This document shows, in pieces, positions 1-64,000 of a DNA stretch of 64,000 bases. Numbering within the stretch: position 1 is the stretch's first letter; each line of letters begins with the position of its first letter. The stretch is from Demequina capsici (GTDB taxonomy: Bacteria > Actinomycetota > Actinomycetes > Actinomycetales > Demequinaceae): contig NZ_CP134880.1 of assembly GCF_032102965.1 (NCBI RefSeq), forward strand, positions 310,001-374,000, in the 5' to 3' direction. The notes beneath the pieces are model-generated. The model was not told where the DNA came from. It ran no database searches and worked only from the letters and a program-made list of their open reading frames with translations. Made by a program: the position numbers and the translations under genes.

Positions 1-32
1 TCGGTCATCGCGCCAGTGTGGCACGGGCGCCA

Positions 33-59
33 GGTGCCGCCAGGGGCGTCGGCGGCACC
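33..59 (-). terminator. Hairpin downstream of the DUF2218 gene
   Basis: A perfect 9-bp inverted repeat (GGTGCCGCC at 33-41, GGCGGCACC at 51-59) with a 9-nt loop lies just after the stop of the DUF2218 gene. There is no T-tract, as is common for terminator-like hairpins in high-GC actinobacteria. Confidence 0.5.
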
Positions 60-69
60 GGCCGCGACC

Positions 70-459
70 TCAGCCCTCGGTCGGCTGCTCCGCGTCCCGA
101 GCCGCCCGGTCGGCGGCCCGCCTCGCGTTCATCTCGGCTCGCAGCGCCTCGTATTCGTCGAGGAACGTCGCGTCGTCCCACACGCACACCAGCTCGTTCT
201 TCTCGCCGAACCGCTCCAGGTGGTTCTGAGTCACCGCCATGAGTGCGAGCAGGTCGTCCTGAGTGGGCGCGGTGACGGCGATCTCGAGCGCCGTTCCCGT
301 GCAGGTCAGGGTCGCGACCGAGCCGCCCCGGACGATGGTGCCGATGCCCGTGTCGGCGTCGAAGGCCGTGTCCAGCTTGCGGCCCAGGTGGCTGCACAGC
401 TGCTTGGCGTAGCGGGCGGCGCGATCTGTCGCCGCGCGGCCTGTCAGGGTGGAGGTCAT
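70..459 (-). CDS. DUF2218 family protein
   Basis: Intact 129-residue cytoplasmic protein. The N-terminal stretch RYAKQLCSHLGRK (about residues 16-28), a beta-rich middle and a short Glu/Arg/Ala-rich tail fit the DUF2218 family, whose biochemical role is not established. Family members are often found beside siderophore or iron genes, but none is visible here. The ATG at 459 is preceded by AGGAG with a 5-nt gap, which fixes the start. The gene stands alone, divergent from msrB, and ends at the 33-59 hairpin. Function is unknown; the family assignment is from recognisable sequence character, without a database search. Confidence 0.8.
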   Translation of the reverse strand: MTSTLTGRAATDRAARYAKQLCSHLGRKLDTAFDADTGIGTIVRGGSVATLTCTGTALEIAVTAPTQDDLLALMAVTQNHLERFGEKNELVCVWDDATFLDEYEALRAEMNARRAADRAARDAEQPTEG

Positions 460-861
460 GCTGTCTCCTCGCGGGTCCGGGTGTCCGATGCCACGGTAAC
501 GCCTGCGCGTCGTCCCTGGTCGCCGGCGATCTTCCCCGATCTGGGAACAAACCGTGAGCCCTGGCCGTCATATTGCAGTACCGTCCGGCGAGAGCCGCCC
601 GGGACCTGATCGTTGTCGTGGCCATACCGTTCTCCGCCCCCCCTTTGGAGAGCGGCTTCCCACACCGATGGCAGTCCCGAGCCGCAGCGATGCGCGTGCC
701 GCCTACCCCCCCTCAGTCGGTGGGCTCCGCCGGGCGGTCGCCGGCTCTGCAGGATCCGCTCCAAGCCCCTCCGCACCCCGCCTCGGTCCTCCGGGGAAGA
801 CCAAGGATCGGTCAAGCGTTCACCTGGTGGCGCGTACGCTGGTCATCGGAAGGAGCCACAC
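460..861. other. 402-bp divergent intergenic region, DUF2218/msrB
   Basis: No convincing gene lies here; the open frames are low-complexity GC shadows. It must hold the promoters of both flanking genes. A short palindrome TTCCC-N6-GGGAA (532-547) is about 75 bp upstream of the DUF2218 start and could be an operator. I looked for cobalamin and c-di-AMP riboswitch signatures because of the length and saw none that hold up. Confidence 0.4.
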
Positions 862-1326
862 GTGACCTCTCGCAAGATCGTCAAGACAGACGCCGAATGG
901 CGTGCCCAGCTCAGCGACATCGAGTTCCAGGTGCTCCGCATGGCGGGCACCGAACGCCCCTGGACCGGAGAGCTGCTCGAGGAGAAGCGCTCCGGCGTGT
1001 TCACCTGCCGCGCCTGCGGCGCCGAGCTGTTCCGCTCGGACACCAAGTTCGACTCCCACTGCGGGTGGCCGTCGTTCTTCGACCCCAAGAACTCTGACGC
1101 GGTGACGCTCATCGAGGACCTCAGCCACGGCATGGTGCGCACCGAGGTGCGCTGCGGCGAATGCGACTCGCACCTGGGCCACGTGTTCCCCGATGCGCCT
1201 CAGACGCCCACCGGCGACCGCTACTGCATCAACTCCGTGAGCCTCGACTTCACGGCCGACGAGGACGCCGTCCCCGCCGCACGTGCGGTGCCCGCCGACT
1301 TCGGCGCCTCCGATGGGGACATCTGA
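862..1326 (+). CDS. msrB: Peptide-methionine (R)-S-oxide reductase MsrB
   Basis: 154-residue enzyme that reduces methionine-R-sulfoxide in oxidised proteins using thioredoxin. The two zinc CxxC pairs are visible (CRAC near residue 49, CGEC near residue 98), as are HCGWPSF and the C-terminal catalytic stretch GDRYCINSVSLDF with the resolving/catalytic Cys. Length matches single-domain MsrB. The GTG at 862 is chosen because GGAAGGAG (848-855) sits 6 nt upstream; the longer frame reaching further upstream has no start support. The stop is immediately followed by the GTG of the next gene, so the two are almost certainly co-transcribed. Cytoplasmic oxidative-stress repair. Confidence 0.95.
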   Translation: MTSRKIVKTDAEWRAQLSDIEFQVLRMAGTERPWTGELLEEKRSGVFTCRACGAELFRSDTKFDSHCGWPSFFDPKNSDAVTLIEDLSHGMVRTEVRCGECDSHLGHVFPDAPQTPTGDRYCINSVSLDFTADEDAVPAARAVPADFGASDGDI

Positions 1327-1956
1327 GTGGCTGAACGGCGCTTCCGGCGGCCCGCCATGCTCGACATGGAGGAGGCCGAGCAGATCGAGGGGGACATCGA
1401 TCCTGCGGACCGCGCCCTGATCGCCCACGAGACCGCTGCCGCGATGGTGTCGCAGGCACGCGCCTCGCAGGACCCTCAGCTCGTCGACCGGCTCGTCCAC
1501 CTGGTGGACGAGGAGGGCATCGACACGGTCGCGATGCTGTGGTCCAAGGCCGAGCCGCACACGCTCCCCGGGTCGCTGTGGCGCCTCTACATGATCCGTG
1601 AGTGGGTCAAGCACGATGGTGAGACCGTCGCGCGGTCGTACCACCGCGGCGTGCACGCCGCGCACGTGCGGCACGCGATCGCCGGCGTCGAGGACCCGCC
1701 GGGACCCGAAGAGGTCCAGCGCCTGGCGGACGCGATTCTGTCCGGCGTGTATGCGGGCGACCTCGCGGTGGCGCTCGAGCGCGCAGGCGCATTCTGCCGG
1801 GTCGTCGCCACGGGTGCCGCCTTCGAGGCCGAGTCCGACGAGGGCCATGCGGATGCCCGTGCGCATCGCACGACGCTGCGTGCGGCCCAGCTGCTGCGCA
1901 CGGGCGAGGACCTGGAGCTCAATGCGCGCATGTGGCGCGAGGAGCGGCTCGACTAG
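1327..1956 (+). CDS. Conserved actinobacterial protein of unknown function
   Basis: 209 residues, no signal peptide or membrane segment. It is acidic at the N-terminus (MEEAEQIEGDIDP) and helical, with a long run of Ala/Glu/Arg-rich helices. I do not recognise an enzymatic motif; the style resembles a small conserved actinobacterial family usually left as hypothetical. The GTG start directly abuts the msrB stop, implying translational coupling and possibly a shared oxidative-stress context (inference). Its stop overlaps the tetR stop on the opposite strand through a shared CTAG tetranucleotide. Confidence 0.75.
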   Translation: MAERRFRRPAMLDMEEAEQIEGDIDPADRALIAHETAAAMVSQARASQDPQLVDRLVHLVDEEGIDTVAMLWSKAEPHTLPGSLWRLYMIREWVKHDGETVARSYHRGVHAAHVRHAIAGVEDPPGPEEVQRLADAILSGVYAGDLAVALERAGAFCRVVATGAAFEAESDEGHADARAHRTTLRAAQLLRTGEDLELNARMWREERLD

Positions 1957-2615
1957 CTCCCGCTGGGGGAGGCGGGCGCAGCGTTCGAGCGGTGCGTGAG
2001 CGCGTGGAGCGTGAAGCGGTTCGCCTCGACCGTGGGCAGATCGCTGCGCACGCCGTCGACCCGCAGGCCGTCGAGGAACAGCATGATGACGCGTCGCAGC
2101 GCGATGCGCTCGTCGCCCACGGGCCGTCCCACCAGGCCGCCGATCGCGTAGACGGCCAGGACGATGTCCGACAGCGTCACGTCGTCGCGGAGCTTGCCCT
2201 CGGCGCGGGCCCCCTGGACCACGGTGGTCAGTGCGCCGATCGTCTTGGCTGCGGGCATGTATTCGGGGTCCAGGTCGTACATGAGGCGCATCACGGTGCG
2301 CTGGCCTGGCGAGTCCGCCACCGACAGCGCGGTGATCTCCACGATCCCCGCGAAACGCTCCCACGCGGTCGGTGCGTCCGGAAGCTCGGCGACGTGCTCC
2401 ATCAGGTTCTCGACGGCGCGGTCGTACATGGCGCGGATCAGCGAGTCATGGTCAGGGAAGTGCCGGTAGGCGGTGCCGACTCCCATCCCGGTCGCGGCAG
2501 CGAGCTCGCTCACGGAGATGTCTCCGTCCCGGGAGCCGAGGATGTCGAAGGCCGCCGTCAGAAGGCGCTCCCGGTTCGCGATGGCGTCCCTGCGGGGTCG
2601 TCGTGTGCGTGACAT
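1953..2615 (-). CDS. TetR family transcriptional regulator
   Basis: 220-residue repressor with a canonical N-terminal TetR helix-turn-helix (about residues 12-55: RLLTAAFDILG ... SVSELAAATGMGVGTAYRHFPD) and a divergent ligand-binding C-terminal domain. The target is not evident, since neither neighbour is an efflux or catabolic gene. A perfect 6-3-6 inverted repeat lies 6 bp upstream of the start (2621-2635), so autorepression is likely. The gene converges on the hypothetical gene with a 4-bp overlap. Confidence 0.93.
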   Translation of the reverse strand: MSRTRRPRRDAIANRERLLTAAFDILGSRDGDISVSELAAATGMGVGTAYRHFPDHDSLIRAMYDRAVENLMEHVAELPDAPTAWERFAGIVEITALSVADSPGQRTVMRLMYDLDPEYMPAAKTIGALTTVVQGARAEGKLRDDVTLSDIVLAVYAIGGLVGRPVGDERIALRRVIMLFLDGLRVDGVRSDLPTVEANRFTLHALTHRSNAAPASPSGS

Positions 2616-2620
2616 CGCTT

Positions 2621-2635
2621 CAGTCTAGGAGACTG
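2621..2635. promoter_or_regulatory. Probable TetR autoregulatory operator
   Basis: CAGTCT-AGG-AGACTG is a perfect 15-bp dyad only 6 bp upstream of the tetR ATG. The position and symmetry are as expected for a dimeric TetR repressor; binding is inferred. Confidence 0.55.
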
Positions 2636-2750
2636 CTTCGCGACCGCGTGACACCCCCGTGTTCGCCCTGCTTTGTCATGGTTCGTCCCGCGCGTCGGAT
2701 GTTCGCGATCCGCCGAACCGCACCCGTCTGGCGTGGGTCGGGGTTACAGT

Positions 2751-2846
2751 TGAGTAGACGTCGGACCGTGGTAGCCCCGGGCTCCAACACCTGCCGCCAC
2801 GAGCGGCCATTGCGCCGACTGGCGCTCCCGGTCCGACGTCTTCTCA
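2751..2846. ncRNA. Candidate structured RNA or palindromic element (4-way junction)
   Basis: TGAGTAGACGTCGGACCG (2751-2768) pairs with CGGTCCGACGTCTTCTCA (2829-2846), 17 of 18 positions, enclosing three small perfect hairpins. They are AGCC/GGCT (2773-2783), GCCGC/GCGGC (2793-2807) and GCGCC/GGCGC (2812-2825). The result is a cloverleaf-like four-way junction on either strand. It is in the 315-bp gap between tetR and the mutT1-like gene, with no protein gene overlapping. It is not a tRNA: there is no T-loop or anticodon arm. It could be an untranslated regulatory RNA, a complex terminator or a small palindromic mobile repeat. Confidence 0.4.
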
Positions 2847-2930
2847 TGTCCCGGCTCCCGGCTCCCGGCGCTCTCGCGCGATCCGAGCGACGACCGCGGC
2901 TCCTGTGGGCGACAGCCACGAGCTTGGTCG

Positions 2931-3905
2931 CTACAGGGGAACCTGCAGTCCGTGCGTCTCGACGGCGATGATGCGCGGACCGGACGACGTGGGCTCCACG
3001 TGAGCGACCAGCACACCGCCTGCGGGAAGGTACGGGTTGGATCGAGGCAGCGCACCGCGCGTGTACCAGCGGGTGGCGGAGCGGACCATCTCGATGACGG
3101 TGGGAAGCGTGGGCCGGTGCACGCTGACGACGCGTGAGACGTCCTTGTCGAGCAGCTTCTGCAGCAGGACCGCGGTGGCGAGCGGACGTTCGGCGTGCCC
3201 CGGCTCGGTGAGCTGGTCGTAGGTCTTCACGGTGATGCCTGACGCCTGGGCGAACGGTCGCACCGTGGCCATGCATCGTTCCGCGGGGGACGAGGTGATG
3301 CGCGCGACCCCGAACGCCGCGAACAGCGGCACGAGCTGGCGGGCACGCTCCTGGCCGCGCTTGGTGATGGGCCGGGTCAGGTCGCTGCGACGCCACGCCT
3401 TGCGACGTCGCGCGCGTGCATGCCTGGCGATGATGAAGGCCCTCGTGTCGAGACGCTCGTTTTCGTAGGCGCTCACCAGTGCCTCGAGCGGCCGAAGGTC
3501 GTCCTTGAAGGTGATCCGCGAGTGCGCCTCGTCGATCGTGAGCCACGCTGTCCTGTCGATCTCCGCCTTGTCCACCGGAGAGACGGGCGGCCGTGCGGCG
3601 ACGGCATGGCTGTCCTTCGCGGCGACGCGTGCCGCCCAGTACTTCACGACCTTCGTCTTGTCGCCGGCGATCGGGTAGCGGAGGGTGGGAAGCGGCTGTC
3701 CGAGCACGACCTGCTTGCCAGTCTCCTCAGCCACCTCGCGGATGGCACAGGCGGGCAGCGTCTCGCCTGGATCGAGCTTCCCCTTGGGCCACGACCAGTC
3801 GTCGTACCTGGGGCGATGCACGGCGAGCACCTGGAGCTCGTCCTTGCGTACGCGCCACACCAGGGCACCAGCGGCGACGACGGTGCCAGGCGGGTACCGC
3901 TTCAC
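2931..3905 (-). CDS. MutT1-like NUDIX hydrolase with C-terminal histidine phosphatase domain
   Basis: 324 residues. The N-terminal NUDIX domain has a full Nudix box (G42-x5-E48-x7-REVAEETG), and the C-terminal half resembles the histidine-phosphatase (PGAM/SixA) fold beginning near [11 protein letters not shown]. This two-domain order matches mycobacterial MutT1, an 8-oxo-(d)GTP/diadenosine polyphosphate hydrolase that sanitises the nucleotide pool. The phosphatase motif is RHA rather than RHG, as in SixA-like members. The GTG at 3905 overlaps the ppk stop (GTGA, 4 nt), so it is translationally coupled to ppk. The same ppk-mutT1 adjacency occurs in mycobacteria. Confidence 0.88.
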
Positions 3906-6142
3906 TTGCCGCTCCGCCTCCGTTGGGGCTGCCGTTCGATGTACAACGACTGCAGGTCCTTGAGCGGGCGGCCCTCGGCGTCGGCCCTCATGGCCGTCCA
4001 CGAGCCGTCGGAGTCGAGCTCCCACGCGCCCACCTCGGCGGACATCGCGAGCTCCACGTTCTCGAGGAGCATGGCGACCTGGGTGGGGTCGACGATCGTG
4101 ACGAGCGCCTCGATGCGGCGATCGAGGTTGCGGTGCATCAGGTCGGCTGAGCCGATGAAGACCTCGGGCTCGCCCCCGCCGCCGAACGCGTAGATGCGGG
4201 AGTGCTCGAGGAAGCGGCCGAGGATGGACCTCACGCGGATGTTCTCGCTCAGGCCGTCGACGCCAGGGCGCAGCGCGCAGATGCCTCGGATCACCAGGTC
4301 CACCTTCACGCCCGCCTGCGAGGCGCGGTAGAGGGCGTCGATCACCTTCTCGTCCACCAGGGAGTTGACCTTGATCTGCACCCAGGCGTCCTCGCCGTCG
4401 GCCGCGCGCACCGCCTCGGCGTCGACGCGGTCGATCAGCCCCTGGCGGATGCCCGTGGGCGCGACGATCAGGCGGCGGAACTTGGCCTTCGGCGCGTAGC
4501 CGGAGAGCTGGTTGAACAGCTTGGTGAGGTCGGAGCCGACGTCGGGGTCCTTGGTGAGCAGGCCGTAGTCCTCGTAGAGACGCGCGGTGCGGGGGTGGTA
4601 GTTGCCGGTGCCGATGTGGCTGTACCGCTGCAGCCCGTCGTCCTCCTGGCGGATCACAAGCGAGAGCTTGCAGTGCGTCTTGAGGCCGACGAGCCCGTAC
4701 ACCACGTGCACGCCCGCCTGCTCGAGCTTGCGGGCCCACGAGATGTTCCGCTGCTCGTCGAACCGCGCCTTGATCTCCACGAGAGCCAGCACCTGCTTGC
4801 CGTTGCGCGCCGCCTCGATGAGCGCGTCGACGATGGGCGAGTCGCCAGAGGTGCGGTACAGCGTCTGCTTGATGGCCAGCACCTTGGGGTCGTTCGCCGC
4901 CTGCGCGAGGAACGCCTGCACCGACGTGGAGAACGAGTCGTACGGGTGGTGCAGCAGCACGTCGCCGCGGGTGATGGCGGCGAAGATGTCCATCTGCTGG
5001 GCGGTCTCGACCGGCGCGAGCTTGTGGTGCGTGGTGGGTCGGAAGGCCGGGAACTGGAGCTTGGGGCGGTCCAGGTCGGCGATGACGTTGAGGCCGGTGA
5101 GGTCGAGCGGCGCCGGGAGGTGGAACACGTCCATCTCGGTGATGCCCAGCTCGCGCACGAGCAGCTCGCGGATCTTGGGAGGCAGGTTCTCGGCGACCTC
5201 GAGCCTGACGGCGGGGCCGAACCGGCGGCGCAGCAGCTCGCGCTCCATGGCCTTGAGGAGGTTCTCGGCGTCGTCCTCCTCGACCTCCATGTCCTCGTTG
5301 CGGGTGACGCGGAACGTGTAGTGGTTCACCACGTCCATGCCGGGGAACAGGTAGTCGAGGTGCGCGGCGATGACGTCCTCGAGCGTGACGAAGCTGCGAG
5401 GCTCGTCGGGCAGCGCTGAGGCGTCGACCAGTTGGCTGGGCCGGCCCTTCGTGTCGACCGACAGGAAGCGGGGCAGGGTCTCGGGGACCTTGACCCTGGC
5501 GAAGTACTCCTTCTCCGAGTCGGGGTCGCGGATCTCGACCGCCAGGTTGAGCGAGAGGCCGGAGATGTAGGGGAACGGGTGCGCCGGGTCCACTGCGAGC
5601 GGCGTCAGCACGGGGAAGATGTCCGAGCGGAAGAGCTTGCGCAGGCGGTTCTGCTCGTCGTCGCCCAGCTCGTCGTAGCGCACCAGGTGGATGCCCTCAC
5701 GGGCGAGCTCCGGCAGCACGCTGTCCTCGAACACCACGGCGTGCTCGTCCATGAGCTGGTGCGCGCGGTCCGTGAGCGCCTCGACCAGGCGGGTGGGGCT
5801 CATGCCGGTGGCCGACGGGACGGCGAAGCCTGCGGCGATGCGGCGCTTGAGGCCGGCCACGCGGACCATGAAGAACTCGTCCAGGTTGGACGCGAAGATG
5901 GCAAGGAAGCGCGCCCGCTCGAGCAGCGGCGTCGCGGGGTCCTTCGCGAGCTCGAGGACGCGCTGGTTGAAGGCGAGCCAGGAGAGCTCGCGGTCCAGGT
6001 AGCGGTCGTCCGGGAGGTCGTCAGGCATGTCGTCGTCGATCATCGGCATCGTGAGCGTCTCGTCGGAGACGATCGCCACCGTGGACCCGGGATCGGGGGC
6101 GGGCTGGGGTCCGGCCTCTGTGAAGTCCATGCTGTCCGACAT
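3902..6142 (-). CDS. ppk: Polyphosphate kinase (PPK1)
   Basis: 746-residue enzyme that reversibly polymerises the ATP gamma-phosphate into polyphosphate at the membrane. The PPK1 N-terminal domain starts at [17 protein letters not shown]. The catalytic-domain motif GLKTHCKL carries the phosphorylated His, and [10 protein letters not shown] carries the second essential His. Length is normal for actinobacterial PPK1 with a short acidic N-terminal extension. Two in-frame ATGs exist: the first (6142) has GGAG only 1 nt away and the second (6130) has it 13 nt away, so the exact start is uncertain. First gene of a two-gene operon with the mutT1-like gene. Confidence 0.96.
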
Positions 6143-6381
6143 GCTCCTTATCGTTGCACGGGGCGGGGGCAGGGGCGACCCCCTTTTTCAGGCAGGATCC
6201 GCTGGGCGTCACGAGGGCGCGGCCTGTGGACGACCAGCGCGGCCGCACCGATGCGACCTCTCGTCGGACTCGTCCTTGAGAATGATGCTCGACCGTCGCG
6301 TCGTCCACTACAACTGGAGGAAGGACCAACGGCGGCCCAGCCGGCCCGTGCCGGGACCCGCCGCGGCCGGAAGGAGTGGCG

Positions 6382-7341
6382 ATGACGCCCGTACCGATCG
6401 AGATCGACGGACTCACCAAGAGGTTCGGCGACGTGGTCGCAGTGGACGATGTCTCGTTCGACATCGGAGCAGGGGATATCTTCGGTTTCCTGGGCCCGAA
6501 CGGCGCGGGGAAGTCCACCACGATCCGTTGCCTGCTGGACCTGATCCGCCCCACCTCAGGCGCATGCCGGGTGCTCGGCCTCGACTCGCGCAAGGACGCC
6601 GTCGAGATCCGCCGCAGCCTCGGCTTCCTTCCGTCCGACCTCGCCATGTATCCCAACCTCACGGGCCGCCAGACCCTCGAGTTCCTCGCGCACCTGCGCG
6701 GCGGCGTCGACTGGGCATGGGTCGACGAGCTGTCCGCACGCCTGGATGCCGACCTGACGCGCCGCGTCGCCGAGTACTCGTCGGGGAATCGCCAGAAGGT
6801 CGGCATCATCCAGGCCTTCATGAACCGCCCCAAGGTCGCCGTGCTCGACGAGCCGATCACCGGCCTCGACCCGTTGGTGCAGCTCGAGTTCCACGCGATG
6901 CTCCGCGAGCACGTCTCCGACGGCAACACCGTGTTCCTGTCCTCCCACACCCTCTCAGAGGTGGAGCGCGTGACCGACCGTGTCGCGTTCATCCGCCGCG
7001 GCCGCCTGATCGCGGTCGAGAGCATGGAACACCTGCGCGCCAAGGCCGTGCGGCGGCTGCGACTCGAGTTCGCGGTCCCCGTGCCCGCCGAGGAGTTCCT
7101 GGGCATCGCCGGCGTGCACGAGGCGACGGCCGACGGCGCGACCGTCACCCTGCAGTACGAAGGATCGATGGCGCCGCTCCTCAAGGCGGCCACGAACCGG
7201 GAGGTGCTGTCCGTCGAGTCCGGGTCGATCGACCTTGACGAGATGTTCCTCGAGTTCTATCGCGACGAGGCGGCCGACGAGGTGGCCGACGAGGTGGCCG
7301 ACGAGCGCGGCGTCGAGGCCGCGAGGCACGGGGGCGCATGA
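6382..7341 (+). CDS. ABC transporter ATP-binding protein (ABC-2 type exporter)
   Basis: 319-residue ATPase: Walker A GPNGAGKST (about residue 37), signature-like YSSGNRQKVGII, Walker B VAVLDEPITGLD and the switch His in SSHTLSEVE. It powers the membrane partner that starts within its stop codon (ATGA overlap). The ATG at 6382 is preferred because GGAAGGAG (6369-6376) is 5 nt upstream; the GTG at 6376 would overlap that ribosome site. The C-terminal tail is a 12-bp tandem repeat (7264-7305) giving DEAADEVADEVADE. The substrate is unknown; this class exports drugs or lipids. Confidence 0.93.
   Translation: MTPVPIEIDGLTKRFGDVVAVDDVSFDIGAGDIFGFLGPNGAGKSTTIRCLLDLIRPTSGACRVLGLDSRKDAVEIRRSLGFLPSDLAMYPNLTGRQTLEFLAHLRGGVDWAWVDELSARLDADLTRRVAEYSSGNRQKVGIIQAFMNRPKVAVLDEPITGLDPLVQLEFHAMLREHVSDGNTVFLSSHTLSEVERVTDRVAFIRRGRLIAVESMEHLRAKAVRRLRLEFAVPVPAEEFLGIAGVHEATADGATVTLQYEGSMAPLLKAATNREVLSVESGSIDLDEMFLEFYRDEAADEVADEVADERGVEAARHGGA
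7264..7305 (+). repeat. 12-bp in-frame tandem repeat
   Basis: GACGAGGYGGCC is present three times plus a half copy at the end of the ATPase gene, encoding an acidic D-E-V-A repeat. It is a likely slippage-variable tail. Confidence 0.7.
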
Positions 7342-8999
7342 TGCTGCTCCAGACCCTGTACCTCAAGTCCCTCCGCGACCGCTGGCTGGGTGCGGTCATC
7401 GGCGTGCTCGCCCTCACCGCCACCGCGCTCATGAGCATGTGGGCGTACGCCGGCGTCGGCGACTCGGTGATCAGCTTCTTCGACCAGATGCCCGACTTCT
7501 ACCGCACGACGATCGGCCTCAGCTCCAGCGGTGGCGTGACCACGCTGATGATGAGCATGATGCTCAACTTCCTGGGCCCCTTCGTGATCGCCGGCATCGC
7601 CATCTCCCTCGGCGCCGCGGCGATCGCGGGGGAGGAGCGCACCGGCACCCTCGACATCCTCACCACCGCCCCTCGCTCCCGCCGGCGCCTCCTGTGGTCG
7701 AAGACCGCCGCCATGATCACGGTCCTCATCGGCGCGAGCCTTCTCAGCTGGGCGGGGTACGCGCTCTCCGTGGTCGTGTTCGGCGAGAGCCTGGCGGGCG
7801 TCGACGTGGGCGCCGCGACCATCCACGTGCTCGCGGTGGCGCTGCTGTTCGGCGCGATCGCGCTCGCGGTCAGCACCGGCACCGGGCAGCAGGCGCTCGG
7901 ATCCGGGGCTGCCGCCGGCGTGCTCGTGGTGTCGTTCCTGCTCTCGGGGATCCTGCCGCTGATCTCCGGATGGGAGGACTGGGCCAGGATCTCGCCCTGG
8001 TACTACATCGGTCACGGACAGCCTCTCGACAACGGTGTGCAGTGGGCGCCGGTGCTCGTGATCACCGGTATCGCGATCGCGCTGATCGGCGTCGCCTTCG
8101 TCGCTCTCGATGCGCGCGACCTGAGGTCGGGCGAGGCACGCCTGCCGATCCTCGAGCGGATCACGTCGGACCCGCGGGTCGCGAGGGCGCTCGTGATGCT
8201 TCGAGGACGGTCAGGCGCGCGGGGCGTCGTGGGTCTCACGCTCGCCGAGGGTCGCGCCGCGCTGATCGTCGCCGGCGGCGGCATCTTCGTGATGTGCGCG
8301 GTGATGGGCTTCCTGTTCCTCGCGATGTCCGACTTCGTCGGGCAGTTCGCGGCGTCGTTCCCTGACTCGATCATGGCGCTGGTGGGGTTCGCCGACTACT
8401 CGACGCCAGAGGGCTGGTACTCCGGCGAGGTGCTCAGCATCGTCGCCCCTGTGGCGGTGGCCGTGGTCGCGATCGGCCGCGGCACGAGCCTCGCCGTCGA
8501 GGAGCGGACGCGGCGGGCGAGCCTGATCTTCGGCAACCCCGTCTCGCGAGTGGCCGTCGGGTGGCGCAAGCTCGCGGCGACGGTGCTGGCCTCGTTCGCC
8601 GTGGGAGCGCTCGCGGGAGCGGGCATGGCGCTGAGCAACCTGTTCGCAGGGCTGGGGATGAGCTGGGGCAACATCGCCGCGGCGGCCCTGCTGCTGGCCC
8701 TGCTCGGGGCGACCCTGGGCGCGGTCGCGTTCCTGGCGGGCGCCCTCACCGGCGATCCCGCGATCGCGAACGCCGCGGGAACCGGCGTCGCCGTCGTCGG
8801 CTGGGCCATCGCCTCCTTCGCGGGGATCAATGCGGCGCTCGAGCCGTGGGCTCGGCTCTCCCCCTTCTTCTACTACTCGTCGCACCTTCCGCTGGAGAAC
8901 GGCCTGACCTGGTGGCATCCCCTGGTGCTCGCGGGGACGACGGCGGTGCTCGGCGCGCTCGGCGTGTGGGCCTACACGCGGCGGGACCTCAAGGGCTGA
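7338..8999 (+). CDS. ABC-2 type permease, polyketide-antibiotic exporter style
   Basis: 553-residue integral membrane protein with about twelve hydrophobic segments arranged as two homologous halves (each opening with a helix, a long loop, then five helices), as in actinobacterial 'exporter of polyketide antibiotics' permeases. It starts inside the stop of its ATPase (ATGA), so the two form one transporter. Motifs such as GEERTGTLDIL and EERTRRASLIFGNPVSR are the conserved cytoplasmic loops preceding each half. Two alternative hairpins follow the stop. The exported compound cannot be told from sequence. Confidence 0.9.
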   Translation: MMLLQTLYLKSLRDRWLGAVIGVLALTATALMSMWAYAGVGDSVISFFDQMPDFYRTTIGLSSSGGVTTLMMSMMLNFLGPFVIAGIAISLGAAAIAGEERTGTLDILTTAPRSRRRLLWSKTAAMITVLIGASLLSWAGYALSVVVFGESLAGVDVGAATIHVLAVALLFGAIALAVSTGTGQQALGSGAAAGVLVVSFLLSGILPLISGWEDWARISPWYYIGHGQPLDNGVQWAPVLVITGIAIALIGVAFVALDARDLRSGEARLPILERITSDPRVARALVMLRGRSGARGVVGLTLAEGRAALIVAGGGIFVMCAVMGFLFLAMSDFVGQFAASFPDSIMALVGFADYSTPEGWYSGEVLSIVAPVAVAVVAIGRGTSLAVEERTRRASLIFGNPVSRVAVGWRKLAATVLASFAVGALAGAGMALSNLFAGLGMSWGNIAAAALLLALLGATLGAVAFLAGALTGDPAIANAAGTGVAVVGWAIASFAGINAALEPWARLSPFFYYSSHLPLENGLTWWHPLVLAGTTAVLGALGVWAYTRRDLKG

Positions 9000-9014
9000 G
9001 GCGCGCTCCGTCCC

Positions 9015-9057
9015 TGCGCCCGGGGCTGATCGGGCGCACCCGGGTGGCATCGGGTGC
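9015..9057 (+). terminator. Two tandem, mutually overlapping hairpins
   Basis: TGCGCCCG/CGGGCGCA (9015-9038, 8 bp, 8-nt loop) and GCACCCG/CGGGTGC (9036-9057, 7 bp, 8-nt loop) lie 15 nt after the permease stop and share three bases. A double terminator is likely. Confidence 0.5.
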
Positions 9058-9248
9058 CGACTCATGTGGCATTCGGGCGCAGGTCACGATTTGGACACGC
9101 TGAACGGAGCGGGCGACCGGCCATGTTTCGCGCAAGTTAACAGTCTCTTCATCGCACCGTTGAGCAGCGTTCACATGTGCTACCAAGGAGGTCCGCGCGG
9201 CCGTGGGGGTTCGCGCGCACGCCTCATCGATGAGAGAAGGTACGTATC

Positions 9249-10913
9249 GTGCGTTCCCAGAACCGTCGTCGCCTCGCGCTCGCCTCCGGGCTCGCCGTCG
9301 CGGCTCTCACTCTCGCCGCGTGCTCCAGCGGCGACTCGACCGGAGACGCCAGCTCTGACGCGTCGACCGGTGCCAGCAGCGGTGGCTCGCTCCTGATCGG
9401 CACCACGGACAAGATCACGACGATCGACCCGGCCGGCTCGTACGACAACGGCTCCTTCGCCGTCATGAACCAGGTCTACCCGTTCCTCATGAACTCGCCC
9501 TACGGCTCGTCGGACGTCGAGCCCGACATCGCGGCGTCGGCCGAGTTCACGTCGCCCACCGAGTACACGGTGACGCTGAAGCCGGACCTGAAGTTCGCCA
9601 ACGGTGACGACCTCACCTCGTCCGACGTGAAGTTCACGTTCGACCGCATGATGAACATCTTCGAGTCGGGTGCCGACGACGGCAACGGCCCGGGTTCGCT
9701 GCTGTACAACCTGGACTCCGTCGACGCTCCTGACGACCTCACCGTCGTCTTCCACCTCAAGTCCGCTGACGACCAGGTGTTCCCGCAGATCCTGTCGAGC
9801 CCCGCCGGCCCGATCGTCGATGAGGAGGTCTTCTCGGCCGACTCGCTCACGCCCGACGCCGACATCGTCGCCGCCAACGCGTTCGCGGGCCAGTACACGA
9901 TCACGTCGTACGACCAGAACAACCTGATCAGCTACCAGGCGAACCCGGAGTACCAGGGCATCCTCGGCGCGGCCAAGACCGACATGATCGACGTGCAGTA
10001 CTTCGCCGACGCGTCGAACCTCAAGCTCGCCATCCAGGAGGGCGACATCGACGTGGCGTTCCGCTCGCTCGACGCGACCAGCATCGCGGACCTGCGCACG
10101 GACTCGAACGTCAACGTGGTCGACGGCCCCGGCGGCGAGATCCGCTACATCGTCTTCAACTTCGACACGATGCCGTACGGCGCCACGACCGCCGACGCCG
10201 ACCCCGCCAAGGCTCTCGCCGTCCGCCAGGCCGCGGCCGACCTGATCGACCGCCAGGAGATCGCCGACCAGGTCTACCAGGACACCTACACCCCGCTGTA
10301 CTCGTACGTGCCCGACGGCCTCACCGGTGCCACCCAGTCGCTGATGGACATGTACGGAGACGGCTCGGGCGGTCCTGACGCCGACGCAGCCGCCAAGGTC
10401 CTCGCCGACGCAGGCGTCCAGACGCCTGTGGCGCTGAGCCTGCAGTACAACACGGACCACTACGGCCCCGGCTCCGGCGACGAGTACGCCCTGGTCAAGG
10501 ACCAGCTCGAGGCCAGCGGTCTGTTCACCGTGGACCTGCAGTCCACCGAGTGGGTCCAGTACTCCAAGGACCGCACGTCCGACGTCTACCCCGCGTACCA
10601 GCTCGGCTGGTTCCCGGACTACTCCGACGCCGACAACTACCTGACGCCGTTCTTCCTGATCGACAACTTCCTGGGCAACCACTACGTCAACCAGGACGTC
10701 AACGACATGATCCTCGAGCAGGCGGTGACCACGGACTCCGCAGCCCGCACCTCGCTGATCGAGGACATCCAGGACGCGGTCGCGGCCGACCTCCCGACCA
10801 TCCCGCTCCTGCAGGGCGCGCAGGTGGCCGTCACCGGAACCGACGTCATGGGTGCCTCCGACACCCTCGACGCCTCGTTCAAGTTCCGCTACGGAGCCCT
10901 CTACAAGGGTTGA
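9249..10913 (+). CDS. Peptide ABC transporter substrate-binding lipoprotein (SBP family 5)
   Basis: 554-residue lipoprotein: basic N-terminus, hydrophobic helix and lipobox LAAC (Cys near residue 25), then a Ser/Thr/Asp linker. The body has the family-5 solute-binding features (EYTVTLKPDLKFANGDDLTSSDVKFTFDRM). It captures oligopeptides or similar solutes outside the cell for the DppBCDF-type complex encoded next. The GTG at 9249 follows GAGAAGG at 9234-9240 with an 8-nt gap. It is the first gene of a five-cistron operon, and the hairpin after it should raise its level over the permeases. The sequence is notably Asp-rich, fitting an exported protein. Confidence 0.93.
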   Translation: MRSQNRRRLALASGLAVAALTLAACSSGDSTGDASSDASTGASSGGSLLIGTTDKITTIDPAGSYDNGSFAVMNQVYPFLMNSPYGSSDVEPDIAASAEFTSPTEYTVTLKPDLKFANGDDLTSSDVKFTFDRMMNIFESGADDGNGPGSLLYNLDSVDAPDDLTVVFHLKSADDQVFPQILSSPAGPIVDEEVFSADSLTPDADIVAANAFAGQYTITSYDQNNLISYQANPEYQGILGAAKTDMIDVQYFADASNLKLAIQEGDIDVAFRSLDATSIADLRTDSNVNVVDGPGGEIRYIVFNFDTMPYGATTADADPAKALAVRQAAADLIDRQEIADQVYQDTYTPLYSYVPDGLTGATQSLMDMYGDGSGGPDADAAAKVLADAGVQTPVALSLQYNTDHYGPGSGDEYALVKDQLEASGLFTVDLQSTEWVQYSKDRTSDVYPAYQLGWFPDYSDADNYLTPFFLIDNFLGNHYVNQDVNDMILEQAVTTDSAARTSLIEDIQDAVAADLPTIPLLQGAQVAVTGTDVMGASDTLDASFKFRYGALYKG

Positions 10914-10923
10914 CCTCGATACC

Positions 10924-10955
10924 GTGGGGGCCGGGCGTTCGCGCCCGGCCCCCAC
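10924..10955 (+). terminator. 14-bp stem with UUCG tetraloop between binding protein and permease genes
   Basis: GTGGGGGCCGGGCG (10924-10937) and CGCCCGGCCCCCAC (10942-10955) pair perfectly around a TTCG loop, 10 nt after the binding-protein stop. There is no U-tract. Such intercistronic hairpins stabilise the upstream message or attenuate read-through, explaining excess binding protein over permease. Confidence 0.75.
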
Positions 10956-11009
10956 GTTCTCGTCCTCCCGCACATGAACGGCCCACGAGGGCCACCGAAG
11001 GACCTACGT

Positions 11010-12086
11010 ATGACGACGACCGTCGACCAGGAGCAGCCGAAGACTCGGAAGACGAGGTCGGGCGGCGGCTCGCTCGGCCGCTACATCCTGGTGCGGGCGC
11101 TGCTGATCATCCCCACGGTGTTCATCCTGGTGACCACCGTGTTCGTGCTGATGCGTGCGACCGGAGATCCGATCACGGCCTCGCAGGGTGGACGGCTCCC
11201 TCCCGATCAGCTGGCGGAGCGCATCCACGCCGCCGGCTACGACCGGCCCATCCTGGTCCAGTACCTCGACTACCTGGGCAGCCTGCTGCACGGCGACTTC
11301 GGGACGACGCTGTCCGACCATCGCCCCGTCACCGAGGTGCTGACCACCTTCGGCGCCGCGACGCTCGAGCTCGCGTTCTACGCGCTCATCGTCGCCTTCA
11401 TCGTCGGCATCCCGCTGGGACGCATCGCCGCGCACCGTCGCGACAAGACGCCCGACGCGGTGCTCCGCGTGCTCGCGATCCTCGCGTACGCGACCCCCGT
11501 GTTCTTCGCAGGCCTGCTGCTCAAGCTCGTCTTCTCAGTCTGGCTGGGCATCCTGCCCGTCAACGGGCGCGCCAGCACGCGGGTCGAGCTCCAGCTGATC
11601 CGCGTGGACCACCCCACCGGCATCTACCTCATCGACGCGTTCAAGACCGGCGACTGGGCGAACGTGCTGGACGTGCTCCAGCACGCCGTCCTGCCCGCGC
11701 TCGCGCTCGGGCTGCTCACCGCCGGGGTCTTCCTGCGCCTGGTGCGCACCAACGTCATCTCGACGCTCGGCTCCGGCTACGTCGACGCCGCCCGGTCGCG
11801 TGGAGTCAAGGAGCGCCGCCTGCTGAAGAAGCACGCCTACCGGCCCGCGCTGATCCCCATCGTGACCGTCATCGGCCTGCAGATCGCGCTGCTGCTCAGC
11901 GGTGCGGTGCTGACCGAGACCACCTTCGAATGGAAGGGGCTGGGCTTCCAGCTCGCCCAATACCTGCAGGCGCGCGACTTCGTCGCCGTGCAGGGCATCG
12001 TCGCCCTGCTCGCCGTGATCGTCGCCCTGACCAACTTCGTCGTGGACATCATCGCCGCGCTCATCGACCCGCGAGTGAGGTACTGA
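11010..12086 (+). CDS. Peptide ABC transporter permease, DppB type
   Basis: 358-residue membrane protein with six predicted helices, the DppB N-terminal YILVRALLIIPTVFILV helix and the permease EAA loop (DAARSRGVKERRLLKKHAYRPALIP). It has an unusual ~35-residue hydrophilic N-terminal extension. The ATG at 11010 is preferred because GAAGGA is 7 nt upstream; an upstream in-frame ATG at 10974 lies in the post-hairpin spacer. It forms the translocation pore with the next gene product. Confidence 0.92.
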   Translation: MTTTVDQEQPKTRKTRSGGGSLGRYILVRALLIIPTVFILVTTVFVLMRATGDPITASQGGRLPPDQLAERIHAAGYDRPILVQYLDYLGSLLHGDFGTTLSDHRPVTEVLTTFGAATLELAFYALIVAFIVGIPLGRIAAHRRDKTPDAVLRVLAILAYATPVFFAGLLLKLVFSVWLGILPVNGRASTRVELQLIRVDHPTGIYLIDAFKTGDWANVLDVLQHAVLPALALGLLTAGVFLRLVRTNVISTLGSGYVDAARSRGVKERRLLKKHAYRPALIPIVTVIGLQIALLLSGAVLTETTFEWKGLGFQLAQYLQARDFVAVQGIVALLAVIVALTNFVVDIIAALIDPRVRY

Positions 12087-12087
12087 C

Positions 12088-13167
12088 ATGACCGCCGCTC
12101 CCGCCCAGGCCCCCGCCATCGCGCCGCGTCGCTCCCTGTGGGCCAGGCTGCCGATCGTCTCGCAGCTGCGCAGCTCCGTCGGTCTTCAGCGCGGCATGCT
12201 CATCGCCGGCCTGGCGCTGACCGCGATCTTCCTGCTCACCGCCCTGCTCGCACCGCTGCTCGCGCCGTACGGGTACTCGCAGCTGCGTGACGACAACGGA
12301 CTGTTCGGCGCGACCCAGCCGCCGTCGTCCGCGCACCTGCTCGGCACCACCGTCGGCGGCTACGACGTGCTCTCGCGCCTCATCTGGGGTGCGCGCACCG
12401 CGTTCCTTGTGATCGTCGTCGCCGTCATCGCTTCGATCATCATCGGCGTGCTGCTGGGGCTGGTCTCCGGCTACTTCGGCGGCTGGCTGGACCGCGTGCT
12501 CGTGGTCGTGGCCGACGCGATCTACTCGTTCCCGTCGCTGCTGCTCGCGATCGTGCTCGCCATCGTGATCTCCGGCGGGCAGTCCGGCATGTGGTCCGGC
12601 ATCTTCTCCGCCGCGCTGTCCATCACGGTGATCTTCATCCCGCAGTACTTCCGCGTCATCCGGTCCGAGGTGGTGCGCATCAAGGCGGAGGCGTTCGTCG
12701 AGTCGGCGCGCGTCATCGGGTCCTCGCACGTGCGGATCATGGGGCGCCATGTGCTGCGCAACTCCACCAGGACGCTGCCGCTGATCCTCACGCTCAACGC
12801 CTCCGAGGCGATCCTCACGCTCGCGGGCCTGGGCTTCCTGGGCTTCGGCATCGACCCGACGGCCGCAGCCGAGTGGGGCTACGATCTCAACCGCGCGGTC
12901 GCCGACGTGGCGGCAGGCATCTGGTGGACCGGGCTCTTCCCCGGCCTCGCCATCGTGCTCGTCGTGCTCGGCCTGACGCTCGTCGGCGAGAGCCTCAACG
13001 ACCTGGCGGACCCCCGTCTGCGCAAGCGCGCAGCCGGCGCCGAACCCGTCGAGGACCTGGGGGTCGAGCTGCCGCCCGGGCCGGCGCCCACGTCCGACCC
13101 GGCCCAGGGGGACACCGTCGACGTGGACCCCGCGCCCGTCGCCCCGACCAAGGAGGGCACGCTGTGA
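12088..13167 (+). CDS. Peptide ABC transporter permease, DppC type
   Basis: 359-residue membrane protein with an N-terminal single helix (OppC-N type), then the five-helix permease core. The EAA loop is ESARVIGSSHVRIMGRHVLRN and the DppC family phrase GLGFLGFGIDP is present. The last ~50 residues are a hydrophilic Pro/Asp-rich tail. It starts 1 nt after the dppB-like stop and overlaps the following ATPase start (GTGA), so expression is tightly coupled. Confidence 0.92.
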   Translation: MTAAPAQAPAIAPRRSLWARLPIVSQLRSSVGLQRGMLIAGLALTAIFLLTALLAPLLAPYGYSQLRDDNGLFGATQPPSSAHLLGTTVGGYDVLSRLIWGARTAFLVIVVAVIASIIIGVLLGLVSGYFGGWLDRVLVVVADAIYSFPSLLLAIVLAIVISGGQSGMWSGIFSAALSITVIFIPQYFRVIRSEVVRIKAEAFVESARVIGSSHVRIMGRHVLRNSTRTLPLILTLNASEAILTLAGLGFLGFGIDPTAAAEWGYDLNRAVADVAAGIWWTGLFPGLAIVLVVLGLTLVGESLNDLADPRLRKRAAGAEPVEDLGVELPPGPAPTSDPAQGDTVDVDPAPVAPTKEGTL

Positions 13168-14861
13168 CCGACGTCGTGGACATCAAGGACCTGCAGGTCA
13201 CCTTCGCCACCGACGCGGGCCCGGTGCGGGCCGTCGACGGCGTGAGCCTGGCCGTGCGCCAGGGCGAGGTGCTCGCCGTGGTGGGCGAGTCCGGCTCCGG
13301 CAAGACCGTCACCGCCCGCACCATCCTGGGCCTCCTGCCCGAGACGGCGGCCATCAAGGGCGCTGTGGTGCTGTCCAGCAAGGACGGGACCACCGAGGGC
13401 GACATCGTCACGATGTCCGGCTCGCGGCTGCGCCAGGTGCGCGGACGCGACGCCGCCATGGTGTTCCAGGAGCCGTCCACCGCGCTCAACCCCGTGTTCC
13501 CCGTCGGCTGGCAGATCGCTGAGGGCCTGCGGGCGCACGGCCGTTACTCCAAGTCGCAGATGCGCGCCAAGGTGATCGACGTCATGAGGCGCGTGGGCAT
13601 CCCCGACCCCGAGACGCGGATCGACCACTACCCGCACCAGTTCTCCGGCGGTCAGAAGCAGCGCATCGTCATCGCTCAGGCGCTCGTGCTCGATCCGGGC
13701 GTGATCGTCGCGGACGAGCCGACCACCGCGCTCGACGTCACCGTGCAGGCCGAGATCCTGGACCTGCTGCGACGCTGCCGTGACGAGTTCGGCGCCGCGG
13801 TGGTGCTCATCACTCACAACATGGGCGTCGTCGCCGACCTCGCGGACCGCGTGGCGGTGATGTACCAGGGCAAGCTCGTGGAGCAGGCGGATGTGAAGAC
13901 GCTCTTCAGCTCGCCGCAGGAGCCGTACACCCAGCAGCTGCTGGCGGCTGTGCCACGTATCGGCGAGGGCCTGGAGCGTGCGCATGAACGCGCCTCGCGC
14001 CGGCCCGAGGGCTGGGACGAGCAGACTCCGGCCGTGCGCGCGAAGGACCTGAGGATCGTCTATCCGGGGCGCTTCCGTCAGCCCGACTTCGTGGCGGTCG
14101 GCGGCGTCGACCTGTCGATCAAGCCCGGTGAGGTGCTCGGCCTGGTCGGGGAGTCAGGTTCGGGGAAGACCACCATCGGCCGCGCCATGGCGGGCCTGAC
14201 CAAGGTGTCGGGCGGGTCGCTCAACGTGCTCGGCGTCGAGATGAACGGCATGCGCGAGAGGGAGTTCAAGCCGATCCGACGACGCATCGGGTTCGTGTTC
14301 CAGGACCCCGCCACCAGCTTCAACCCGCTGCTCACCATCGCCCAATGCGTAGCCGAGCCCCTGATCGTCCACGGCAGGGCCGGCGATGAGCGCGAGGCGC
14401 GCGTCCGCGTGAACGAGCTGCTCGAGGCGGTGCAGCTGCCCACCTCCTTCGGTGACCGCTTCCCGCACGAGCTGTCCGGCGGCCAGCGTCAGCGGGCGTC
14501 GCTCGCTCGCTCGCTCGCGCTCGACCCCGAGCTGCTGATCGCCGACGAGCCGACCTCCGCGCTGGACGTCTCCGTGCAGGCGAAGGTGCTCGACCTGTTC
14601 GACGAGCTGCACCGCGAGCTCGGGTTCGCCGCGCTGTTCATCAGCCACGACCTGGCCGTCGTCGACATGCTCGCCGACCGGATCGTCGTCCTCCACCACG
14701 GCAAGGTCGTGGAGGAGGGCACCGGTGACGAGGTGCTCGGCTCTCCGCAGCAGCCGTACACGCAGCGTCTGCTGGCCTCCCTGCCCGTGCCCGATCCGGT
14801 CGCCCAGGCCGAGCGTCGCGCAACCTGGGAGGCGCTGCGCGCGGCCGACGCCGAGGCGTAG
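13164..14861 (+). CDS. Fused DppD-DppF type dual ATPase of peptide importer
   Basis: 565-residue protein with two complete ABC domains. The first has Walker A GESGSGKTVTA, signature FSGGQKQRIVIAQA and Walker B VIVADEPTTALD; the second has GESGSGKTTIGRA, LSGGQRQRASLARS and LLIADEPTSALD. Each ends with the oligopeptide-transporter zone (PYTQQLLAAVP and PYTQRLLASLP). The fusion supplies both ATPase subunits of the importer in one chain. The GTG at 13164 overlaps the dppC-like stop. It completes the operon: binding protein, two permeases, fused ATPase. Confidence 0.94.
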   Translation: MTDVVDIKDLQVTFATDAGPVRAVDGVSLAVRQGEVLAVVGESGSGKTVTARTILGLLPETAAIKGAVVLSSKDGTTEGDIVTMSGSRLRQVRGRDAAMVFQEPSTALNPVFPVGWQIAEGLRAHGRYSKSQMRAKVIDVMRRVGIPDPETRIDHYPHQFSGGQKQRIVIAQALVLDPGVIVADEPTTALDVTVQAEILDLLRRCRDEFGAAVVLITHNMGVVADLADRVAVMYQGKLVEQADVKTLFSSPQEPYTQQLLAAVPRIGEGLERAHERASRRPEGWDEQTPAVRAKDLRIVYPGRFRQPDFVAVGGVDLSIKPGEVLGLVGESGSGKTTIGRAMAGLTKVSGGSLNVLGVEMNGMREREFKPIRRRIGFVFQDPATSFNPLLTIAQCVAEPLIVHGRAGDEREARVRVNELLEAVQLPTSFGDRFPHELSGGQRQRASLARSLALDPELLIADEPTSALDVSVQAKVLDLFDELHRELGFAALFISHDLAVVDMLADRIVVLHHGKVVEEGTGDEVLGSPQQPYTQRLLASLPVPDPVAQAERRATWEALRAADAEA

Positions 14862-14937
14862 CCCGCATCGACGCCCCGCGCTGCTGATCGCGGCCGGGGT
14901 CTGGTGGCGCCGCGCACCGCGACGGCATACTCGGTGG

Positions 14938-15654
14938 ATGAGAGTCCTCGCCGTCGTCCGTGCCACGCTGCCGGGACTGCTCATCGCGGCGCTCGGCATG
15001 TGGGTCTTCGCCGCGCTGCTCGAGGGTCTGCTCGAGAAGGGCGACCTGTATGTCGTCGATCAGCCGGTGGTCGACTGGCTCGCCGCGCATCGTCAGCCAT
15101 GGCTGACAGGCCTGCTCACGGCCGTGACCGACACCTTCGGTCCCGTGATCCTGCCGGTGGCGGTGGGTGTGGGAGGCGTGGTGTGGGGCGTCGTCACCGG
15201 ACGCTGGCGGGAGCCGGTGCTGCTGGTGGCGGCGATGGCCGTGTCCATCAAGCTGGCGCTGGTGCTCAAGACGCTCGTCGGGCGGCCCCGGCCCGCGGAC
15301 TCGCTTCAGGTGGTGCCCGGCCTGGAGAGCTCGGCCTCGTTCCCTTCGGGACACACGACCGCCGCCGCGACCCTGGTGCTGGTGCTCGGATACCTGATGC
15401 TCCGACGTCGGTGGAGCGCCCACGCCTTGCTCTGGTGGGCGGTGATCTCGGTCGTCGTGGTGGGCACGGTGGCGAGCAGCAGGCTCTACCTGGGCTATCA
15501 CTTCGTGACGGATGTGATGGCCGGTGCCTGCCTCGGTGTCGTCGCGTTGGGCGGGGTGATCGTCGTGGACCGATGGCTCGATCTGTGGGAGGGCCGCGCG
15601 GAGCAGGCGACGCGGTCCGCGCCGGCCGGTCTGACGCCCGGGGAGTCGCGCTGA
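14938..15654 (+). CDS. PAP2-family membrane phosphatase
   Basis: 238-residue protein with about six membrane helices and the three-part PAP2 active site: KTLVGRPRP, PSGHT and SRLYLGYHFVTD. Such enzymes dephosphorylate lipid phosphates (phosphatidic acid, undecaprenyl or phosphatidylglycerol phosphate) at the outer face of the membrane. The ATG at 14938 begins a Met-Arg-Val helix typical of an N-terminal membrane segment; no clear ribosome site is visible. It stands alone after the peptide importer operon. Confidence 0.9.
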   Translation: MRVLAVVRATLPGLLIAALGMWVFAALLEGLLEKGDLYVVDQPVVDWLAAHRQPWLTGLLTAVTDTFGPVILPVAVGVGGVVWGVVTGRWREPVLLVAAMAVSIKLALVLKTLVGRPRPADSLQVVPGLESSASFPSGHTTAAATLVLVLGYLMLRRRWSAHALLWWAVISVVVVGTVASSRLYLGYHFVTDVMAGACLGVVALGGVIVVDRWLDLWEGRAEQATRSAPAGLTPGESR

Positions 15655-15728
15655 CGCGCCTGCCGGGTTAGCGTGGTGCTCTGTCCCCGACTTGAGAATG
15701 GCCGTTGCGGCCGCAAGGGAGGTGCACG

Positions 15729-15989
15729 ATGTGGTGGAGATTCGCGCAGGCGGTGCGTCGCGGCGAGCACAGGCTGTCGGTGACCACCTGGCTCACGGCG
15801 ATCACCGCGGTGCTCTACACGATCCTCCCGGTGGATCTGATCCCGGAGCTCTTCCTCGGCCCGTTCGGGTTCATCGACGACCTGGGGCTGTGGGGCGTGG
15901 TCGTGATGCTCGCGACGCGCGAGATGCATGAGTGGCAGGCGTCGAGGTCGTTCGACGAGTCCGTGGTGGATGCCGAGGTGGTCGGCTAG
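15729..15989 (+). CDS. DUF1232 (YkvA-like) small membrane protein
   Basis: 86 residues with the DUF1232 core phrase ITAVLYTILPVDLIPELFLGPFGFIDDLG, which forms two short hydrophobic helices with the conserved P-x-D-L-I-P turn. The ATG at 15729 has AAGGGAGG about 5-7 nt upstream; in-frame GTG/ATG further up lacks support. Family function is unknown. Its stop shares CTAG with the convergent map stop (4-bp overlap). Confidence 0.88.
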   Translation: MWWRFAQAVRRGEHRLSVTTWLTAITAVLYTILPVDLIPELFLGPFGFIDDLGLWGVVVMLATREMHEWQASRSFDESVVDAEVVG

Positions 15990-16759
15990 GTGCTCGGAAG
16001 CGTGAGGATCTCCACCCCGTCCTCGGTGATCGCGACCGTGTGCTCGCTGTGCGCCGTCCTGCAGCCGGTCGCGCTGCGCAGCGTCCAGCCGTCGTCGTCG
16101 ATCAACAGCTCGTCCGTGTCGGCCATGACCCAGGGCTCGATCGCGAGGAGCAGCCCCGGCTTGAGGCGGTAGCCGCGTCCGCGTCGGCCGTCGTTGGGGA
16201 CGTGCGGGTCCTGGTGCATGGTGGAGCCGATGCCGTGCCCGCCGAAGTCACCGTTGATCGAGTAGCCGGCGCCGTGCAGCACGGTCCCGACGGCGTGCGA
16301 GATGTCGCCCAGGCGTGCGCGTGGCCCTGCGGCGGCGATCCCGGCGGCCAGCGCATCCCGAGTGGCGTCGATGAGCGCGAGGCTGTCGGCAGGCTGGGTA
16401 TCGCCCACGATGAAGCTGATCGCGGAGTCCGCGGCGATGCCGTCGAGCTTCACGGCGAGGTCGAGCGTGAGCAGGTCGCCGTCCGCCAGCGCATGGTCGT
16501 GGGGGAGCCCGTGGAGCACGGCGTCGTTCACGGAGGTGCAGATGTAGTGGCCGAATGGGCCGCGGCCGAACGACGGCGCGTAGTCCACGTAGCAGGACTC
16601 AGCGCCCGCGGCCTCGATCATCTGCCTGGTCCACGCGTCGATCTCCAGCAGGTTGGTGCCTACCTTCGCCCGCGCCTTCGCGGTGTGAAGGATGTCGGCG
16701 ACCAGGCGACCTGTCCGGCGTGCTCGCGCCAGCTCGTCGGCGTTGAGGATCTCGATCAT
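15986..16759 (-). CDS. map: Type I methionine aminopeptidase
   Basis: 257-residue metalloenzyme that removes N-terminal Met from nascent proteins. The metal ligands can be placed: Asp in LTLDLAVKLDG, Asp in DGIAADSAISF, His in GGHGIGSTMHQDPHVPN, Glu in AIEPWV and Glu in HSEHTVAITEDG. It lacks the N-terminal SH3-like extension of MetAP1c. The ATG at 16759 follows GGAAGG with a 7-nt gap. It faces an XRE regulator gene across an 80-bp gap containing two TACCGGTA palindromes, so this copy is probably conditionally expressed and may be a second map in the genome (inference). Confidence 0.93.
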   Translation of the reverse strand: MIEILNADELARARRTGRLVADILHTAKARAKVGTNLLEIDAWTRQMIEAAGAESCYVDYAPSFGRGPFGHYICTSVNDAVLHGLPHDHALADGDLLTLDLAVKLDGIAADSAISFIVGDTQPADSLALIDATRDALAAGIAAAGPRARLGDISHAVGTVLHGAGYSINGDFGGHGIGSTMHQDPHVPNDGRRGRGYRLKPGLLLAIEPWVMADTDELLIDDDGWTLRSATGCRTAHSEHTVAITEDGVEILTLPST

Positions 16760-16796
16760 GGGGCGCCTTCCAGCTGGGGTCGCGCGGAACTGGTCC

Positions 16797-16831
16797 GATA
16801 ACAATACCGGTAAGACTATACCGGTACTATC
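16797..16831. promoter_or_regulatory. Double TACCGGTA operator between map and XRE gene
   Basis: Two copies of ATACCGGTA (16804-16812, 16818-16826), each containing the 8-bp palindrome TACCGGTA, are repeated at 14-bp spacing. A -10-like TATAGT (minus strand, 16820-16815) for map and TACTAT (16825-16830) for the XRE gene overlap the second copy. It is a probable binding site of the XRE protein controlling both promoters. Confidence 0.6.
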
Positions 16832-16839
16832 ATCGGAGC

Positions 16840-17130
16840 ATGGTCAGGCTGCCGAACACCCCCGAGGAGATCGCACGCGGGCAGAGGCTCGGCGAGCTGC
16901 TCCGAGAGGCGCGGGGCCAACGGTCGATGCTGGACGTCGCACTCGACGCAGGCGTGTCCCCTGAGACGCTGCGCAAGATCGAGTCCGGTCGCGTCGCGAC
17001 CCCTGCCTTCACCACCGTCGCCGCGCTCGCAGGAGTGCTGGGGCTCTCCCTCGATGCGGTCTGGGGCTCCATCAACGACGCCGGACACGGCGCTGTTGAG
17101 ACGGCCGTGGAGAACCTGCTCGTCTCATAG
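16840..17130 (+). CDS. XRE family helix-turn-helix regulator
   Basis: 96 residues. The HTH_3 domain spans about residues 15-75 (LGELLREARGQRSMLDVALDAGVSPETLRKIESG), and a short C-terminal helix remains. It is most likely an autoregulated repressor acting at the double palindrome in the map/xre intergenic region. The ATG at 16840 lies about 10 nt after a -10-like TACTAT, so the message may be nearly leaderless. Divergent from map. Confidence 0.9.
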   Translation: MVRLPNTPEEIARGQRLGELLREARGQRSMLDVALDAGVSPETLRKIESGRVATPAFTTVAALAGVLGLSLDAVWGSINDAGHGAVETAVENLLVS

Positions 17131-17210
17131 GGCGGTCTGGCCGGCAGTGCGCCCCCGCCATGCGTGCGCGCCGCGCGCGGGTTCCCTGGTGGACGGTGGA
17201 GCGCCGCGCG

Positions 17211-17417
17211 TTAGAGGTCTGAGTCGTCGGAGTCGGTGACGCTGTCGGCGGACACGACCTGGATCGCCTCCGTCGTCGTCGCCGCCTCCCGACTGCGGGA
17301 GTCCTCCGAGGCCGACGCCGTGGACGCCCCGCCGATCGACAGGCCCGCCGCGGCGCCCAGGGCGACCGCCCTCATCGTGGTGCGCTGAACGGCGGACAAG
17401 CGGTGCGGCGTGTTCAC
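17211..17417 (-). CDS. Small secreted protein of unknown function
   Basis: 68 residues: a short basic start, a hydrophobic stretch (MRAVALGAAAGLSIGGAS) and an AxA-type cleavage site (STASAS), followed by a polar Ser/Thr/Asp-rich tail of about 30 residues ending DSDDSDL. It reads as a tiny exported peptide. The GTG at 17417 has GGGAG 5 nt upstream. It lies 37 bp after the GNAT gene on the same strand and may share its transcript. No family is recognised; the gene could be spurious. Confidence 0.5.
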   Translation of the reverse strand: MNTPHRLSAVQRTTMRAVALGAAAGLSIGGASTASASEDSRSREAATTTEAIQVVSADSVTDSDDSDL

Positions 17418-17454
17418 GGGCTCTCCCTGGACGGCGCCGCGCCGGTCGCGACCC

Positions 17455-17955
17455 TCACCCCTCCAACGGTTCGGGGCGCATGCCTGGTTCCAGGGACTTC
17501 GTGAAGAATCGCGAATGGGGGTCATCGGTGTAGTCGGCGAACGGTCCGCACGGCGTGAAGCCCGCTCGCGCGTAGAGGCGATGGGCGGGCGCGAAGAACT
17601 CCTGCGTCCCGGTCTCGAGGCTCACGCGGTCATAGCCGCGCTCCAGCGCCGTCGCGAGCAGCTGGGTGAGGACCTCCGCGGCCACCCCACGGCCTCGCGC
17701 GGACGCAGCCGTGCGCATCGACTTGATCTCGCCGTGCGCCGAGTCCAGCTCGGCGATGGCGCCCACGCCCAGAAGGACCCCGTCGTCGTCCCTGGCCGCC
17801 AGGAAGGCGATGCCGGGACGCTTGAGGCGCGCGACGTCCAGGGCGTGGACGGACTCGGCGGGAGATGTGGCGTGCATGTGCGCCAGGTGCTCGTCGAGCA
17901 GGGCGACGATGTCAGGCGTGGCGGGGTCCTCCGGGACGATGCGCATGCCGAGCAT
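17455..17955 (-). CDS. GNAT family N-acetyltransferase
   Basis: 166 residues with the acetyl-CoA binding motif A (IKSMRTAASARGRGVAAEVLTQLLATALERGY: the Arg-x-x-Gly-x-Gly loop is RGRGVA) and motif B (LYARAGFTPCGPFADY). Such enzymes acetylate small amines or proteins; the closest character is YjdJ/PhnO-like acyltransferases. The second in-frame Met (residue 4) is an equally plausible start because the ribosome site is weak. Precedes the small secreted protein gene. Confidence 0.9.
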   Translation of the reverse strand: MLGMRIVPEDPATPDIVALLDEHLAHMHATSPAESVHALDVARLKRPGIAFLAARDDDGVLLGVGAIAELDSAHGEIKSMRTAASARGRGVAAEVLTQLLATALERGYDRVSLETGTQEFFAPAHRLYARAGFTPCGPFADYTDDPHSRFFTKSLEPGMRPEPLEG

Positions 17956-18072
17956 CGTCCCATCCCACGGCGTGCCTGGTCATCACCTTCAGGGTGTCCC
18001 GCCGTCGCTCACAGGGCAGGCGTGCGGGGCGGCGACGCAGGCTGGCGCATGCGCGAAGCTCGACGGTGCCTG

Positions 18073-18282
18073 TCAGTGTCGGGGCTCGAAGCGGAGCAGA
18101 TCGCCGGGCTGGCATTCGAGCACGCGGCACAGTGCGTCCAGGGTGGTGAAGCGGACGGCCCGCGCGCGGCCATTCTTGAGCACCGCGAGGTTCGCGGGCG
18201 TGATGCCGACGCGATCCGCGAGCTCGCCCACGGACATCTTGCGGCGCGCGAGCATCACGTCGATGTCGACGACGATCGGCAT
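18073..18282 (-). CDS. Small XRE regulator paired with DUF2975 protein
   Basis: 69-residue Cro/CI-type helix-turn-helix protein (VMLARRKMSVGELADRVG, then ITPANLAVLKNGRA) of the type that typically follows DUF2975 genes. The ATG at 18282 shares one base with the DUF2975 stop (TGATG) and has GGAGG 7 nt upstream, so it is coupled to the upstream gene. It probably autoregulates the pair. Confidence 0.9.
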   Translation of the reverse strand: MPIVVDIDVMLARRKMSVGELADRVGITPANLAVLKNGRARAVRFTTLDALCRVLECQPGDLLRFEPRH

Positions 18283-18761
18283 CAGATGACCTCCGCGAGC
18301 TCGCGGTCGGCGGCGATCGCCCTGAGAAGCACTTGGCGGACGACGAGCGTGACGAGCGTCGCCATGCATCCCGCGGCGGCGACGATCATGAGCCAGATCA
18401 CGATCGGGCCCGCGGCGCGGCCGGCGGGCAGCGACATCTGGTGGACCACGACGACCGCGGTGATGGCGGTCGACGCTGCCAGGGACCATGTGATCACCGC
18501 CAGCCATGCGAGGCCGGGGCGGCCCACGACGCGGCCGGAGGTGGCGAGCGACACGAGGCGCCCGAGCGCCAGCAGTGCCACCTGTACGCCGGCGATCGCG
18601 ACGACGGCTGCGAGGCCGTATGCCGCGGCGTAGTCGGCGACCTCCGGGTACCTCGACGCGTCCTCGCTGGCGCTCGCGCGCACCAGCGTCTGCACCAGGA
18701 CGAGCGCCAGGACAACGACGGCGATCGCGAGGTACGTGGCGGCCTTCAGCGCAGTCTGCAT
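18282..18761 (-). CDS. DUF2975 membrane protein
   Basis: 159 residues with four clear hydrophobic helices (about residues 5-25, 45-70, 85-108, 120-145). The family phrase RLVSLATSGRVVGRPGLAWL is in the second half. DUF2975 proteins are of unknown function and occur beside small XRE regulators, as here. The -10 GATATT ends 6 bp before the ATG, so the mRNA probably starts at the initiation codon itself (leaderless). Two-gene operon with the XRE gene. Confidence 0.9.
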   Translation of the reverse strand: MQTALKAATYLAIAVVVLALVLVQTLVRASASEDASRYPEVADYAAAYGLAAVVAIAGVQVALLALGRLVSLATSGRVVGRPGLAWLAVITWSLAASTAITAVVVVHQMSLPAGRAAGPIVIWLMIVAAAGCMATLVTLVVRQVLLRAIAADRELAEVI

Positions 18762-18767
18762 GAGCCG

Positions 18768-18796
18768 AATATCGCGAGATATCTATCGTTTGTCAA
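18768..18796 (-). promoter_or_regulatory. Leaderless-type promoter of the DUF2975/XRE operon with dyad
   Basis: TTGACA (18796-18791), a 17-bp spacer and GATATT (18773-18768) form a near-consensus housekeeping promoter on the minus strand. The -10 lies 6 bp from the ATG at 18761. A dyad ATATC-GCGA-GATAT (18769-18782) covers the -10 and is a probable operator for the small XRE protein. Confidence 0.7.
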
Positions 18797-18841
18797 TAGG
18801 ACAACGCGAGAGCCGACATGCATGCAGCCGGCGCGGGTGGA

Positions 18842-20926
<2,085 letters not shown>

Positions 20927-20966
20927 GTGGGCCAGGGTAAACGCACCGCAAGGAATCTTCCAGAGT

Positions 20967-20995
20967 TTGTTAAGCAGCCTGCTAGAACAGGTCAA
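20967..20995 (-). promoter_or_regulatory. acs promoter with internal dyad
   Basis: TTGACC (20995-20990), a 17-bp spacer and TAACAA (20972-20967) on the minus strand give a leader of about 34 nt. The spacer contains AGCAG-C-CTGCT (20973-20983), positioned as an operator. Confidence 0.6.
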
Positions 20996-21119
20996 GACGC
21001 GTGTCGGAGACCGCGCGAGACCTCGCGGCGGGCGGCGCCGGTGCCGGGCAGCGCTGGCGAGCGCCCAGCCGCGCGTCCTCCCATTTGCGCGGCGCTTGCG
21101 CGCGTGATGCCATGAGTCC

Positions 21120-21392
21120 ATGAGCGAACCCAGCGGCTACGCCTTCCGCGCACGCCCCAACGGCGACGTGCACATCCTCCATCTGGGCAAGCTCGCAAAG
21201 ATCCTCAAGGACGATGCGGCGGCGTTGTTCCTGACCGCAGTGAAGGAGGGCGACGCTCAGGCCGCCATGGCCGACGCGGTCGGGGGCTCGGCCGCCACGC
21301 GACCCGGAGGCAACTCCCGGCGCCCCGGAGCGCATCTGCACGGCAATGGCGAGGCGCATGCTCAGCAGCAGTTCCGACGCAAGAGCGGATGA
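21120..21392 (+). CDS. Small conserved actinobacterial protein
   Basis: 90 residues. The first ~55 (YAFRARPNGDVHILHLGKLAKILKDDAAALFLTAVKEGD) match the pattern of a widespread small actinobacterial family of unknown function with a two-stranded start, an H-x-G-K/R loop and a following helix. The tail is low-complexity and basic. Divergent from acs. A strong hairpin follows it at 21421. Confidence 0.7.
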   Translation: MSEPSGYAFRARPNGDVHILHLGKLAKILKDDAAALFLTAVKEGDAQAAMADAVGGSAATRPGGNSRRPGAHLHGNGEAHAQQQFRRKSG

Positions 21393-21420
21393 TCCGCGGA
21401 GCGTCGATCGACGAGCGCGC

Positions 21421-21473
21421 TGGCAGTGCATCAAGGTCGGATCCGCCTGCGATCTGACACTGATGCACTGCCA
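21421..21473. terminator. Strong bidirectional hairpin between convergent genes
   Basis: TGGCAGTGCATCA (21421-21433) pairs perfectly with TGATGCACTGCCA (21461-21473). After a 2x2 internal loop a further 8 bp close (GTCGGATC/GATCTGAC with one G-U) around a 7-nt loop. It lies between convergent genes and fits a two-way terminator. Confidence 0.7.
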
Positions 21474-21491
21474 GCGGTCAGGCTCCGGCGG

Positions 21492-22319
21492 TCAGTCGTC
21501 GTCTGCGGCGCGCCCCGCCGCGCGGTACAGCCACACGCCGACGACCACGGCGACCGCCACCACGCCGAGCGTCACCAGCACCGGCCGGGTGCCGACGCCG
21601 CTGCGCAGGCCCACAGGCTTCACGAAGCGGAGCATGCCCCAGCCTCGGTCGATCGCGGCGCGGCGGAGCGCGCGGTCGGGGTTGACCGCGAAGCCATGGC
21701 CGACGATCGACAGCATGGGCACATCGGTGATCGAGTCGGAGTACGCGTAGCTGCCACGCAGGTCGTAGCCGCGCCGATCCGCGAGGTCGGCGATCGCGTC
21801 GGCCTTCGTCTGGCCGTACATGTAGCTGGTGATCCCGCCCGTGTACCGGCCGTCCTCCACGTCCAGCTGGGAGGCGAGGATGCCGTCGGCCCCCAGCAGG
21901 TCCGCGATGGGCTGCACGACGTCCTCGACGGAGGCGCTCACGATGATGACGTCCCGGCCGTTCATCTGGTGCCGACGGATCAGGTCCAGCGCCTCGGCGT
22001 ACACGACGGGGTCGATGTGCTCGTGGACCGTCTCATTGACGATCCGTCGGACCGTGGCGACGTCCCAGCCCTCGATCAGCTCGCTCAGCGCATCGCGCAG
22101 GCGGCTGGTCTGGCGCTCGTCCGCGCCGCCGATCTGGAACAGGAGCTGGGCGTAGGCGGCGCGGATCGCGTCGGACCTGGTGAGCAGACCCTCCGACAGG
22201 AAGGACCTGCCGAACGCCGACGACGAGCTGGTGGCGATGATCGTCTTGTCCAGGTCGAAGAACGCGGCGGTGCGCACGTGGATGCGCGTATCGCGGCCCT
22301 TGCGGCTGCTGCCTGCCAT
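21492..22319 (-). CDS. HAD-IB family phosphatase with C-terminal membrane anchor
   Basis: 275 residues. HAD motif I AFFDLDKTII (Asp nucleophile and Asp+2), motif II VSAS, motif III Lys in QTKADAIADL and motif IV YSDSITDVPML are in order. A helix near the C-terminus (VLVTLGVVAVAVVVGVWLY) anchors it. This SerB-like type precedes the Tad cluster in mycobacteria (the Rv3661 position), where it is commonly linked to phospholipid or septum-related functions without proven substrate. The ATG is at 22319. Confidence 0.9.
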   Translation of the reverse strand: MAGSSRKGRDTRIHVRTAAFFDLDKTIIATSSSSAFGRSFLSEGLLTRSDAIRAAYAQLLFQIGGADERQTSRLRDALSELIEGWDVATVRRIVNETVHEHIDPVVYAEALDLIRRHQMNGRDVIIVSASVEDVVQPIADLLGADGILASQLDVEDGRYTGGITSYMYGQTKADAIADLADRRGYDLRGSYAYSDSITDVPMLSIVGHGFAVNPDRALRRAAIDRGWGMLRFVKPVGLRSGVGTRPVLVTLGVVAVAVVVGVWLYRAAGRAADDD

Positions 22320-22420
22320 GATGCTCCCTCCCTGATGGTCCCAGCGTAGCCGCGGATGCCTCGGGCGGTCCTGCGCTGGGGAGGGCGCCCCCGGCGCGCG
22401 GGTCCCGTAACGTCGTGCCC

Positions 22421-23293
22421 ATGGAAGCCTTCTCGCACGCGCCCACCGTCATGCTCGCGACCGGGGTCGAGATGCCCGCTCTGGGGCTCGGCGTGTACCT
22501 CGTCCGGGATCCCGCGGTGTGCGAGACGAGCGTGGAGACCGCCCTGAGAGCGGGCTACCGGCTGGTGGACACCGCGGCGATGTACGGGAACGAGCGCGCC
22601 GTCGGGCGAGGGCTGAAGGCCTCCGGCGTGCCGCGCGAGGACGTGTTCCTCACCACCAAGGTGTGGGTCACGGACTTCGGCTACGAGCGCACCAAGGCCT
22701 CGATCGCGGCGTCGCTCGAGCGGCTCGACTCCGGTTGGATCGATCTGATGCTGCTCCATCAGCCGGTGCGTGACGTGCTCGGCAGCTGGAGGGCCATGGA
22801 GGAGGCGGTCGATGCCGGCACCCTGCGCGCCATCGGCATCAGCAACTTCACTGTCGCCGACACACGTCGGCTGCTCGAGCACGCCCGGATCCGGCCCGTG
22901 CTCAACCAGGTGGAGCTGCATCCCTACTTCCACCAGGGCGCGCTCACGCCCTTCCTGGACGAGCAGGGGATCGTGACCCAGTCCTGGTATCCGCTGGGGC
23001 ACGGCTCCAAGGACCTGTTCCAGGAGCGCGTGCTGGTGGACGCCGCGGCGGCGCACGGCAGGAGCGTGGCGCAGGTGATCCTGCGCTGGCACGTGCAGCG
23101 CGGCCTCGCGACCATCCCCAAGTCGACCGACCCCGAGCACATCGTGGCGAATCTCGACGTCTTCGACTTCTCGCTCACCGAGACGGAGATGGCGGCCATC
23201 GAGGCGTTGGACAAGGGGCGGCCCATGTTCAGGCCGCCGCGCTGGCTGCTCGCCGTCGGCACCAGCCTGCTGCGCCCGCGCCAGCTTCCCTGA
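22421..23293 (+). CDS. Aldo/keto reductase
   Basis: 290-residue NADPH-dependent oxidoreductase of the 2,5-diketo-gluconate reductase type. The catalytic tetrad is visible: Asp in LVDTAAMYGNE, Tyr in AMYGNE, Lys in TTKVWV and His in LLHQPV. The NADPH-binding end is IPKST. The ATG at 22421 is favoured over a GTG at 22415; neither has a strong ribosome site. It occupies the slot between the HAD-IB gene and tadA, where related genomes carry the CpaE/Ssd ATPase gene. Confidence 0.93.
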   Translation: MEAFSHAPTVMLATGVEMPALGLGVYLVRDPAVCETSVETALRAGYRLVDTAAMYGNERAVGRGLKASGVPREDVFLTTKVWVTDFGYERTKASIAASLERLDSGWIDLMLLHQPVRDVLGSWRAMEEAVDAGTLRAIGISNFTVADTRRLLEHARIRPVLNQVELHPYFHQGALTPFLDEQGIVTQSWYPLGHGSKDLFQERVLVDAAAAHGRSVAQVILRWHVQRGLATIPKSTDPEHIVANLDVFDFSLTETEMAAIEALDKGRPMFRPPRWLLAVGTSLLRPRQLP

Positions 23294-23333
23294 GCGTCGC
23301 ACCGACCACCCCACGCGTCGTGACGGATCGTCC

Positions 23334-23381
23334 GATGCCGATGCCGATGCCGATGCCGATGCCGATGCCGATGCCGAGGCG
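23334..23381 (+). repeat. Hexanucleotide microsatellite (GATGCC)x8
   Basis: Eight perfect consecutive copies of GATGCC, 41 bp after the aldo/keto reductase stop and about 160 bp upstream of tadA. No real gene crosses it. A pure repeat of this length is rare in bacteria and prone to slippage. Confidence 0.95.
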
Positions 23382-23541
23382 CAGGCGGACGGACCCGTCC
23401 GGCGGAGTGTCCACATCCCTCCGGGCGAGCCCGTCCGGCACCAGCGTACGGTGACGACGGGGGTGCGCGGGGAGCCTTGGCGCCCGGGCCGGCGCCGGCG
23501 TCGTCCACGGGTCCGCCTCTCGCCCTCTCCTTCCCCGGGCC

Positions 23542-24576
23542 ATGCCCCCGCGCTCGGTGCATGCCAGGGGCCTGCGAGAACCTGACGGTGTGCACGCCGT
23601 CCCCGACCTCCCCGAGCTGGGCCCTGACCCCGGCTGGGCGGGCGCGCTCGGCCCGCTGCTCGCCCTGCCAGGCGTGACCGACGTGCTGGTGAACGGCCCC
23701 GCGGACGTGTGGCTGGACCGGGGGGCGGGCCTGGAGAGGGCCGACCTCGGCATCAGGGCGTCGCTCCCGGACGCGAGGGCGGTGCGAGACCTGGCCGTGA
23801 GGCTGGCCTCGCTCGCGGGGCGCCGCCTGGACGACGCGGCGCCCTGCGTCGACGCGCGCCTGCCCGACGGCTCCAGGCTGCACGCAGTGCTCCCGCCCGT
23901 GGCCGACGGCTGCGCCGCCGTCTCCATCCGACGTCTCTCCGCGGGGGCGCTCGACCCGAGGGAGCTCGTGGCGAGCGGCATGGTCGACGCCCACGGGATG
24001 CGGGTCCTGACGTCGTACGTCCACCACCACGCCACGCTGCTCATCACCGGCGCCACCGGCAGCGGCAAGACCACCCTGCTCACCGCGCTGCTCTCGCTCG
24101 CCGCGCCCACCGAGCGGATCGTCGTCATCGAGGAGGCCGGCGAGGTGGCGCCCGAGCATCCCCACGTGGTCCGCCTGGTCGAGCGTCGGGCGAATGTGGA
24201 CGGCGCGGGAGCCGTCCCCCTGTCAGCCCTCGTGCGCGAGGCGCTGCGCATGCGACCCGACCGGGTGGTGCTCGGCGAATGCCGTGGGGCCGAGCTGCGC
24301 GAGGTGCTTCTCGCCTTCAACACCGGCCACCGCGGCGGACTGGTCACCATGCACGCCAACTCCGCCGCGGACGTGCCCGCACGGCTCACCGCGCTCGGCG
24401 CGCTCGCAGGCATGGGCCCCGAGGCTGTGGCGCTTCATGCCGCGGCCGCCTTCGATGCCGTGATCCACCTCCAGCGCGGATCCGACGGGGTGCGCCGCGT
24501 GGTCGAGGCGATGAGGCTCGTGCTGCGCGACGGTCGCCTCGCGGTCGCGCCGCTGGGTCCAGGCGGCGCTCCGTGA
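23542..24576 (+). CDS. tadA: Tad/Flp pilus assembly ATPase TadA (CpaF)
   Basis: 344-residue secretion ATPase that drives Flp pilus assembly from the cytoplasm. The C-terminal domain holds Walker A GATGSGKTTLL (about residue 169), an Asp/Glu box VVIEEAGE, Walker B-like RPDRVVLGECRG and the His box region GHRGGLVTMHANS. The N-terminal domain includes the family VTDVLVNGP. Length matches mycobacterial Rv3659c-type TadA. The true start could be ATG 23542 or the in-frame GTG 23590; neither has a convincing ribosome site. The stop overlaps the next gene (GTGA). Confidence 0.92.
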   Translation: MPPRSVHARGLREPDGVHAVPDLPELGPDPGWAGALGPLLALPGVTDVLVNGPADVWLDRGAGLERADLGIRASLPDARAVRDLAVRLASLAGRRLDDAAPCVDARLPDGSRLHAVLPPVADGCAAVSIRRLSAGALDPRELVASGMVDAHGMRVLTSYVHHHATLLITGATGSGKTTLLTALLSLAAPTERIVVIEEAGEVAPEHPHVVRLVERRANVDGAGAVPLSALVREALRMRPDRVVLGECRGAELREVLLAFNTGHRGGLVTMHANSAADVPARLTALGALAGMGPEAVALHAAAAFDAVIHLQRGSDGVRRVVEAMRLVLRDGRLAVAPLGPGGAP

Positions 24577-25532
24577 TCGGCCGGTCCCCCCGGCGCGCCG
24601 CGCCGTCGCCGTGGGAGCCGACGCCTCGGGCCGCGTTGCGGGCGCCGGCGCTCGCGACCGCCTCGGGCCTGCTGCGAGCGGGCGCCCCGCCTGCGGCCGC
24701 ATGGGCCGCAGCCGGGCTCGGTGCGCCCGGTGCTCATGGCGTGCCCGGAGGGGCGTCTCCCGAGGTCGCGGCCGCCGCACGGCTCGCGCACTCGGCGGGG
24801 TGCCCTCTGGCGCCGACGATCGAGGCGCTCGCGGGTCGGCTCGCGGATCAGGAGGATGCCCAGGCGCGAGCGGCGGCAGGGGCGGCGGGCGCTCGGCTGT
24901 CCGCCAGGATCCTCGGGCTGCTGCCTGCCGTGGGCGTCGTCTTCGCGGGCATCATCGACCCGCATGCGGTCCTATGGCTGGTGACGGGTCTGCCAGGCCT
25001 GATCTGCCTTGCGGGCGGTCTGCTGCTGACGTTCACGGGGCGCCGATGGCTGAGCCGGATGGTCACGCGCGCCACGGCTCCGCCGGCGGCGGAGGATGCG
25101 GCCGTGCCGTTCGCGCTCATGCTCACCGAGGTCGCGGTGGCGGCGGGGATCGATGTGTGCGGCGCGCTCACGGGGGTCGGCGTCGCGCTCGAGGAGATGG
25201 CGCCCGAGGCGGGAGGGGCCTTGAGCGAGGCGGCGTCGGGGCTGTCCGAGGGCCTGCACTGGGACGAGGCATGGGGCCACGCGCCTGATCGTCTGTCGCC
25301 GCTGAGCGAGGCGCTCCGGTGGTGCTGGGTGGCGGGCGGCGCGCCGGGGCCGGCGCTGCGGGCGGCGCGCCTCTCGCTCGAGCGAACCGAGGCGTCCGCA
25401 CGCGAGGCGCGGGTCGCGGAGCTGGGTGTGCGCGTCGCGCTTCCGCTCTCGCTGTGCCTCCTGCCCGCCTTCATCCTCGTGGGCGTCGTGCCGATGCTCG
25501 CCGCGGTGGCGGCCGGTGTCGGCTTGGCGTGA
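24573..25532 (+). CDS. Fused TadB-TadC pilus platform protein
   Basis: 319-residue membrane protein. Two T2SSF-type segments are present in one chain: the first around residues 15-155 (ATASGLLRAGAPPAAAWAAA then two helices) and the second around residues 165-315 (FALMLTEVAVAAGIDVCGAL ... LPLSLCLLPAFILVGVVPML). In most actinobacteria TadB and TadC are separate genes of roughly 250-300 and 200 residues, so this is a shortened fusion. It anchors TadA and extrudes pilin. The GTG at 24573 overlaps the tadA stop. Confidence 0.8.
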   Translation: MIGRSPRRAAPSPWEPTPRAALRAPALATASGLLRAGAPPAAAWAAAGLGAPGAHGVPGGASPEVAAAARLAHSAGCPLAPTIEALAGRLADQEDAQARAAAGAAGARLSARILGLLPAVGVVFAGIIDPHAVLWLVTGLPGLICLAGGLLLTFTGRRWLSRMVTRATAPPAAEDAAVPFALMLTEVAVAAGIDVCGALTGVGVALEEMAPEAGGALSEAASGLSEGLHWDEAWGHAPDRLSPLSEALRWCWVAGGAPGPALRAARLSLERTEASAREARVAELGVRVALPLSLCLLPAFILVGVVPMLAAVAAGVGLA

Positions 25533-25641
25533 CCCGTGCACCGCTGACGACCTCGAACGGCACTCGGTGCCGCCAGGAGCAGGGAGTTTCGAGTTCTCTC
25601 ACTTCTGAGGCGGACCTGAGTGCGCTGTGCCACCATGGGCC

Positions 25642-26319
25642 ATGGGGAGATGGTTGAGGGAACCGGGCGTCATCGAGGACCGCACGTTGGTGCGCGCGAT
25701 CGTCATGGTGGGAATCGCAGCGATCACGATGCTCATCGGGGGACTTCTCCTCGCTGTGCTGGAGGGTTTCTCGCCAGCGTCCGCGCTGCGCGATCCGCTG
25801 GCCACCCACGAGCTCGGCCGCTCGGTCGGGCTGCTGTCGATCGTCGGCGTGGTGCTCTGGGTGAGCGGCGGGGTGATGTACCTGTTCGCTGCGACGCTGG
25901 TCCCGGCGAGGTCCGACAGGCTCTTCCTGTGCCTCGCTGGCGCGGTGTGCCTCTTCCTCGCGCTCGACGATCAGTTCATGCTGCATGAGATCCCGTCCGA
26001 CAAGCTGCCAGCAGGGGACCTGATCGTCGCCGCGTACTACGGCGGAGCCTTCATCGTGATCGCGTGGGTGATGCGCACCTGGGTCCGAGATCGGATCGCG
26101 ATCGTGCTCGCGATCGCTCTGGCGCTGCTCGGAGCGTCGCTCTCGTTCGACGTGATCAGAGGCGCCGAGGGGACCGCACTCGGAGCGGTGCTCGAGGACA
26201 CGTTCAAGTTCCTGGGGATCGCGTACTTCACCGCCTATGCGGCTCTCAAGAGCTACGACCTCGTCGCCGCCGCGAGGCCCGTGAGCGCGCGCGTGAAGGA
26301 TGGCGTCCGGTCGGAGTAG
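25642..26319 (+). CDS. Multi-pass membrane protein of unknown function inside the tad locus
   Basis: 225 residues with about six hydrophobic helices and a short basic tail. A helix pair brackets the motif LFLALDDQFMLHE, whose Asp-Asp and His-Glu could bind metal, as seen in several families of unknown membrane proteins. No family is assigned. It separates the tadA-tadBC pair from the pilin genes, with 109 bp before and 188 bp after, so it is probably an insertion into the operon. Start uncertain: ATG 25642 or GTG 25627. Confidence 0.7.
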   Translation: MGRWLREPGVIEDRTLVRAIVMVGIAAITMLIGGLLLAVLEGFSPASALRDPLATHELGRSVGLLSIVGVVLWVSGGVMYLFAATLVPARSDRLFLCLAGAVCLFLALDDQFMLHEIPSDKLPAGDLIVAAYYGGAFIVIAWVMRTWVRDRIAIVLAIALALLGASLSFDVIRGAEGTALGAVLEDTFKFLGIAYFTAYAALKSYDLVAAARPVSARVKDGVRSE

Positions 26320-26507
26320 CGCCTGGTGCAGCGAGGCCCGTCCTCGCCCCGCATGCCCGACCGCGTCGTGGTACCTGGGAGCGGATGTGCGCCCCGGAGG
26401 TCGTCCACAGGATCCGCTGACCGGCCTACGACCCACCGACGCGTGAGCGTCCTCGGGCGTCGGCCCGCCGGTGAGCGAGCCTGGACCTCCGATGAAAGGA
26501 GGCCGCG

Positions 26508-26747
26508 ATGGCCCAGCAGGAGAAGACCCGCACAGATGTGATCGCGCCGGAGGAGGTGACCTTCGCCGCAACCGGTGCGCGCACTGCCGGGGAAGGTCGA
26601 TGGTCGGACCGGGGCATGGCGACGGTCGAGTACGCGATGGTCACCGTTGCAGCCGCGGCCTTCGCCGGGGTGCTCGCGGTCCTGATCAGGTCCGACGAGG
26701 TGCGGGGGCTCCTCGCAGGCGTGATCCAGGGCGCTTTCGGCGGGTGA
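26508..26747 (+). CDS. Flp-type pilin precursor (DUF4244)
   Basis: 79 residues: a hydrophilic leader of 36 residues, then the prepilin site G|MATVEYAMVTVAAAAFAGVLAVL with Glu and Tyr at the Flp-typical places after cleavage. It is the structural pilin of the Tad pilus; mature length is about 43 residues. GAAAGGAGG just upstream gives strong translation, as needed for a major subunit. Overlaps the next gene (GTGA). Confidence 0.88.
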   Translation: MAQQEKTRTDVIAPEEVTFAATGARTAGEGRWSDRGMATVEYAMVTVAAAAFAGVLAVLIRSDEVRGLLAGVIQGAFGG

Positions 26748-27097
26748 CCGCGCCGTCGCACGGTGCCGGCCCTCGACGCCTCGGCGATCGAGGGTCGGCA
26801 GCCGTCGAGCTCGCCGCGGCGATGCCTGCCGTGGTGCTGCTGCTCGGCGCGGTCGTCTCCGCGGGGGTGTGGGGTGCGAAGCAGATCGCCGCGCAGCAGG
26901 CGGCAGGCGCGGCGGCGCGCGCGGTCGTGGTGGACGCTGCGGGCCAGGCCGAGATCGCCGCACGCGACGCGGTCGGGCCGGGCGTGACGGTCTCGGTGTC
27001 CCAGGTAGGTTCTCGCGCCACAGTGACCGTCACGGTTCCGTGCGGCGGGTGGCTTCCCGACGCGACCGCCGTGGTCGTCGTCCCGGACGCACCGTGA
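26744..27097 (+). CDS. TadE-like minor pilin
   Basis: 117 residues. The prepilin-like motif RRLGDRGSAAVELAAAMPAVVLLLGAVV has Glu five residues after Gly, then one helix and an extracellular domain. The C-terminal Cys (TVPCGGWLP) is a lone exported Cys. GTG 26744 overlaps the pilin stop and the stop overlaps the next start, so three pilin-like genes are coupled. Confidence 0.85.
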   Translation: MTAPSHGAGPRRLGDRGSAAVELAAAMPAVVLLLGAVVSAGVWGAKQIAAQQAAGAAARAVVVDAAGQAEIAARDAVGPGVTVSVSQVGSRATVTVTVPCGGWLPDATAVVVVPDAP

Positions 27098-27459
27098 ACG
27101 TGGTGGGGCGGCGGGACGCGGGCTCCGCGGTGCCGATCGTGGTGGGCCTCGTCGCCGTGGCGGTCGCGCTCGCCGTCGCGATCGCCACCCTTGCCGGCGC
27201 GGCCGTCCGCGAGGCGCGAGCCCAGGCCGTGGCGGACGTCGTCGCGCTGCAGGCCGCGCAGGCGCAGCGCCAGAGCGGACAGGGCTGTGCCCGGGCGGCT
27301 CGTGTCACCTCGGCGAACGGCGCGGCGGTGGTGTCGTGCCATGCCGCGGGCGTCGGCGACGTCACCGTGGCCATCCAGGTCGGGTCGGGGCTGTTCGCGG
27401 CGCGCGCGAGCGCCCGCGCTGGGCCCGCGTTCGCCGACCGGCAGTCCGACGCCTGGTAG
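27094..27459 (+). CDS. Rv3654c-like TadE/TadG pilus-associated protein
   Basis: 121 residues: RRDAGSAVPIVVGLVAVAVALAVAIATLAG is a pseudopilin-like N-terminal helix, followed by ALQAAQAQ and an exported domain with two Cys (GQGCARAA, VVSCHAAG) that may form a disulfide. This is the last pilin-like gene of actinobacterial Tad loci ('helicase/secretion neighbourhood' type). Here a DEAD-box helicase gene does not follow; instead a chloride channel gene begins 30 bp downstream. Confidence 0.82.
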   Translation: MNVVGRRDAGSAVPIVVGLVAVAVALAVAIATLAGAAVREARAQAVADVVALQAAQAQRQSGQGCARAARVTSANGAAVVSCHAAGVGDVTVAIQVGSGLFAARASARAGPAFADRQSDAW

Positions 27460-27489
27460 CGGCGAACGGACTGCTCTAGGCTCGCGAAG

Positions 27490-28818
27490 GTGAGCGGCGC
27501 ACCACATCCCAGCCCCAGGCAGCTGGCCCTCGTGTCCATCCCGGCCCTCATCGTCGGGGTGCTGTCAGGCCTGCTCCTGGCAGGGATCGACATGGTCTCC
27601 GAAGGCCTGGAGCATGTGCTCTGGGACGGCTTGCCGTCGGCGCTCGGCGTGGAGGAGCCCGCAGGGTGGTGGACCCTGATCGTCCTCAGCGGGATCGGCC
27701 TGCTCGTGGGCCTGGCGGTGTGGAAGGTGCCAGGGCACGGAGGCCACGACTCCGCCACGGTCGAGCTGTTCGCGCCCGTGCTGCGCATCAGCGCGCTGCC
27801 AGGGGTAGCCCTGGTGCTCATCCTGGGGCTCGCCGGCGGGGTCAGCCTGGGTCCCGAGAGCCCCATCATCGCGATCGACGTCGCCCTGACCGTGTGGCTG
27901 CTCGGCAGGATCGCCCCGAACATCGGGCAGCAGGGCGCGTTCATGCTCGCCGCAGCAGGCATGCTGGGCGCGATGTTCGGCACCCCGGTGGCGGCGGCTC
28001 TCCTCATGACCGAGCTCGTCGCCGCCGCCAAGCGTGGCGGGCTCCTGTGGGACCGCCTCTTCGCGCCGCTCATCGCGGCCGGCGCCGCGACCATCACCAT
28101 GCAGCTGCTGCACGCGCAGTCCTTCAAGCTCGACCTGCCGGAGTACACGACGCCCCACCTCATCGACCTGGTCACCGCGTCGGTCGTCGCACTGATCGCG
28201 GCCGTGTTCGGCATGGCGGCGTCCATCACGATGCCGCCGCTCCACGCGCTGTTCCGCAGGCTGAACCACCCGGTCGCGTACGCGACCGCCGGAGGCGTCG
28301 TGCTCGGCCTGCTCGGATGGGTCGGGGGCCCGCTCACCCTCTTCAAGGGCGCGGCCCAGACCGGAGACCTCATCTCCCACCTCGACTCGTACGGCACGTG
28401 GCAGCTCCTGGGTCTGGCGCTCGTCAAGACCGCGGCGCTCGTCGTGGCCGCGGCGGCGGGATTCCGCGGCGGCCGCATCTTCCCGGCCGTGTTCATCGGT
28501 GCTGCGGCAGGTCTGTTCGGACATGCGCTGATGCCGTCCATGCCGCTCGCGCTCGCGGTCGCCGCAGGCGTGCTGGGCGCCGTGCTCGCGATCGGTCGCA
28601 ACGGCTGGCTGGCGCTGTTCATGGCCGCCGTGTTCGGCGGCTCCATGGCAAGCCTGTCCGTGCTGACGATCGCGCTGCTGCCCGTATGGCTGCTGGTCGC
28701 ACGCGCACCCGAGATGCTGGTGGGCCACGGTGAGATCGAGCAGATGGACGAACGCGACGCGTCCTACCTGGACCCGGCGGAGTCCGCAGGGTCGGAGGTC
28801 GAGCCGGCGGAGGAGTGA
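27490..28818 (+). CDS. ClC family chloride channel or H+/Cl- antiporter
   Basis: 442-residue polytopic protein with the ClC selectivity-filter segments: PGHGGH (in place of GSGIP), GVSLGPESPII (GxxxGPxxP with the gating Glu), GMLGAMFGTPVAAAL and GRIFPAVFIGAAAGL. The gating Glu is retained, which suits an exchanger. The GTG at 27490 follows GAAGG. It may be co-transcribed with the tad genes. The C-terminus is hydrophilic and acidic. A 13-bp hairpin follows. Confidence 0.92.
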   Translation: MSGAPHPSPRQLALVSIPALIVGVLSGLLLAGIDMVSEGLEHVLWDGLPSALGVEEPAGWWTLIVLSGIGLLVGLAVWKVPGHGGHDSATVELFAPVLRISALPGVALVLILGLAGGVSLGPESPIIAIDVALTVWLLGRIAPNIGQQGAFMLAAAGMLGAMFGTPVAAALLMTELVAAAKRGGLLWDRLFAPLIAAGAATITMQLLHAQSFKLDLPEYTTPHLIDLVTASVVALIAAVFGMAASITMPPLHALFRRLNHPVAYATAGGVVLGLLGWVGGPLTLFKGAAQTGDLISHLDSYGTWQLLGLALVKTAALVVAAAAGFRGGRIFPAVFIGAAAGLFGHALMPSMPLALAVAAGVLGAVLAIGRNGWLALFMAAVFGGSMASLSVLTIALLPVWLLVARAPEMLVGHGEIEQMDERDASYLDPAESAGSEVEPAEE

Positions 28819-28848
28819 CGGCCGCCGCGGTCGACCCGCGGCGGCCGT
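28818..28848. terminator. 13-bp hairpin between convergent genes
   Basis: ACGGCCGCCGCGG (28818-28830) and CCGCGGCGGCCGT (28836-28848) pair perfectly with a TCGAC loop, right at the ClC stop and 13 bp before the end of the convergent gene. Confidence 0.75.
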
Positions 28849-28861
28849 GATCCCGCGGGCG

Positions 28862-30730
28862 TCAGCCCGTCACCTGCACCGTCCCGAGCGACGTCCAGAT
28901 CGTGAGCTCCACGTAGTCGTACGGGTACATGTCCGGTGCGGGCGCGGGGGCGACGGCCGCGTCGGCCGTGCCCGACGATCCCTTGGCGGCCTGCCCCGAT
29001 GAGCTGGTCGCGGCACCGCCCTCGGTGCCGTCGCCCTCCGCTGCGGCGGCGGGATCGCCGTAGTACGCGTACCCGGAGTCCACGTACACCGAGCGCTGCT
29101 CGAGCACCGTGTACGTGCCGGCGGCCAGACCCGCCCCTGAATCGCACGCGTCCACCTCACGCCACAGCGACTCGGACGTGAAGGACGCACCGGGCGCCAT
29201 GTACCCGTCGGAGTAAGGGAGTGCGATGTCGGAACCGATCGCCGAGCTCGACGCCGCCGATCCGTCGGCGCCGTACAGCGTGGCGGCCGAACCCTGTGCG
29301 ACGTAGGCGTTGCCGTAGCGGTCCAGGCTCGTGGTGTAGGCGTTCGCGACCACCGCGCCGTCCCGCACCAGCACCAGCGTGGGCGTCGTCTGGTACCAGT
29401 ACGGAAGGGTCCAGCCCGACGTGTTCGTGACAGTGGCGGACAGCTCAGGGTTGTCGTCCACGACCCAGCCGTAGCTGACGCTGATCGATGACGGGAGCGT
29501 CAAGTCAACCCCGAGCAGGTCGATGGCGGCGGACTGCTGCGGGAAGGCAGAGCCGACGCCGTCGTATGCGCAGCCGTAGTAACCGGTGTTCCACGTGTCG
29601 CCGGTGGTGTCGGTGCTGTCCTGGGTGAGGACCACGCGCTGCGTCCCGGGGGCCATGTCCCACGCGCCCGAGAGGCCCTGCTCGTAGAGCGACCGGGCGG
29701 CGTCGGGGGTGAGCAGGTCGTCCGGCACGGCCGTGGCGGGCGGTGCGGTCGGGTCGGTGCCGCCCAGGTAGGCAGCGAACGGGTCGGCCACCGGGTCGCC
29801 CGCGACGACGATGTCGATCGGGTCGGACACCACCCTGAAGCCCGTGTCAGCCGCGATCCCGCTCCCGGTCGAGCCTGCCGACGTGCCGGCGGGGCCGTCC
29901 GCCACGCCAGTCGAGTCGGGCGCGACCGTGGAGGTCGAGGGGCCTGAGGGCTCCACCGCTGTGCTGGTCGCATCCGGGGCGGAGGTCGAGGTCGCGGCAG
30001 GCTCGCTGGGAACCGGCTTCTCAGGCGCGGGGCTCAGCGTCGGCACCGGAACTGGGTCCTCGTTCCAGTACTCCTGGGTGAGGACCACCTGGTACTTGCC
30101 TGCGGGCAGCGCCGTGCCGTCCCAGCAGTTCACCAGATCCATGGAGCCGGTGTCGACGGAGGTGTCGCCTTCCGCGAGGTCCAGCAGCTTGGCGTCGGAC
30201 GTGACCGGGTCGTCGGCGCTGGGATAGGTGGCCACGATGATGCCGTCCCACAGCACGTACGCGTAGGTGAACGGGCGCCCAGCAGCCAGGTGCACGTCCT
30301 CGAGCGCGGTGGCGGTCGCGGACCAGTCGATCTGCTGGCCGGGCTCGTACTCCGTCGTCGCGTCGCCCTGGGTGAGGGCGCCTGCGAGGGACACGGAGGC
30401 AGTGCCGTAGGCGAGGCCGTCGACGGTGCCGCCGCAGTACCCGGCCGCGAGCATGGTCCCGGCGGCGTCCTCCGCGGTGCCGATCGCAGGAACGTCGGCC
30501 GTGCTCCCCAGGTCCGAGCTCTTGTCGCGCTGCAGGTTCGGCACCACCAGCCCTGCGGCGACCGCGGCCACCGCTACCGTCGCGACGGCTCCCACACCCG
30601 ACGCGCGCATCGTCCTGCGTCGCTGCACCCGGCGCGCGGCCTCCGCGATCGACACCTGGGTGCCGTCCAGCGGAGACCCGTCGCCCGCGTTCCGTTCGAC
30701 CTCGCCATGCAGCCAGTCCGAAAGCCTCAT
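28862..30730 (-). CDS. Large single-pass protein with repeated ectodomain, sigma-factor partner
   Basis: 622 residues: a ~40-residue cytoplasmic N-terminus (MRLSDWLHGEVERNAGDGS), one membrane helix (about residues 47-68) and a ~550-residue exterior rich in Ser, Thr, Pro, Asp and Tyr. The exterior shows two related modules that each start with a Tyr/Cys-Gly phrase (YCGGTVDGLAYG, YYGCAYDGVG) and end C-D/W-x-G...LPAGKYQVVLTQ / GLAAGTYTVLEQ, separated by a Thr/Ser/Pro linker. Position and topology fit an anti-sigma-like regulator or effector, but no zinc HXXXCXXC is seen. ATG 30730 has AAGGAG upstream and overlaps the sigma-like gene stop. Confidence 0.85.
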   Translation of the reverse strand: MRLSDWLHGEVERNAGDGSPLDGTQVSIAEAARRVQRRRTMRASGVGAVATVAVAAVAAGLVVPNLQRDKSSDLGSTADVPAIGTAEDAAGTMLAAGYCGGTVDGLAYGTASVSLAGALTQGDATTEYEPGQQIDWSATATALEDVHLAAGRPFTYAYVLWDGIIVATYPSADDPVTSDAKLLDLAEGDTSVDTGSMDLVNCWDGTALPAGKYQVVLTQEYWNEDPVPVPTLSPAPEKPVPSEPAATSTSAPDATSTAVEPSGPSTSTVAPDSTGVADGPAGTSAGSTGSGIAADTGFRVVSDPIDIVVAGDPVADPFAAYLGGTDPTAPPATAVPDDLLTPDAARSLYEQGLSGAWDMAPGTQRVVLTQDSTDTTGDTWNTGYYGCAYDGVGSAFPQQSAAIDLLGVDLTLPSSISVSYGWVVDDNPELSATVTNTSGWTLPYWYQTTPTLVLVRDGAVVANAYTTSLDRYGNAYVAQGSAATLYGADGSAASSSAIGSDIALPYSDGYMAPGASFTSESLWREVDACDSGAGLAAGTYTVLEQRSVYVDSGYAYYGDPAAAAEGDGTEGGAATSSSGQAAKGSSGTADAAVAPAPAPDMYPYDYVELTIWTSLGTVQVTG

Positions 30731-31278
30731 GATCCGCTCCTTCCACCTCGGCTGGAGACCACCACGGTCTCCGCTGCCCTGTCGGCATCGTCGAGAGCGC
30801 CCAACGACTGCTCCAGGTGGCCGATGCCGTCGCTGAGGTAGCGCTTCACCGTCCCCTCGGCGATCTCCAGCTCCTTCGCGATCGAAGGGACCGTGAGGTC
30901 GTCGAAGTACCTCAGGACCACGCATGCGCGCACCCGCGGTGGCAGCGTCCGCAACGCGTCGGCCACCTCAGCGCCGGCGTCGATGGGGCCGAACTCGTCG
31001 TCCCCCACCTCGTCGGACTGGAACAGGTGCCTGACCCGCTGCCAGCGCTGCCCGCGCCGGTACTGGTCGATGTAGACCGTGGTGATGGCTCGACGGACGT
31101 AGCCCTCGGCCTTGTCGATCTCCAGCCCCGGGCGGGGCTTGGAGAACGTCCGGACCAGGGCGTCCTGCACGAGGTCCTGCGACTGCACAGGATCCCCGCA
31201 CACGAGGTAGGCGTAGCCGAGCAGTGCCCGTTCGCGCGTGCGGACGAGCTGCTCCATCGTGGCCCGCCAGTCGGTCAT
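30727..31278 (-). CDS. ECF-type RNA polymerase sigma factor (SigE/SigM-like)
   Basis: 183 residues with sigma region 2 (LLGYAYLVCGDPVQSQDLVQDALVRTFSKPR) and region 4 (LPPRVRACVVLRYFDDLTVPSIAKELEIAEGTVKRYLSDGI), linked by a short segment. This is the actinobacterial SigE-type ('SigE family') layout. ATG 31278 has GAGGGG 7 nt upstream; longer in-frame starts lack support. It overlaps the membrane protein gene by 4 nt (ATGA), making a sigma/transmembrane operon, probably responding to an envelope signal (inference). Confidence 0.93.
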   Translation of the reverse strand: MTDWRATMEQLVRTRERALLGYAYLVCGDPVQSQDLVQDALVRTFSKPRPGLEIDKAEGYVRRAITTVYIDQYRRGQRWQRVRHLFQSDEVGDDEFGPIDAGAEVADALRTLPPRVRACVVLRYFDDLTVPSIAKELEIAEGTVKRYLSDGIGHLEQSLGALDDADRAAETVVVSSRGGRSGS

Positions 31279-31453
31279 CGTCCATCCCCTCGCATGGCTG
31301 TCATGAGGCGCTCTCGCAGTGTCGACGCGCACCGGGCGGAAAACGTTGGGTGCGCGCGTCTGCGGGTGCACCTGTCCTTATCGTCCCTTACAGTCGACTC
31401 ACCGGCCCTGCGGTGACAACGGAGTTCTGCGGGGAAGTCCCCCAGGAGGACGT

Positions 31454-33745
31454 ATGCACGTCGCCGTCGCAGGATCCGTGGAGCTGGGATCCAACAGCCT
31501 TCTCATCGTCGTCGTCATCGGCGTGATCGCCGCAGCGGCCCTGCTGCTGTCGTGGACGCTGCGCCAACAGGTGCTGCGCGCGCGGGAGGGCACCCCGAAG
31601 ATGCAGGAGATCGCGGGCGCAGTCCAGGAGGGCGCGTCCGCGTACCTGAACCGGCAGCTGCGCACCCTGGCGGTGTTCGCGGCCGTCGTGTTCGCCCTGC
31701 TCTTCCTGCTGCCAGGGGATGCGGGCGTGCGGGTGGGCAGGTCGCTGTTCTTCCTGCTGGGGGCCGGATGCTCGGCGACGATCGGCTACATGGGCATGTG
31801 GCTCGCGGTGCGGGCGAACGTGCGTGTCGCGTCGGCGGCGACCGAGGAGGACGGGCGGTCGAAGGGCGCGAGGATCGCGTTCCGCACGGGCGGCGCGGTC
31901 GGCATGGGCGTCGTGGGTCAGGGGCTGGCGGGCGCGGCCGCGGTGGTCTTCCTGTTCCGTGAGGACGCGCCTGCGGTGCTGGAGGGGTTCGGCTTCGGCG
32001 CGGCGCTGCTGGCCATGTTCATGCGCGTGGGCGGCGGCATCTTCACCAAGGCGGCCGACGTGGGCGCGGACCTGGTGGGCAAGGTCGAGCAGCACATCCC
32101 CGAGGACGACCCCCGCAACGCGGCGACCATCGCGGACAACGTGGGCGACAACGTGGGCGACTGCGCCGGCATGGCCGCCGACCTGTTCGAGTCGTACGCC
32201 GTGACGCTGGTCGCCGCGCTGATCCTCGGCAAGGCGGCGTTCGGCGAGGACGGGCTGATCTTCCCCCTGATCGTCACGGCCGTCGGAGCGCTGGTGGCCA
32301 CCGTCGGCATCTTCCTCACCAAGGTGCGGCGGGGCGAGTCGGGCCTCAAGGCGATCAACCGCGGCTTCTACACGTCCGCCCTGGTGGGCGCGGTCCTCTC
32401 GGCCATCGCGGCGTACGTGTACCTGCCGGGTTCGTTCGCCGAGCTCTCCGGGTCGCGCCTGGCAGAGCTGGAGGGGGACCCGCGGCTCATGGCGACGCTC
32501 GCGGTGTTCGTCGGCATCGGGCTGGCAGGGCTGATCCTGTGGCTCACGGGCTACTTCACCGACACGGCCGCGACGCCCACGCAGCGGGTGGCGCGGACGT
32601 CGCTCACCGGTGCCGCCACCGTCGTCCTGTCCGGCATCGGGGTGGGGCTGACGTCGGCCGTGTACACCGCGACCGTGATCGCCGGGGCGATCGTGATCCT
32701 CTTCTCGGTGGCGGGCGGCTCCATCCCGCTGGCGCTGTTCCTGGTGTCGCTCGCGGGCTGCGGCCTGCTCACCACCGTCGGCGTGATCGTGGCCATGGAC
32801 ACCTTCGGGCCCGTCAGCGACAACGCGCAGGGCATCGCCGAGATGTCGGGGGAGGTCGACGAGGAGGCGGCGCAGACCCTGACCGACCTTGACGCGGTGG
32901 GCAACACCACGAAGGCGATCACGAAGGGCATCGCGATCGCCACGGCGGTGCTGGCGGCGACCGCGCTGTTCGGGTCGTACTCTGACGCGGTCGAGCAGGC
33001 GCTCGCGTCCGCGGCGGCCGCCATCGACTCGGTGGACTACGCGATCATCAGCCCCATGACCCTCGTGGGGGTCATCATCGGCGGCGCCACCGTGTTCCTG
33101 TTCTCCGGCCTCGCGATCGACGCTGTGACCCGGGCCGCGGGCGCGATCGTGTACGAGGTGCGGCGGCAGTTCCGCGAGATGCCGGGCATCATGACCGGCC
33201 AGCAGCGCCCTGAGTACGGGCGGGTGGTGGACATCTGCACCCGCGACTCGCTGCGGGAGCTCGTCACTCCCGGCATGCTCGCCGCGATGGCTCCCATCTT
33301 CGTCGGCTTCGGGCTGGGGATCGGCGCGCTCGCCGGCTTCCTGGCGGGCGCGATCGGCACGGGTGTGCTCATGGCGGTGTTCCTGGCGAACTCCGGCGGC
33401 TCGTGGGACAACGCCAAGAAGATCGTCGAGGACGGCCACCATGGCGGCAAGTACTCGCCTGCGCACGAGGCCACGATCATCGGCGACACCATCGGCGACC
33501 CGTTCAAGGACACCGCCGGCCCCGCGATCAACCCGCTGATCAAGGTGATGAACCTGGTCGCGCTGCTGATCGCTCCGGCGGTCGTCACGCTCACCTACGG
33601 GGCCGATGCGCACGCGTGGGTCCGGTGGGTGATCGCGCTGATCGCGGCGGCGCTCGCCGTGTCGGCAGTCATGGCTGCGGGACGGCGTGCGCACGCCGGA
33701 GACCTGGAGCACGAGGCCGACAGGGCGGCGGCTGCGGCGCGCTGA
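31454..33745 (+). CDS. hppA: Membrane-bound proton-translocating pyrophosphatase
   Basis: 763-residue pump with about sixteen helices that couples hydrolysis of pyrophosphate to H+ export. Active-site segments are present: GGGIFTKAADVGADLVGKVE, DNVGDNVGDCAGMAADLFES and GDTIGDPFKDTAGPAINP. GNTTKAITKG has Lys at the A/K signature position, the mark of K+-independent H+-PPases. AGGAGG lies 4 nt before ATG 31454. Divergent from the sigma-factor gene, monocistronic, followed by the first copy of the 101-bp palindromic repeat. Confidence 0.96.
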   Translation: MHVAVAGSVELGSNSLLIVVVIGVIAAAALLLSWTLRQQVLRAREGTPKMQEIAGAVQEGASAYLNRQLRTLAVFAAVVFALLFLLPGDAGVRVGRSLFFLLGAGCSATIGYMGMWLAVRANVRVASAATEEDGRSKGARIAFRTGGAVGMGVVGQGLAGAAAVVFLFREDAPAVLEGFGFGAALLAMFMRVGGGIFTKAADVGADLVGKVEQHIPEDDPRNAATIADNVGDNVGDCAGMAADLFESYAVTLVAALILGKAAFGEDGLIFPLIVTAVGALVATVGIFLTKVRRGESGLKAINRGFYTSALVGAVLSAIAAYVYLPGSFAELSGSRLAELEGDPRLMATLAVFVGIGLAGLILWLTGYFTDTAATPTQRVARTSLTGAATVVLSGIGVGLTSAVYTATVIAGAIVILFSVAGGSIPLALFLVSLAGCGLLTTVGVIVAMDTFGPVSDNAQGIAEMSGEVDEEAAQTLTDLDAVGNTTKAITKGIAIATAVLAATALFGSYSDAVEQALASAAAAIDSVDYAIISPMTLVGVIIGGATVFLFSGLAIDAVTRAAGAIVYEVRRQFREMPGIMTGQQRPEYGRVVDICTRDSLRELVTPGMLAAMAPIFVGFGLGIGALAGFLAGAIGTGVLMAVFLANSGGSWDNAKKIVEDGHHGGKYSPAHEATIIGDTIGDPFKDTAGPAINPLIKVMNLVALLIAPAVVTLTYGADAHAWVRWVIALIAAALAVSAVMAAGRRAHAGDLEHEADRAAAAAR

Positions 33746-33767
33746 CTCCCGCTCTCCCCCCTCCCAC

Positions 33768-33868
33768 CCGACAGTGCGAACCAACCCGGCGCGCGCCGCG
33801 TCGGCGTGTTGACCGGCGACGCGGGGTGTCGCCCGCGTTTCGGACCCCAGATTGGTTCGAACTGTCGG
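33768..33868 (+). repeat. ~100-bp palindromic repeat element, copy 1
   Basis: Terminal inverted repeats CCGACAGTGCGAACCAA (33768-33784) and TTGGTTCGAACTGTCGG (33852-33868) match at 16 of 17 positions. The interior is GC-rich and itself partly palindromic (CGCGCGCCGCG; GCGACGCGGGGTGTCGC). A related copy lies at 36979-37075. It sits 23 bp after hppA and 107 bp before the MFS start, so it may also serve as terminator or operator. Confidence 0.75.
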
Positions 33869-33974
33869 GAGGAGAGGGAGAAGTCGGCGTGGAGACCGGT
33901 TCAATCGGGCCGACCCTCCGACATTCTCAAAGCTTGGACACACGTCCGAAACCCGGCGATGGAAGGATGCCGCC

Positions 33975-35516
33975 ATGTCCCGTTCCCGTGCTCCACTCGC
34001 CGGAGTCGTCGGCGCCCTCGTGGTGGTCGAGGCGACCTCCGGCGTCCTCCAGGGCTACTACACGCCCCTCCTGTCCGACGTGGCACGCCACCTCGGCATC
34101 CACGACGCCGACGTCAACTGGTTCGAGGCGTCGCAGCTGCTGCTGAGCGCGATCGTCGTGCCGCTGCTGGCGCGCCTGGGCGACATGATCGGCCACCGCA
34201 AGGTGCTCATCGGGTCCCTGATCGTGACCGCGGCCGCCTCGTGGGGCGTGGCGTTCGCGCCGTCGTTCTGGCTGTTCACGCTGCTGTGGGCGCTCCAGGG
34301 CTTCTACGTGGTGTGGCTGCCCATGAACGTGTCGATCATCCACGCGCGCGCCCGCAAGCACCCGAACACCGCGGAGCTCACCAGCAAGGGCGCCGGCCTC
34401 ATCGTCGTCGCGCTGCAGGCAGGCGCGATCGGCGGTGCGCTCGTCGCGGGCCAGCTGGGCGGCCTGATCCCGCTGCACCTCACGCTCGCAGTGCCTGCGG
34501 TGCTCGTCACGGTCGCGCTGCTCGTGGTGATCCTCAAGGTCGAGGACCCGGGCGTCCGCGCGGGCGGCAGGGTCGACTCCTCGGGGACCGTGCTGCTCTC
34601 GCTGTCGCTGCTCGCGATCACCGGCGGCCTGGCGCTGGCGCGCGTCAACGGGTTCACCCTGTGGGTATGGGCGATGGTGCTCGTCGGCGCCGCGCTGATG
34701 TGGTGGTTCGTCCAGGTGGAGCGGCGCAAGGACGACCCTGTCATCGACATGCACCTCATCACCCGGCCCACGCTGTGGCCGGTGATCCTCACCTCCGCCC
34801 TGTTCGGCGTCTCGGTGCTGGGCGCGCAGGGGCCGCTGTCCACCTTCGCGGGCACGGACCCGACGGAGGTGGGCTACGGGCTGGGTCTCGACTCGGCATC
34901 CCGGTCGTACCTGATCGGCGCCTATGTGCTGTCGCTCCTGGTGGGCGCGGGCCTGTACGCGCGGATCTCCAAGGCCCTCCAGCCTCGCAGGGTGCTGATC
35001 GCCGCCGCGACGCTCGTGGGCGCCGGCTACCTGCTGCTGGTGCCCCTGCACGGCGGCGTGCCGACCGTGACCGCGCTGATGATCGTGGCCGGCCTCGGCT
35101 CGGGCGCGCTCGTCGCGGCGCTGCCTGCCACCGCCGCGGCCGCCGCGCCTCCGCACCAGACCGGCGTGGCCACCGGCCTGACCAACACGACGAAGACCTT
35201 GGGGGGCGCCTTCGCGTCCGCCGTCTTCGCGCTCGCGCTCGCGAACGGCGTCGACTCGGAGACGACCACGGCCGCGTCGCTCAGCGGCTATCAGACGGTG
35301 TGGGCCATCTGCGGCGTCACGGCGTTCGTGGCCGTCGGCGCCCTGCTGACCGTGCCGAAGGTGGCGTTCACGTCCGCCGACCCGGATGCGCGGGGTCTCG
35401 ACGAGTCCCCCGAGGCGCTGGCGCTGGAGGCCGTGGGGCACGACGTGGTGGTGTCGGACGCGAAGGTCGTACGCTCCGAGGAGTCCCCCGATCCTGAGCA
35501 GGAGGGCGGCCGATGA
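33975..35516 (+). CDS. MFS transporter, DHA2 (drug:H+ antiporter) type
   Basis: 513 residues with about 14 membrane helices and a motif-A-like loop (LARLGDMIGHRKVLIG), the pattern of DHA2 multidrug/metabolite antiporters in the plasma membrane. The tail is hydrophilic and acidic. ATG 33975 is chosen for GGAAGG upstream at 33961; an in-frame ATG at 33852 falls inside the repeat. The stop overlaps the peptidase start (ATGA). The substrate is not evident; the coupling suggests a peptide or conjugate handled by the peptidase (inference). Confidence 0.9.
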   Translation: MSRSRAPLAGVVGALVVVEATSGVLQGYYTPLLSDVARHLGIHDADVNWFEASQLLLSAIVVPLLARLGDMIGHRKVLIGSLIVTAAASWGVAFAPSFWLFTLLWALQGFYVVWLPMNVSIIHARARKHPNTAELTSKGAGLIVVALQAGAIGGALVAGQLGGLIPLHLTLAVPAVLVTVALLVVILKVEDPGVRAGGRVDSSGTVLLSLSLLAITGGLALARVNGFTLWVWAMVLVGAALMWWFVQVERRKDDPVIDMHLITRPTLWPVILTSALFGVSVLGAQGPLSTFAGTDPTEVGYGLGLDSASRSYLIGAYVLSLLVGAGLYARISKALQPRRVLIAAATLVGAGYLLLVPLHGGVPTVTALMIVAGLGSGALVAALPATAAAAAPPHQTGVATGLTNTTKTLGGAFASAVFALALANGVDSETTTAASLSGYQTVWAICGVTAFVAVGALLTVPKVAFTSADPDARGLDESPEALALEAVGHDVVVSDAKVVRSEESPDPEQEGGR

Positions 35517-36967
35517 GCGCGGAGGACGTGCTCGGGTCCGGTTCCGGCCCCGAGGGGTACGGCGAGCAGCCCGTCGGCGCGTCCGTCGCCGGGACGTGGA
35601 CCCCGGGCGACGAGGTCGCGAGCGCGAAGGACGCCCATGCGACCGCAGCCCGCCTCGCGGCGCTCGTGCGGATCCCGACCGTCACCCCGCAGAGCACCAC
35701 AGGGCACTCCGAGGAGGAGGCCAGGGTCTTCGCCCGCCTCCATTCCGCGCTCACCGCGCTGTACCCGCGCGTGTTCGCCCACGATCCGGAGGTGGTGGGC
35801 CGGGCCGGCCTGCTCCTCCGCGTCCCCGGCGCCTCCGCCGATGACCCCGTGGTGCTCATGGCGCACCAGGACGTGGTCCCGGTCCCTGCGGACTGGCAGG
35901 CCGAGGGCTGGGAGCATCCGCCCTTCGACGGGGTGATCGAGGACGGGTGGGTCCACGGTCGCGGCACGCTCGACGACAAGGGCGCGCTGACCGTGATGCT
36001 TGACGCCGTCGAGTCCCTGCTCGCCGAGGGGTGGACCCCCGCGCGGGACCTTCACCTGCTCATGAGCGCCGACGAGGAGTCGTACGGAAGGTGCGCGGTG
36101 GAGGGCACCGCGGTGCTCGAGCAGCGTGGAGTGACTCCCTGGCTGGTGCTCGACGAGGGCGGGGCCGTGACAGTCGGCGCCTTCCCTGGCCTGGAGCGGG
36201 AGGCGGCGGTCATCGGGGTCTCGGAGAAGGGGATCGCGACGGTGCGCCTCACGGTCGAGTCCGGCGGAGGCCACGCCTCGACCCCGCCCAAGGAGTCCGC
36301 GCCCGGCATCCTCGCGAGGGCCCTCGACGCGATCGAGAGGCACCCGCACCCGTCGTCCCTCAACGACGTGTCGGTGGAGATGTTCCAGACGGTGGGCCCC
36401 GAGGTGGAGGGGCGTCTGGGTGGCGTGCTGAGTCGCGCGGGCCTGCTGCGGCCGCTGCTGACGCGGGTGCTGCCCGGAGTGAGCCCGGAGATGGCGGCGA
36501 TGGTGCGCACCACCACCGCCATCACGCAGCTGCAGGGAAGCCCCGGTCACAACGTGCTCGCCACCAGCGCCTCGGCGATCCTCAACATGCGGGTCGCGGT
36601 GGGGAGCACGGTCGCGCAGGCGGTCGCCCACATCCGCCGCACGGTGAAGGACGATCGGGTGCGGATCGATGTGGTCGAGTCCTCCGAGCCGTCGCCGGTG
36701 TCGCCCAGCGGCGACGACGCGAGGTGGCTGGCGCTGAAGGATGCGGTCGCCGCGGCGTACCCGGACGCGATCACCATGCCGTACGTGATGCTCGCCGCCT
36801 CCGACGCTCGCCACGTGGCCAGGATCGCGCCCGCCGTCTACAGGTTCGCACCGCTGCGCATGAGCTCCGCGCAGCGTGCGGCGGTCCACGGGCCGAACGA
36901 GAAGGTGGAGGTCGAGTCGCTCGGCCGCGGCGTCGCGTTCTACCGTGCGCTTCTCACTGGCCTCTGA
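35513..36967 (+). CDS. M20 family metallopeptidase (dipeptidase type)
   Basis: 484-residue cytoplasmic zinc hydrolase. First ligand HQDVVPVP, bridging Asp in GRGTLDDKGAL, catalytic Glu in SADEESYGRCAVEG, and later Asp/Glu and His ligands in LDEGGAV and HGPNEKVEVES. The dimerisation domain lies in the middle (about residues 220-350). The N-terminal ~45 residues are an Asp/Gly-rich extension not typical of the family. Cleaves dipeptides or acylated amino acids. Translationally coupled to the MFS gene, and the pair is flanked by the two ~100-bp repeats. Confidence 0.92.
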   Translation: MSAEDVLGSGSGPEGYGEQPVGASVAGTWTPGDEVASAKDAHATAARLAALVRIPTVTPQSTTGHSEEEARVFARLHSALTALYPRVFAHDPEVVGRAGLLLRVPGASADDPVVLMAHQDVVPVPADWQAEGWEHPPFDGVIEDGWVHGRGTLDDKGALTVMLDAVESLLAEGWTPARDLHLLMSADEESYGRCAVEGTAVLEQRGVTPWLVLDEGGAVTVGAFPGLEREAAVIGVSEKGIATVRLTVESGGGHASTPPKESAPGILARALDAIERHPHPSSLNDVSVEMFQTVGPEVEGRLGGVLSRAGLLRPLLTRVLPGVSPEMAAMVRTTTAITQLQGSPGHNVLATSASAILNMRVAVGSTVAQAVAHIRRTVKDDRVRIDVVESSEPSPVSPSGDDARWLALKDAVAAAYPDAITMPYVMLAASDARHVARIAPAVYRFAPLRMSSAQRAAVHGPNEKVEVESLGRGVAFYRALLTGL

Positions 36968-36978
36968 CCGGCCCTCGT

Positions 36979-37075
36979 CCCCACTGCGAACCATCCCGAT
37001 CGCGACGCGTCGTGCGAGTCGGCGAGGCGGTCGAATCGCCCGGCGCGTCGACCTGAGATTGGTTCAGACCGTCGG
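36979..37075 (+). repeat. ~100-bp palindromic repeat element, copy 2 (degenerate)
   Basis: Aligns with copy 1 in the same orientation. The left end shares ACTGCGAACCATCCCG vs AGTGCGAACCAACCCG, the right end GAGATTGGTTCAGACCGTCGG vs CAGATTGGTTCGAACTGTCGG, with partial agreement between (GCGACGCGTCG, TCGCCCG). The terminal inversion is weaker than in copy 1. It starts 12 bp after the peptidase stop. Confidence 0.65.
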
Positions 37076-37125
37076 TGCGGAGGTCGGCGGGCGTCGCTCC
37101 CGGGCGCGCGGGTAGGCTCGCGGGC

Positions 37126-38706
37126 GTGAGCGATCTCCACCGCGACAGGCCCGTCACGCTGGCCGACGACCTGGCCCCGCGCCTGCGCGATGCCCTTGCC
37201 GGATGGACGGTCGACGCCGTGGCCGACGCGCTGGGTGACCGTGCGATCCGCGCGATGAGCCGTGAGCAGACGGTGCCTGCGCTTGTCGCGGCGCGAGCGT
37301 TGGGCGACGCGCCTGTGGCGCTGCTGACCAGGCTCTTCATCCTGGGCGACGAGCTCACGCGGGACCAGGCGGACCGTGCGCTGGGGGAGTTCGGGGTGGC
37401 GCAGGCCATCGCGTCGGGCCTTCTGGCAGCCGCTGGCCAGGGCGGGGACGACGCCGTGCGAGCCCTGGTCGACCTGCGTCCCACGGCGGTCGCGGGATCC
37501 GACGGCGAGGCGACCGTCGACTGGTGGGTCGCGTCGGACCAGGGCGAGGCGGTCACCGGCAGGCGGCTGGCAGGCGACCACGTGCTCGGTGTCGGTGGTG
37601 CTTCCGCGACTCTCGCCGGAGCGACGATGCGCACCCCTGTGGATCGGGTGCTCGACCTGGGAACCGGATGCGGCATCCAGGCGCTGCATGCCTCGACGCA
37701 CGCCCGAGCGATCGTCGCCACCGACATCTCGCGCCGGGCGCTCAACTTCGCCGCGTTCAACCATGCGCTCAACGCGCCTGCGGCGCATTGGGACCTGCGC
37801 GAGGGATCGATGCTCGAGCCTGTCGTGGGCGAGCTGTTCGACCTGGTGGTGTCCAACCCCCCGTTCGTGATCACCCCGCCCGGCACGCCCAGCTTCGAGT
37901 ACCGCGACGGCGGTCATGGCGGTGACGGCCTGGTCGCGTCGCTGATGCGTCACGTCGGATCGGTGCTCGCGCCCGGCGGCGTCGCGCAGCACCTGGGCAA
38001 CTGGGAGATCGGGAGGGGCGCCGCGTGGGACGAGCGGCTCGAGTCCTGGTTGGACGCGTCCCAGGTGCCGCTCGACGCGTGGATCATCCAGCGCGACCTG
38101 CTCGACGCCGCGGAGTACGCCGAGACGTGGCTGCGCGACGCGGGGGTCACGCCGGAGCGGGACCGTGCCGGGTTCCGCGCCGCCTACGAGGCGTACCTCG
38201 CCGACTTCGATGCGAGGCGGGTCGAGGCGATCGGCTTCGGTGTGGTCACGCTTCGCAGGCCCGCCTCGGGCCGCCCGACGCTGCGACGGCTCGAGGAGCA
38301 CGAGGGCGCCGTCGCCGGGCCGCTGGGAGCGCACCTCGCGTCGGCCCTGGCGGCCCACGACTGGCAGGTCGGGCGCGCGGACGACGCGCTGCTCGAGGAG
38401 CGCTACGTCGTGGCCCCCGATGTGACGAAGGAGACCTACGGTCGCGCCACGGAGCATGAGCCGGAGCACATCCTGATCCGTCAGGGCGGTGGCCTCGGCA
38501 GGTCCGTGCGGGCGGATACCGCGCTTGCGGGCTTCGTCTCCACCTGCGACGGTGAGCTGACGGCGGGCCAGATCGCGGGCGCGCTCGCCGCCTTGCTCGA
38601 CGTGCCGATGGGAGCCATGGCGGCGGGCATCGCCACTGCGCTCAGGGATCTGGTCGTGGACGGGTTCCTCGCGCCGGCGTCTGCCCTGCAACCGGCGCGC
38701 GTCTAG
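37126..38706 (+). CDS. Class I SAM-dependent methyltransferase, RsmC/HemK-like core
   Basis: 526 residues. A ~165-residue N-terminal region (Ala/Leu-rich helices, TLADDLAPRLRDALAGW) precedes a Rossmann core with motif I DLGTGCGIQALHAS (about residue 177), motif II ATDIS and the catalytic SNPPFV (about residue 243), the signature of enzymes methylating amino groups of bases or Gln. A C-terminal winged-helix-like region follows (TYGRATEHEPEHILIRQG onward). The target (rRNA, DNA or protein) is unknown. GTG 37126 begins VSDLHRDRPV. This type is conserved near topA in actinobacteria. Confidence 0.9.
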   Translation: MSDLHRDRPVTLADDLAPRLRDALAGWTVDAVADALGDRAIRAMSREQTVPALVAARALGDAPVALLTRLFILGDELTRDQADRALGEFGVAQAIASGLLAAAGQGGDDAVRALVDLRPTAVAGSDGEATVDWWVASDQGEAVTGRRLAGDHVLGVGGASATLAGATMRTPVDRVLDLGTGCGIQALHASTHARAIVATDISRRALNFAAFNHALNAPAAHWDLREGSMLEPVVGELFDLVVSNPPFVITPPGTPSFEYRDGGHGGDGLVASLMRHVGSVLAPGGVAQHLGNWEIGRGAAWDERLESWLDASQVPLDAWIIQRDLLDAAEYAETWLRDAGVTPERDRAGFRAAYEAYLADFDARRVEAIGFGVVTLRRPASGRPTLRRLEEHEGAVAGPLGAHLASALAAHDWQVGRADDALLEERYVVAPDVTKETYGRATEHEPEHILIRQGGGLGRSVRADTALAGFVSTCDGELTAGQIAGALAALLDVPMGAMAAGIATALRDLVVDGFLAPASALQPARV

Positions 38707-38852
38707 GTCCGACTGCCCAGATCGGTGGCCTGTCACCGAACGACAATGAGGGCGTCGGCGGGCGCCTGAGCGCCGTCCGACGGGTCTCGTGGCGGCCGTC
38801 GCGAGGCGTCCCGCATCGCGTCCCCGACGCCGTTCCACAGGAGTACCCGATC

Positions 38853-39932
38853 ATGGCGCTCGATCCGCTTCAGGTCACCGACATCACCGACGACGCCTGC
38901 TGCGGAGGCGGCCACGGCGACGGCTCCTGCAGGGCCGACGGTCGCGGCGGGCGCGGCGGCGAATGCAAGGGAGAGGGTCGTGACCAGGGAGCGTGCTGCG
39001 AGGAGGACGCCGCCGCGTCGAACGCGGAGGACCACTCCGATGCGCTGCCGCTCCGTCCGCTCCACCGGCCGGTGTTCACCGAAGGGTGGAGCGCGCCGCT
39101 GCCGTCGGGCGAGCTGACCTTCGAGGAGGTCTGCCTGAAGGCGCGTGGTGGCGACGAGCAGCGGGAGCCCGCCTTCCAGGTCCCGCACGCCGACAGACCT
39201 CGCGCCTCCGCCGCGGACGCCGCACGTCAGGGCTTCGGCGAGGGCTTCGATCCCCGCTACCTCGCGATCGCGGCGCTGAGCGCTCCGAACGTCGCGGACT
39301 GGCCGGGCCATCTCGCCTCCACCGTCCTCCTGCAGGGCTGCCCGTGGCGCTGCACCTACTGCTTCAACACCGATCTGCAGGACTCCCGCAAGGGTGGCGC
39401 GGTCGAGTGGGAGTCCGTGGAACGCGAGCTGCGGGCGCGCCGCGACTCGACGGACGCCGTGGTCTTCTCCGGCGGGGAGCCGACGAGGCAGGGAGCCCTG
39501 GCCGACGCGATGCGGATCGTGAAGGAGATGGGCTACAAGGTCGGACTCCAAACCGCGGGCGCCTTCCCTGGGCGGCTGGAGCTCGCGCTGCAGCACTGCG
39601 ACTGGGTGGCGCTCGACATCAAGGCGACGCCGGACGGCTACACCGCGATCACGCGCACCGGCATGGCGGGACGGCGCGCGTATGCGGCGCTCGACATCGT
39701 GCGCGACTCGGGCGTGCCCTTCGAGGTCCGCCTGACGGTCGACCCGGTGACCCACTCTCGTCAGGACATACTCGACACCGTCGCCGAGATCGAGCGTCGC
39801 ACCGGCAGGGCGCCGGTGCTGCAGGAGGTCCGTTCCGCGGGCACCAGCGCCACGTACGCAGCGGAGCTCGCGGACCGTTGCCTGGCCGATGTGCTGGAGC
39901 CTGGCGACCTCCCGGAGCTCGTCCGCCGCTGA
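38853..39932 (+). CDS. NrdG-like radical SAM activating enzyme with Cys-rich N-terminus
   Basis: 359 residues. The radical SAM cluster motif CPWRCTYCF (Cys 163, 167, 170), FSGGEPT and an NrdG-like body predict an activase that generates a glycyl radical on the anaerobic ribonucleotide reductase NrdD. The first ~125 residues are not part of the usual enzyme. Residues 16-48 contain six or more Cys amid Gly/Arg (DACCGGG, GSCR, GECK, GACCEED), resembling a metal-binding segment. No nrdD gene is adjacent. ATG 38853 has AGGAG 9 nt upstream. A 12-bp terminator follows. Confidence 0.85.
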   Translation: MALDPLQVTDITDDACCGGGHGDGSCRADGRGGRGGECKGEGRDQGACCEEDAAASNAEDHSDALPLRPLHRPVFTEGWSAPLPSGELTFEEVCLKARGGDEQREPAFQVPHADRPRASAADAARQGFGEGFDPRYLAIAALSAPNVADWPGHLASTVLLQGCPWRCTYCFNTDLQDSRKGGAVEWESVERELRARRDSTDAVVFSGGEPTRQGALADAMRIVKEMGYKVGLQTAGAFPGRLELALQHCDWVALDIKATPDGYTAITRTGMAGRRAYAALDIVRDSGVPFEVRLTVDPVTHSRQDILDTVAEIERRTGRAPVLQEVRSAGTSATYAAELADRCLADVLEPGDLPELVRR

Positions 39933-39943
39933 CCTTCGCTGTC

Positions 39944-39978
39944 GCAAGGCCCCCGTCCTGTCAGGGCGGGGGCCTTGC
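39944..39978 (+). terminator. 12-bp hairpin after the radical SAM gene
   Basis: GCAAGGCCCCCG (39944-39955) and CGGGGGCCTTGC (39967-39978) pair perfectly; the loop itself can close further (CCTG/AGGG). A typical GC-rich terminator 11 bp past the stop. Confidence 0.85.
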
Positions 39979-40101
39979 GCGTGCTCCGGCTCTGCGGGGA
40001 GCGTCGTCCCAGGTGTGGGCCCGTATGCCCGCCAGGGTATCGACTCTCCTGACATGCGTACTCCACGTCCGACGATGCGGCCCGAAGGTCCCAGGAATTA
40101 G

Positions 40102-40178
40102 TTGATTTGTCAGGAAGTAGGTCCTTAGTAGACGTGTCAACAGGGTGGAACCGTAGGTGTCACAAGGAAGTAGACACC
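40102..40178 (+). promoter_or_regulatory. AT-richer promoter and leader hairpin of the two-helix membrane protein gene
   Basis: TTGATT (40102-40107), 17 bp, TTAGTA (40125-40130) is a plausible promoter in an unusually AT-rich stretch. The leader has GGTGTC/GACACC (40156-40161, 40173-40178) whose 11-nt loop displays AAGGAAG, and AGGAAGTAG occurs twice (near 40112 and 40165). Confidence 0.4.
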
Positions 40179-40201
40179 CCCGGAAGGAACCCCCGATCAT
40201 C

Positions 40202-40900
40202 ATGGTCAAGAAGCTCAACATCCTCGGCGCATTCCTCGCGCTCGTCGGCGCGTTCTTCGTCGCTGCCGGCCTCTTCGCCTACTCGCAGGTCGCGGCCGGC
40301 CAGCACTCGCTGGACTCGTTCGCCGCCGCGGAGAACGTCCAGCTCTCGTACGACGAGAACGGCAACCTTCTCAACCACGGTGACGCCACCGAGGGCCAGG
40401 ACGTGCTGAACCTGCTCGAGAACGACTGGGGCTACTCGGTCGTCCAGTCCGACCTCAACCCGAACGACCCGGTCGTCAACACCGCGACCGAGTACATGGT
40501 CCAGATGGCCGCCATCGCGTACGACGTGCTCAACATGAACATCACCGTGACGCCGTCCGAGGACACCGAGTACAACGGCCAGGCGCTCACCGCCGGCCAG
40601 AGCTACGACATTCCCGTCGACGGCCGCTACTGGGCGGACTTCGACTACACCAACCCGATCGACCAGCAGGTCCGTGCGGGCGCCTGGAGCGGCACCGCCC
40701 ACGCCCTCATCGCCGAGCTCGGCGTCGGCTCCGTGACCGCCTCGACCCTGCAGCTCGGCACGGGCATCTCCGCCTTCATCGGCGGCCTGGGCCTCGTGTT
40801 CATCGTCCTGGGAGCCGCGGCGGTGTGGTTCGCCGCGGGCATCAAGAAGGAGTCGGCCGCCGCGGTGGTCGCCGACGACAAGGAGCTGGTCAACGCGTAA
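40202..40900 (+). CDS. Two-helix membrane protein with large outer domain, unknown function
   Basis: 232 residues: helix 1 at about residues 5-27 (LNILGAFLALVGAFFVAAGLF), a ~155-residue exported domain rich in Asp/Asn/Gln with no Cys, helix 2 near residues 190-215 and a short Lys/Glu tail. The exterior shows repeated acidic loops (NPNDPVVN, TPSEDTEYNGQALTAGQ, DGRYWADFDYTNP). The ATG at 40202 is preceded by GGAAGGA about 12 nt upstream. Highly biased, optimal-looking codon use suggests strong expression. No family is assigned. Confidence 0.8.
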   Translation: MVKKLNILGAFLALVGAFFVAAGLFAYSQVAAGQHSLDSFAAAENVQLSYDENGNLLNHGDATEGQDVLNLLENDWGYSVVQSDLNPNDPVVNTATEYMVQMAAIAYDVLNMNITVTPSEDTEYNGQALTAGQSYDIPVDGRYWADFDYTNPIDQQVRAGAWSGTAHALIAELGVGSVTASTLQLGTGISAFIGGLGLVFIVLGAAAVWFAAGIKKESAAAVVADDKELVNA

Positions 40901-40918
40901 GCGTCAGCACTCTCTCAG

Positions 40919-40950
40919 AGGAGGGGTCCCGGTTCGCCGGGGCCCCTCCT
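40919..40950 (+). terminator. 14-bp stem with UUCG loop
   Basis: AGGAGGGGTCCCGG (40919-40932) pairs with CCGGGGCCCCTCCT (40937-40950), with one G-U, around TTCG, 18 bp past the stop. A strong terminator. Confidence 0.88.
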
Positions 40951-40977
40951 TGCGTGCGCCCGGACGCCGACGGCCAC

Positions 40978-41023
40978 GGACCTGCCACGACCTTCGGACC
41001 TGCCACGACCTTCGGACCTGCCA
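40978..41023 (+). repeat. 18-bp tandem repeat, 2.5 copies
   Basis: GGACCTGCCACGACCTTC occurs at 40978 and 40996, with a partial third copy GGACCTGCCA at 41014. It lies between a terminator and the end of the convergent inositol-phosphatase gene; no function is evident. Confidence 0.9.
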
Positions 41024-41051
41024 GCCTCGGCGCTGCGCCGAGCGCAAGAGG

Positions 41052-41885
41052 TCAGCGCACCGGCAGGACGCCGGCGATCCGCTCCCAGACCGACGGGTGC
41101 GCGGTGAGGATGCCCGCGCGCACGTCGCCTCCGGGCAGGTACTCAGAACCGTCGGGACGTGCGGCCGTGAGCCCCGCCTCCTGGCAGATCAGCGCGCCGG
41201 GCGCGTGGTCCCAGGGGAGCGTGCGGGTGAACGCCACGTAGTCGGTGACGCCGGTCACCACGTCCAGGTAGTCCCATGCCGCGCAGAAGCGGATCGGCTT
41301 GGACGGGCCGAGCGACTCCGCCGCCGCGTGAAGCTCGTCGGCGTCGCCAGGATGGAACTTCGAGGCGATCGCGCCGCGCAGCGATGCAGGGTCCGTCGGG
41401 GCAGGCGTCGTGAGCCGCTCTCCGTCCAGGAAGGCGCCGACTCCTCGGGCCGCATGCGCCTCGCGGCCCACCGCCGGATACGTGATCCATGAGGCCACCG
41501 TGCGGCCGTCGTCGATCAGCGCCACCATGCAGCCGAACGCCTCGGTTCCCGCCACGAAGTTGCGCGTGCCGTCGACAGGGTCGACCACCCACACCGCTCC
41601 CGCTCCGTCCACCAGCTCGAGCAGCGTGGCGTCCTTCGCGGTCGCCTCCTCGCCCACCACCGGCACGTCCACCAGGTCGCGCAGCGCGGCGGTGATCATC
41701 CGCTCGGCCGCTTCGTCGGCATCGGTCACCAGGTCCCATTCGGAGGACTTGGTGCGGATCTCGTGATCCTCCAGTGCGCGCCACCGTGGCATGACCTCCG
41801 CCTCCGTGGCGGCGTTCATGGCGGCGAGGACCGCCTGGGACAGCTGCGGGGTGATCGTGTCAGAGGGAAGGCTCACGCCCCCCAT
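41052..41885 (-). CDS. Inositol monophosphatase family phosphatase
   Basis: 277 residues. Metal-binding motifs of the family are present: VVGEEAT (Glu-Glu), DPVDGTRNF (the D-P-x-D-G-T signature) and PWDHAPG near the C-terminus. Could dephosphorylate inositol-1-phosphate, histidinol phosphate (HisN) or PAP; the sequence alone does not decide. ATG 41885 is used; the alternative GTG 41876 is also possible, and neither has a clear ribosome site. Monocistronic, divergent from topA. Confidence 0.92.
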   Translation of the reverse strand: MGGVSLPSDTITPQLSQAVLAAMNAATEAEVMPRWRALEDHEIRTKSSEWDLVTDADEAAERMITAALRDLVDVPVVGEEATAKDATLLELVDGAGAVWVVDPVDGTRNFVAGTEAFGCMVALIDDGRTVASWITYPAVGREAHAARGVGAFLDGERLTTPAPTDPASLRGAIASKFHPGDADELHAAAESLGPSKPIRFCAAWDYLDVVTGVTDYVAFTRTLPWDHAPGALICQEAGLTAARPDGSEYLPGGDVRAGILTAHPSVWERIAGVLPVR

Positions 41886-42097
41886 CGTGACACGGAATGC
41901 GCGCCGGGCCCCAGGACCTCCTGAGCGCTCCAGGGCGGGCCGGACACGCGTCGTCCCCAGCCCTCGAGCGCGGAGCGCCCCTTCGGGGCGGACCCGCTGC
42001 CCGGTCGCGCGGTCCCAGACCGTATGTATATTGAGTGCGTTCCGACCCCCCGCGGGCCGCGTATCCACCGACATCCCGTCAAGGCAAGGCAGGTCCG

Positions 42098-44779
42098 ATG
42101 CCCCGCAAGCTCGTCATCGTCGAGTCGCCCACCAAGTCGCGCACCATCGGCGGCTATCTGGGCGACGACTACGACGTGGTCTCCAGCGTCGGCCATATCC
42201 GCGACCTTGCGGAGAAGTCGGAGCTTCCGGACGACGTCAAGAAGTCGCCTGCAGGCGAGTTCTCCATCGACATCGACGGCGGCTTCACGCCCTTCTACCG
42301 GGTGGACCCGGGCAAGAAGAAGGTCGTCGCGGACATGAAGAAGCGTCTCAAGGACGCCGACGAGCTGTACCTGGCCACTGATGAGGACCGCGAGGGGGAG
42401 GCGATCGCCTGGCACCTGCTCGAGGTCCTCAAGCCCAAGGTGCCGGTCAAGCGTCTGGCCTTCCACGAGATCACCAAGGAGGGGATCGCGCGGGCCCTCC
42501 AGTCGCCCCGCGAGGTCGACATGGAGCTGGTGGAGGCCCAGGAGGCCCGCCGCATCCTCGACCGACTGTACGGCTACTCCGTGTCGCCGGTGCTGTGGCG
42601 CAAGATCCAGGGCGGGCTGTCCGCCGGGCGCGTGCAGTCGATCGCGCTGCGCCTGGTCGTGGACCGCGAGCGGGAGCGCATCGCGTTCCGTTCCGCCGAG
42701 TACTGGGACCTGCAGGCCACCTTCACCGCCCAGGCGGGCCCCGACGCGGGCCGGGCCTTCGTCGCGCGTCTCACGACCGTGGACGGCAAGCGGGTCGCGT
42801 CCGGCAAGGACTTCGACGACCGTGGCGCGCTCAAGGGCTCCACCGTGGTGCACCTCACCGCCGCGGCAGCCGGAGCGTTGGCCGCGGGCCTCGCCTCCGC
42901 CGAGTTCAAGGTCGCAGGCGTCGACTCGAAGCCGTACAAGCGCCGTCCTGCGGCGCCGTTCATCACCTCCACCCTGATCCAGGAGGCGAGCCGCAAGCTC
43001 CGGCTGGGTGCCCGAGACACGATGCGCGTGGCGCAGGGCCTGTACGAGCGCGGCTACATCACCTATATGCGCTCCGACTCGCCGGGCCTGTCCGGTGAGG
43101 CGACGCGCGCCGCCCGTTCGCAGGCGCTCGAGCTCTTCGGCTCCGACGCCGTCGCACCCACGGCCCGTGTCTACGCGTCGAAGGACTCCAACGCTCAGGA
43201 GGCGCACGAGGCGATCCGCCCGTCGGGCGATGTGTTCCGCACCCCGGATCAGCTCCGCGCAGAGCTGCGCGGCGACGAGTTCCGCATGTACGAGATGATC
43301 TGGAAGCGCACCATCGCCTCCCAGATGGCCGACGCGGTCGGCACCACCTCCACGGTGCGCCTCGCCGCCACGAGCGCCGAGCATCACGCGGTCGAGTTCT
43401 CCAAGTCCGGCACGATCATCACGCAGCCCGGCTTCCTCGCCGTCTACGAGGAGTCGCGTGAGAAGGCCCGCTACGAGGAGGACGACGCGGTCGACAAGGC
43501 CGACGACGACCGCCTGCCCCAGCTCACCGAGGGCCAGCCCGTGGATGTCGCGGACCTGCAGCCGCTGACGCACGCGACGACGCCGCCCCCGCGATTCACG
43601 CAGGGCTCCATGATCAAGGAGCTCGAGGACCGCAAGTTCGGCCGTCCGTCCACGTACGCGTCGATGGTGGACCTCATCATCTCCCGCGGCTATGTGCGGG
43701 TCGACAAGCAGGCGCTGGTGCCCACGTGGCTCGCTTTCGCGATCATCCGCCTTCTCGAGGAGCACTTCGGCTGGCTGGTCGACTACGACTTCACGGCCGA
43801 CATGGAGGAGGACCTGGACCGGATCGCGCAGGGTGACATGGCCCGCGTGGACTGGCTCACCCGGTTCTACTTCGGCACCGAGGGCGCCGCCGAGGGCCGC
43901 GCCGAGGGGCTGAAGAACCTCGTGGACAACCTGGGCGACATCGACGCGCGCGCCATCAACACCTTCCAGATCGGCGACGGCATCGAGCTGCGCGTCGGCC
44001 GCTACGGCCCGTACATCCAGCGCCCCAAGGAGGGTGGCGAGGAAGGGGAGATGGACACGGCGTCCGTCCCCGAGGACCTCGCTCCCGACGAGCTCACCGT
44101 GGCGAGGGCTGGAGAGCTGTTCGAGAACCAGGGGGGCGACGAGCGTGCGCTCGGCACCCACCCTGACCTGGGCACGGAGATCATCGCGAAGGCGGGCCGC
44201 TTCGGACCGTACGTCACCGAGGTGCTGCCGGAGGGGTCCAAGGCCAAGCCGAGGACCGCGTCGCTGTTCAAGTCGATGGACCTCGCGACCGTCACCCTCG
44301 AGGATGCCGTCAAGCTCATGGAGCTGCCTCGCGTGGTCGGCAAGGACCCCGAGTCGAACGAGGAGATCACCGCCCAGAACGGTCGCTACGGCCCGTACCT
44401 GAAGAAGGGCACCGACTCCCGGACCATCGACTCCGAGGATCAGCTGCTGTCCATCACGCTCGACGAGGCGCTCGCCATCTACGCGCAGCCCAAGCGTGGC
44501 CGTGGCCGTACCGCCAAGCCGCCGCTCAAGGAGCTGGGAGTCGACCCGGTGTCCGAGAAGCCGATCGTCGTGAAGGAAGGCCGCTTCGGCGAGTACATCA
44601 CCGACGGCGTCACCAACATCACGATCCCCCGCGGCACGACCGTCGACGAGCTCACCCACGAGCGCGCCGTCGAGCTGCTGCAGGAGAAGCGCGAGAAGGC
44701 TCCCGCGAAGAAGACCGCAGCGCGCAAGCCTGCGGCCCGCAAGACGACGACGCGCAAGGCCGCGCCCAAGAAGAAGTGA
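42098..44779 (+). CDS. topA: DNA topoisomerase I
   Basis: 893-residue type IA topoisomerase relaxing negative supercoils. TOPRIM motifs KLVIVESPTK and ATDEDREGEA, and the active-site Tyr in YITYMRSDS (about residue 323). The C-terminal half has four repeated units around G-R-x-G-P-Y (residues ~620-830) in place of zinc fingers, and the last ~25 residues are a Lys/Ala tail that binds DNA, as in mycobacterial TopA. ATG 42098 begins MPRKLVIVES. A TATATT stretch near 42027 may be its -10. Confidence 0.97.
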   Translation: MPRKLVIVESPTKSRTIGGYLGDDYDVVSSVGHIRDLAEKSELPDDVKKSPAGEFSIDIDGGFTPFYRVDPGKKKVVADMKKRLKDADELYLATDEDREGEAIAWHLLEVLKPKVPVKRLAFHEITKEGIARALQSPREVDMELVEAQEARRILDRLYGYSVSPVLWRKIQGGLSAGRVQSIALRLVVDRERERIAFRSAEYWDLQATFTAQAGPDAGRAFVARLTTVDGKRVASGKDFDDRGALKGSTVVHLTAAAAGALAAGLASAEFKVAGVDSKPYKRRPAAPFITSTLIQEASRKLRLGARDTMRVAQGLYERGYITYMRSDSPGLSGEATRAARSQALELFGSDAVAPTARVYASKDSNAQEAHEAIRPSGDVFRTPDQLRAELRGDEFRMYEMIWKRTIASQMADAVGTTSTVRLAATSAEHHAVEFSKSGTIITQPGFLAVYEESREKARYEEDDAVDKADDDRLPQLTEGQPVDVADLQPLTHATTPPPRFTQGSMIKELEDRKFGRPSTYASMVDLIISRGYVRVDKQALVPTWLAFAIIRLLEEHFGWLVDYDFTADMEEDLDRIAQGDMARVDWLTRFYFGTEGAAEGRAEGLKNLVDNLGDIDARAINTFQIGDGIELRVGRYGPYIQRPKEGGEEGEMDTASVPEDLAPDELTVARAGELFENQGGDERALGTHPDLGTEIIAKAGRFGPYVTEVLPEGSKAKPRTASLFKSMDLATVTLEDAVKLMELPRVVGKDPESNEEITAQNGRYGPYLKKGTDSRTIDSEDQLLSITLDEALAIYAQPKRGRGRTAKPPLKELGVDPVSEKPIVVKEGRFGEYITDGVTNITIPRGTTVDELTHERAVELLQEKREKAPAKKTAARKPAARKTTTRKAAPKKK

Positions 44780-44997
44780 TGGGCCGCAGGCTCGTCTGGG
44801 CGATGGCCGCACTGCTGGCCGCCGGACTCGACGTGCTGCTCTGGACCAGGACGAGCACGCTGTGCGATGTCGACTCCGCCGGTCACGAGGTGTGCAGGGC
44901 GGGCCCCGTCATGGGCGTGCCCGGAGGCGTGCTCGCCACCTTCTTCCTGACGGTGATCGTCCTCTTCAGCCTCACGCGGGTGTTCCGCCGCAAGTAG
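44779..44997 (+). CDS. Small two-helix membrane protein coupled to topA
   Basis: 72 residues: an N-terminal helix (RLVWAMAALLAAGLDVLLW), an outer loop with two Cys (TLCDVDSAGHEVCRAG) that probably form a disulfide, a second helix (GVLATFFLTVIVLFSLTRVF) and a basic end. It starts at TGATG overlapping the topA stop; a GTG one codon earlier is equally placed. Family unknown. Confidence 0.65.
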   Translation: MGRRLVWAMAALLAAGLDVLLWTRTSTLCDVDSAGHEVCRAGPVMGVPGGVLATFFLTVIVLFSLTRVFRRK

Positions 44998-45079
44998 CCG
45001 TGAGTCCAGGTCGGAGGTCGTGAGCGCTCGACCTGCGCGTGCCCGGCCGTTCCGCCTACCCTGAACGGGGAGGGCTGAG

Positions 45080-45835
45080 GTGTCGGTCGAGCACGGTGAG
45101 GTGTTCGCCCAGTCGCTTCCGCGGCTGAGCGGGTACGCCTACGCGCTCACCGGGTCGCACGCGGCGGCCAAGGACCTCGTGACGGCTGCGATGCTGCGCG
45201 TCCTCACGTTCCACCTGCGCCCCTTGCGACCGGCTGCGGCGGAGGCGCGTGCCATGCGCGAGATCCGACGGCTGCACCTCGCGGGTCCCCGCAGGCAGGC
45301 GCGGTGGAGCGTGGCGACCGAGCGCATCCGAGCCGAGGACGGCGAGCGTCGCGCGACTCGATCCGCTGCCGCGCCTGCGGATCGTGCAGCAGCAGCGCCG
45401 GCGGCCTCGTCGACACCGGAACAGCCGGACCCGTCGATCTTCGCGCCACCACGGCATGCGCTCCGAGACGACGGTGGGGAGACGGCTCGCGTGAGGGACG
45501 CGGAGGGGAACGCCGCCGACGAGGCGCGCAAGGTGTCGCACGAGGGGCCGGTCCGGTCGCAGGCGGTGGCTCCGCCGCCGCCCCGCCTGCCGGAGTCGAG
45601 CACGAGCACGCCGTTCGCGCAGGCGCTCGACGCGCTCTCGCCGGTGGTGAGGACCGCGGCGGCGATGCGCCACATCGAGGGCCTCGACGTCGCATCCGTC
45701 GCGCGCTCGATGAAGGTCTCGGAGCGCACCGTCGAGATCTGGTGGGAGGAGGCGCGCGCGGTGCTCGCGCCCGTGCTCGGCGTCGACTCGGAGCGTGAGC
45801 TCGACGTCGTCCAGGTGAAGGGCGCCGGCTCATGA
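45080..45835 (+). CDS. Degenerate ECF sigma-like protein with long linker
   Basis: 251 residues. Region 2-like segment LPRLSGYAYALTGSHAAAKDLVTAAMLRVLTF at the start and region 4-like LSPVVRTAAAMRHIEGLDVASVARSMKVSERTVEIWWEEA at the end are joined by ~105 residues of Ala/Arg/Pro-rich low complexity, where normal ECF factors have 15-30. The acidic patch of region 2 is weak (DLVTAAML rather than DLVQDAF). It may be a sigma factor whose linker has grown, or a decayed regulator. GTG 45080 has GGGGAGGG upstream. Coupled to the next gene (ATGA). Confidence 0.75.
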   Translation: MSVEHGEVFAQSLPRLSGYAYALTGSHAAAKDLVTAAMLRVLTFHLRPLRPAAAEARAMREIRRLHLAGPRRQARWSVATERIRAEDGERRATRSAAAPADRAAAAPAASSTPEQPDPSIFAPPRHALRDDGGETARVRDAEGNAADEARKVSHEGPVRSQAVAPPPPRLPESSTSTPFAQALDALSPVVRTAAAMRHIEGLDVASVARSMKVSERTVEIWWEEARAVLAPVLGVDSERELDVVQVKGAGS

Positions 45836-47733
45836 GGCGCTTCGAGGAGGCGTTCCAGGACGCGGTCGACGCGTCGGGGACCGAGGTCGCGCGAGCGCTG
45901 CGCGAACCGGCAAGGGTCGACGCGCTGAGGAGCCGCGCGGCGAGGGAGAGGCGGCGGCTCACGTTCGGCACGGTCGGTGCGCTCCTCCTGGCCGGGGTGG
46001 TCGCGGGCGTGGTGACCGCGCCCGGAGGTGATCGTCCCGAGCCGTTCCAGGCGGCATCCGCGACGGTGCAGACGTCCGAGCTCGATGCGGCCGTCTCGGC
46101 GGAGACTGCCGTGGGACCGGAGGCGCTGACGGTCGGCGGAGACACGCACGCGTGCGGCGACGAGTGGACCCTCGACCAGGGCGTGGTGGTCCATGCCCGG
46201 CAGGTCCTGGCGATCGGCGCCGCGCTGATCCAGACGAGGACCGTCCTCGAGGACGTCGACCCCGAGGTCTCCGCCGCGGCTGCCGCCGGGTTCTCCACGT
46301 GGGGCATCCGGTGGGAGTCGTCGGTGAGGCTCGCGCCGGGTGACGCGGGTGCCGGCTTGCGGCTCGTCACCGAGAGCTTCGCGATCCTCGGCGGGGTGGT
46401 CGTCGGGTGGATGCCGGCGGTCGGTGCCTCGTCGGAGGCGGTGGATGCGCACGGGATCAAGGTGCTGCCGTCCTCGGTGCCGGCGCCGGTGCCTGGCTCG
46501 TGCGGGACCGGTGCGGACTCGCGCTACGCCGCGGCCGGCACCGTCATCGCGGTGGTGGCTCAGGTGCAGGACGCGGAAGGATCGCCGGTGGCCACGTGGG
46601 TCGAGATGTCCGGCGACGCGCTCACGGGGCCGACGCGGGTGGCGGGCGTCTCGCTCGCGTGCGGTGACGCGTTGCCGTCGCACCTGCCGGGGGATCTGTG
46701 GCCTGCGGCGGTCGGCGAAGGGGGCGATGTGGCGTCGGCGCAGCGCACGCGGATCGTGGGGCGTGTGACGTCGCTCCTGGAGGACCAGGCCTCGCCGGCT
46801 GATGGCGTCGTGCATGCGGACCCCGCCGTGGTGCAGCTGCGGTTGGTGCAAGGCGAGCCCGGCCTGGACTACTACGCGACGGCGGTCATGGTCGACCAGG
46901 GGCGGATCGTCGCGGCCGTGCCGGTGACGGTCTATCCGAACGCGTCGGACAGCTGGGAGATCGGGACCCGGCTCGACGGAGCGATGCCTCTGAGGCCGCG
47001 GAGCTGCCTGACGGGCGTCCCGAGCGGAGGGGTGGACCCTCAGGTGCGCGGCGCGGCGGACGGCGCCGGCTCGTACGAGGTGCACGCGGTCGTGGTCGCC
47101 GTCGACCCGCTCGGACGCGTGGTCGGCCACTGGTTCGATCCCGCGGGCCTGCCCGCGCAGGTCGTCGAGATGTTGGTGGCGGACGACGTGCCGGGACCCG
47201 AGTGGCAGATGGTCGAGTCGCCCGCGGCGGCGGCCCTCTGGGATGCGCCGCCGGCGTGCGGAGACGTGATGGTGGACACCATCACCGGGAACTTCACCGA
47301 CCGTACGGTGCGAGGGCTCGCGGTGCAGGCGAGGGCGTTCGTCGTCGATGACACGCTTCACGTGGAGAGCTCCCCGACGGAGTCGGTCGCGGGCCTGACG
47401 CCGCTGTACGTCGAGGTCGCGCTGGACCGCCTGCGGGACGGGGTCACGTACGAGGTCTCCGCGGTGACGATCCGCAGCGGGGTCGTGGTCGGGGTGACCG
47501 ACGTGCCGTACGTGGTGGGCGATCTGGGACGCCTGCCGTCGGAGTACGCGCAGGGGTGGACGATCGCGGGACCCGTGGCTCCCGGGGTGTGCGCGCGAGG
47601 GGCCGTGAGCGCTGACGTCGAGGGCATCGCTGTCGTGCATCTGACGGTGCGAGCGCTCTCCGGCGGTGAGGTGTGGGGCGCGTGGTTCGATCCGACCGGA
47701 GGTGGGCTCGCGCGCGTCGACTTCCTGTCGTGA
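45832..47733 (+). CDS. Large single-pass protein with Cys-repeat ectodomain, sigma partner
   Basis: 633 residues: a ~45-residue cytoplasmic N-terminus, one helix (about residues 45-65) and a ~565-residue exterior. The exterior is built of about six related units of 80-100 residues, each with a lone Cys near its start (HACGDEW, GSCGTGAD, LACGDALP, RSCLTGVP, PACGDVMV, GVCARGAV) followed by V-x-A/G-V-V beta strands and often W-F-D-P-T/A-G-x at the end (GHWFDPAG, GAWFDPTG). Topology and operon place match the 622-residue protein encoded at 28862-30730. Function unknown. Confidence 0.85.
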   Translation: MRRFEEAFQDAVDASGTEVARALREPARVDALRSRAARERRRLTFGTVGALLLAGVVAGVVTAPGGDRPEPFQAASATVQTSELDAAVSAETAVGPEALTVGGDTHACGDEWTLDQGVVVHARQVLAIGAALIQTRTVLEDVDPEVSAAAAAGFSTWGIRWESSVRLAPGDAGAGLRLVTESFAILGGVVVGWMPAVGASSEAVDAHGIKVLPSSVPAPVPGSCGTGADSRYAAAGTVIAVVAQVQDAEGSPVATWVEMSGDALTGPTRVAGVSLACGDALPSHLPGDLWPAAVGEGGDVASAQRTRIVGRVTSLLEDQASPADGVVHADPAVVQLRLVQGEPGLDYYATAVMVDQGRIVAAVPVTVYPNASDSWEIGTRLDGAMPLRPRSCLTGVPSGGVDPQVRGAADGAGSYEVHAVVVAVDPLGRVVGHWFDPAGLPAQVVEMLVADDVPGPEWQMVESPAAAALWDAPPACGDVMVDTITGNFTDRTVRGLAVQARAFVVDDTLHVESSPTESVAGLTPLYVEVALDRLRDGVTYEVSAVTIRSGVVVGVTDVPYVVGDLGRLPSEYAQGWTIAGPVAPGVCARGAVSADVEGIAVVHLTVRALSGGEVWGAWFDPTGGGLARVDFLS

Positions 47734-47856
47734 CGCCAGCGGATGCCGTCCACAGGTGACGTGCGGGTCCGCGCGGCGGGTCTACGCTGGGCTGACATCG
47801 TGCGACGCGGTTCAGGGAGGGGCGGCGCGTCGAACGGTCGAGCATCAGGGGGACTC

Positions 47857-48630
47857 ATGGGTGAAGTTGTCGTGGACGCTGTCGTGGCGCGCGGCCTGTA
47901 CAAGGCGTTCGAGGGACGATTCGCCGTCGACGGCATGGACCTGACGGTCCCGCGCGGAAGCTTCTATGGCATCGCGGGGCCGAACGGCGCCGGCAAGACG
48001 ACGGCCCTGCGCATGATCATCGGGGTGCTGAAGCCCGATGGCGGCGACGTTGTCGTGGACGGGGTGCCTGTGTGGCCTGACACCCGCGCGGCGAAGCGTC
48101 GCCTGGGGTTCGTGGCGGACAACCCTGCGATGTTCGAACGGCTGTCCGGACGCGAGATGCTCGAGTACGCGGCGCTGCTGCACGGGCTCGACCCGGTGGA
48201 GGCCGACCGGCGCGCGAGCGAGCTGCTGCAGGTGCTGGACCTCACGGCCGACCAGGGCCGGATGATCGCCGACTACTCGCTCGGCATGCGCAAGCGTATG
48301 GGCCTGGCCGTGGCGTTGCTGCACAGCCCGGCGGTGCTGATCCTCGACGAGCCGTTCGGCTCCCTGGACCCGGTCAACACACAGGTGATGGAGGAGCTGC
48401 TTCAGCGCTATCGGGCGCGCGGAGGCACCGTCGTGTTCTCGAGCCACGTGATGGACGTCGTGGAGCGGCTGTGCGATCGCATGGTGGTCATGGCCGACGG
48501 GCGGGCGCGCGTCGAGGGCACGGTCGCGGACGTGCGGGGCGCGGCGCCCACCCTCCAGCAGGCGTTCGTGGACCTCGTCGGCGGTCGCGATCTCGGTGAG
48601 GGGGAGCTGTCGTGGTTGCAGTCCTCGTAA
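47857..48630 (+). CDS. ABC transporter ATP-binding protein
   Basis: 257 residues with Walker A GPNGAGKTTALRM, signature variant YSLGMRKRMGLA (in place of LSGGQ), Walker B VLILDEPFGSLD and switch His in SSHVMDV. The signature type is that of ABC-2 exporters with a bacitracin-like or multidrug role. ATG 47857 has AGGGGGA just upstream. The permease gene overlaps its 3' end by 19 bp. Confidence 0.92.
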   Translation: MGEVVVDAVVARGLYKAFEGRFAVDGMDLTVPRGSFYGIAGPNGAGKTTALRMIIGVLKPDGGDVVVDGVPVWPDTRAAKRRLGFVADNPAMFERLSGREMLEYAALLHGLDPVEADRRASELLQVLDLTADQGRMIADYSLGMRKRMGLAVALLHSPAVLILDEPFGSLDPVNTQVMEELLQRYRARGGTVVFSSHVMDVVERLCDRMVVMADGRARVEGTVADVRGAAPTLQQAFVDLVGGRDLGEGELSWLQSS

Positions 48631-50186
48631 GGCTGCGACGCACGATCCGGCGGAGCTTCGTGAAGGACCCTGCGCTCTACTGGGGGTACTGGACGCTGGC
48701 GGCCATCGTCGGCGTGGCGATGGCGGCGGCCCTCGCCGCGCTCGTCTCCGCCGCCTCCTCGGGACCGCAGGGCGCCGCAGGCGTCGGGGCGGAGTCGCTT
48801 CTCGCGTTCATCCTCGTGGTGTGGGTGCTCGTCCCCTTGACCGTGCCGTCGCTCCAGGATCAGCTCGTGGAACCCGACAGGCTGGCGCTGTTCCCGCTCA
48901 GCGCCCCGCAGAGGATGGTCGGGCTCGCCGCCGGCGTCATGGCCTCGCCGACCGCGCTGCTTTCGTTCCTCGCCGCGTCGGGTCCGATCGCCGCGTGGGG
49001 CATGCCGTGGTGGGGACGGCTCGCGTCGCCGCTCGTCGCGTTCGTGTTCGCCGCGACGTGCATCGCGGTGTCCCGCGCTCTCCAGACGTTCTTCGCAGGC
49101 ACGCTCGGCGGCCGTCGCGGCCGGGATGTGTCGGTCCTGCTTGCCGCCGTCCTCACCGTCGGCTTCTACGTCGCCATGCAGGTGGTGCCTGCGATGCTCG
49201 CCGATGCGGCGATGTCCCAGCGCGGTGCGCCGGCGCTGGACGTGCTCAGCGATGCGACGGGCTGGCTCCCCGGAGGTGCGTCCGCGCGGGTGATGCTCGA
49301 CCTTCGGGTGGACGACGCGACCGGGGCGTCGCTGCACATGCTCGTGGCGCTCGCATGGCTCGCGCTGTTCGCAGGGATCTGGGTGTGGGCGCTGTCCCGT
49401 CACTCGCGTGGCACGACCGCCGGTGGCCGGGCCGAGGCGCGCAGCCGCGCGCGAGTGGGCCTGAGCCTGCCGCCGCTGGCGCTGAGGTGGATGCGGCCGT
49501 CGCCGGAGATGGCCGCGGCCTCGCAGCACCTGCGGTACATGCGCCGTCACCCCCGGGTGGCGCAGCAGGTCCTCATCGGCATCGGCGTCGGCGTGTTCGT
49601 GGCGAATCCGCTCTGCAGCCCGGGCTGGCTGGGAGTCGGGGCGATGGCGTACGCGTCGTATGCGATGGTGCTGCTCGGTGGGGGCCTCTTCAACTTCGAC
49701 GGGCCAGGGATCGGCTTCCTGAACGTCGTGGGAGCCGACCTGCGGGCGCTGCTCCGTGCGAAGTCGGCCGTCGTGCTCTGGCTCGCAGTGCTCGTGGCGG
49801 TCGTGTTCCTCGGGGTGGAGGCCGTGGTGCGGGGCACGGTGCACGAGGTTCCTGCCGCCATCCTGTACGCGGTCGGCGGCGCGATGTGGACCTCTGCAGG
49901 AGCGACCCTCACCGCGGCGCGCTTCGCGTTCGATGGTGAGAAGGCGTCGTCCCAGCGGTTCGTCGCGGTCGGCCCAGCGTTCGCGACGCTCGGCTGGGTG
50001 ATCGCAGGCACGATCGTTGCCGCGCTTCTCTACGGCCTGGTAGATGCGTGGATACCGCGAGAGGTCACCGGCGTCCTGATGGTCGCGGTCGGCGCGCTGG
50101 TGTACCGCGTCTCCCTGCGCGCCGGGGCCCGGGCCCTGCATCGGGATCCGGGCCTCGTCCTCGACCGCATCCCTGCGCGCGCGTGA
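48612..50186 (+). CDS. Membrane permease partner of ABC exporter
   Basis: 524 residues with about ten to twelve hydrophobic segments and two gated cytoplasmic loops (SLQDQLVEPDRLALFPLSAPQRM and AASQHLRYMRRHPRVAQQV). The LFPLSAPQR phrase belongs to a family of actinobacterial ABC-2-like permeases of unknown substrate. The GTG at 48612 lies inside the ATPase gene with GAGGGGGAG upstream. Confidence 0.85.
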   Translation: MVAVLVRLRRTIRRSFVKDPALYWGYWTLAAIVGVAMAAALAALVSAASSGPQGAAGVGAESLLAFILVVWVLVPLTVPSLQDQLVEPDRLALFPLSAPQRMVGLAAGVMASPTALLSFLAASGPIAAWGMPWWGRLASPLVAFVFAATCIAVSRALQTFFAGTLGGRRGRDVSVLLAAVLTVGFYVAMQVVPAMLADAAMSQRGAPALDVLSDATGWLPGGASARVMLDLRVDDATGASLHMLVALAWLALFAGIWVWALSRHSRGTTAGGRAEARSRARVGLSLPPLALRWMRPSPEMAAASQHLRYMRRHPRVAQQVLIGIGVGVFVANPLCSPGWLGVGAMAYASYAMVLLGGGLFNFDGPGIGFLNVVGADLRALLRAKSAVVLWLAVLVAVVFLGVEAVVRGTVHEVPAAILYAVGGAMWTSAGATLTAARFAFDGEKASSQRFVAVGPAFATLGWVIAGTIVAALLYGLVDAWIPREVTGVLMVAVGALVYRVSLRAGARALHRDPGLVLDRIPARA

Positions 50187-50223
50187 CCTTCGGTGCCGCT
50201 GATCGGGGTCTAGGGTGTTGCCC

Positions 50224-51246
50224 ATGAGTGCACCGCTGCCCATGTCCGCGCCCGCCTTCCGTTGGGGGATCCTCGGTGCGGGAGGAATCGCCCACAAGCT
50301 GGCCGACGCCATCACGCATTACACGAAGTCGGAGGTGGTCGCCGTCGCCGCCGCCTCCGGACTCGAGAGAGCGCAGGCGTTCGCCGCCGAGACCGGCGTG
50401 CCGACGGCGTACGGCAGCTACGAGGAGCTCGTCGCCGATCCTGACGTCGACATCGTCTACGTGGCCACCACGCACAACAACCACCACGGGCCGGCGCTGC
50501 TGGCGATCGAGGCGGGCAAGCACGTGATGGTCGAGAAGGCGTTCACGCAGAACGAGAGGCAGGCGCGGCTCGTGGTCGACGCGGCGCGCGCCAAGGGCGT
50601 GTTCGTCATGGAGGCCATGTGGGCGCGGCACCTTCCCCACATGTACGCCCTGCGCGAGGCGATCGCGCGCGGAGAGATCGGCGAGGTCATCTCCGTCCAG
50701 GCGGACCACGGTCAGCCGATCTCGCACATCGAGCGCATGCGCAACCCCGCCCTCGCGGGCGGTGCGCTGCTGGACCTCGGCGTGTACCCCATCTCGTTCG
50801 CCCACGACATCCTTGGCGTCCCTGATGCGATCACCGCGGTCGGACGGCTGACGGACACCGGTGTCGACGGTCAGGTCTCGATGGTCTTCGACTACCCGAG
50901 CATGGGGGCGCAGGCGTCGCTCACCACCACGATGGAGGGCAAGACCCCCTGCATGGCGCTGATCGGTGGCACCGAGGGCTACATCGAGATCGACGGCACC
51001 TTCTACAACCCGACGACCTTCCGGGTGGTCCGCCTCGACGGCACCATGTGGGAGTACGACGGCACCGCTCCGAACGGCTTCCAGTTCGAGGCCGCCGAGG
51101 TGGCGCGGTGCGTCGCCGCGGGACTCACCGAGTCTCCGATCCAGCCGCTCGAGCAGTCGTTGGAGATCATGCGGATCATGGACGAGGTGCGCAACCAGAT
51201 CGGCCTCATCTACCCCGACGAGCATGGCGGGCCCGGCGAGCGGTAG
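50224..51246 (+). CDS. Gfo/Idh/MocA family NAD(P)-dependent oxidoreductase
   Basis: 340 residues. The N-terminal Rossmann domain opens with WGILGAGGIAHKLADAI, the cofactor site is followed by THNNHHGPALLAIEAGKHVMVEKAFT (EK-P like signature, with Ala after Lys instead of Pro), and the substrate domain has GGALLDLGVYPI. Likely oxidises or reduces a sugar, inositol or dihydrodiol. ATG 50224 is used; GTG 50215 and ATG 50242 are alternatives. No obvious pathway partner is adjacent. Confidence 0.92.
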   Translation: MSAPLPMSAPAFRWGILGAGGIAHKLADAITHYTKSEVVAVAAASGLERAQAFAAETGVPTAYGSYEELVADPDVDIVYVATTHNNHHGPALLAIEAGKHVMVEKAFTQNERQARLVVDAARAKGVFVMEAMWARHLPHMYALREAIARGEIGEVISVQADHGQPISHIERMRNPALAGGALLDLGVYPISFAHDILGVPDAITAVGRLTDTGVDGQVSMVFDYPSMGAQASLTTTMEGKTPCMALIGGTEGYIEIDGTFYNPTTFRVVRLDGTMWEYDGTAPNGFQFEAAEVARCVAAGLTESPIQPLEQSLEIMRIMDEVRNQIGLIYPDEHGGPGER

Positions 51247-51334
51247 GCGTCCACTGCGTCGTCCAGGGCCGCGGTCTCACCCTCGGGACCCTCGGCCGAC
51301 TCATGGTGTCGGTCGTCCCAGGTAGGTTTGCCCC

Positions 51335-51997
51335 ATGAAGACGGGCCTTTTCGTGGTGTTCGAGGGGGGCGACGGCGTCGGCAAGACGACCCAGCTGGAG
51401 CGGCTGGCGGAGGCGATGCGCTCTGCGGGCCGTGAGGTGGTCGTGACGCGGGAGCCGGGCGGCACCCAGCTGGGTCTGCACCTGCGCCAGCTGATCATGC
51501 ACGGCGACCATGTCGCGCCACGTGCCGAGGCGCTGCTCTACGCGGCCGATCGCGCGCACCATGTGGAATCTGTCGTCAAGCCTGCCCTCGCGCGCGGGGC
51601 GGTGGTGCTGCAGGACCGCTTCATCGACTCGTCGATCGTGTACCAGGGCGGCGCCAGGGGGCTGGGCAACGAGGTGGAGCGCATCTCACGCTGGGCCACC
51701 GACGGGCTGCTCCCCGACCTGACCGTGGTGCTCGACATGGCGCCCGACACGTCGCGGATGGACCGCCATCTCGACCGCGTGGAGCGTGAGACGGTCGAGC
51801 ATGCGGAGCAGATCCGCCAGGGCTTCCTGTTCCTCGCGCAGCGCGATCCGCGTCGTTACGCCGTCATCGATGCGGCGCGCCCGGTGGGCGAGGTCTTCCA
51901 CGATGTCTTCGCGGCTGCGCGGGCCGCGCTGCGACGCAAGCGCGAGATCATCTCAGGCGCGCGGACGCCGATCCCGCCGTCCCCGGTGACGCCATGA
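51335..51997 (+). CDS. tmk: Thymidylate kinase
   Basis: 220-residue enzyme phosphorylating dTMP to dTDP. P-loop FEGGDGVGKTTQ, DR(Y/F) motif in LQDRFIDSSIVYQGG and TREPGGT typical of Tmk. The C-terminus is extended by ~15 residues. Overlaps holB by 4 nt (ATGA). tmk-holB pairing is conserved in actinobacteria and ties nucleotide supply to replication. Confidence 0.97.
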   Translation: MKTGLFVVFEGGDGVGKTTQLERLAEAMRSAGREVVVTREPGGTQLGLHLRQLIMHGDHVAPRAEALLYAADRAHHVESVVKPALARGAVVLQDRFIDSSIVYQGGARGLGNEVERISRWATDGLLPDLTVVLDMAPDTSRMDRHLDRVERETVEHAEQIRQGFLFLAQRDPRRYAVIDAARPVGEVFHDVFAAARAALRRKREIISGARTPIPPSPVTP

Positions 51998-53202
51998 TCG
52001 AGGACGCCTCCGAGGACCTTGGCACGGCCGTGGCCGACCCGCAGCACGCTCCGGCGGTCGCAGGCGTGTGGACCGAGGTGGTGGGTCAGGGCGATGCGAC
52101 CGCACCGTTGAGGGCGGCGGCCGCGCATGCCTCCGCCATGACGCACGCGTGGCTCGTCACCGGACCGCCGGGCTCGGGACGGTCCCAGGCGGCGCGGGCG
52201 TTCGCAGCGGCTCTCCAGTGCCCGAACGGCGGCTGCGGCGAGTGCCGGGAATGCGTGACGTCGCTCAGCGGCGCGCATGCGGACGTCACGGTGGTCGCCA
52301 CGGAGAAGGTGACCATCGCGATCGACGAGGTGCGCGAGCTCGTGTCATTGGCGCAATCGTCACCCAGCCAGGGCCGCTGGCGCGTCATCATCGTCGAGGA
52401 CGCGGACCGCATGACGGAGCGCACCTCGAACCTGCTTCTCAAGTCCATCGAGGAGCCGCCGCCCCGCACCGTCTGGGTGCTGTGCGCGCCCTCTGCGGAC
52501 GACGTGGTGGTCACCATCCGCTCCCGCTGCCGCGTGGTGGGGCTCCGAGTGCCCGATGCGGAGGTGGTAGCCCGCCTGCTGGTCGAGCGCGACGGGGTGG
52601 ACCCCGAGCTGGCGCTCGAGTGCGCGTACGCCGCGCAGAGCCATATCGGCATCGCGCGTCGACTGGCTCGCGACCCGCAGGCGCGGGCGCGCCGCGACCA
52701 GGTGCTGGCGCTCGCCACCGAGATCAGGGGCGTGGGCGATGCCGTGCTCGCGGCCGCGGACCTGGTCCAGGTCGCGGACGACGACGCGAGGGCCGCGACC
52801 GAGGAGCGCGACGCACAGGAGCGGAACGAGCTGCTGCGCATGCTCGGAGCGGACGACGGAGGGCGTCTGCCGCCTGCGCTGCGCTCGCAGGTGAAGCAGC
52901 TCGAGGAGGATCAGAAGCGCCGCGCCACCCGTCACAAGCGCGACGTCCTGGATCGCGCCATCGTGGACCTCATGAGCATGTACCGCGATGTCGCGGTGGT
53001 GCAGGTGGGCTCTGGCGTGCCGCTGGTCAATGCGACTCATCGCGGTCACGTCGAGCAGCTCGCGGCTCGCGGCACCATGCAGGACACGGTGCGGGTGCTC
53101 GACGCTCTTGCGCTGACGCGCGAGCGTCTGGCGGGGAACGTGGCGCCGTTGCTGGCGGTCGAGGCGATGCTGCTCGCGCTCCGTCCACAGCCCGCACGCT
53201 GA
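51994..53202 (+). CDS. holB: DNA polymerase III delta' subunit
   Basis: 402-residue clamp-loader subunit. P-loop-like GPPGSGRSQAA has Arg where ATPases have Lys, so it should not hydrolyse ATP, as expected for delta'. The zinc cluster CPNGGCGECREC, VIIVEDADRM and sensor-like NLLLKSIEEPPPRTVWVL are clear. The C-terminal region (about residues 300-402) is long, as usual in actinobacteria. Coupled to tmk. Confidence 0.95.
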   Translation: MIEDASEDLGTAVADPQHAPAVAGVWTEVVGQGDATAPLRAAAAHASAMTHAWLVTGPPGSGRSQAARAFAAALQCPNGGCGECRECVTSLSGAHADVTVVATEKVTIAIDEVRELVSLAQSSPSQGRWRVIIVEDADRMTERTSNLLLKSIEEPPPRTVWVLCAPSADDVVVTIRSRCRVVGLRVPDAEVVARLLVERDGVDPELALECAYAAQSHIGIARRLARDPQARARRDQVLALATEIRGVGDAVLAAADLVQVADDDARAATEERDAQERNELLRMLGADDGGRLPPALRSQVKQLEEDQKRRATRHKRDVLDRAIVDLMSMYRDVAVVQVGSGVPLVNATHRGHVEQLAARGTMQDTVRVLDALALTRERLAGNVAPLLAVEAMLLALRPQPAR

Positions 53203-53279
53203 GCACGTCGGGCGGCGTGTCGCGCGGTCGGCTGTGGGCGGTCATCGAGTGCCGGTCAGGTTCGACTAGTTTGGGCGCT

Positions 53280-54824
53280 ATGACTCCTCGTCGCCGCGCC
53301 CTGGGGGCCGCCATCGCCGTGCCCCTCCTCCTGCTCACGGCATGCACGGGCGGGACGGACGCGACGCCGTCGGCGAGCGTGGACACCGGAAACGGCGCGC
53401 CATCCACCTCGGCTCCGGCCGACTCGTCCCGCTTCTACGAGCAGCAGCTCTCATGGAGCACGTGCGGCGATCTCGAGTGCGCCATGGTGGAGGTGCCTCT
53501 CGACTGGACGGACCCGGCTGGCGACACGATCAAGCTCGCGATCAACCGGTCGCAGGCGACGGACGCGAGCAAGCGCATCGGCTCCGTGCTCATCAACCCT
53601 GGCGGTCCTGGCGGCTCGGGCCTGGACTTCACCGACTACTTCCTGTCGTATGCGGGCGCCGACCTGACGGCCGCGTACGACGTCGTCGGATTCGACCCGC
53701 GTGGGGTCGGCAAGTCCAACGGCATCTCCTGCGGCGACGCCGAGACCCTCAACGCGTTCTACGTGACGGACTACTCGTACGACACGGAGGAGGACCTCGC
53801 GGCCGCAGCGAAGCGCAACGCGGACTTCGCCGCAGGCTGCGAGCAGATCTCGGGCGACATCATGGCGAACATCGACACGGTGTCTGCTGCTCGGGACATG
53901 GACGTGATCCGTGCCGTGCTCGGCGACGACTCCCTCAACTACATGGGCTTCAGCTACGGCACCCAGCTGGGCGCCACCTATGCGGCGCTGTACCCCGACA
54001 CGGTGGGCCACGTCGTGCTCGACGGCGCCGTCGACTTCCTCCTGGACGATACCGACCAGGCGAAGGGCCAGGCGGCAGGCTTCGAGCAGGCGCTCACCAG
54101 CTTCATCGACTACTGCGAGGCGCAGCAGTCGTGCCCGCTGTCGTCGGATGTGGAGACGGCACGCCAGCAGATCGGCGACCTCGCGCGTCAGGCGCGGGAG
54201 ACCCCGTTGCCCACCGGCCAGGACGGCGTCACCGTCAACGGCAACCTCATGGTCTACGGCATCGTCGTCACCCTGTACTCGGAGGACAGTTGGGACTACC
54301 TGATCCAGGCGTTGCAGGAGGTGTACAGCCAGGGAACGGCCTCAGTGTTCTATCAGCTGGCAGGCTTCTACCTCGATCGCGACGCCACCACCGGGGAGTA
54401 CACGTCCAACGCCAACGAGGCGTTCACCGCGATCAACTGCCTGGACAGCCCCGAGCTCGACACGTGGACCATGGACGACCAGACGCAGCTCACGGCCGTG
54501 CTTGAGGAGGCGTCGCCCACGTTCGGCTGGTGGTTCGCGGCCGGCGGGGGCTGCAGCGGCTGGCCCTGGGCCGCGCACCAGACCATCGACTCGCTCGACT
54601 ACCCCACGGATGCGAACCCGATCCTCGTGGTCGGCACCACGCGCGACCCTGCGACGCCGTACCAGTGGGCGCAGAACCTCACCGACGAGCTCGGCAACGC
54701 CCAGCTGTTGACGTACGACGGCGACGGGCACACCGCCTACGGCCGCTCCAACAGCTGCATCCTGGACGCCGTCGACAGCTTCATGGTGGACGGCACGATG
54801 CCGGATTCGGGTTTGGTCTGCTGA
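53280..54824 (+). CDS. Secreted alpha/beta hydrolase, TAP-like tripeptidyl aminopeptidase
   Basis: 514-residue lipoprotein (VPLLLLTAC lipobox, Cys near residue 21). Serine nucleophile in GFSYGTQLGA, oxyanion region NPGGPGGSGLDF, Asp in VGTTRDPATPY and His in YDGDGHTAYG. This is the Streptomyces SlpD/SlpE-type proteinase family acting on peptides outside the cell. C-terminal TAP-like domain is complete; the last residues end in Cys. ATG 53280 begins MTPRRRALGA. Stands between holB and the tRNA-Thr gene. Confidence 0.95.
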   Translation: MTPRRRALGAAIAVPLLLLTACTGGTDATPSASVDTGNGAPSTSAPADSSRFYEQQLSWSTCGDLECAMVEVPLDWTDPAGDTIKLAINRSQATDASKRIGSVLINPGGPGGSGLDFTDYFLSYAGADLTAAYDVVGFDPRGVGKSNGISCGDAETLNAFYVTDYSYDTEEDLAAAAKRNADFAAGCEQISGDIMANIDTVSAARDMDVIRAVLGDDSLNYMGFSYGTQLGATYAALYPDTVGHVVLDGAVDFLLDDTDQAKGQAAGFEQALTSFIDYCEAQQSCPLSSDVETARQQIGDLARQARETPLPTGQDGVTVNGNLMVYGIVVTLYSEDSWDYLIQALQEVYSQGTASVFYQLAGFYLDRDATTGEYTSNANEAFTAINCLDSPELDTWTMDDQTQLTAVLEEASPTFGWWFAAGGGCSGWPWAAHQTIDSLDYPTDANPILVVGTTRDPATPYQWAQNLTDELGNAQLLTYDGDGHTAYGRSNSCILDAVDSFMVDGTMPDSGLVC

Positions 54825-54858
54825 CCCTGTAGGATGTCTCCGCGCCCTCGTGGCGCAG

Positions 54859-54934
54859 GCCGCCTTAGCTCAGTCGGCAGAGCGATTCACTCGTAATGAA
54901 TAGGTCAAGGGTTCGATTCCCTTAGGCGGCTCCA
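54859..54934 (+). tRNA. tRNA-Thr (CGT)
   Basis: 76 nt with acceptor stem GCCGCCT (54859-54865)/AGGCGGC (54924-54930), discriminator T and encoded CCA. The anticodon loop CTCGTAA gives CGT, reading ACG (Thr). D-arm GCTCAGTCGGCAGAGC and T-arm AAGGGTTCGATTCCCTT fit. Its 3' half is the left end of a 44-bp repeat, indicating use as an integration site. Confidence 0.97.
54890..54933 (+). repeat. Left attachment repeat, 3' half of tRNA-Thr
   Basis: 44 bases from the anticodon loop to the tRNA 3' end are repeated at 56553-56596 with 41 identities. This is the standard core size for tyrosine-recombinase attachment sites in tRNA genes. Confidence 0.85.
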
Positions 54935-54939
54935 TCGAG

Positions 54940-54969
54940 AAGGCCCCGGTCCGTGAGGATCGGGGCCTT
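54940..54969 (+). terminator. 13-bp hairpin after tRNA-Thr
   Basis: AAGGCCCCGGTCC (54940-54952) and GGATCGGGGCCTT (54957-54969), one G-U pair, GTGA loop, followed by TTCG. Terminates tRNA-Thr transcription. Confidence 0.9.
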
Positions 54970-55012
54970 TCGCGTGCCGCGGCGCATCCGCGTGGCGTGG
55001 GTCGTGCGGTTC

Positions 55013-55018
55013 TATGCT
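55013..55018 (+). promoter_or_regulatory. -10 element of the island membrane-protein gene
   Basis: TATGCT lies 6 bp upstream of the GTG at 55025, placing transcription at or next to the start codon (leaderless type). No -35 is clear. Confidence 0.4.
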
Positions 55019-55024
55019 TCCGGC

Positions 55025-55882
55025 GTGAGCAACGGCGAGAGCGCGACATGCGTGTGGCGCGTGCGATGGTGGATCAGGGTCGGCCTCGTAGCGTTCTGGG
55101 TGCTTCTGGCCTGGCAGTTGTATCTCGACTACGGTTTCGTGGCTGCCGGTGAGATGGACCCGGTCGAGATCCGAAATGGGTGGATTTTTCAGGTCGGGTT
55201 CGCGCTAGTGATCTGGTCCGTGACGTTCCGTCCGTACATCGCGGTCGGGCCGCATGAGGTGGTGGTGCAAGGGGTGACCCGGCGTCGGGTCTTCGCCAAG
55301 GACGCGCTGGTCGAGGTCGAGCCGACTGCGTATGGCCTGCGGTTCCTGGATTCTGAAGGGCGTAGCTTCACGAGTCTCGTATGCCAGAACACCTGGGCGC
55401 GCAACGAGCCGCGGTGGTGCGATGTCGCGGAGGCGGCGCTCGGCGAGCGGTCCCGGCCCTGGCGAGGTCGCGACACGCCTCCGAGTCAGTTCGCCGATGT
55501 TGCGCTCCGGGCTCGGCTTCTCGACGCGTCTTCTGGGCTGGAGGAGATCGGTCTCAATGCGGATGCTTCGGTCTGGCGTCTGCGGCGTTCTGCAACCGGG
55601 ACGGCACTGGAGCTTGAGGATTGGGCTGGGATGGTCCTTGTGACGTTCGGCGACGGCGACCACGTCACCGAGGTCATCGATAGCGAGTCGCTGGCTCGGT
55701 TGCTGGCGGTGTTCGGTCGAGGTGAGCTGACCGCGCGGCACTGGCGCTGGCGTTGGATGAGTGGCTGCTTCCTCGTGGACGCGGAGGGCGCGTCGCCCGA
55801 CGTGCCACGCAAAGAGACGCGGTTTGACCGTTGGATCGTGCGCCGTGCGACCTACGAGGTTGAGTCGGTGCCCGTTCTATGA
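55025..55882 (+). CDS. Island-encoded two-helix membrane protein of unknown function
   Basis: 285 residues. Two N-terminal helices (WWIRVGLVAFWVLLAWQLYL and a second around WIFQVGFALVIWSVTF) are followed by a compact domain (about residues 70-120: RPYIAVGPHEVVVQGVTRRRVFAKDALVEVEPTAYGLRF) with the look of a bacterial PH-like fold, and then an unrecognised 160-residue cytoplasmic part rich in Arg and Trp. The GTG at 55025 is favoured by the adjacent -10. It is not related to neighbouring host genes and has lower GC. A defence or surface-modulating role is possible but unsupported. Confidence 0.7.
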   Translation: MSNGESATCVWRVRWWIRVGLVAFWVLLAWQLYLDYGFVAAGEMDPVEIRNGWIFQVGFALVIWSVTFRPYIAVGPHEVVVQGVTRRRVFAKDALVEVEPTAYGLRFLDSEGRSFTSLVCQNTWARNEPRWCDVAEAALGERSRPWRGRDTPPSQFADVALRARLLDASSGLEEIGLNADASVWRLRRSATGTALELEDWAGMVLVTFGDGDHVTEVIDSESLARLLAVFGRGELTARHWRWRWMSGCFLVDAEGASPDVPRKETRFDRWIVRRATYEVESVPVL

Positions 55883-55900
55883 AGACGTCGCTGAGTGTGC

Positions 55901-56140
55901 TCAGGGCAGCGGATCAAGCAGCTGCGGGCGAGCTGTCATCGCATGGATGATGAGCTCGTTGCCGGAGTCGAACGTGAGGACGACGGTCTTCAGCAGGCGG
56001 CCGCGGGCGCCGAATCCGAGCCGCGGTTGGCGTGCGGGCGAGTCATCGTCGAGGTCCTCAACCCAGAGCGGAAACGAGGCGGCCTGGACCGCGTCGTCCT
56101 CGGAGATCTCGTGCTCCAGTGCTGAGACGTGGACCTTCAC
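55901..56140 (-). CDS. Putative toxin of a type II toxin-antitoxin pair
   Basis: 79 residues: VHVSALEHEISEDDAVQAASFPLWVEDLDDD, then RQPRLGFGARGRLLKTVVLTFDSGNELIIHAMTAR and a short end. The pattern His-x-x-x-His/Glu then a beta sheet ending IIHAMTAR resembles small toxin families with RelE/BrnT-like folds that are paired with ribbon-helix-helix antitoxins. GTG 56140 overlaps the antitoxin stop (GTGA). Toxicity is inferred from the pairing and size, not from a catalytic motif. Confidence 0.75.
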   Translation of the reverse strand: MKVHVSALEHEISEDDAVQAASFPLWVEDLDDDSPARQPRLGFGARGRLLKTVVLTFDSGNELIIHAMTARPQLLDPLP

Positions 56141-56400
56141 GCGGTGAGCTTGCCCAGCGCGTCGCGGATCAGGTCTGAACGCGTCTTGTGCTCTGCGGCG
56201 GCGCGCGCGTCGAGCGCTGCGACCTCGTCGGGCGTCAGACGCAGTGCGATCACCTGCGAGGCCTCTGCGCCACGGCCAGGGCGTCCCCGGCCGCGCTTCT
56301 TGAGCGCCCTCATGTCGTAGCCGCGTTCGGCCTCGGCGGCCCACGCTTCGATCTGCTCTTCAGTGACCGGGATGCCGTTGATGGTCTCTCCCTCGTCCAT
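56137..56400 (-). CDS. Ribbon-helix-helix (CopG-type) antitoxin
   Basis: 87 residues. The C-terminal part VIALRLTPDEVAALDARAAAEHKTRSDLIRDALGKL is a ribbon-helix-helix DNA-binding domain; the N-terminus (residues 1-50) is acidic then basic and should bind the toxin. It is the first gene of the pair and probably represses its own promoter at the dyad just upstream. Confidence 0.85.
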   Translation of the reverse strand: MDEGETINGIPVTEEQIEAWAAEAERGYDMRALKKRGRGRPGRGAEASQVIALRLTPDEVAALDARAAAEHKTRSDLIRDALGKLTA

Positions 56401-56407
56401 GAGAAAA

Positions 56408-56418
56408 TCGTAATACGA
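56408..56418. promoter_or_regulatory. Dyad at the toxin-antitoxin promoter
   Basis: TCGTA-A-TACGA lies 8 bp upstream of the antitoxin ATG in an AT-rich stretch, as expected for an RHH operator overlapping the -10 region. Confidence 0.5.
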
Positions 56419-56552
56419 AAATCAGGTGGCGGCCAGGGCTGGTCGAGTCACTTGCCCGCTACTTGCCCAAACTGAGTCGCGATCCGCAACTAGAACACCG
56501 TTCCGACCTTGCGATGCCTACGAGTCGTGCTGTGCATCGGGGTTCGAATGCC

Positions 56553-56596
56553 CTCGTCATGAATAGGTCAAGGGTTCGATTCCCTTGGGCGGTTCC
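56553..56596 (+). repeat. Right attachment repeat (tRNA-Thr 3' copy)
   Basis: CTCGT..ATGAATAGGTCAAGGG..TTCC continues to the acceptor end with three substitutions relative to 54890-54933. No 5' half of a tRNA precedes it, so it is an attachment scar and not a second tRNA gene. Confidence 0.85.
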
Positions 56597-56673
56597 CACA
56601 CGAACGACCCGGTCTCGGTTGGCGGGTTCTAGCGATCCCCGCAACACCCTGACTTGAGGGAGCTGGGGGGATC

Positions 56674-56754
56674 GTGTCGTTTGAGGAGTTGAAGGCTCAG
56701 TTCTTCGAGGCACTGGAGCAGCGAGAGGGAGACATCTCGGCGGTTACTTGCTGA
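56674..56754 (+). pseudogene. 26-codon reading-frame remnant at island edge
   Basis: GTG 56674 has GGGGGGA upstream and encodes a short acidic helix (VSFEELKAQFFEALEQREGD...) that stops at 56754 where the S4-protein gene ends. The start signals look real but the product is truncated; perhaps the 5' end of a lost helix-turn-helix or transposase gene. Weak call. Confidence 0.3.
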
Positions 56755-56971
56755 CGCGGGCGCCGCGTCCGCGCAAGGTCACGATGTCGCCAGCCTGAAG
56801 CTGCCGCCCGCGCCGCAGGTCGACCTCGCCGTTCAGCCGCACCTCGCCCGCGCGGATCGCGTCCTTCGCCTCCCCACCGGAGTCGACGAGCCCGGCGAGC
56901 TGGAGGAACTGGCCCAGGCGGATGCCTTCGCCGTGGGTGGGGACGTCGTCGATCGGAGCTGAGGTCGCCAT
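56744..56971 (-). CDS. S4-domain RNA-binding protein
   Basis: 75 residues; residues 18-68 (LGQFLQLAGLVDSGGEAKDAIRAGEVRLNGEVDLRRGRQLQAGDIV) form an S4 RNA-binding fold of the YaaA/YlmH short type. Likely binds structured RNA or ribosomes. Monocistronic, or the last gene of the copper-related row, 67 bp after the cupredoxin gene. Confidence 0.92.
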   Translation of the reverse strand: MATSAPIDDVPTHGEGIRLGQFLQLAGLVDSGGEAKDAIRAGEVRLNGEVDLRRGRQLQAGDIVTLRGRGARVSK

Positions 56972-57038
56972 GTCCGCATGTTAGCCGGGTGCGTCGCGCC
57001 CGTCGGTGCGGTCGCCGAGGCGCGAGTGTGTCGGCACC

Positions 57039-57611
57039 TCAGCGGACCACGAGCAGCGTGTACATGCCTGCGGCATAGTGGCCGTCGATGTTGCAGACGA
57101 GCTCGTATCGACCCGGCGCGAGGTCCAGCGTGACCCAACCGCTCGCCCCGGGCGTGATCCCTGAGCCCTCGCCCTCAGCGTTCGTGGCCGACGCCTCACC
57201 GAGGCTGTCGGACTCGTCCACGCTGCCGTCGGACAGCACGGGGCGCTGGCCGACCTGCTGGCCGTCTGCGAGGGGAAGGATCACGAGCTCATGGTCGATC
57301 GTGCCGTCGTTGATGAGGTGGAGGGTGACGGTGCCGGCGTCGACGCTGAGCGTCGACGAGCGGAGCATCATGCGGGTGTTGGCGCGGCCCATCATCATGC
57401 CGCGTCCGGACATGTCCATCGCGTACACGTCGACGACCGTGCCGGGGAGGTCGCTGTCATCGATCCTCTGAGAGTCGGTGCTGATCGCGAGTCGTGAGGC
57501 CGTGCTCGAGGTGGTGATGCCTCCGCCGAAGGCCCACGCCATCGAGGCGGCGAGGACGGCGACCGCGGCGATGAGGCTCGCGATGGTCCAGGCGCGCTCG
57601 GTGCGGGTCAC
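57039..57611 (-). CDS. Membrane-anchored cupredoxin (type I copper protein)
   Basis: 190 residues with one N-terminal helix (TIASLIAAVAVLAASMAWAF) and an exported cupredoxin domain. The copper ligands are His in DHELVILPL and the Cys-His-Met set in ELVCNIDGHYAAGMYTLLV (C-x4-H-x4-M). Met-rich MDMSGRGMMMGRANTRMML is an additional Cu(I)-binding candidate. GTG 57611 overlaps the SHOCT gene stop (GTGA), so the two are coupled. Probably transfers or oxidises copper at the outer face of the membrane. Confidence 0.88.
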   Translation of the reverse strand: MTRTERAWTIASLIAAVAVLAASMAWAFGGGITTSSTASRLAISTDSQRIDDSDLPGTVVDVYAMDMSGRGMMMGRANTRMMLRSSTLSVDAGTVTLHLINDGTIDHELVILPLADGQQVGQRPVLSDGSVDESDSLGEASATNAEGEGSGITPGASGWVTLDLAPGRYELVCNIDGHYAAGMYTLLVVR

Positions 57612-57892
57612 TTCGGCTCTCCGCGCGTCTCGCGGATGGCGTCGCGGGACGCTTTGTAGGTCTCGACGTCGATCTCTCCGGTGGCGAGTCGACGATCGAG
57701 GATCTCGAGGGCGGACTCGTTCGGCGGCTTCGGCGCGAGGGTCGTCGCCTGCAGAGTCGCGCTCGGCTGTGCGTTCCGGTGGGTCGCCAGGCGGATCGCG
57801 AGCCACACGATCACGCCGATCAGCGCCAGCCACAGGATGCCCATCCCGAACCATGCGAGGCCGCTACCGCCCGCGCCGTACATGCCCATCAT
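57608..57892 (-). CDS. SHOCT-domain small membrane protein
   Basis: 94 residues: a Met/Gly-rich start (MMGMYGAGGSG), one helix (FGMGILWLALIGVIVWLAI) and a C-terminal SHOCT segment (ALEILDRRLATGEIDVETYKASRDAIRE). Such proteins accompany copper and heavy-metal genes. ATG 57892 follows GAGAGGG by 7 nt. First gene of a two-gene operon with the cupredoxin. Confidence 0.9.
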   Translation of the reverse strand: MMGMYGAGGSGLAWFGMGILWLALIGVIVWLAIRLATHRNAQPSATLQATTLAPKPPNESALEILDRRLATGEIDVETYKASRDAIRETRGEPK

Positions 57893-57983
57893 GGTCGTGC
57901 CCTCTCGTGTCGTCTGCGCTTCACTCTGCGCGCATGCGGTGAAGGCGAGCCCGCGCGGACGGTGAAGATCTGATGAAGATGCG

Positions 57984-58032
57984 GCCGTCCGCGTCCGATG
58001 AGCGGCAGAGGGCGGCATCGGACGCGGACGGC
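57984..58032 (-). terminator. 17-bp hairpin downstream of cueP
   Basis: GCCGTCCGCGTCCGATG (57984-58000) and CATCGGACGCGGACGGC (58016-58032) pair perfectly with a 15-nt loop, 7 bp after the cueP stop. Confidence 0.85.
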
Positions 58033-58038
58033 GTGCGG

Positions 58039-58662
58039 TCAGGCGAGCTGCATCGTGGTGACGCAGGTCGCGTCGTCGCTGTTCCGTGTCGACACGTCCT
58101 GGGTGGCCGACTTGCCCTCGTGCTCGATCGTCACCGTGGCGTCGATGTCGCGCGGCAGCCACACGCCCACGAAGCCGTTGTCGAACGTGGTGCGAGTCTC
58201 GTCGACGAGCACCTCGCCGGTGGAATCGTCGGTGATGGTCATGTGCACGTCGGCGCCCTGCATCTCCCCGGTGCACGTGGTGAGCGAGTGGTAGTAGCAG
58301 TCGTGGTTCGAGGACTCGTACGGCGCGAACGAGACGTAGAAGGCGTCGTCGGGCATGGGCAGCGAGACCTGGGTCTGGTCCGCGGTCGTGATCACGAGCT
58401 CGTCGGGGCGGATCGAGGCGGTGAACGCGGTGGATCGATCGGTGAGCGGGGTTGCGTCCAGCTCGTCGATGATCTGACGGGCGTCGAGCCCTCCGAGTCC
58501 GAGCTCTTCCATCGCCGCGTCGGCGGCGGCGGTGCCTGGGACTGCGATGGTGGGCAGGTCGGAGTCGGCTGTCGAGCAGGCGGTGAGCATGAGTGCGGCG
58601 CTCAGGGTGAGGGCGGCGGTGAGGATTCGCGCCGGGGTGCGGCGGGTGTTGCGCTGAGACAT
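58039..58662 (-). CDS. cueP: CueP-type copper-binding lipoprotein
   Basis: 207-residue lipoprotein (AALMLTAC lipobox). The CueP hallmark DDAFYVSFAPYESSNHDCYYHSLTTCTGE with two closely placed Cys and His, plus the C-terminal Cys in DATCVTTMQLA, supplies the copper ligands. In Salmonella CueP protects the envelope against copper. AAGGA sits 6 nt before ATG 58662. The gene precedes a SHOCT/cupredoxin pair on the same strand but has its own terminator. Confidence 0.92.
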   Translation of the reverse strand: MSQRNTRRTPARILTAALTLSAALMLTACSTADSDLPTIAVPGTAAADAAMEELGLGGLDARQIIDELDATPLTDRSTAFTASIRPDELVITTADQTQVSLPMPDDAFYVSFAPYESSNHDCYYHSLTTCTGEMQGADVHMTITDDSTGEVLVDETRTTFDNGFVGVWLPRDIDATVTIEHEGKSATQDVSTRNSDDATCVTTMQLA

Positions 58663-58848
58663 GGGTGGTCCTTCGTATGTGACGGTTCTGTGTGGTCCGT
58701 GCCGCGCGACCGGGGGCCGGGCGGCGTCGCGACGTGCGCGGCTGAGGCTGCGCAGGGTCGCGTGGGCCGACGCGGGCAGAGCGGTGTGCTCGGGCGTCGG
58801 TGGTCGGAGCTCAGGTGGGATCGGGCGCAGTCGCCGGATCCGTGACTG

Positions 58849-59277
58849 TCACGTACGGCTGATCCCCAGGGCGTGCAGGTCCGGCAGCCGCGGCATCGTG
58901 GTGGGTGCTGCGTGTGCCACGAAGGTGCGCCGTCGGCTTCTGGTCGGCGCGGTCGTCGGCCGGGGAGCGAGGCGTGGGACCGCGAGGATCACCAGCAGCA
59001 TCAGCACTGTGGCGCACGCGAGCGCGGCGCCGCCCGCGGTCGGGCTGCAATCCTCGCAGCTGGTGCCTTCCGAGGGGTGCGCCCCGGGTGTCGCGAGGTC
59101 GAGCGGCTGCATCGCTGCCGGCGTGGCCATGGAAGCCGACTGGTGGTCCGCGTAGCTGCCTGCGTGGTGCGACAGCAGGCCGACGACGGCGGTGAGCGCC
59201 AGCAGCACGCCGAGCATGGCGACGCGTGCTCGCGCACGGGGGCGGGAGCGCCGCTGGGCCTGCCGGGTGCCTTTCAT
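58849..59277 (-). CDS. Cys/His-containing membrane protein of copper locus (DUF6153-like)
   Basis: 142 residues: a basic start, helix 1 (VAMLGVLLALTAVVGLLSHHAG), an outer loop with DHQSASMATPAAMQPL and CEDC (two Cys), helix 2 (ALACATVLMLLVILAVPRL) and a basic Pro-rich tail. The layout fits small actinobacterial proteins that occur in copper clusters. Ribosome site weak. Divergent from the DUF2871 gene. Confidence 0.75.
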   Translation of the reverse strand: MKGTRQAQRRSRPRARARVAMLGVLLALTAVVGLLSHHAGSYADHQSASMATPAAMQPLDLATPGAHPSEGTSCEDCSPTAGGAALACATVLMLLVILAVPRLAPRPTTAPTRSRRRTFVAHAAPTTMPRLPDLHALGISRT

Positions 59278-59340
59278 CGTCCGTCAGCCTAGAAGACGGG
59301 AGCGTGGCGCCGCCCGGGACGTGGGGCCTGCCCCGGCGCG

Positions 59341-59411
59341 TTGACTTTGTCGACACCCGAGTTGATAAGATGTCGACACGCCTGTCGACAACCTGCCGCC
59401 GGGTGTCGACA
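59341..59411 (+). promoter_or_regulatory. Promoter with four TGTCGACA palindromes
   Basis: Perfect TGTCGACA sites at 59348, 59371, 59383 and 59404. TTGACT (59341-59346), a 19-bp spacer and TAAGAT (59366-59371) form a promoter whose long spacer and -10 overlap sites 1 and 2; sites 3 and 4 lie in the leader. A dimeric regulator bound at several sites is likely. Confidence 0.75.
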
Positions 59412-59438
59412 GCCCCCGGTCACCCGAAAGGACCTCCC

Positions 59439-59903
59439 ATGCAACGACTGTTCACGGCCGCCTTCATCTACGCCATCGCCGGACTCGGCTCTGGCCTGTA
59501 CTACCGCGAGCTGACCGTCGCGAACAACTTCCCAGAGGATGGGCAGACGATGCTCAGCGGCGTGCACACCCACTTCCTCGCGCTCGGCATGATCGTGCTG
59601 TTGGTGGTGCTCGCGCTCGACAAGCTGTTCCGGCTCTCGGACAGCCGGCTGTTCGGCTGGTTCTTCTGGGTCTACAACGTCGCCCTGGTGGTGACCGCAG
59701 GCATGATGACGTGGCACGGCACGCTCACTGTGCTGGGCAAGGAGTCGAACGCAGCCATCGCCGGTACCGCGGGACTCGGGCACATGGCGATGACCGGTGC
59801 GTTCATCCTGCTGTTCCTCGCGCTAGGCAAGGCGCTCAAGCGGGATCGCCGCGTCGGTTCGGAGGTCGCCGAGGCGTCGAAGACCGCGGTGCTCGCGTCC
59901 TGA
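59439..59903 (+). CDS. DUF2871 membrane protein
   Basis: 154 residues with four helices. His-rich turns are at helix ends: GVHTHFLALGM, TWHGTLTV and GLGHMAMTG. This spacing of conserved His in a four-helix membrane protein suggests heme or copper binding; the family function is unknown. GAAAGGA is 6 nt before ATG 59439. It is the only gene after the TGTCGACA promoter. Confidence 0.9.
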   Translation: MQRLFTAAFIYAIAGLGSGLYYRELTVANNFPEDGQTMLSGVHTHFLALGMIVLLVVLALDKLFRLSDSRLFGWFFWVYNVALVVTAGMMTWHGTLTVLGKESNAAIAGTAGLGHMAMTGAFILLFLALGKALKRDRRVGSEVAEASKTAVLAS

Positions 59904-59958
59904 CCGGAGACGCGAGGATCTCGGTCCGTGCTGCGACCGGGGCCTTCCGGGCGCCGTC

Positions 59959-61131
59959 TCAGCCCAACGGCCACCCGGTGTAGCCCTCGGCGAGGTAGGC
60001 GCGTCCTGCCTCCGACTCGACCACGGACCGGAGCTCGCCGAGCTGGCGCTCGCGATCGAAGTCGGACGCGTCGGGGGTCGTGTGCAGCATGCTCGTCATC
60101 CACCAGGAGAAGTGCTGCGCCTTCCAGATGCGGTCTCGGGCGGCATCCGCCCATCCGTCGATGAGCGTGCTGTCCGAGCGCGTCAGGAGCGCTTCGAGCG
60201 CGCGGGCGAGCAGGATCACGTCGGCGACGGCGAGGTTCATGCCCTTCGCGCCGGTCGGGGGCACGGTGTGGGCGGCGTCGCCGACGATCGCGAGGCGACC
60301 GTGCCTCAGCTCCCGGGCGACGAAAGAGCGGAAGCGCAGCACGTCGCGCTGGAAGATCGGGCCCTCGACCAGCGTCACCCCGGGCACCCGCTGCTGCAGG
60401 ATGTCCCAGATCTGGTCCTCGGTCATCGCGGTCGGGTCGGTCTCGGGGTCGCACTGGAAGTACATGCGCTGCACGTCGGGGGAGCGCTGGCTGATGAGCG
60501 CGAAGCCGTGGGGCGAGTTCGAGTAGATGAGCTCCGGAGCGCTGGGTGCGGCCTCGCACAGGATGCCGAACCACGCGAACGGGTACTCGCGGAAGAGCCC
60601 GTCGTGGGAGCCGCTGATCTCGCGGCGGACCACCGAGTGGGAGCCGTCGGCGCCGACCACGAAGTCCGCCTCGATCTCCAGCGTCGTGCCGTCCGAGTGC
60701 TCGGCGACCACGCGGGGGCGGGTGGTGCCCCCGTCCTCGACGGCCATGGCGGTGACTCCGAAGCGGAGGTCCTGTCCGGCCTCGAGCCGTGCTGCGATCA
60801 GGTCCTTCAGCGCTTCGTGCTGCGGGTAGAGCCACACGGAGCGGCCGGTGAGGCCGGGGAAGTCGATCCTGTGGCCGGCCTCGTCGAAGCGGAGCTCGAT
60901 GCCGTCGTGACGCATCCCGACGGTGTGTGCCCGTGAGCCGGGGAGGCGCGCGAGCAGGTCCACGGTGCCCTGCTCGAGGATCCCGGCGCGGATGGTGTTC
61001 TCGATCTCGTCGCGCGAGCGCTGGTCGATGATGATCGAGTCGATGCCTGACTCGGCGAGCAGGTGTGAGAGCACGAGGCCCGCAGGTCCTGCTCCGACGA
61101 TGGCGACCTGGGTGGGGACTGTCGAGGTCAC
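59959..61131 (-). CDS. pobA: 4-hydroxybenzoate 3-monooxygenase
   Basis: 390-residue FAD enzyme converting 4-hydroxybenzoate to protocatechuate. FAD motifs VAIVGAGPAGL, VVGADGSHSVVR and IVGDAAHTVPPTGAKGMNLA in order, and the substrate-loop region RHDGIELRFDEAGHRIDFPGLTGRSVWLYPQ typical of PobA. GTG 61131 has AAAGGAG 5 nt upstream. It follows the iclR gene in the same direction after 123 bp. Confidence 0.96.
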   Translation of the reverse strand: MTSTVPTQVAIVGAGPAGLVLSHLLAESGIDSIIIDQRSRDEIENTIRAGILEQGTVDLLARLPGSRAHTVGMRHDGIELRFDEAGHRIDFPGLTGRSVWLYPQHEALKDLIAARLEAGQDLRFGVTAMAVEDGGTTRPRVVAEHSDGTTLEIEADFVVGADGSHSVVRREISGSHDGLFREYPFAWFGILCEAAPSAPELIYSNSPHGFALISQRSPDVQRMYFQCDPETDPTAMTEDQIWDILQQRVPGVTLVEGPIFQRDVLRFRSFVARELRHGRLAIVGDAAHTVPPTGAKGMNLAVADVILLARALEALLTRSDSTLIDGWADAARDRIWKAQHFSWWMTSMLHTTPDASDFDRERQLGELRSVVESEAGRAYLAEGYTGWPLG

Positions 61132-61222
61132 GGTGTCTCCTTTGGCACGGTGTCTTCGGTGGCGCCGCGTCGTCGTTGACGTGGCGCGTCGCCATTGTGC
61201 GGCGGTTCGTCGACCAGATTGT

Positions 61223-61246
61223 CACCAATTCCCGTTCAATGGGATT
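61223..61246. promoter_or_regulatory. Imperfect dyad upstream of pobA
   Basis: CCCGTTCAATGGG within AATTCCCGTTCAATGGGATT, about 95 bp from the pobA start, is partly palindromic and includes a -35-like TTGAAC on the minus strand. Candidate site for the adjacent IclR regulator. Confidence 0.3.
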
Positions 61247-61254
61247 CGGATCGC

Positions 61255-62007
61255 TCAGCTGTCGCGTGTCAGAGCACGCTCGACCTCGTGGGCAGCCCGG
61301 TGCAGCGCATCCAGAGCGACGCCTGTCGCCGCATCGCGCGGCAGCACGACGGACAGCGCCGCCGTCGCGCGTCCGGCGCGATCCAGCACCGGGACGGCCA
61401 CGCCGGTGGAGACCTCCTCGATGGACCCGGGCGCGATCGCGTGTCCGAGCCGCCGCACCTCCGCGAGCTTGCGGCGGACGACCGCAGGATCTGTCGGGGT
61501 CATCGCGGTCAGGCGCCGCAACTGCTGGGTGAGGACGCGCTCCTGCAGCTCGTGATCGCCGAAGGCGAGCAGCACCAGGCCCGAGGACGACGCGTGCAAG
61601 GGGAGCCGTCCCGCGATGCGGGTGATGTTCGCGCCGGCGTCAGGATCGCTGAGCCGTTCGAGGAACAGCGCCTCGTCCTGCTCGAGGATCGCCAGCTGCG
61701 TGTGCTCGCGCACGCGCGCCTGCACGCGCTCCATCGCGGGCAGTGCCGCCTGTCGCACCCGCAGCGCGAGCGATGACCGGGTGGCCAGCTCCCACAGTCG
61801 CAGGCCGACGCTCACACGGCCCTCGCCGTCGCGGTCGAGCAGCCCGGCGGCCACCAGGTCCGCGACGACTCGGTGGGCGGTGGACGACGGCAGGCCCGCG
61901 CGGCGTCCGATCTCCGCGGGGGTCTGCACCGTTCGCGTCGGTGTGAACGTCTCGAGCACGCGGACCAGGCGGCCGGTCACCGAGTCGCCGGAGGGGGAGT
62001 TCGCCAC
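61255..62007 (-). CDS. IclR family regulator
   Basis: 250 residues. N-terminal winged helix (TGRLVRVLETFTPTRTVQTPAEIGRRAGLPSSTAHRVVADLVAAGLLDRDGEG) and C-terminal effector domain (RIAGRLPLHASSSGLVLLAF, IAPGSIEEVSTGVAVPVLD). Probably activates or represses pobA, as PobR/PcaU-type IclR regulators do. GTG 62007 is chosen at VANSPSGDSV; only 39 bp separate it from the divergent nucleotidyltransferase-like gene. Confidence 0.93.
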   Translation of the reverse strand: MANSPSGDSVTGRLVRVLETFTPTRTVQTPAEIGRRAGLPSSTAHRVVADLVAAGLLDRDGEGRVSVGLRLWELATRSSLALRVRQAALPAMERVQARVREHTQLAILEQDEALFLERLSDPDAGANITRIAGRLPLHASSSGLVLLAFGDHELQERVLTQQLRRLTAMTPTDPAVVRRKLAEVRRLGHAIAPGSIEEVSTGVAVPVLDRAGRATAALSVVLPRDAATGVALDALHRAAHEVERALTRDS

Positions 62008-62046
62008 AGCCGCAGGATGCCACAGTGGGCGCGGTAGCCTCTGAGC

Positions 62047-62691
62047 ATGTCGACGACGACGCCGGCCCCGCGTTGGGCGCCCTTGACGGTCGAGCAGGTC
62101 GCGGGCCTGCTCGGTGCTGCCGACGCTCGCTGGTGGCTCTCGGGCGGGGCTGCGCTCGACCGCTGGCTCGGCGCCCCGATCCGCGAGCGCGAGAACATCG
62201 ACGTGAGCACGATCCCGAGCGACCTCGACACGGTCCTGGCCGCGCTGCCGCCGACGTTCAGCGCGTGGGTCCCGGACGGCACAGCGCTGATCCCGATCGC
62301 GGACGCCGCGGAGGACGCCGAGCTGCAGCCGGTCCTGATCCATGACGACGACGCGGACGCCTGGGTGCTGCGGGTCAACGTGGAGGACGGCTCGCGTCGG
62401 GCCTGGATGTACCGCAGGGATGCACGTCTCCAGCTCCCGTGGGAGCAGGTCGTCCTGGATGTGGACGGTGTGCCGACGGGTGCGCCGGAGGTGCAGCTGC
62501 TGTGGAAGTGCTTCAGTCCTCGTCCTGAGGACGACGCGGACAAGGACGCCGTCGTCCCCCGCCTGTCCGACGAGGCGCGGGCGTGGTGGGAACAGCAGCT
62601 GCTGCGGATTCACCCGCACTCGTCGTGGACGATCCCGGTGCGCAGCCCCATGTTCCCGGCGCGACCGAGCTGGAACCGTCCCGCCCGCTGA
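62047..62691 (+). CDS. Nucleotidyltransferase-fold protein (aminoglycoside adenylyltransferase-like)
   Basis: 214 residues. WLSGGAALDRWLGAPIRERENIDVSTI shows the GG(A/G) of minimal nucleotidyltransferases, and R-x-N-I-D-V carries one Asp where ANT(2'')/Lin-type enzymes have a D-x-D or H-D-x-D metal site. The metal pair looks incomplete, so it may lack catalysis. Role unknown; resistance is not inferred. Divergent from the iclR gene. Confidence 0.75.
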   Translation: MSTTTPAPRWAPLTVEQVAGLLGAADARWWLSGGAALDRWLGAPIRERENIDVSTIPSDLDTVLAALPPTFSAWVPDGTALIPIADAAEDAELQPVLIHDDDADAWVLRVNVEDGSRRAWMYRRDARLQLPWEQVVLDVDGVPTGAPEVQLLWKCFSPRPEDDADKDAVVPRLSDEARAWWEQQLLRIHPHSSWTIPVRSPMFPARPSWNRPAR

Positions 62692-62713
62692 GCCTCGTCG
62701 TCGGTGAGGGCGG

Positions 62714-63631
62714 TCAGCGCTGTGCGTCGTCGGTGAACTCGCCGCTGGCGACGGCGTGCAGCACGAGGCGCCGGAACCACCGCTGGGCGGGTGACAGGTT
62801 CATCTCGCGGCGGGTGTAGAGGGCGACAGGCGAGCTGGTGCCCGGCCACGGCAGGTCGGCGGTCTGCAGATCGGGGAACCAGCCGCAGAACACGTCGGCG
62901 ACGTGGCGCGGCAGGAGCGCGACCAGGTCCGTCGAGACGAGCACGGCTGGCACCGTCGAGTGCTCCTCGACGGTGAGTGCCACCTGCGGGACGAGGCCGT
63001 GCTCCACGAGTGCCTGCTTGGGGAACACGTGGCCGCCGCGGGCGGACACCCGGATGAAGCGTCGTCCCTGGAACATGTCCGGCGCCGTGGGCGGGAGGGG
63101 GTGGGTGCGCGACGTGAGCGCGACGTACTCGACGCCTCGTACCGGTGTGCGCCACAGCCGCGCGGAGTCCATGACGGACACGGTGAGCGCCACGTCGATC
63201 ACGCCGCGCACCAGCTCCTCCTCGGCGACGTCGGCGTCGAGGCGCTTGACCACCAGGTGAGGAGAGGCGTGCAGGCGCGTGAGCGACGCCATGATCGGCG
63301 GCAGGAAGGTCTGCTCGCCGATCGAGGTGAGTCCCAGGACCAGCTCGCCGTCGAAGCCTGCCGGGTCGAAGTCCGCGCGGTCGGTGACGGTCGCGTCGAT
63401 CTGCGCGAGCGCTTCATGAAGCGGGCCGAACAGCTGCGTGGCGCGGGGCGTGGGCACCATGACGTGACCCTCGCGGCGGAACAGGTCGTCTCCGAACCGC
63501 TTGCGCAGGCGCGCGAGGGTGTAGCTGACGGTGGGCTGGGTGACGTGCAGGCGGTCGGCGGTGCCGGTGAGGCTGCGCATCTCGTAGAGCACGACGAACG
63601 TGCGGAGCTGGTTGAGATCTGCCAGTGCCAT
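62714..63631 (-). CDS. LysR family regulator
   Basis: 305 residues: winged helix at residues 5-62 (LNQLRTFVVLYEMRSLTGTADRLHVTQPTVSYTLARLRKRFGDDLF) and a substrate-binding C-terminal domain. It is divergently placed to the 2-pyrone-4,6-dicarboxylate hydrolase-like gene, the usual arrangement for a LysR regulator of a catabolic operon. ATG 63631. Confidence 0.95.
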   Translation of the reverse strand: MALADLNQLRTFVVLYEMRSLTGTADRLHVTQPTVSYTLARLRKRFGDDLFRREGHVMVPTPRATQLFGPLHEALAQIDATVTDRADFDPAGFDGELVLGLTSIGEQTFLPPIMASLTRLHASPHLVVKRLDADVAEEELVRGVIDVALTVSVMDSARLWRTPVRGVEYVALTSRTHPLPPTAPDMFQGRRFIRVSARGGHVFPKQALVEHGLVPQVALTVEEHSTVPAVLVSTDLVALLPRHVADVFCGWFPDLQTADLPWPGTSSPVALYTRREMNLSPAQRWFRRLVLHAVASGEFTDDAQR

Positions 63632-63669
63632 GCATCGATTCTCTCTATGCGGCGTTGCTGTCGAATCTA

Positions 63670-63700
63670 TTGGACCACAGTCGTAGGGCGTGCCTATAGT
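63670..63700 (+). promoter_or_regulatory. Promoter of the LigI-like gene
   Basis: TTGGAC (63670-63675), 19 bp, TATAGT (63695-63700). The stretched spacer fits activator dependence on the divergent LysR protein. Confidence 0.5.
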
Positions 63701-63736
63701 CAGGAGCGAGAACTGCTAGTGACAAGGACGCCACTC

Positions 63737-64000
63737 GTGATCACCGATACCCCCGGTCGTGACACGCCTGCCGCTCAGGCCGACGCCACTGCGACGACCC
63801 ACGGCCAGACGACAGGCGGCTTCGACAAGACGCCGGGTTGGCTCGACTGGTACGACGGCCCCACCGCGCCCACCTTCCGCCTCCCGGACGGCGCGGTCGA
63901 CGCGCATTGCCACGTGTTCGGTCCCGGCGGGCAGTTCCCCTTCGCCCCGGAGCGCAAGTACACCCCGTGCGACGCGTCGGCCGAGCAGCTGTTCGCTCTG
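63737..64000 (+). CDS. 2-pyrone-4,6-dicarboxylate hydrolase-like amidohydrolase (5' part)
   Basis: 88 codons, running off the window. After a ~50-residue N-terminal part, FRLPDGAVDAHCHVFGPGG gives the amidohydrolase H-x-H metal pair, and QFPFAPERKYTPCDAS is the LigI-type signature for hydrolysing 2-pyrone-4,6-dicarboxylate in protocatechuate 4,5-cleavage. The GTG at 63737 has AAGGA 8 nt upstream. With pobA it suggests a hydroxybenzoate to protocatechuate meta-cleavage block. The rest of the gene and pathway lies beyond 64000. Confidence 0.85.
   Translation, partial: MITDTPGRDTPAAQADATATTHGQTTGGFDKTPGWLDWYDGPTAPTFRLPDGAVDAHCHVFGPGGQFPFAPERKYTPCDASAEQLFAL

Follow-up and report, generated by a model that had tools for sequence, protein, structure and literature searches.

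What is the long inverted repeat that lies in the gap between tetR and mutT1 in Demequina capsici: a small RNA, a control element of a neighbouring gene or a piece of mobile DNA? The window, by which is meant the whole stretch of 64,000 nucleotides that was analysed, has an intergenic gap at 2616-2930 that is flanked by tetR (1953-2615) and by mutT1, both on the minus strand, with mutT1 ending at 2931 and ppk lying beyond it. A sequence-only reading had correctly given this gene-free gap as 315 bp, and had offered an undescribed small RNA, a riboregulator or a palindromic mobile unit to explain what it holds. The present analysis finds a conserved RNA on the plus strand at 2757-2840, defined by BLAST, by class-wide covariance models and by covariation, with its start inferred from a -10-like box. 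That this is a real RNA of a class-wide family, read from the plus strand, is held to be almost certain. The best explanation of it, in which moderate confidence is placed, is an independently transcribed, trans-acting small RNA that is linked to a stress sigma factor and carries an invariant C-rich motif.

Fold and strand of the RNA

Folding of 2740-2860 gives a four-way junction of -63.4 kcal/mol (z = -4.70, with 0 of 200 shuffles as good), and the 18-bp stem with one mismatch that had been described is present, as 2751-2768 paired with 2829-2846 around T2755·T2842, together with the three hairpins that it was said to enclose. The minus strand folds well too (z = -4.15), therefore folding alone cannot assign the strand. 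Across 13 pairs of P1, hp2 and hp3 in 88 sequences there are 94 G·U cells against 2 A·C cells, and from this excess it follows that the RNA is the plus strand.

The stem P1 is formed by 2757-2771 and 2827-2840, as 12 pairs, a bulged U2769 and 2 more pairs, and in the long part (12 of 12 pairs) as in the inner part (2 of 2) both partners have changed with the pairing preserved. The 18-bp stem is thus conserved from 2757 onwards only, its outer six bases (2751-2756) sitting between the -10-like box and the probable start of the transcript. Inside P1 lies a short helix, P2, in which 2773-2774 co-vary with 2825-2826 (A2773-U2826 and G2774-C2825). When the two bases before CCCCGG are compared with the two after GGCG, P2 is fully paired in 71 of 88 members in seven Watson-Crick combinations, the commoner combinations being AG/CU (42), UG/CA (7), GA/UC (7), AA/UU (6) and GC/GC (4), and the rarer ones GU/AC (2) and GG/CC (2), with GG/CU in 1 more, whilst about 12 of the 17 members that depart from strict P2 fit by eye with one bulged A. 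By fixed alignment columns the two pairs are 92% and 87% paired. The support for P2 is comparative, as unconstrained folding gives it a mean pair probability of 0.22.

P2 uses bases that the sequence-only reading had placed in a hairpin with a 3-nt loop. Both outer pairs of that hairpin are found in 45 of 88 members against 71 of 88 for P2, and mutual information is 0.27 and 0.28 for its outer pairs against 1.03 and 0.93 for those of P2. The four-way junction is thus only partly right: its third hairpin is not conserved, and the outer bases of that hairpin co-vary with the two bases after hp3.

The other two hairpins are kept. In hp2 (2793-2807, GCCGC-CACGA-GCGGC) the second pair changes from C-G to U-A in 19 of 89 sequences, the three inner pairs are invariant (89/89) and the loop is YNCGA in 78 of 88. 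The outermost pair of hp3 (2813-2824, CGCC-GACU-GGCG) is CG in 78, UG in 9 and UA in 1, with a loop that is GNRA in 64 of 88 and GACU, GACA, GUCA or GUCU in the remainder. Between P2 and hp2 is the C-rich motif CCCCGGGCUCCA at 2775-2786, with CCCCGG in 88 of 88 members and CCCCGGG in 80 of 88. It is partly paired in structure predictions, and CC2775-2776 and GG2780-2781 may form a mini-hairpin of 2 bp.

Covarying stem changes had been proposed as the check on an RNA, and compensatory changes are indeed seen in the outer stem and in these two hairpins. At the level of the order (55 sequences, 53 distinct) compensatory changes are seen in 12 pairs of the outer stem, and 0 of 500 shuffles match its score. 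At the level of the class (89 sequences) P1, P2, hp2 and hp3 together have 97.0% of cells paired, against 31-43% when the partners are slid, in an alignment built with an earlier model, R2, that leans to P1, hp2 and hp3 and not to P2. Changes on both sides occur in 18 of 25 pairs and in 321 cells, against 77 in shuffles, of which 0 of 500 reach 321; the covariation score is 0.454 against 0.163 for shuffled alignments and at most 0.073 for slid controls. The core and the central pairing are nearly invariant and so lie beyond the reach of covariation. The alignment was made from the window and 86 of 139 loci, with duplicates of the same place and many near-identical loci left out. One match on the opposite strand, in L072 (E 0.0051), was kept in alignment A2, in model R3 and in the 89-sequence covariation, and was left out of the P2, G·U, promoter, loop and motif counts (the sets of 88 and 222 sequences).

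A rod-like fold proposed by RNAalifold was also considered. In it the invariant C85 has to pair with a G in column 36 of A2. In that column 9 of 88 sequences have a C and 6 a gap, while hp3 stays paired, and for this reason the rod was not accepted as the fold that is conserved. Within the 55 sequences of the order, taken by themselves, it and the junction of the sequence-only reading are equally supported (97.8% and 97.5% of cells paired). The first covariance model, R1, was built from those 55 sequences with the rod structure and was not used for searching.

Distribution across the Actinomycetes

Conservation in relatives, a further check that had been suggested, is found both near and far. 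By BLAST the RNA is present in 56 of 59 genomes (E <= 7.9e-7), a set made up of the window's own genome, 36 of the same genus and 22 from other families of the same order; the three without a BLAST match are G012, G028 and G041, the last of which was recovered by covariance model. Within the class, model R2 detects the RNA in 160 of 296 genomes (E <= 0.01), and R3 in 236 of 394 (E <= 0.001) and in 77 of 138 genera, leaving 158 of the 394 without a match; these searches and that of the phylum use stricter filters and may miss weak members. By our own count of the R3 table, 211 of the 236 genomes have one match and 25 have two or three. In a sample of the phylum 14 of 198 genomes match, all 14 within the class, and no covariance model matches outside the class at E <= 0.001. 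A weak R2 match outside the class, in G433 (E 0.02), is absent among the matches of the phylum sample.

Among the matches listed, carriers include Cellulomonas, Brevibacterium, Microbacterium, Bifidobacterium and Rothia, as well as Kocuria, Nocardioides, Modestobacter, Jiangella and Arcanobacterium. The pattern used to scan for named carriers favours sequences near the window's order, and its fractions are not class frequencies. A further 40 distant loci were picked by hand from the R2 match table.

Similar stretches also occur in two records of human faecal origin that are labelled as phage and carry no annotation, MT835541.1 (30650-30733, 84.5% identity) and MT838127.1 (61-133, 81.1%), and there is a weak match in a 754-kb Arthrobacter plasmid (NZ_CP012477.1, 215749-215826, 74.7%, E 8e-3).

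Promoter and probable link to SigR/SigH

Directly before the RNA is a -10-like box, TACAGT (2745-2750, plus strand), which has the form TAnnnT and overlaps a GTT at 2743-2745. TAnnnT is found upstream in 175 of 222 distinct members (out of 225), mostly starting 5-13 nt before the first base of the model, when the 26 nt before the model and its first 4 bases are searched. In the controls it is found in 25 of 222 downstream stretches and in 2 of 222 taken further upstream.

A second, longer element, GGAAY-N17-19-GTT, occurs in 59 of the 222 upstreams, with a spacer of 17 in 5, 18 in 45 and 19 in 9. It is found in no downstream or further upstream control and in 1 of the reversed upstreams, and 17 permuted motifs give a mean of 2.1, with one of them reaching 20, presumably because it picks up the same site one base off. 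A looser motif (N15-21) is found in 38 of 88 upstreams against 0.4 per 88 in random windows of the same loci. By group, the GGAAY-N-GTT element is present in 32 of 52 class representatives, 5 of 20 order representatives and 21 of 115 named loci among the matches listed. The usual distance of GGAAY-GTT from the start of the model is 6-14 nt; in 10 of the 59 it is 23-36 nt, and most of these 10 seem to have an additional 5' inverted repeat in between. By eye, an extra short inverted repeat seems to stand between promoter and stem in several loci, L083, L089, L092, L187 and L211, and L141, with Jiangella-like ones and Brevibacterium among them. In loci of this kind the RNA may have a 5' extension.

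In the accessible part of PMC9205884 the SigR consensus is GGAAT-N18-19-GTT, a spacing as found here. The pattern expected of a SigR/SigH-regulon promoter recurs in 59 of 222 members of the family as GGAAY-N17-19-GTT, and is absent from the window's copy. The genome of the window encodes a SigH_actino protein above cut-off. As judged from these upstream sequences, it is very probable that the RNA is linked to SigR/SigH in many lineages. In the window's genus, where the promoter resembles a primary-sigma -10, the longer element is found in 1 of 35 upstreams. At the window's own copy GTTACAGT is present but there is no GGAAY 17-19 nt before the GTT, therefore only the -10-like box is taken from it and stress control is not claimed there. 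A generic sigma-70 promoter scan and an intrinsic terminator scan of 2620-2960 found none of either; strong hairpins stand 3' of the RNA in several distant members, for example L113, L121 and L138 (by eye).

Some genomes carry more than one copy with its own element. In L128 the RNA is a tandem pair, at 4001-4092 and 4183-4274, with a GGAAY-N-GTT element before each, and in genome G134 three copies lie dispersed (L103, L104 and L105), two of them with the element.

Neighbouring genes and the probable relation to scr2952

The upstream neighbour of the RNA is a gene at 1327-1956 on the plus strand, not part of the RNA, that encodes a protein of 209 aa. A homologue is encoded within the fetched stretch of 165 of 224 loci, mostly directly upstream and on the same strand, although in some it is on the other side or strand or kilobases away. 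For this uncharacterised protein NCBIfam gives no match, PDB nothing better than E 0.23 and Pfam a single match below threshold; the protein's model is all helices (pLDDT 82.6) and has no PDB fold match at E <= 0.001. It was considered as an obligatory functional partner of the RNA and rejected as such: it is found in 89 of 296 class genomes, against 160 of 296 for the RNA, and in genome G062 it is present with no RNA detected. As the protein is rarer than the RNA, the linkage is read as shared synteny and not as dependence.

Elsewhere the surroundings are different. In four loci of the group g29 (L112, L114, L127 and L135) the RNA lies between WhiB-family and acyl-CoA carboxylase genes, each with a GGAAY-N-GTT element, and in four Streptomyces-like loci of the group g44 (L111, L113, L121 and L138) it lies between HelD and malic enzyme. 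Chaplin genes are present in four tested genomes of g44 and absent from five genomes of other groups, and g44 is taken to be Streptomyces.

The g44 interval may be one from which a small RNA has already been reported. The accessible parts of PMC8655204 and PMC7494193 give SCO2952 as HelD and SCO2951 as malic enzyme, and PMC8388888, as far as it is accessible, describes scr2952, citing Vockenhuber et al. 2011, as an expression-confirmed sRNA that over half of the Streptomyces tested have conserved. In the sources as accessible, the sRNAs scr0792, scr2101 and scr4677 show that number n is given to an sRNA between genes n-1 and n, although this naming is not uniform, with scr1625 listed beside SCO1626 and another study naming by the nearest gene. 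The number of scr2952 would then put it between SCO2951 and SCO2952, the interval that the RNA occupies in the four Streptomyces-like loci, therefore scr2952 is probably the Streptomyces member of the family, an identity by position only that we think fairly probable. It is weakened by a comparison with Rfam, where PMC8388888, in its accessible part, places scr2952: such an entry, if Rfam 15 holds one, would predict a match, and no scr2952-type match is found in six Streptomyces-like loci up to E = 5. The RNA may extend scr2952 to the class, and its class-wide spread, corrected fold and SigR-type promoter are absent from the accessible descriptions of scr2952. The suggestion of an undescribed small RNA holds as regards a conserved RNA with compensatory changes, but the word undescribed needs the caveat that the Streptomyces member may be scr2952.

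Proposed function and alternative explanations

The locus would be a gene for a stable small RNA of about 85-90 nt, transcribed from the plus strand by its own promoter. In the lineages with a SigR/SigH-type promoter the RNA would be expected to rise under thiol-oxidative stress, and it would act in trans. Its structured body would serve as a scaffold, and the likely active part would be the conserved CCCCGGGYYCCA segment with the single-stranded linker next to it. This segment could pair with G-rich translation starts of mRNAs or could bind a conserved protein. A mechanism in trans is given a little better than an even chance, and within it we lean, tentatively, towards mRNA pairing over a protein complex.

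If the RNA does not pair with mRNA it could be of a housekeeping type and work within a ribonucleoprotein, with RNA polymerase, the ribosome or a chaperone as the partner, which is thought rather unlikely. The near-invariance of the inner part (CCCCGG in all 88 members and the inner pairs of hp2 in all 89), loops that are mostly of stable types and the usual single copy would all suit such an RNA, as would the SigR regulon, which by the accessible part of PMC4921905 has ribosome-associated functions and tmRNA. HelD, a motor that recycles RNA polymerase, adjoins the RNA in Streptomyces-like loci, but this is so in 4 of 224 loci, all of them Streptomyces-like, and no constant protein companion of the RNA was found, with even its commonest neighbour in only 89 of the 296 genomes. 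In addition, RIP-seq of RNA polymerase that includes S. coelicolor names scr3559 and scr0792 in its accessible part and not the present RNA.

A cis-acting role on an adjacent gene, as terminator, attenuator or leader, and with it the riboregulator in its cis sense, is very improbable. The RNA does lie in a gene gap, and the 3' end of mutT1 adjoins it in most fetched loci of the window's genus, but it is convergent with mutT1, being on the plus strand by its G·U bias whilst mutT1 and tetR are on the minus strand. It also has a promoter-like element of its own, there is no terminator-like U-tract here, and the genes downstream of it differ between lineages.

The palindromic mobile unit (REP or MITE-like) fails on copy number: whilst a long inverted repeat in a gene gap, with similar stretches in two phage-labelled records and one plasmid, might be expected of such a unit, the many scattered copies that were to be looked for are not there. 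BLAST of the window's own genome (3,083,245 bp in one contig) finds one full copy and otherwise matches of <=28 bases, where REP or MITE elements have many copies per genome, and class-wide compensatory evolution and a position beside one gene that is kept in much of the class leave this origin a negligible chance. A degenerate tRNA or tRNA-like RNA, to which only the cloverleaf-like outline points, is hardly credible either, as the conserved pairing is unlike that of tRNA and, in keeping with the lack of tRNA features noted earlier, ARAGORN finds no tRNA or tmRNA in 2500-3100, Rfam has no RF00005 match at the RNA and its sole tRNA in the window is at 54859-54931.

Comparison with known RNAs

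That tRNA is the only Rfam match of the window at gathering scores, and no Rfam 15 family reaches its gathering threshold at the RNA in the window or in 34 loci; with relaxed thresholds the matches lie far below gathering scores. A literature search with the core letters found no paper, and no SigR link of this RNA was found in the accessible parts of the literature searched.

RybB and MicA of enterobacteria are sigma-E-dependent sRNAs. The present RNA would resemble them as a small trans-encoded RNA behind the promoter of an ECF stress sigma factor, but the sigma group and the signal are different, and it is more structured and more widely conserved. The 6C RNA of Rfam is, like the present one, a small actinomycete RNA with exposed C-rich segments. 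Each of its two stem-loops carries at least six C, according to the accessible part of PMC8388888, whereas the present RNA has one run of C4-5 next to G2-3 and a closing stem, and the Rfam scans of the window and loci gave no 6C match. ANTAR-target RNAs of actinobacteria also have two neighbouring hairpins, but in these both loops must be hexanucleotides with A1 and G4 (PMC8164766, accessible part), and the loops here are of 5 and 4 nt.

To our knowledge few structured RNAs are common to a whole bacterial class. It is possible, though the idea is a tentative one, that this RNA is an ancient, class-wide and usually single-copy effector of the thiol-oxidative stress response that arose early in the class and has recurrently come under SigR/SigH. 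Its part in that response would then be post-transcriptional or within a ribonucleoprotein, for example at the level of translation or of RNA polymerase, and in some lineages it would be under the primary sigma factor instead. Should the evidence from the promoters stand, a conserved RNA would join the SigR/SigH regulon, which the accessible sources describe as proteins and tmRNA, in organisms that range from Streptomyces-like ones to Microbacterium, Agromyces and Janibacter, and the post-transcriptional control of stress in actinomycetes, which is poorly known, would become testable.
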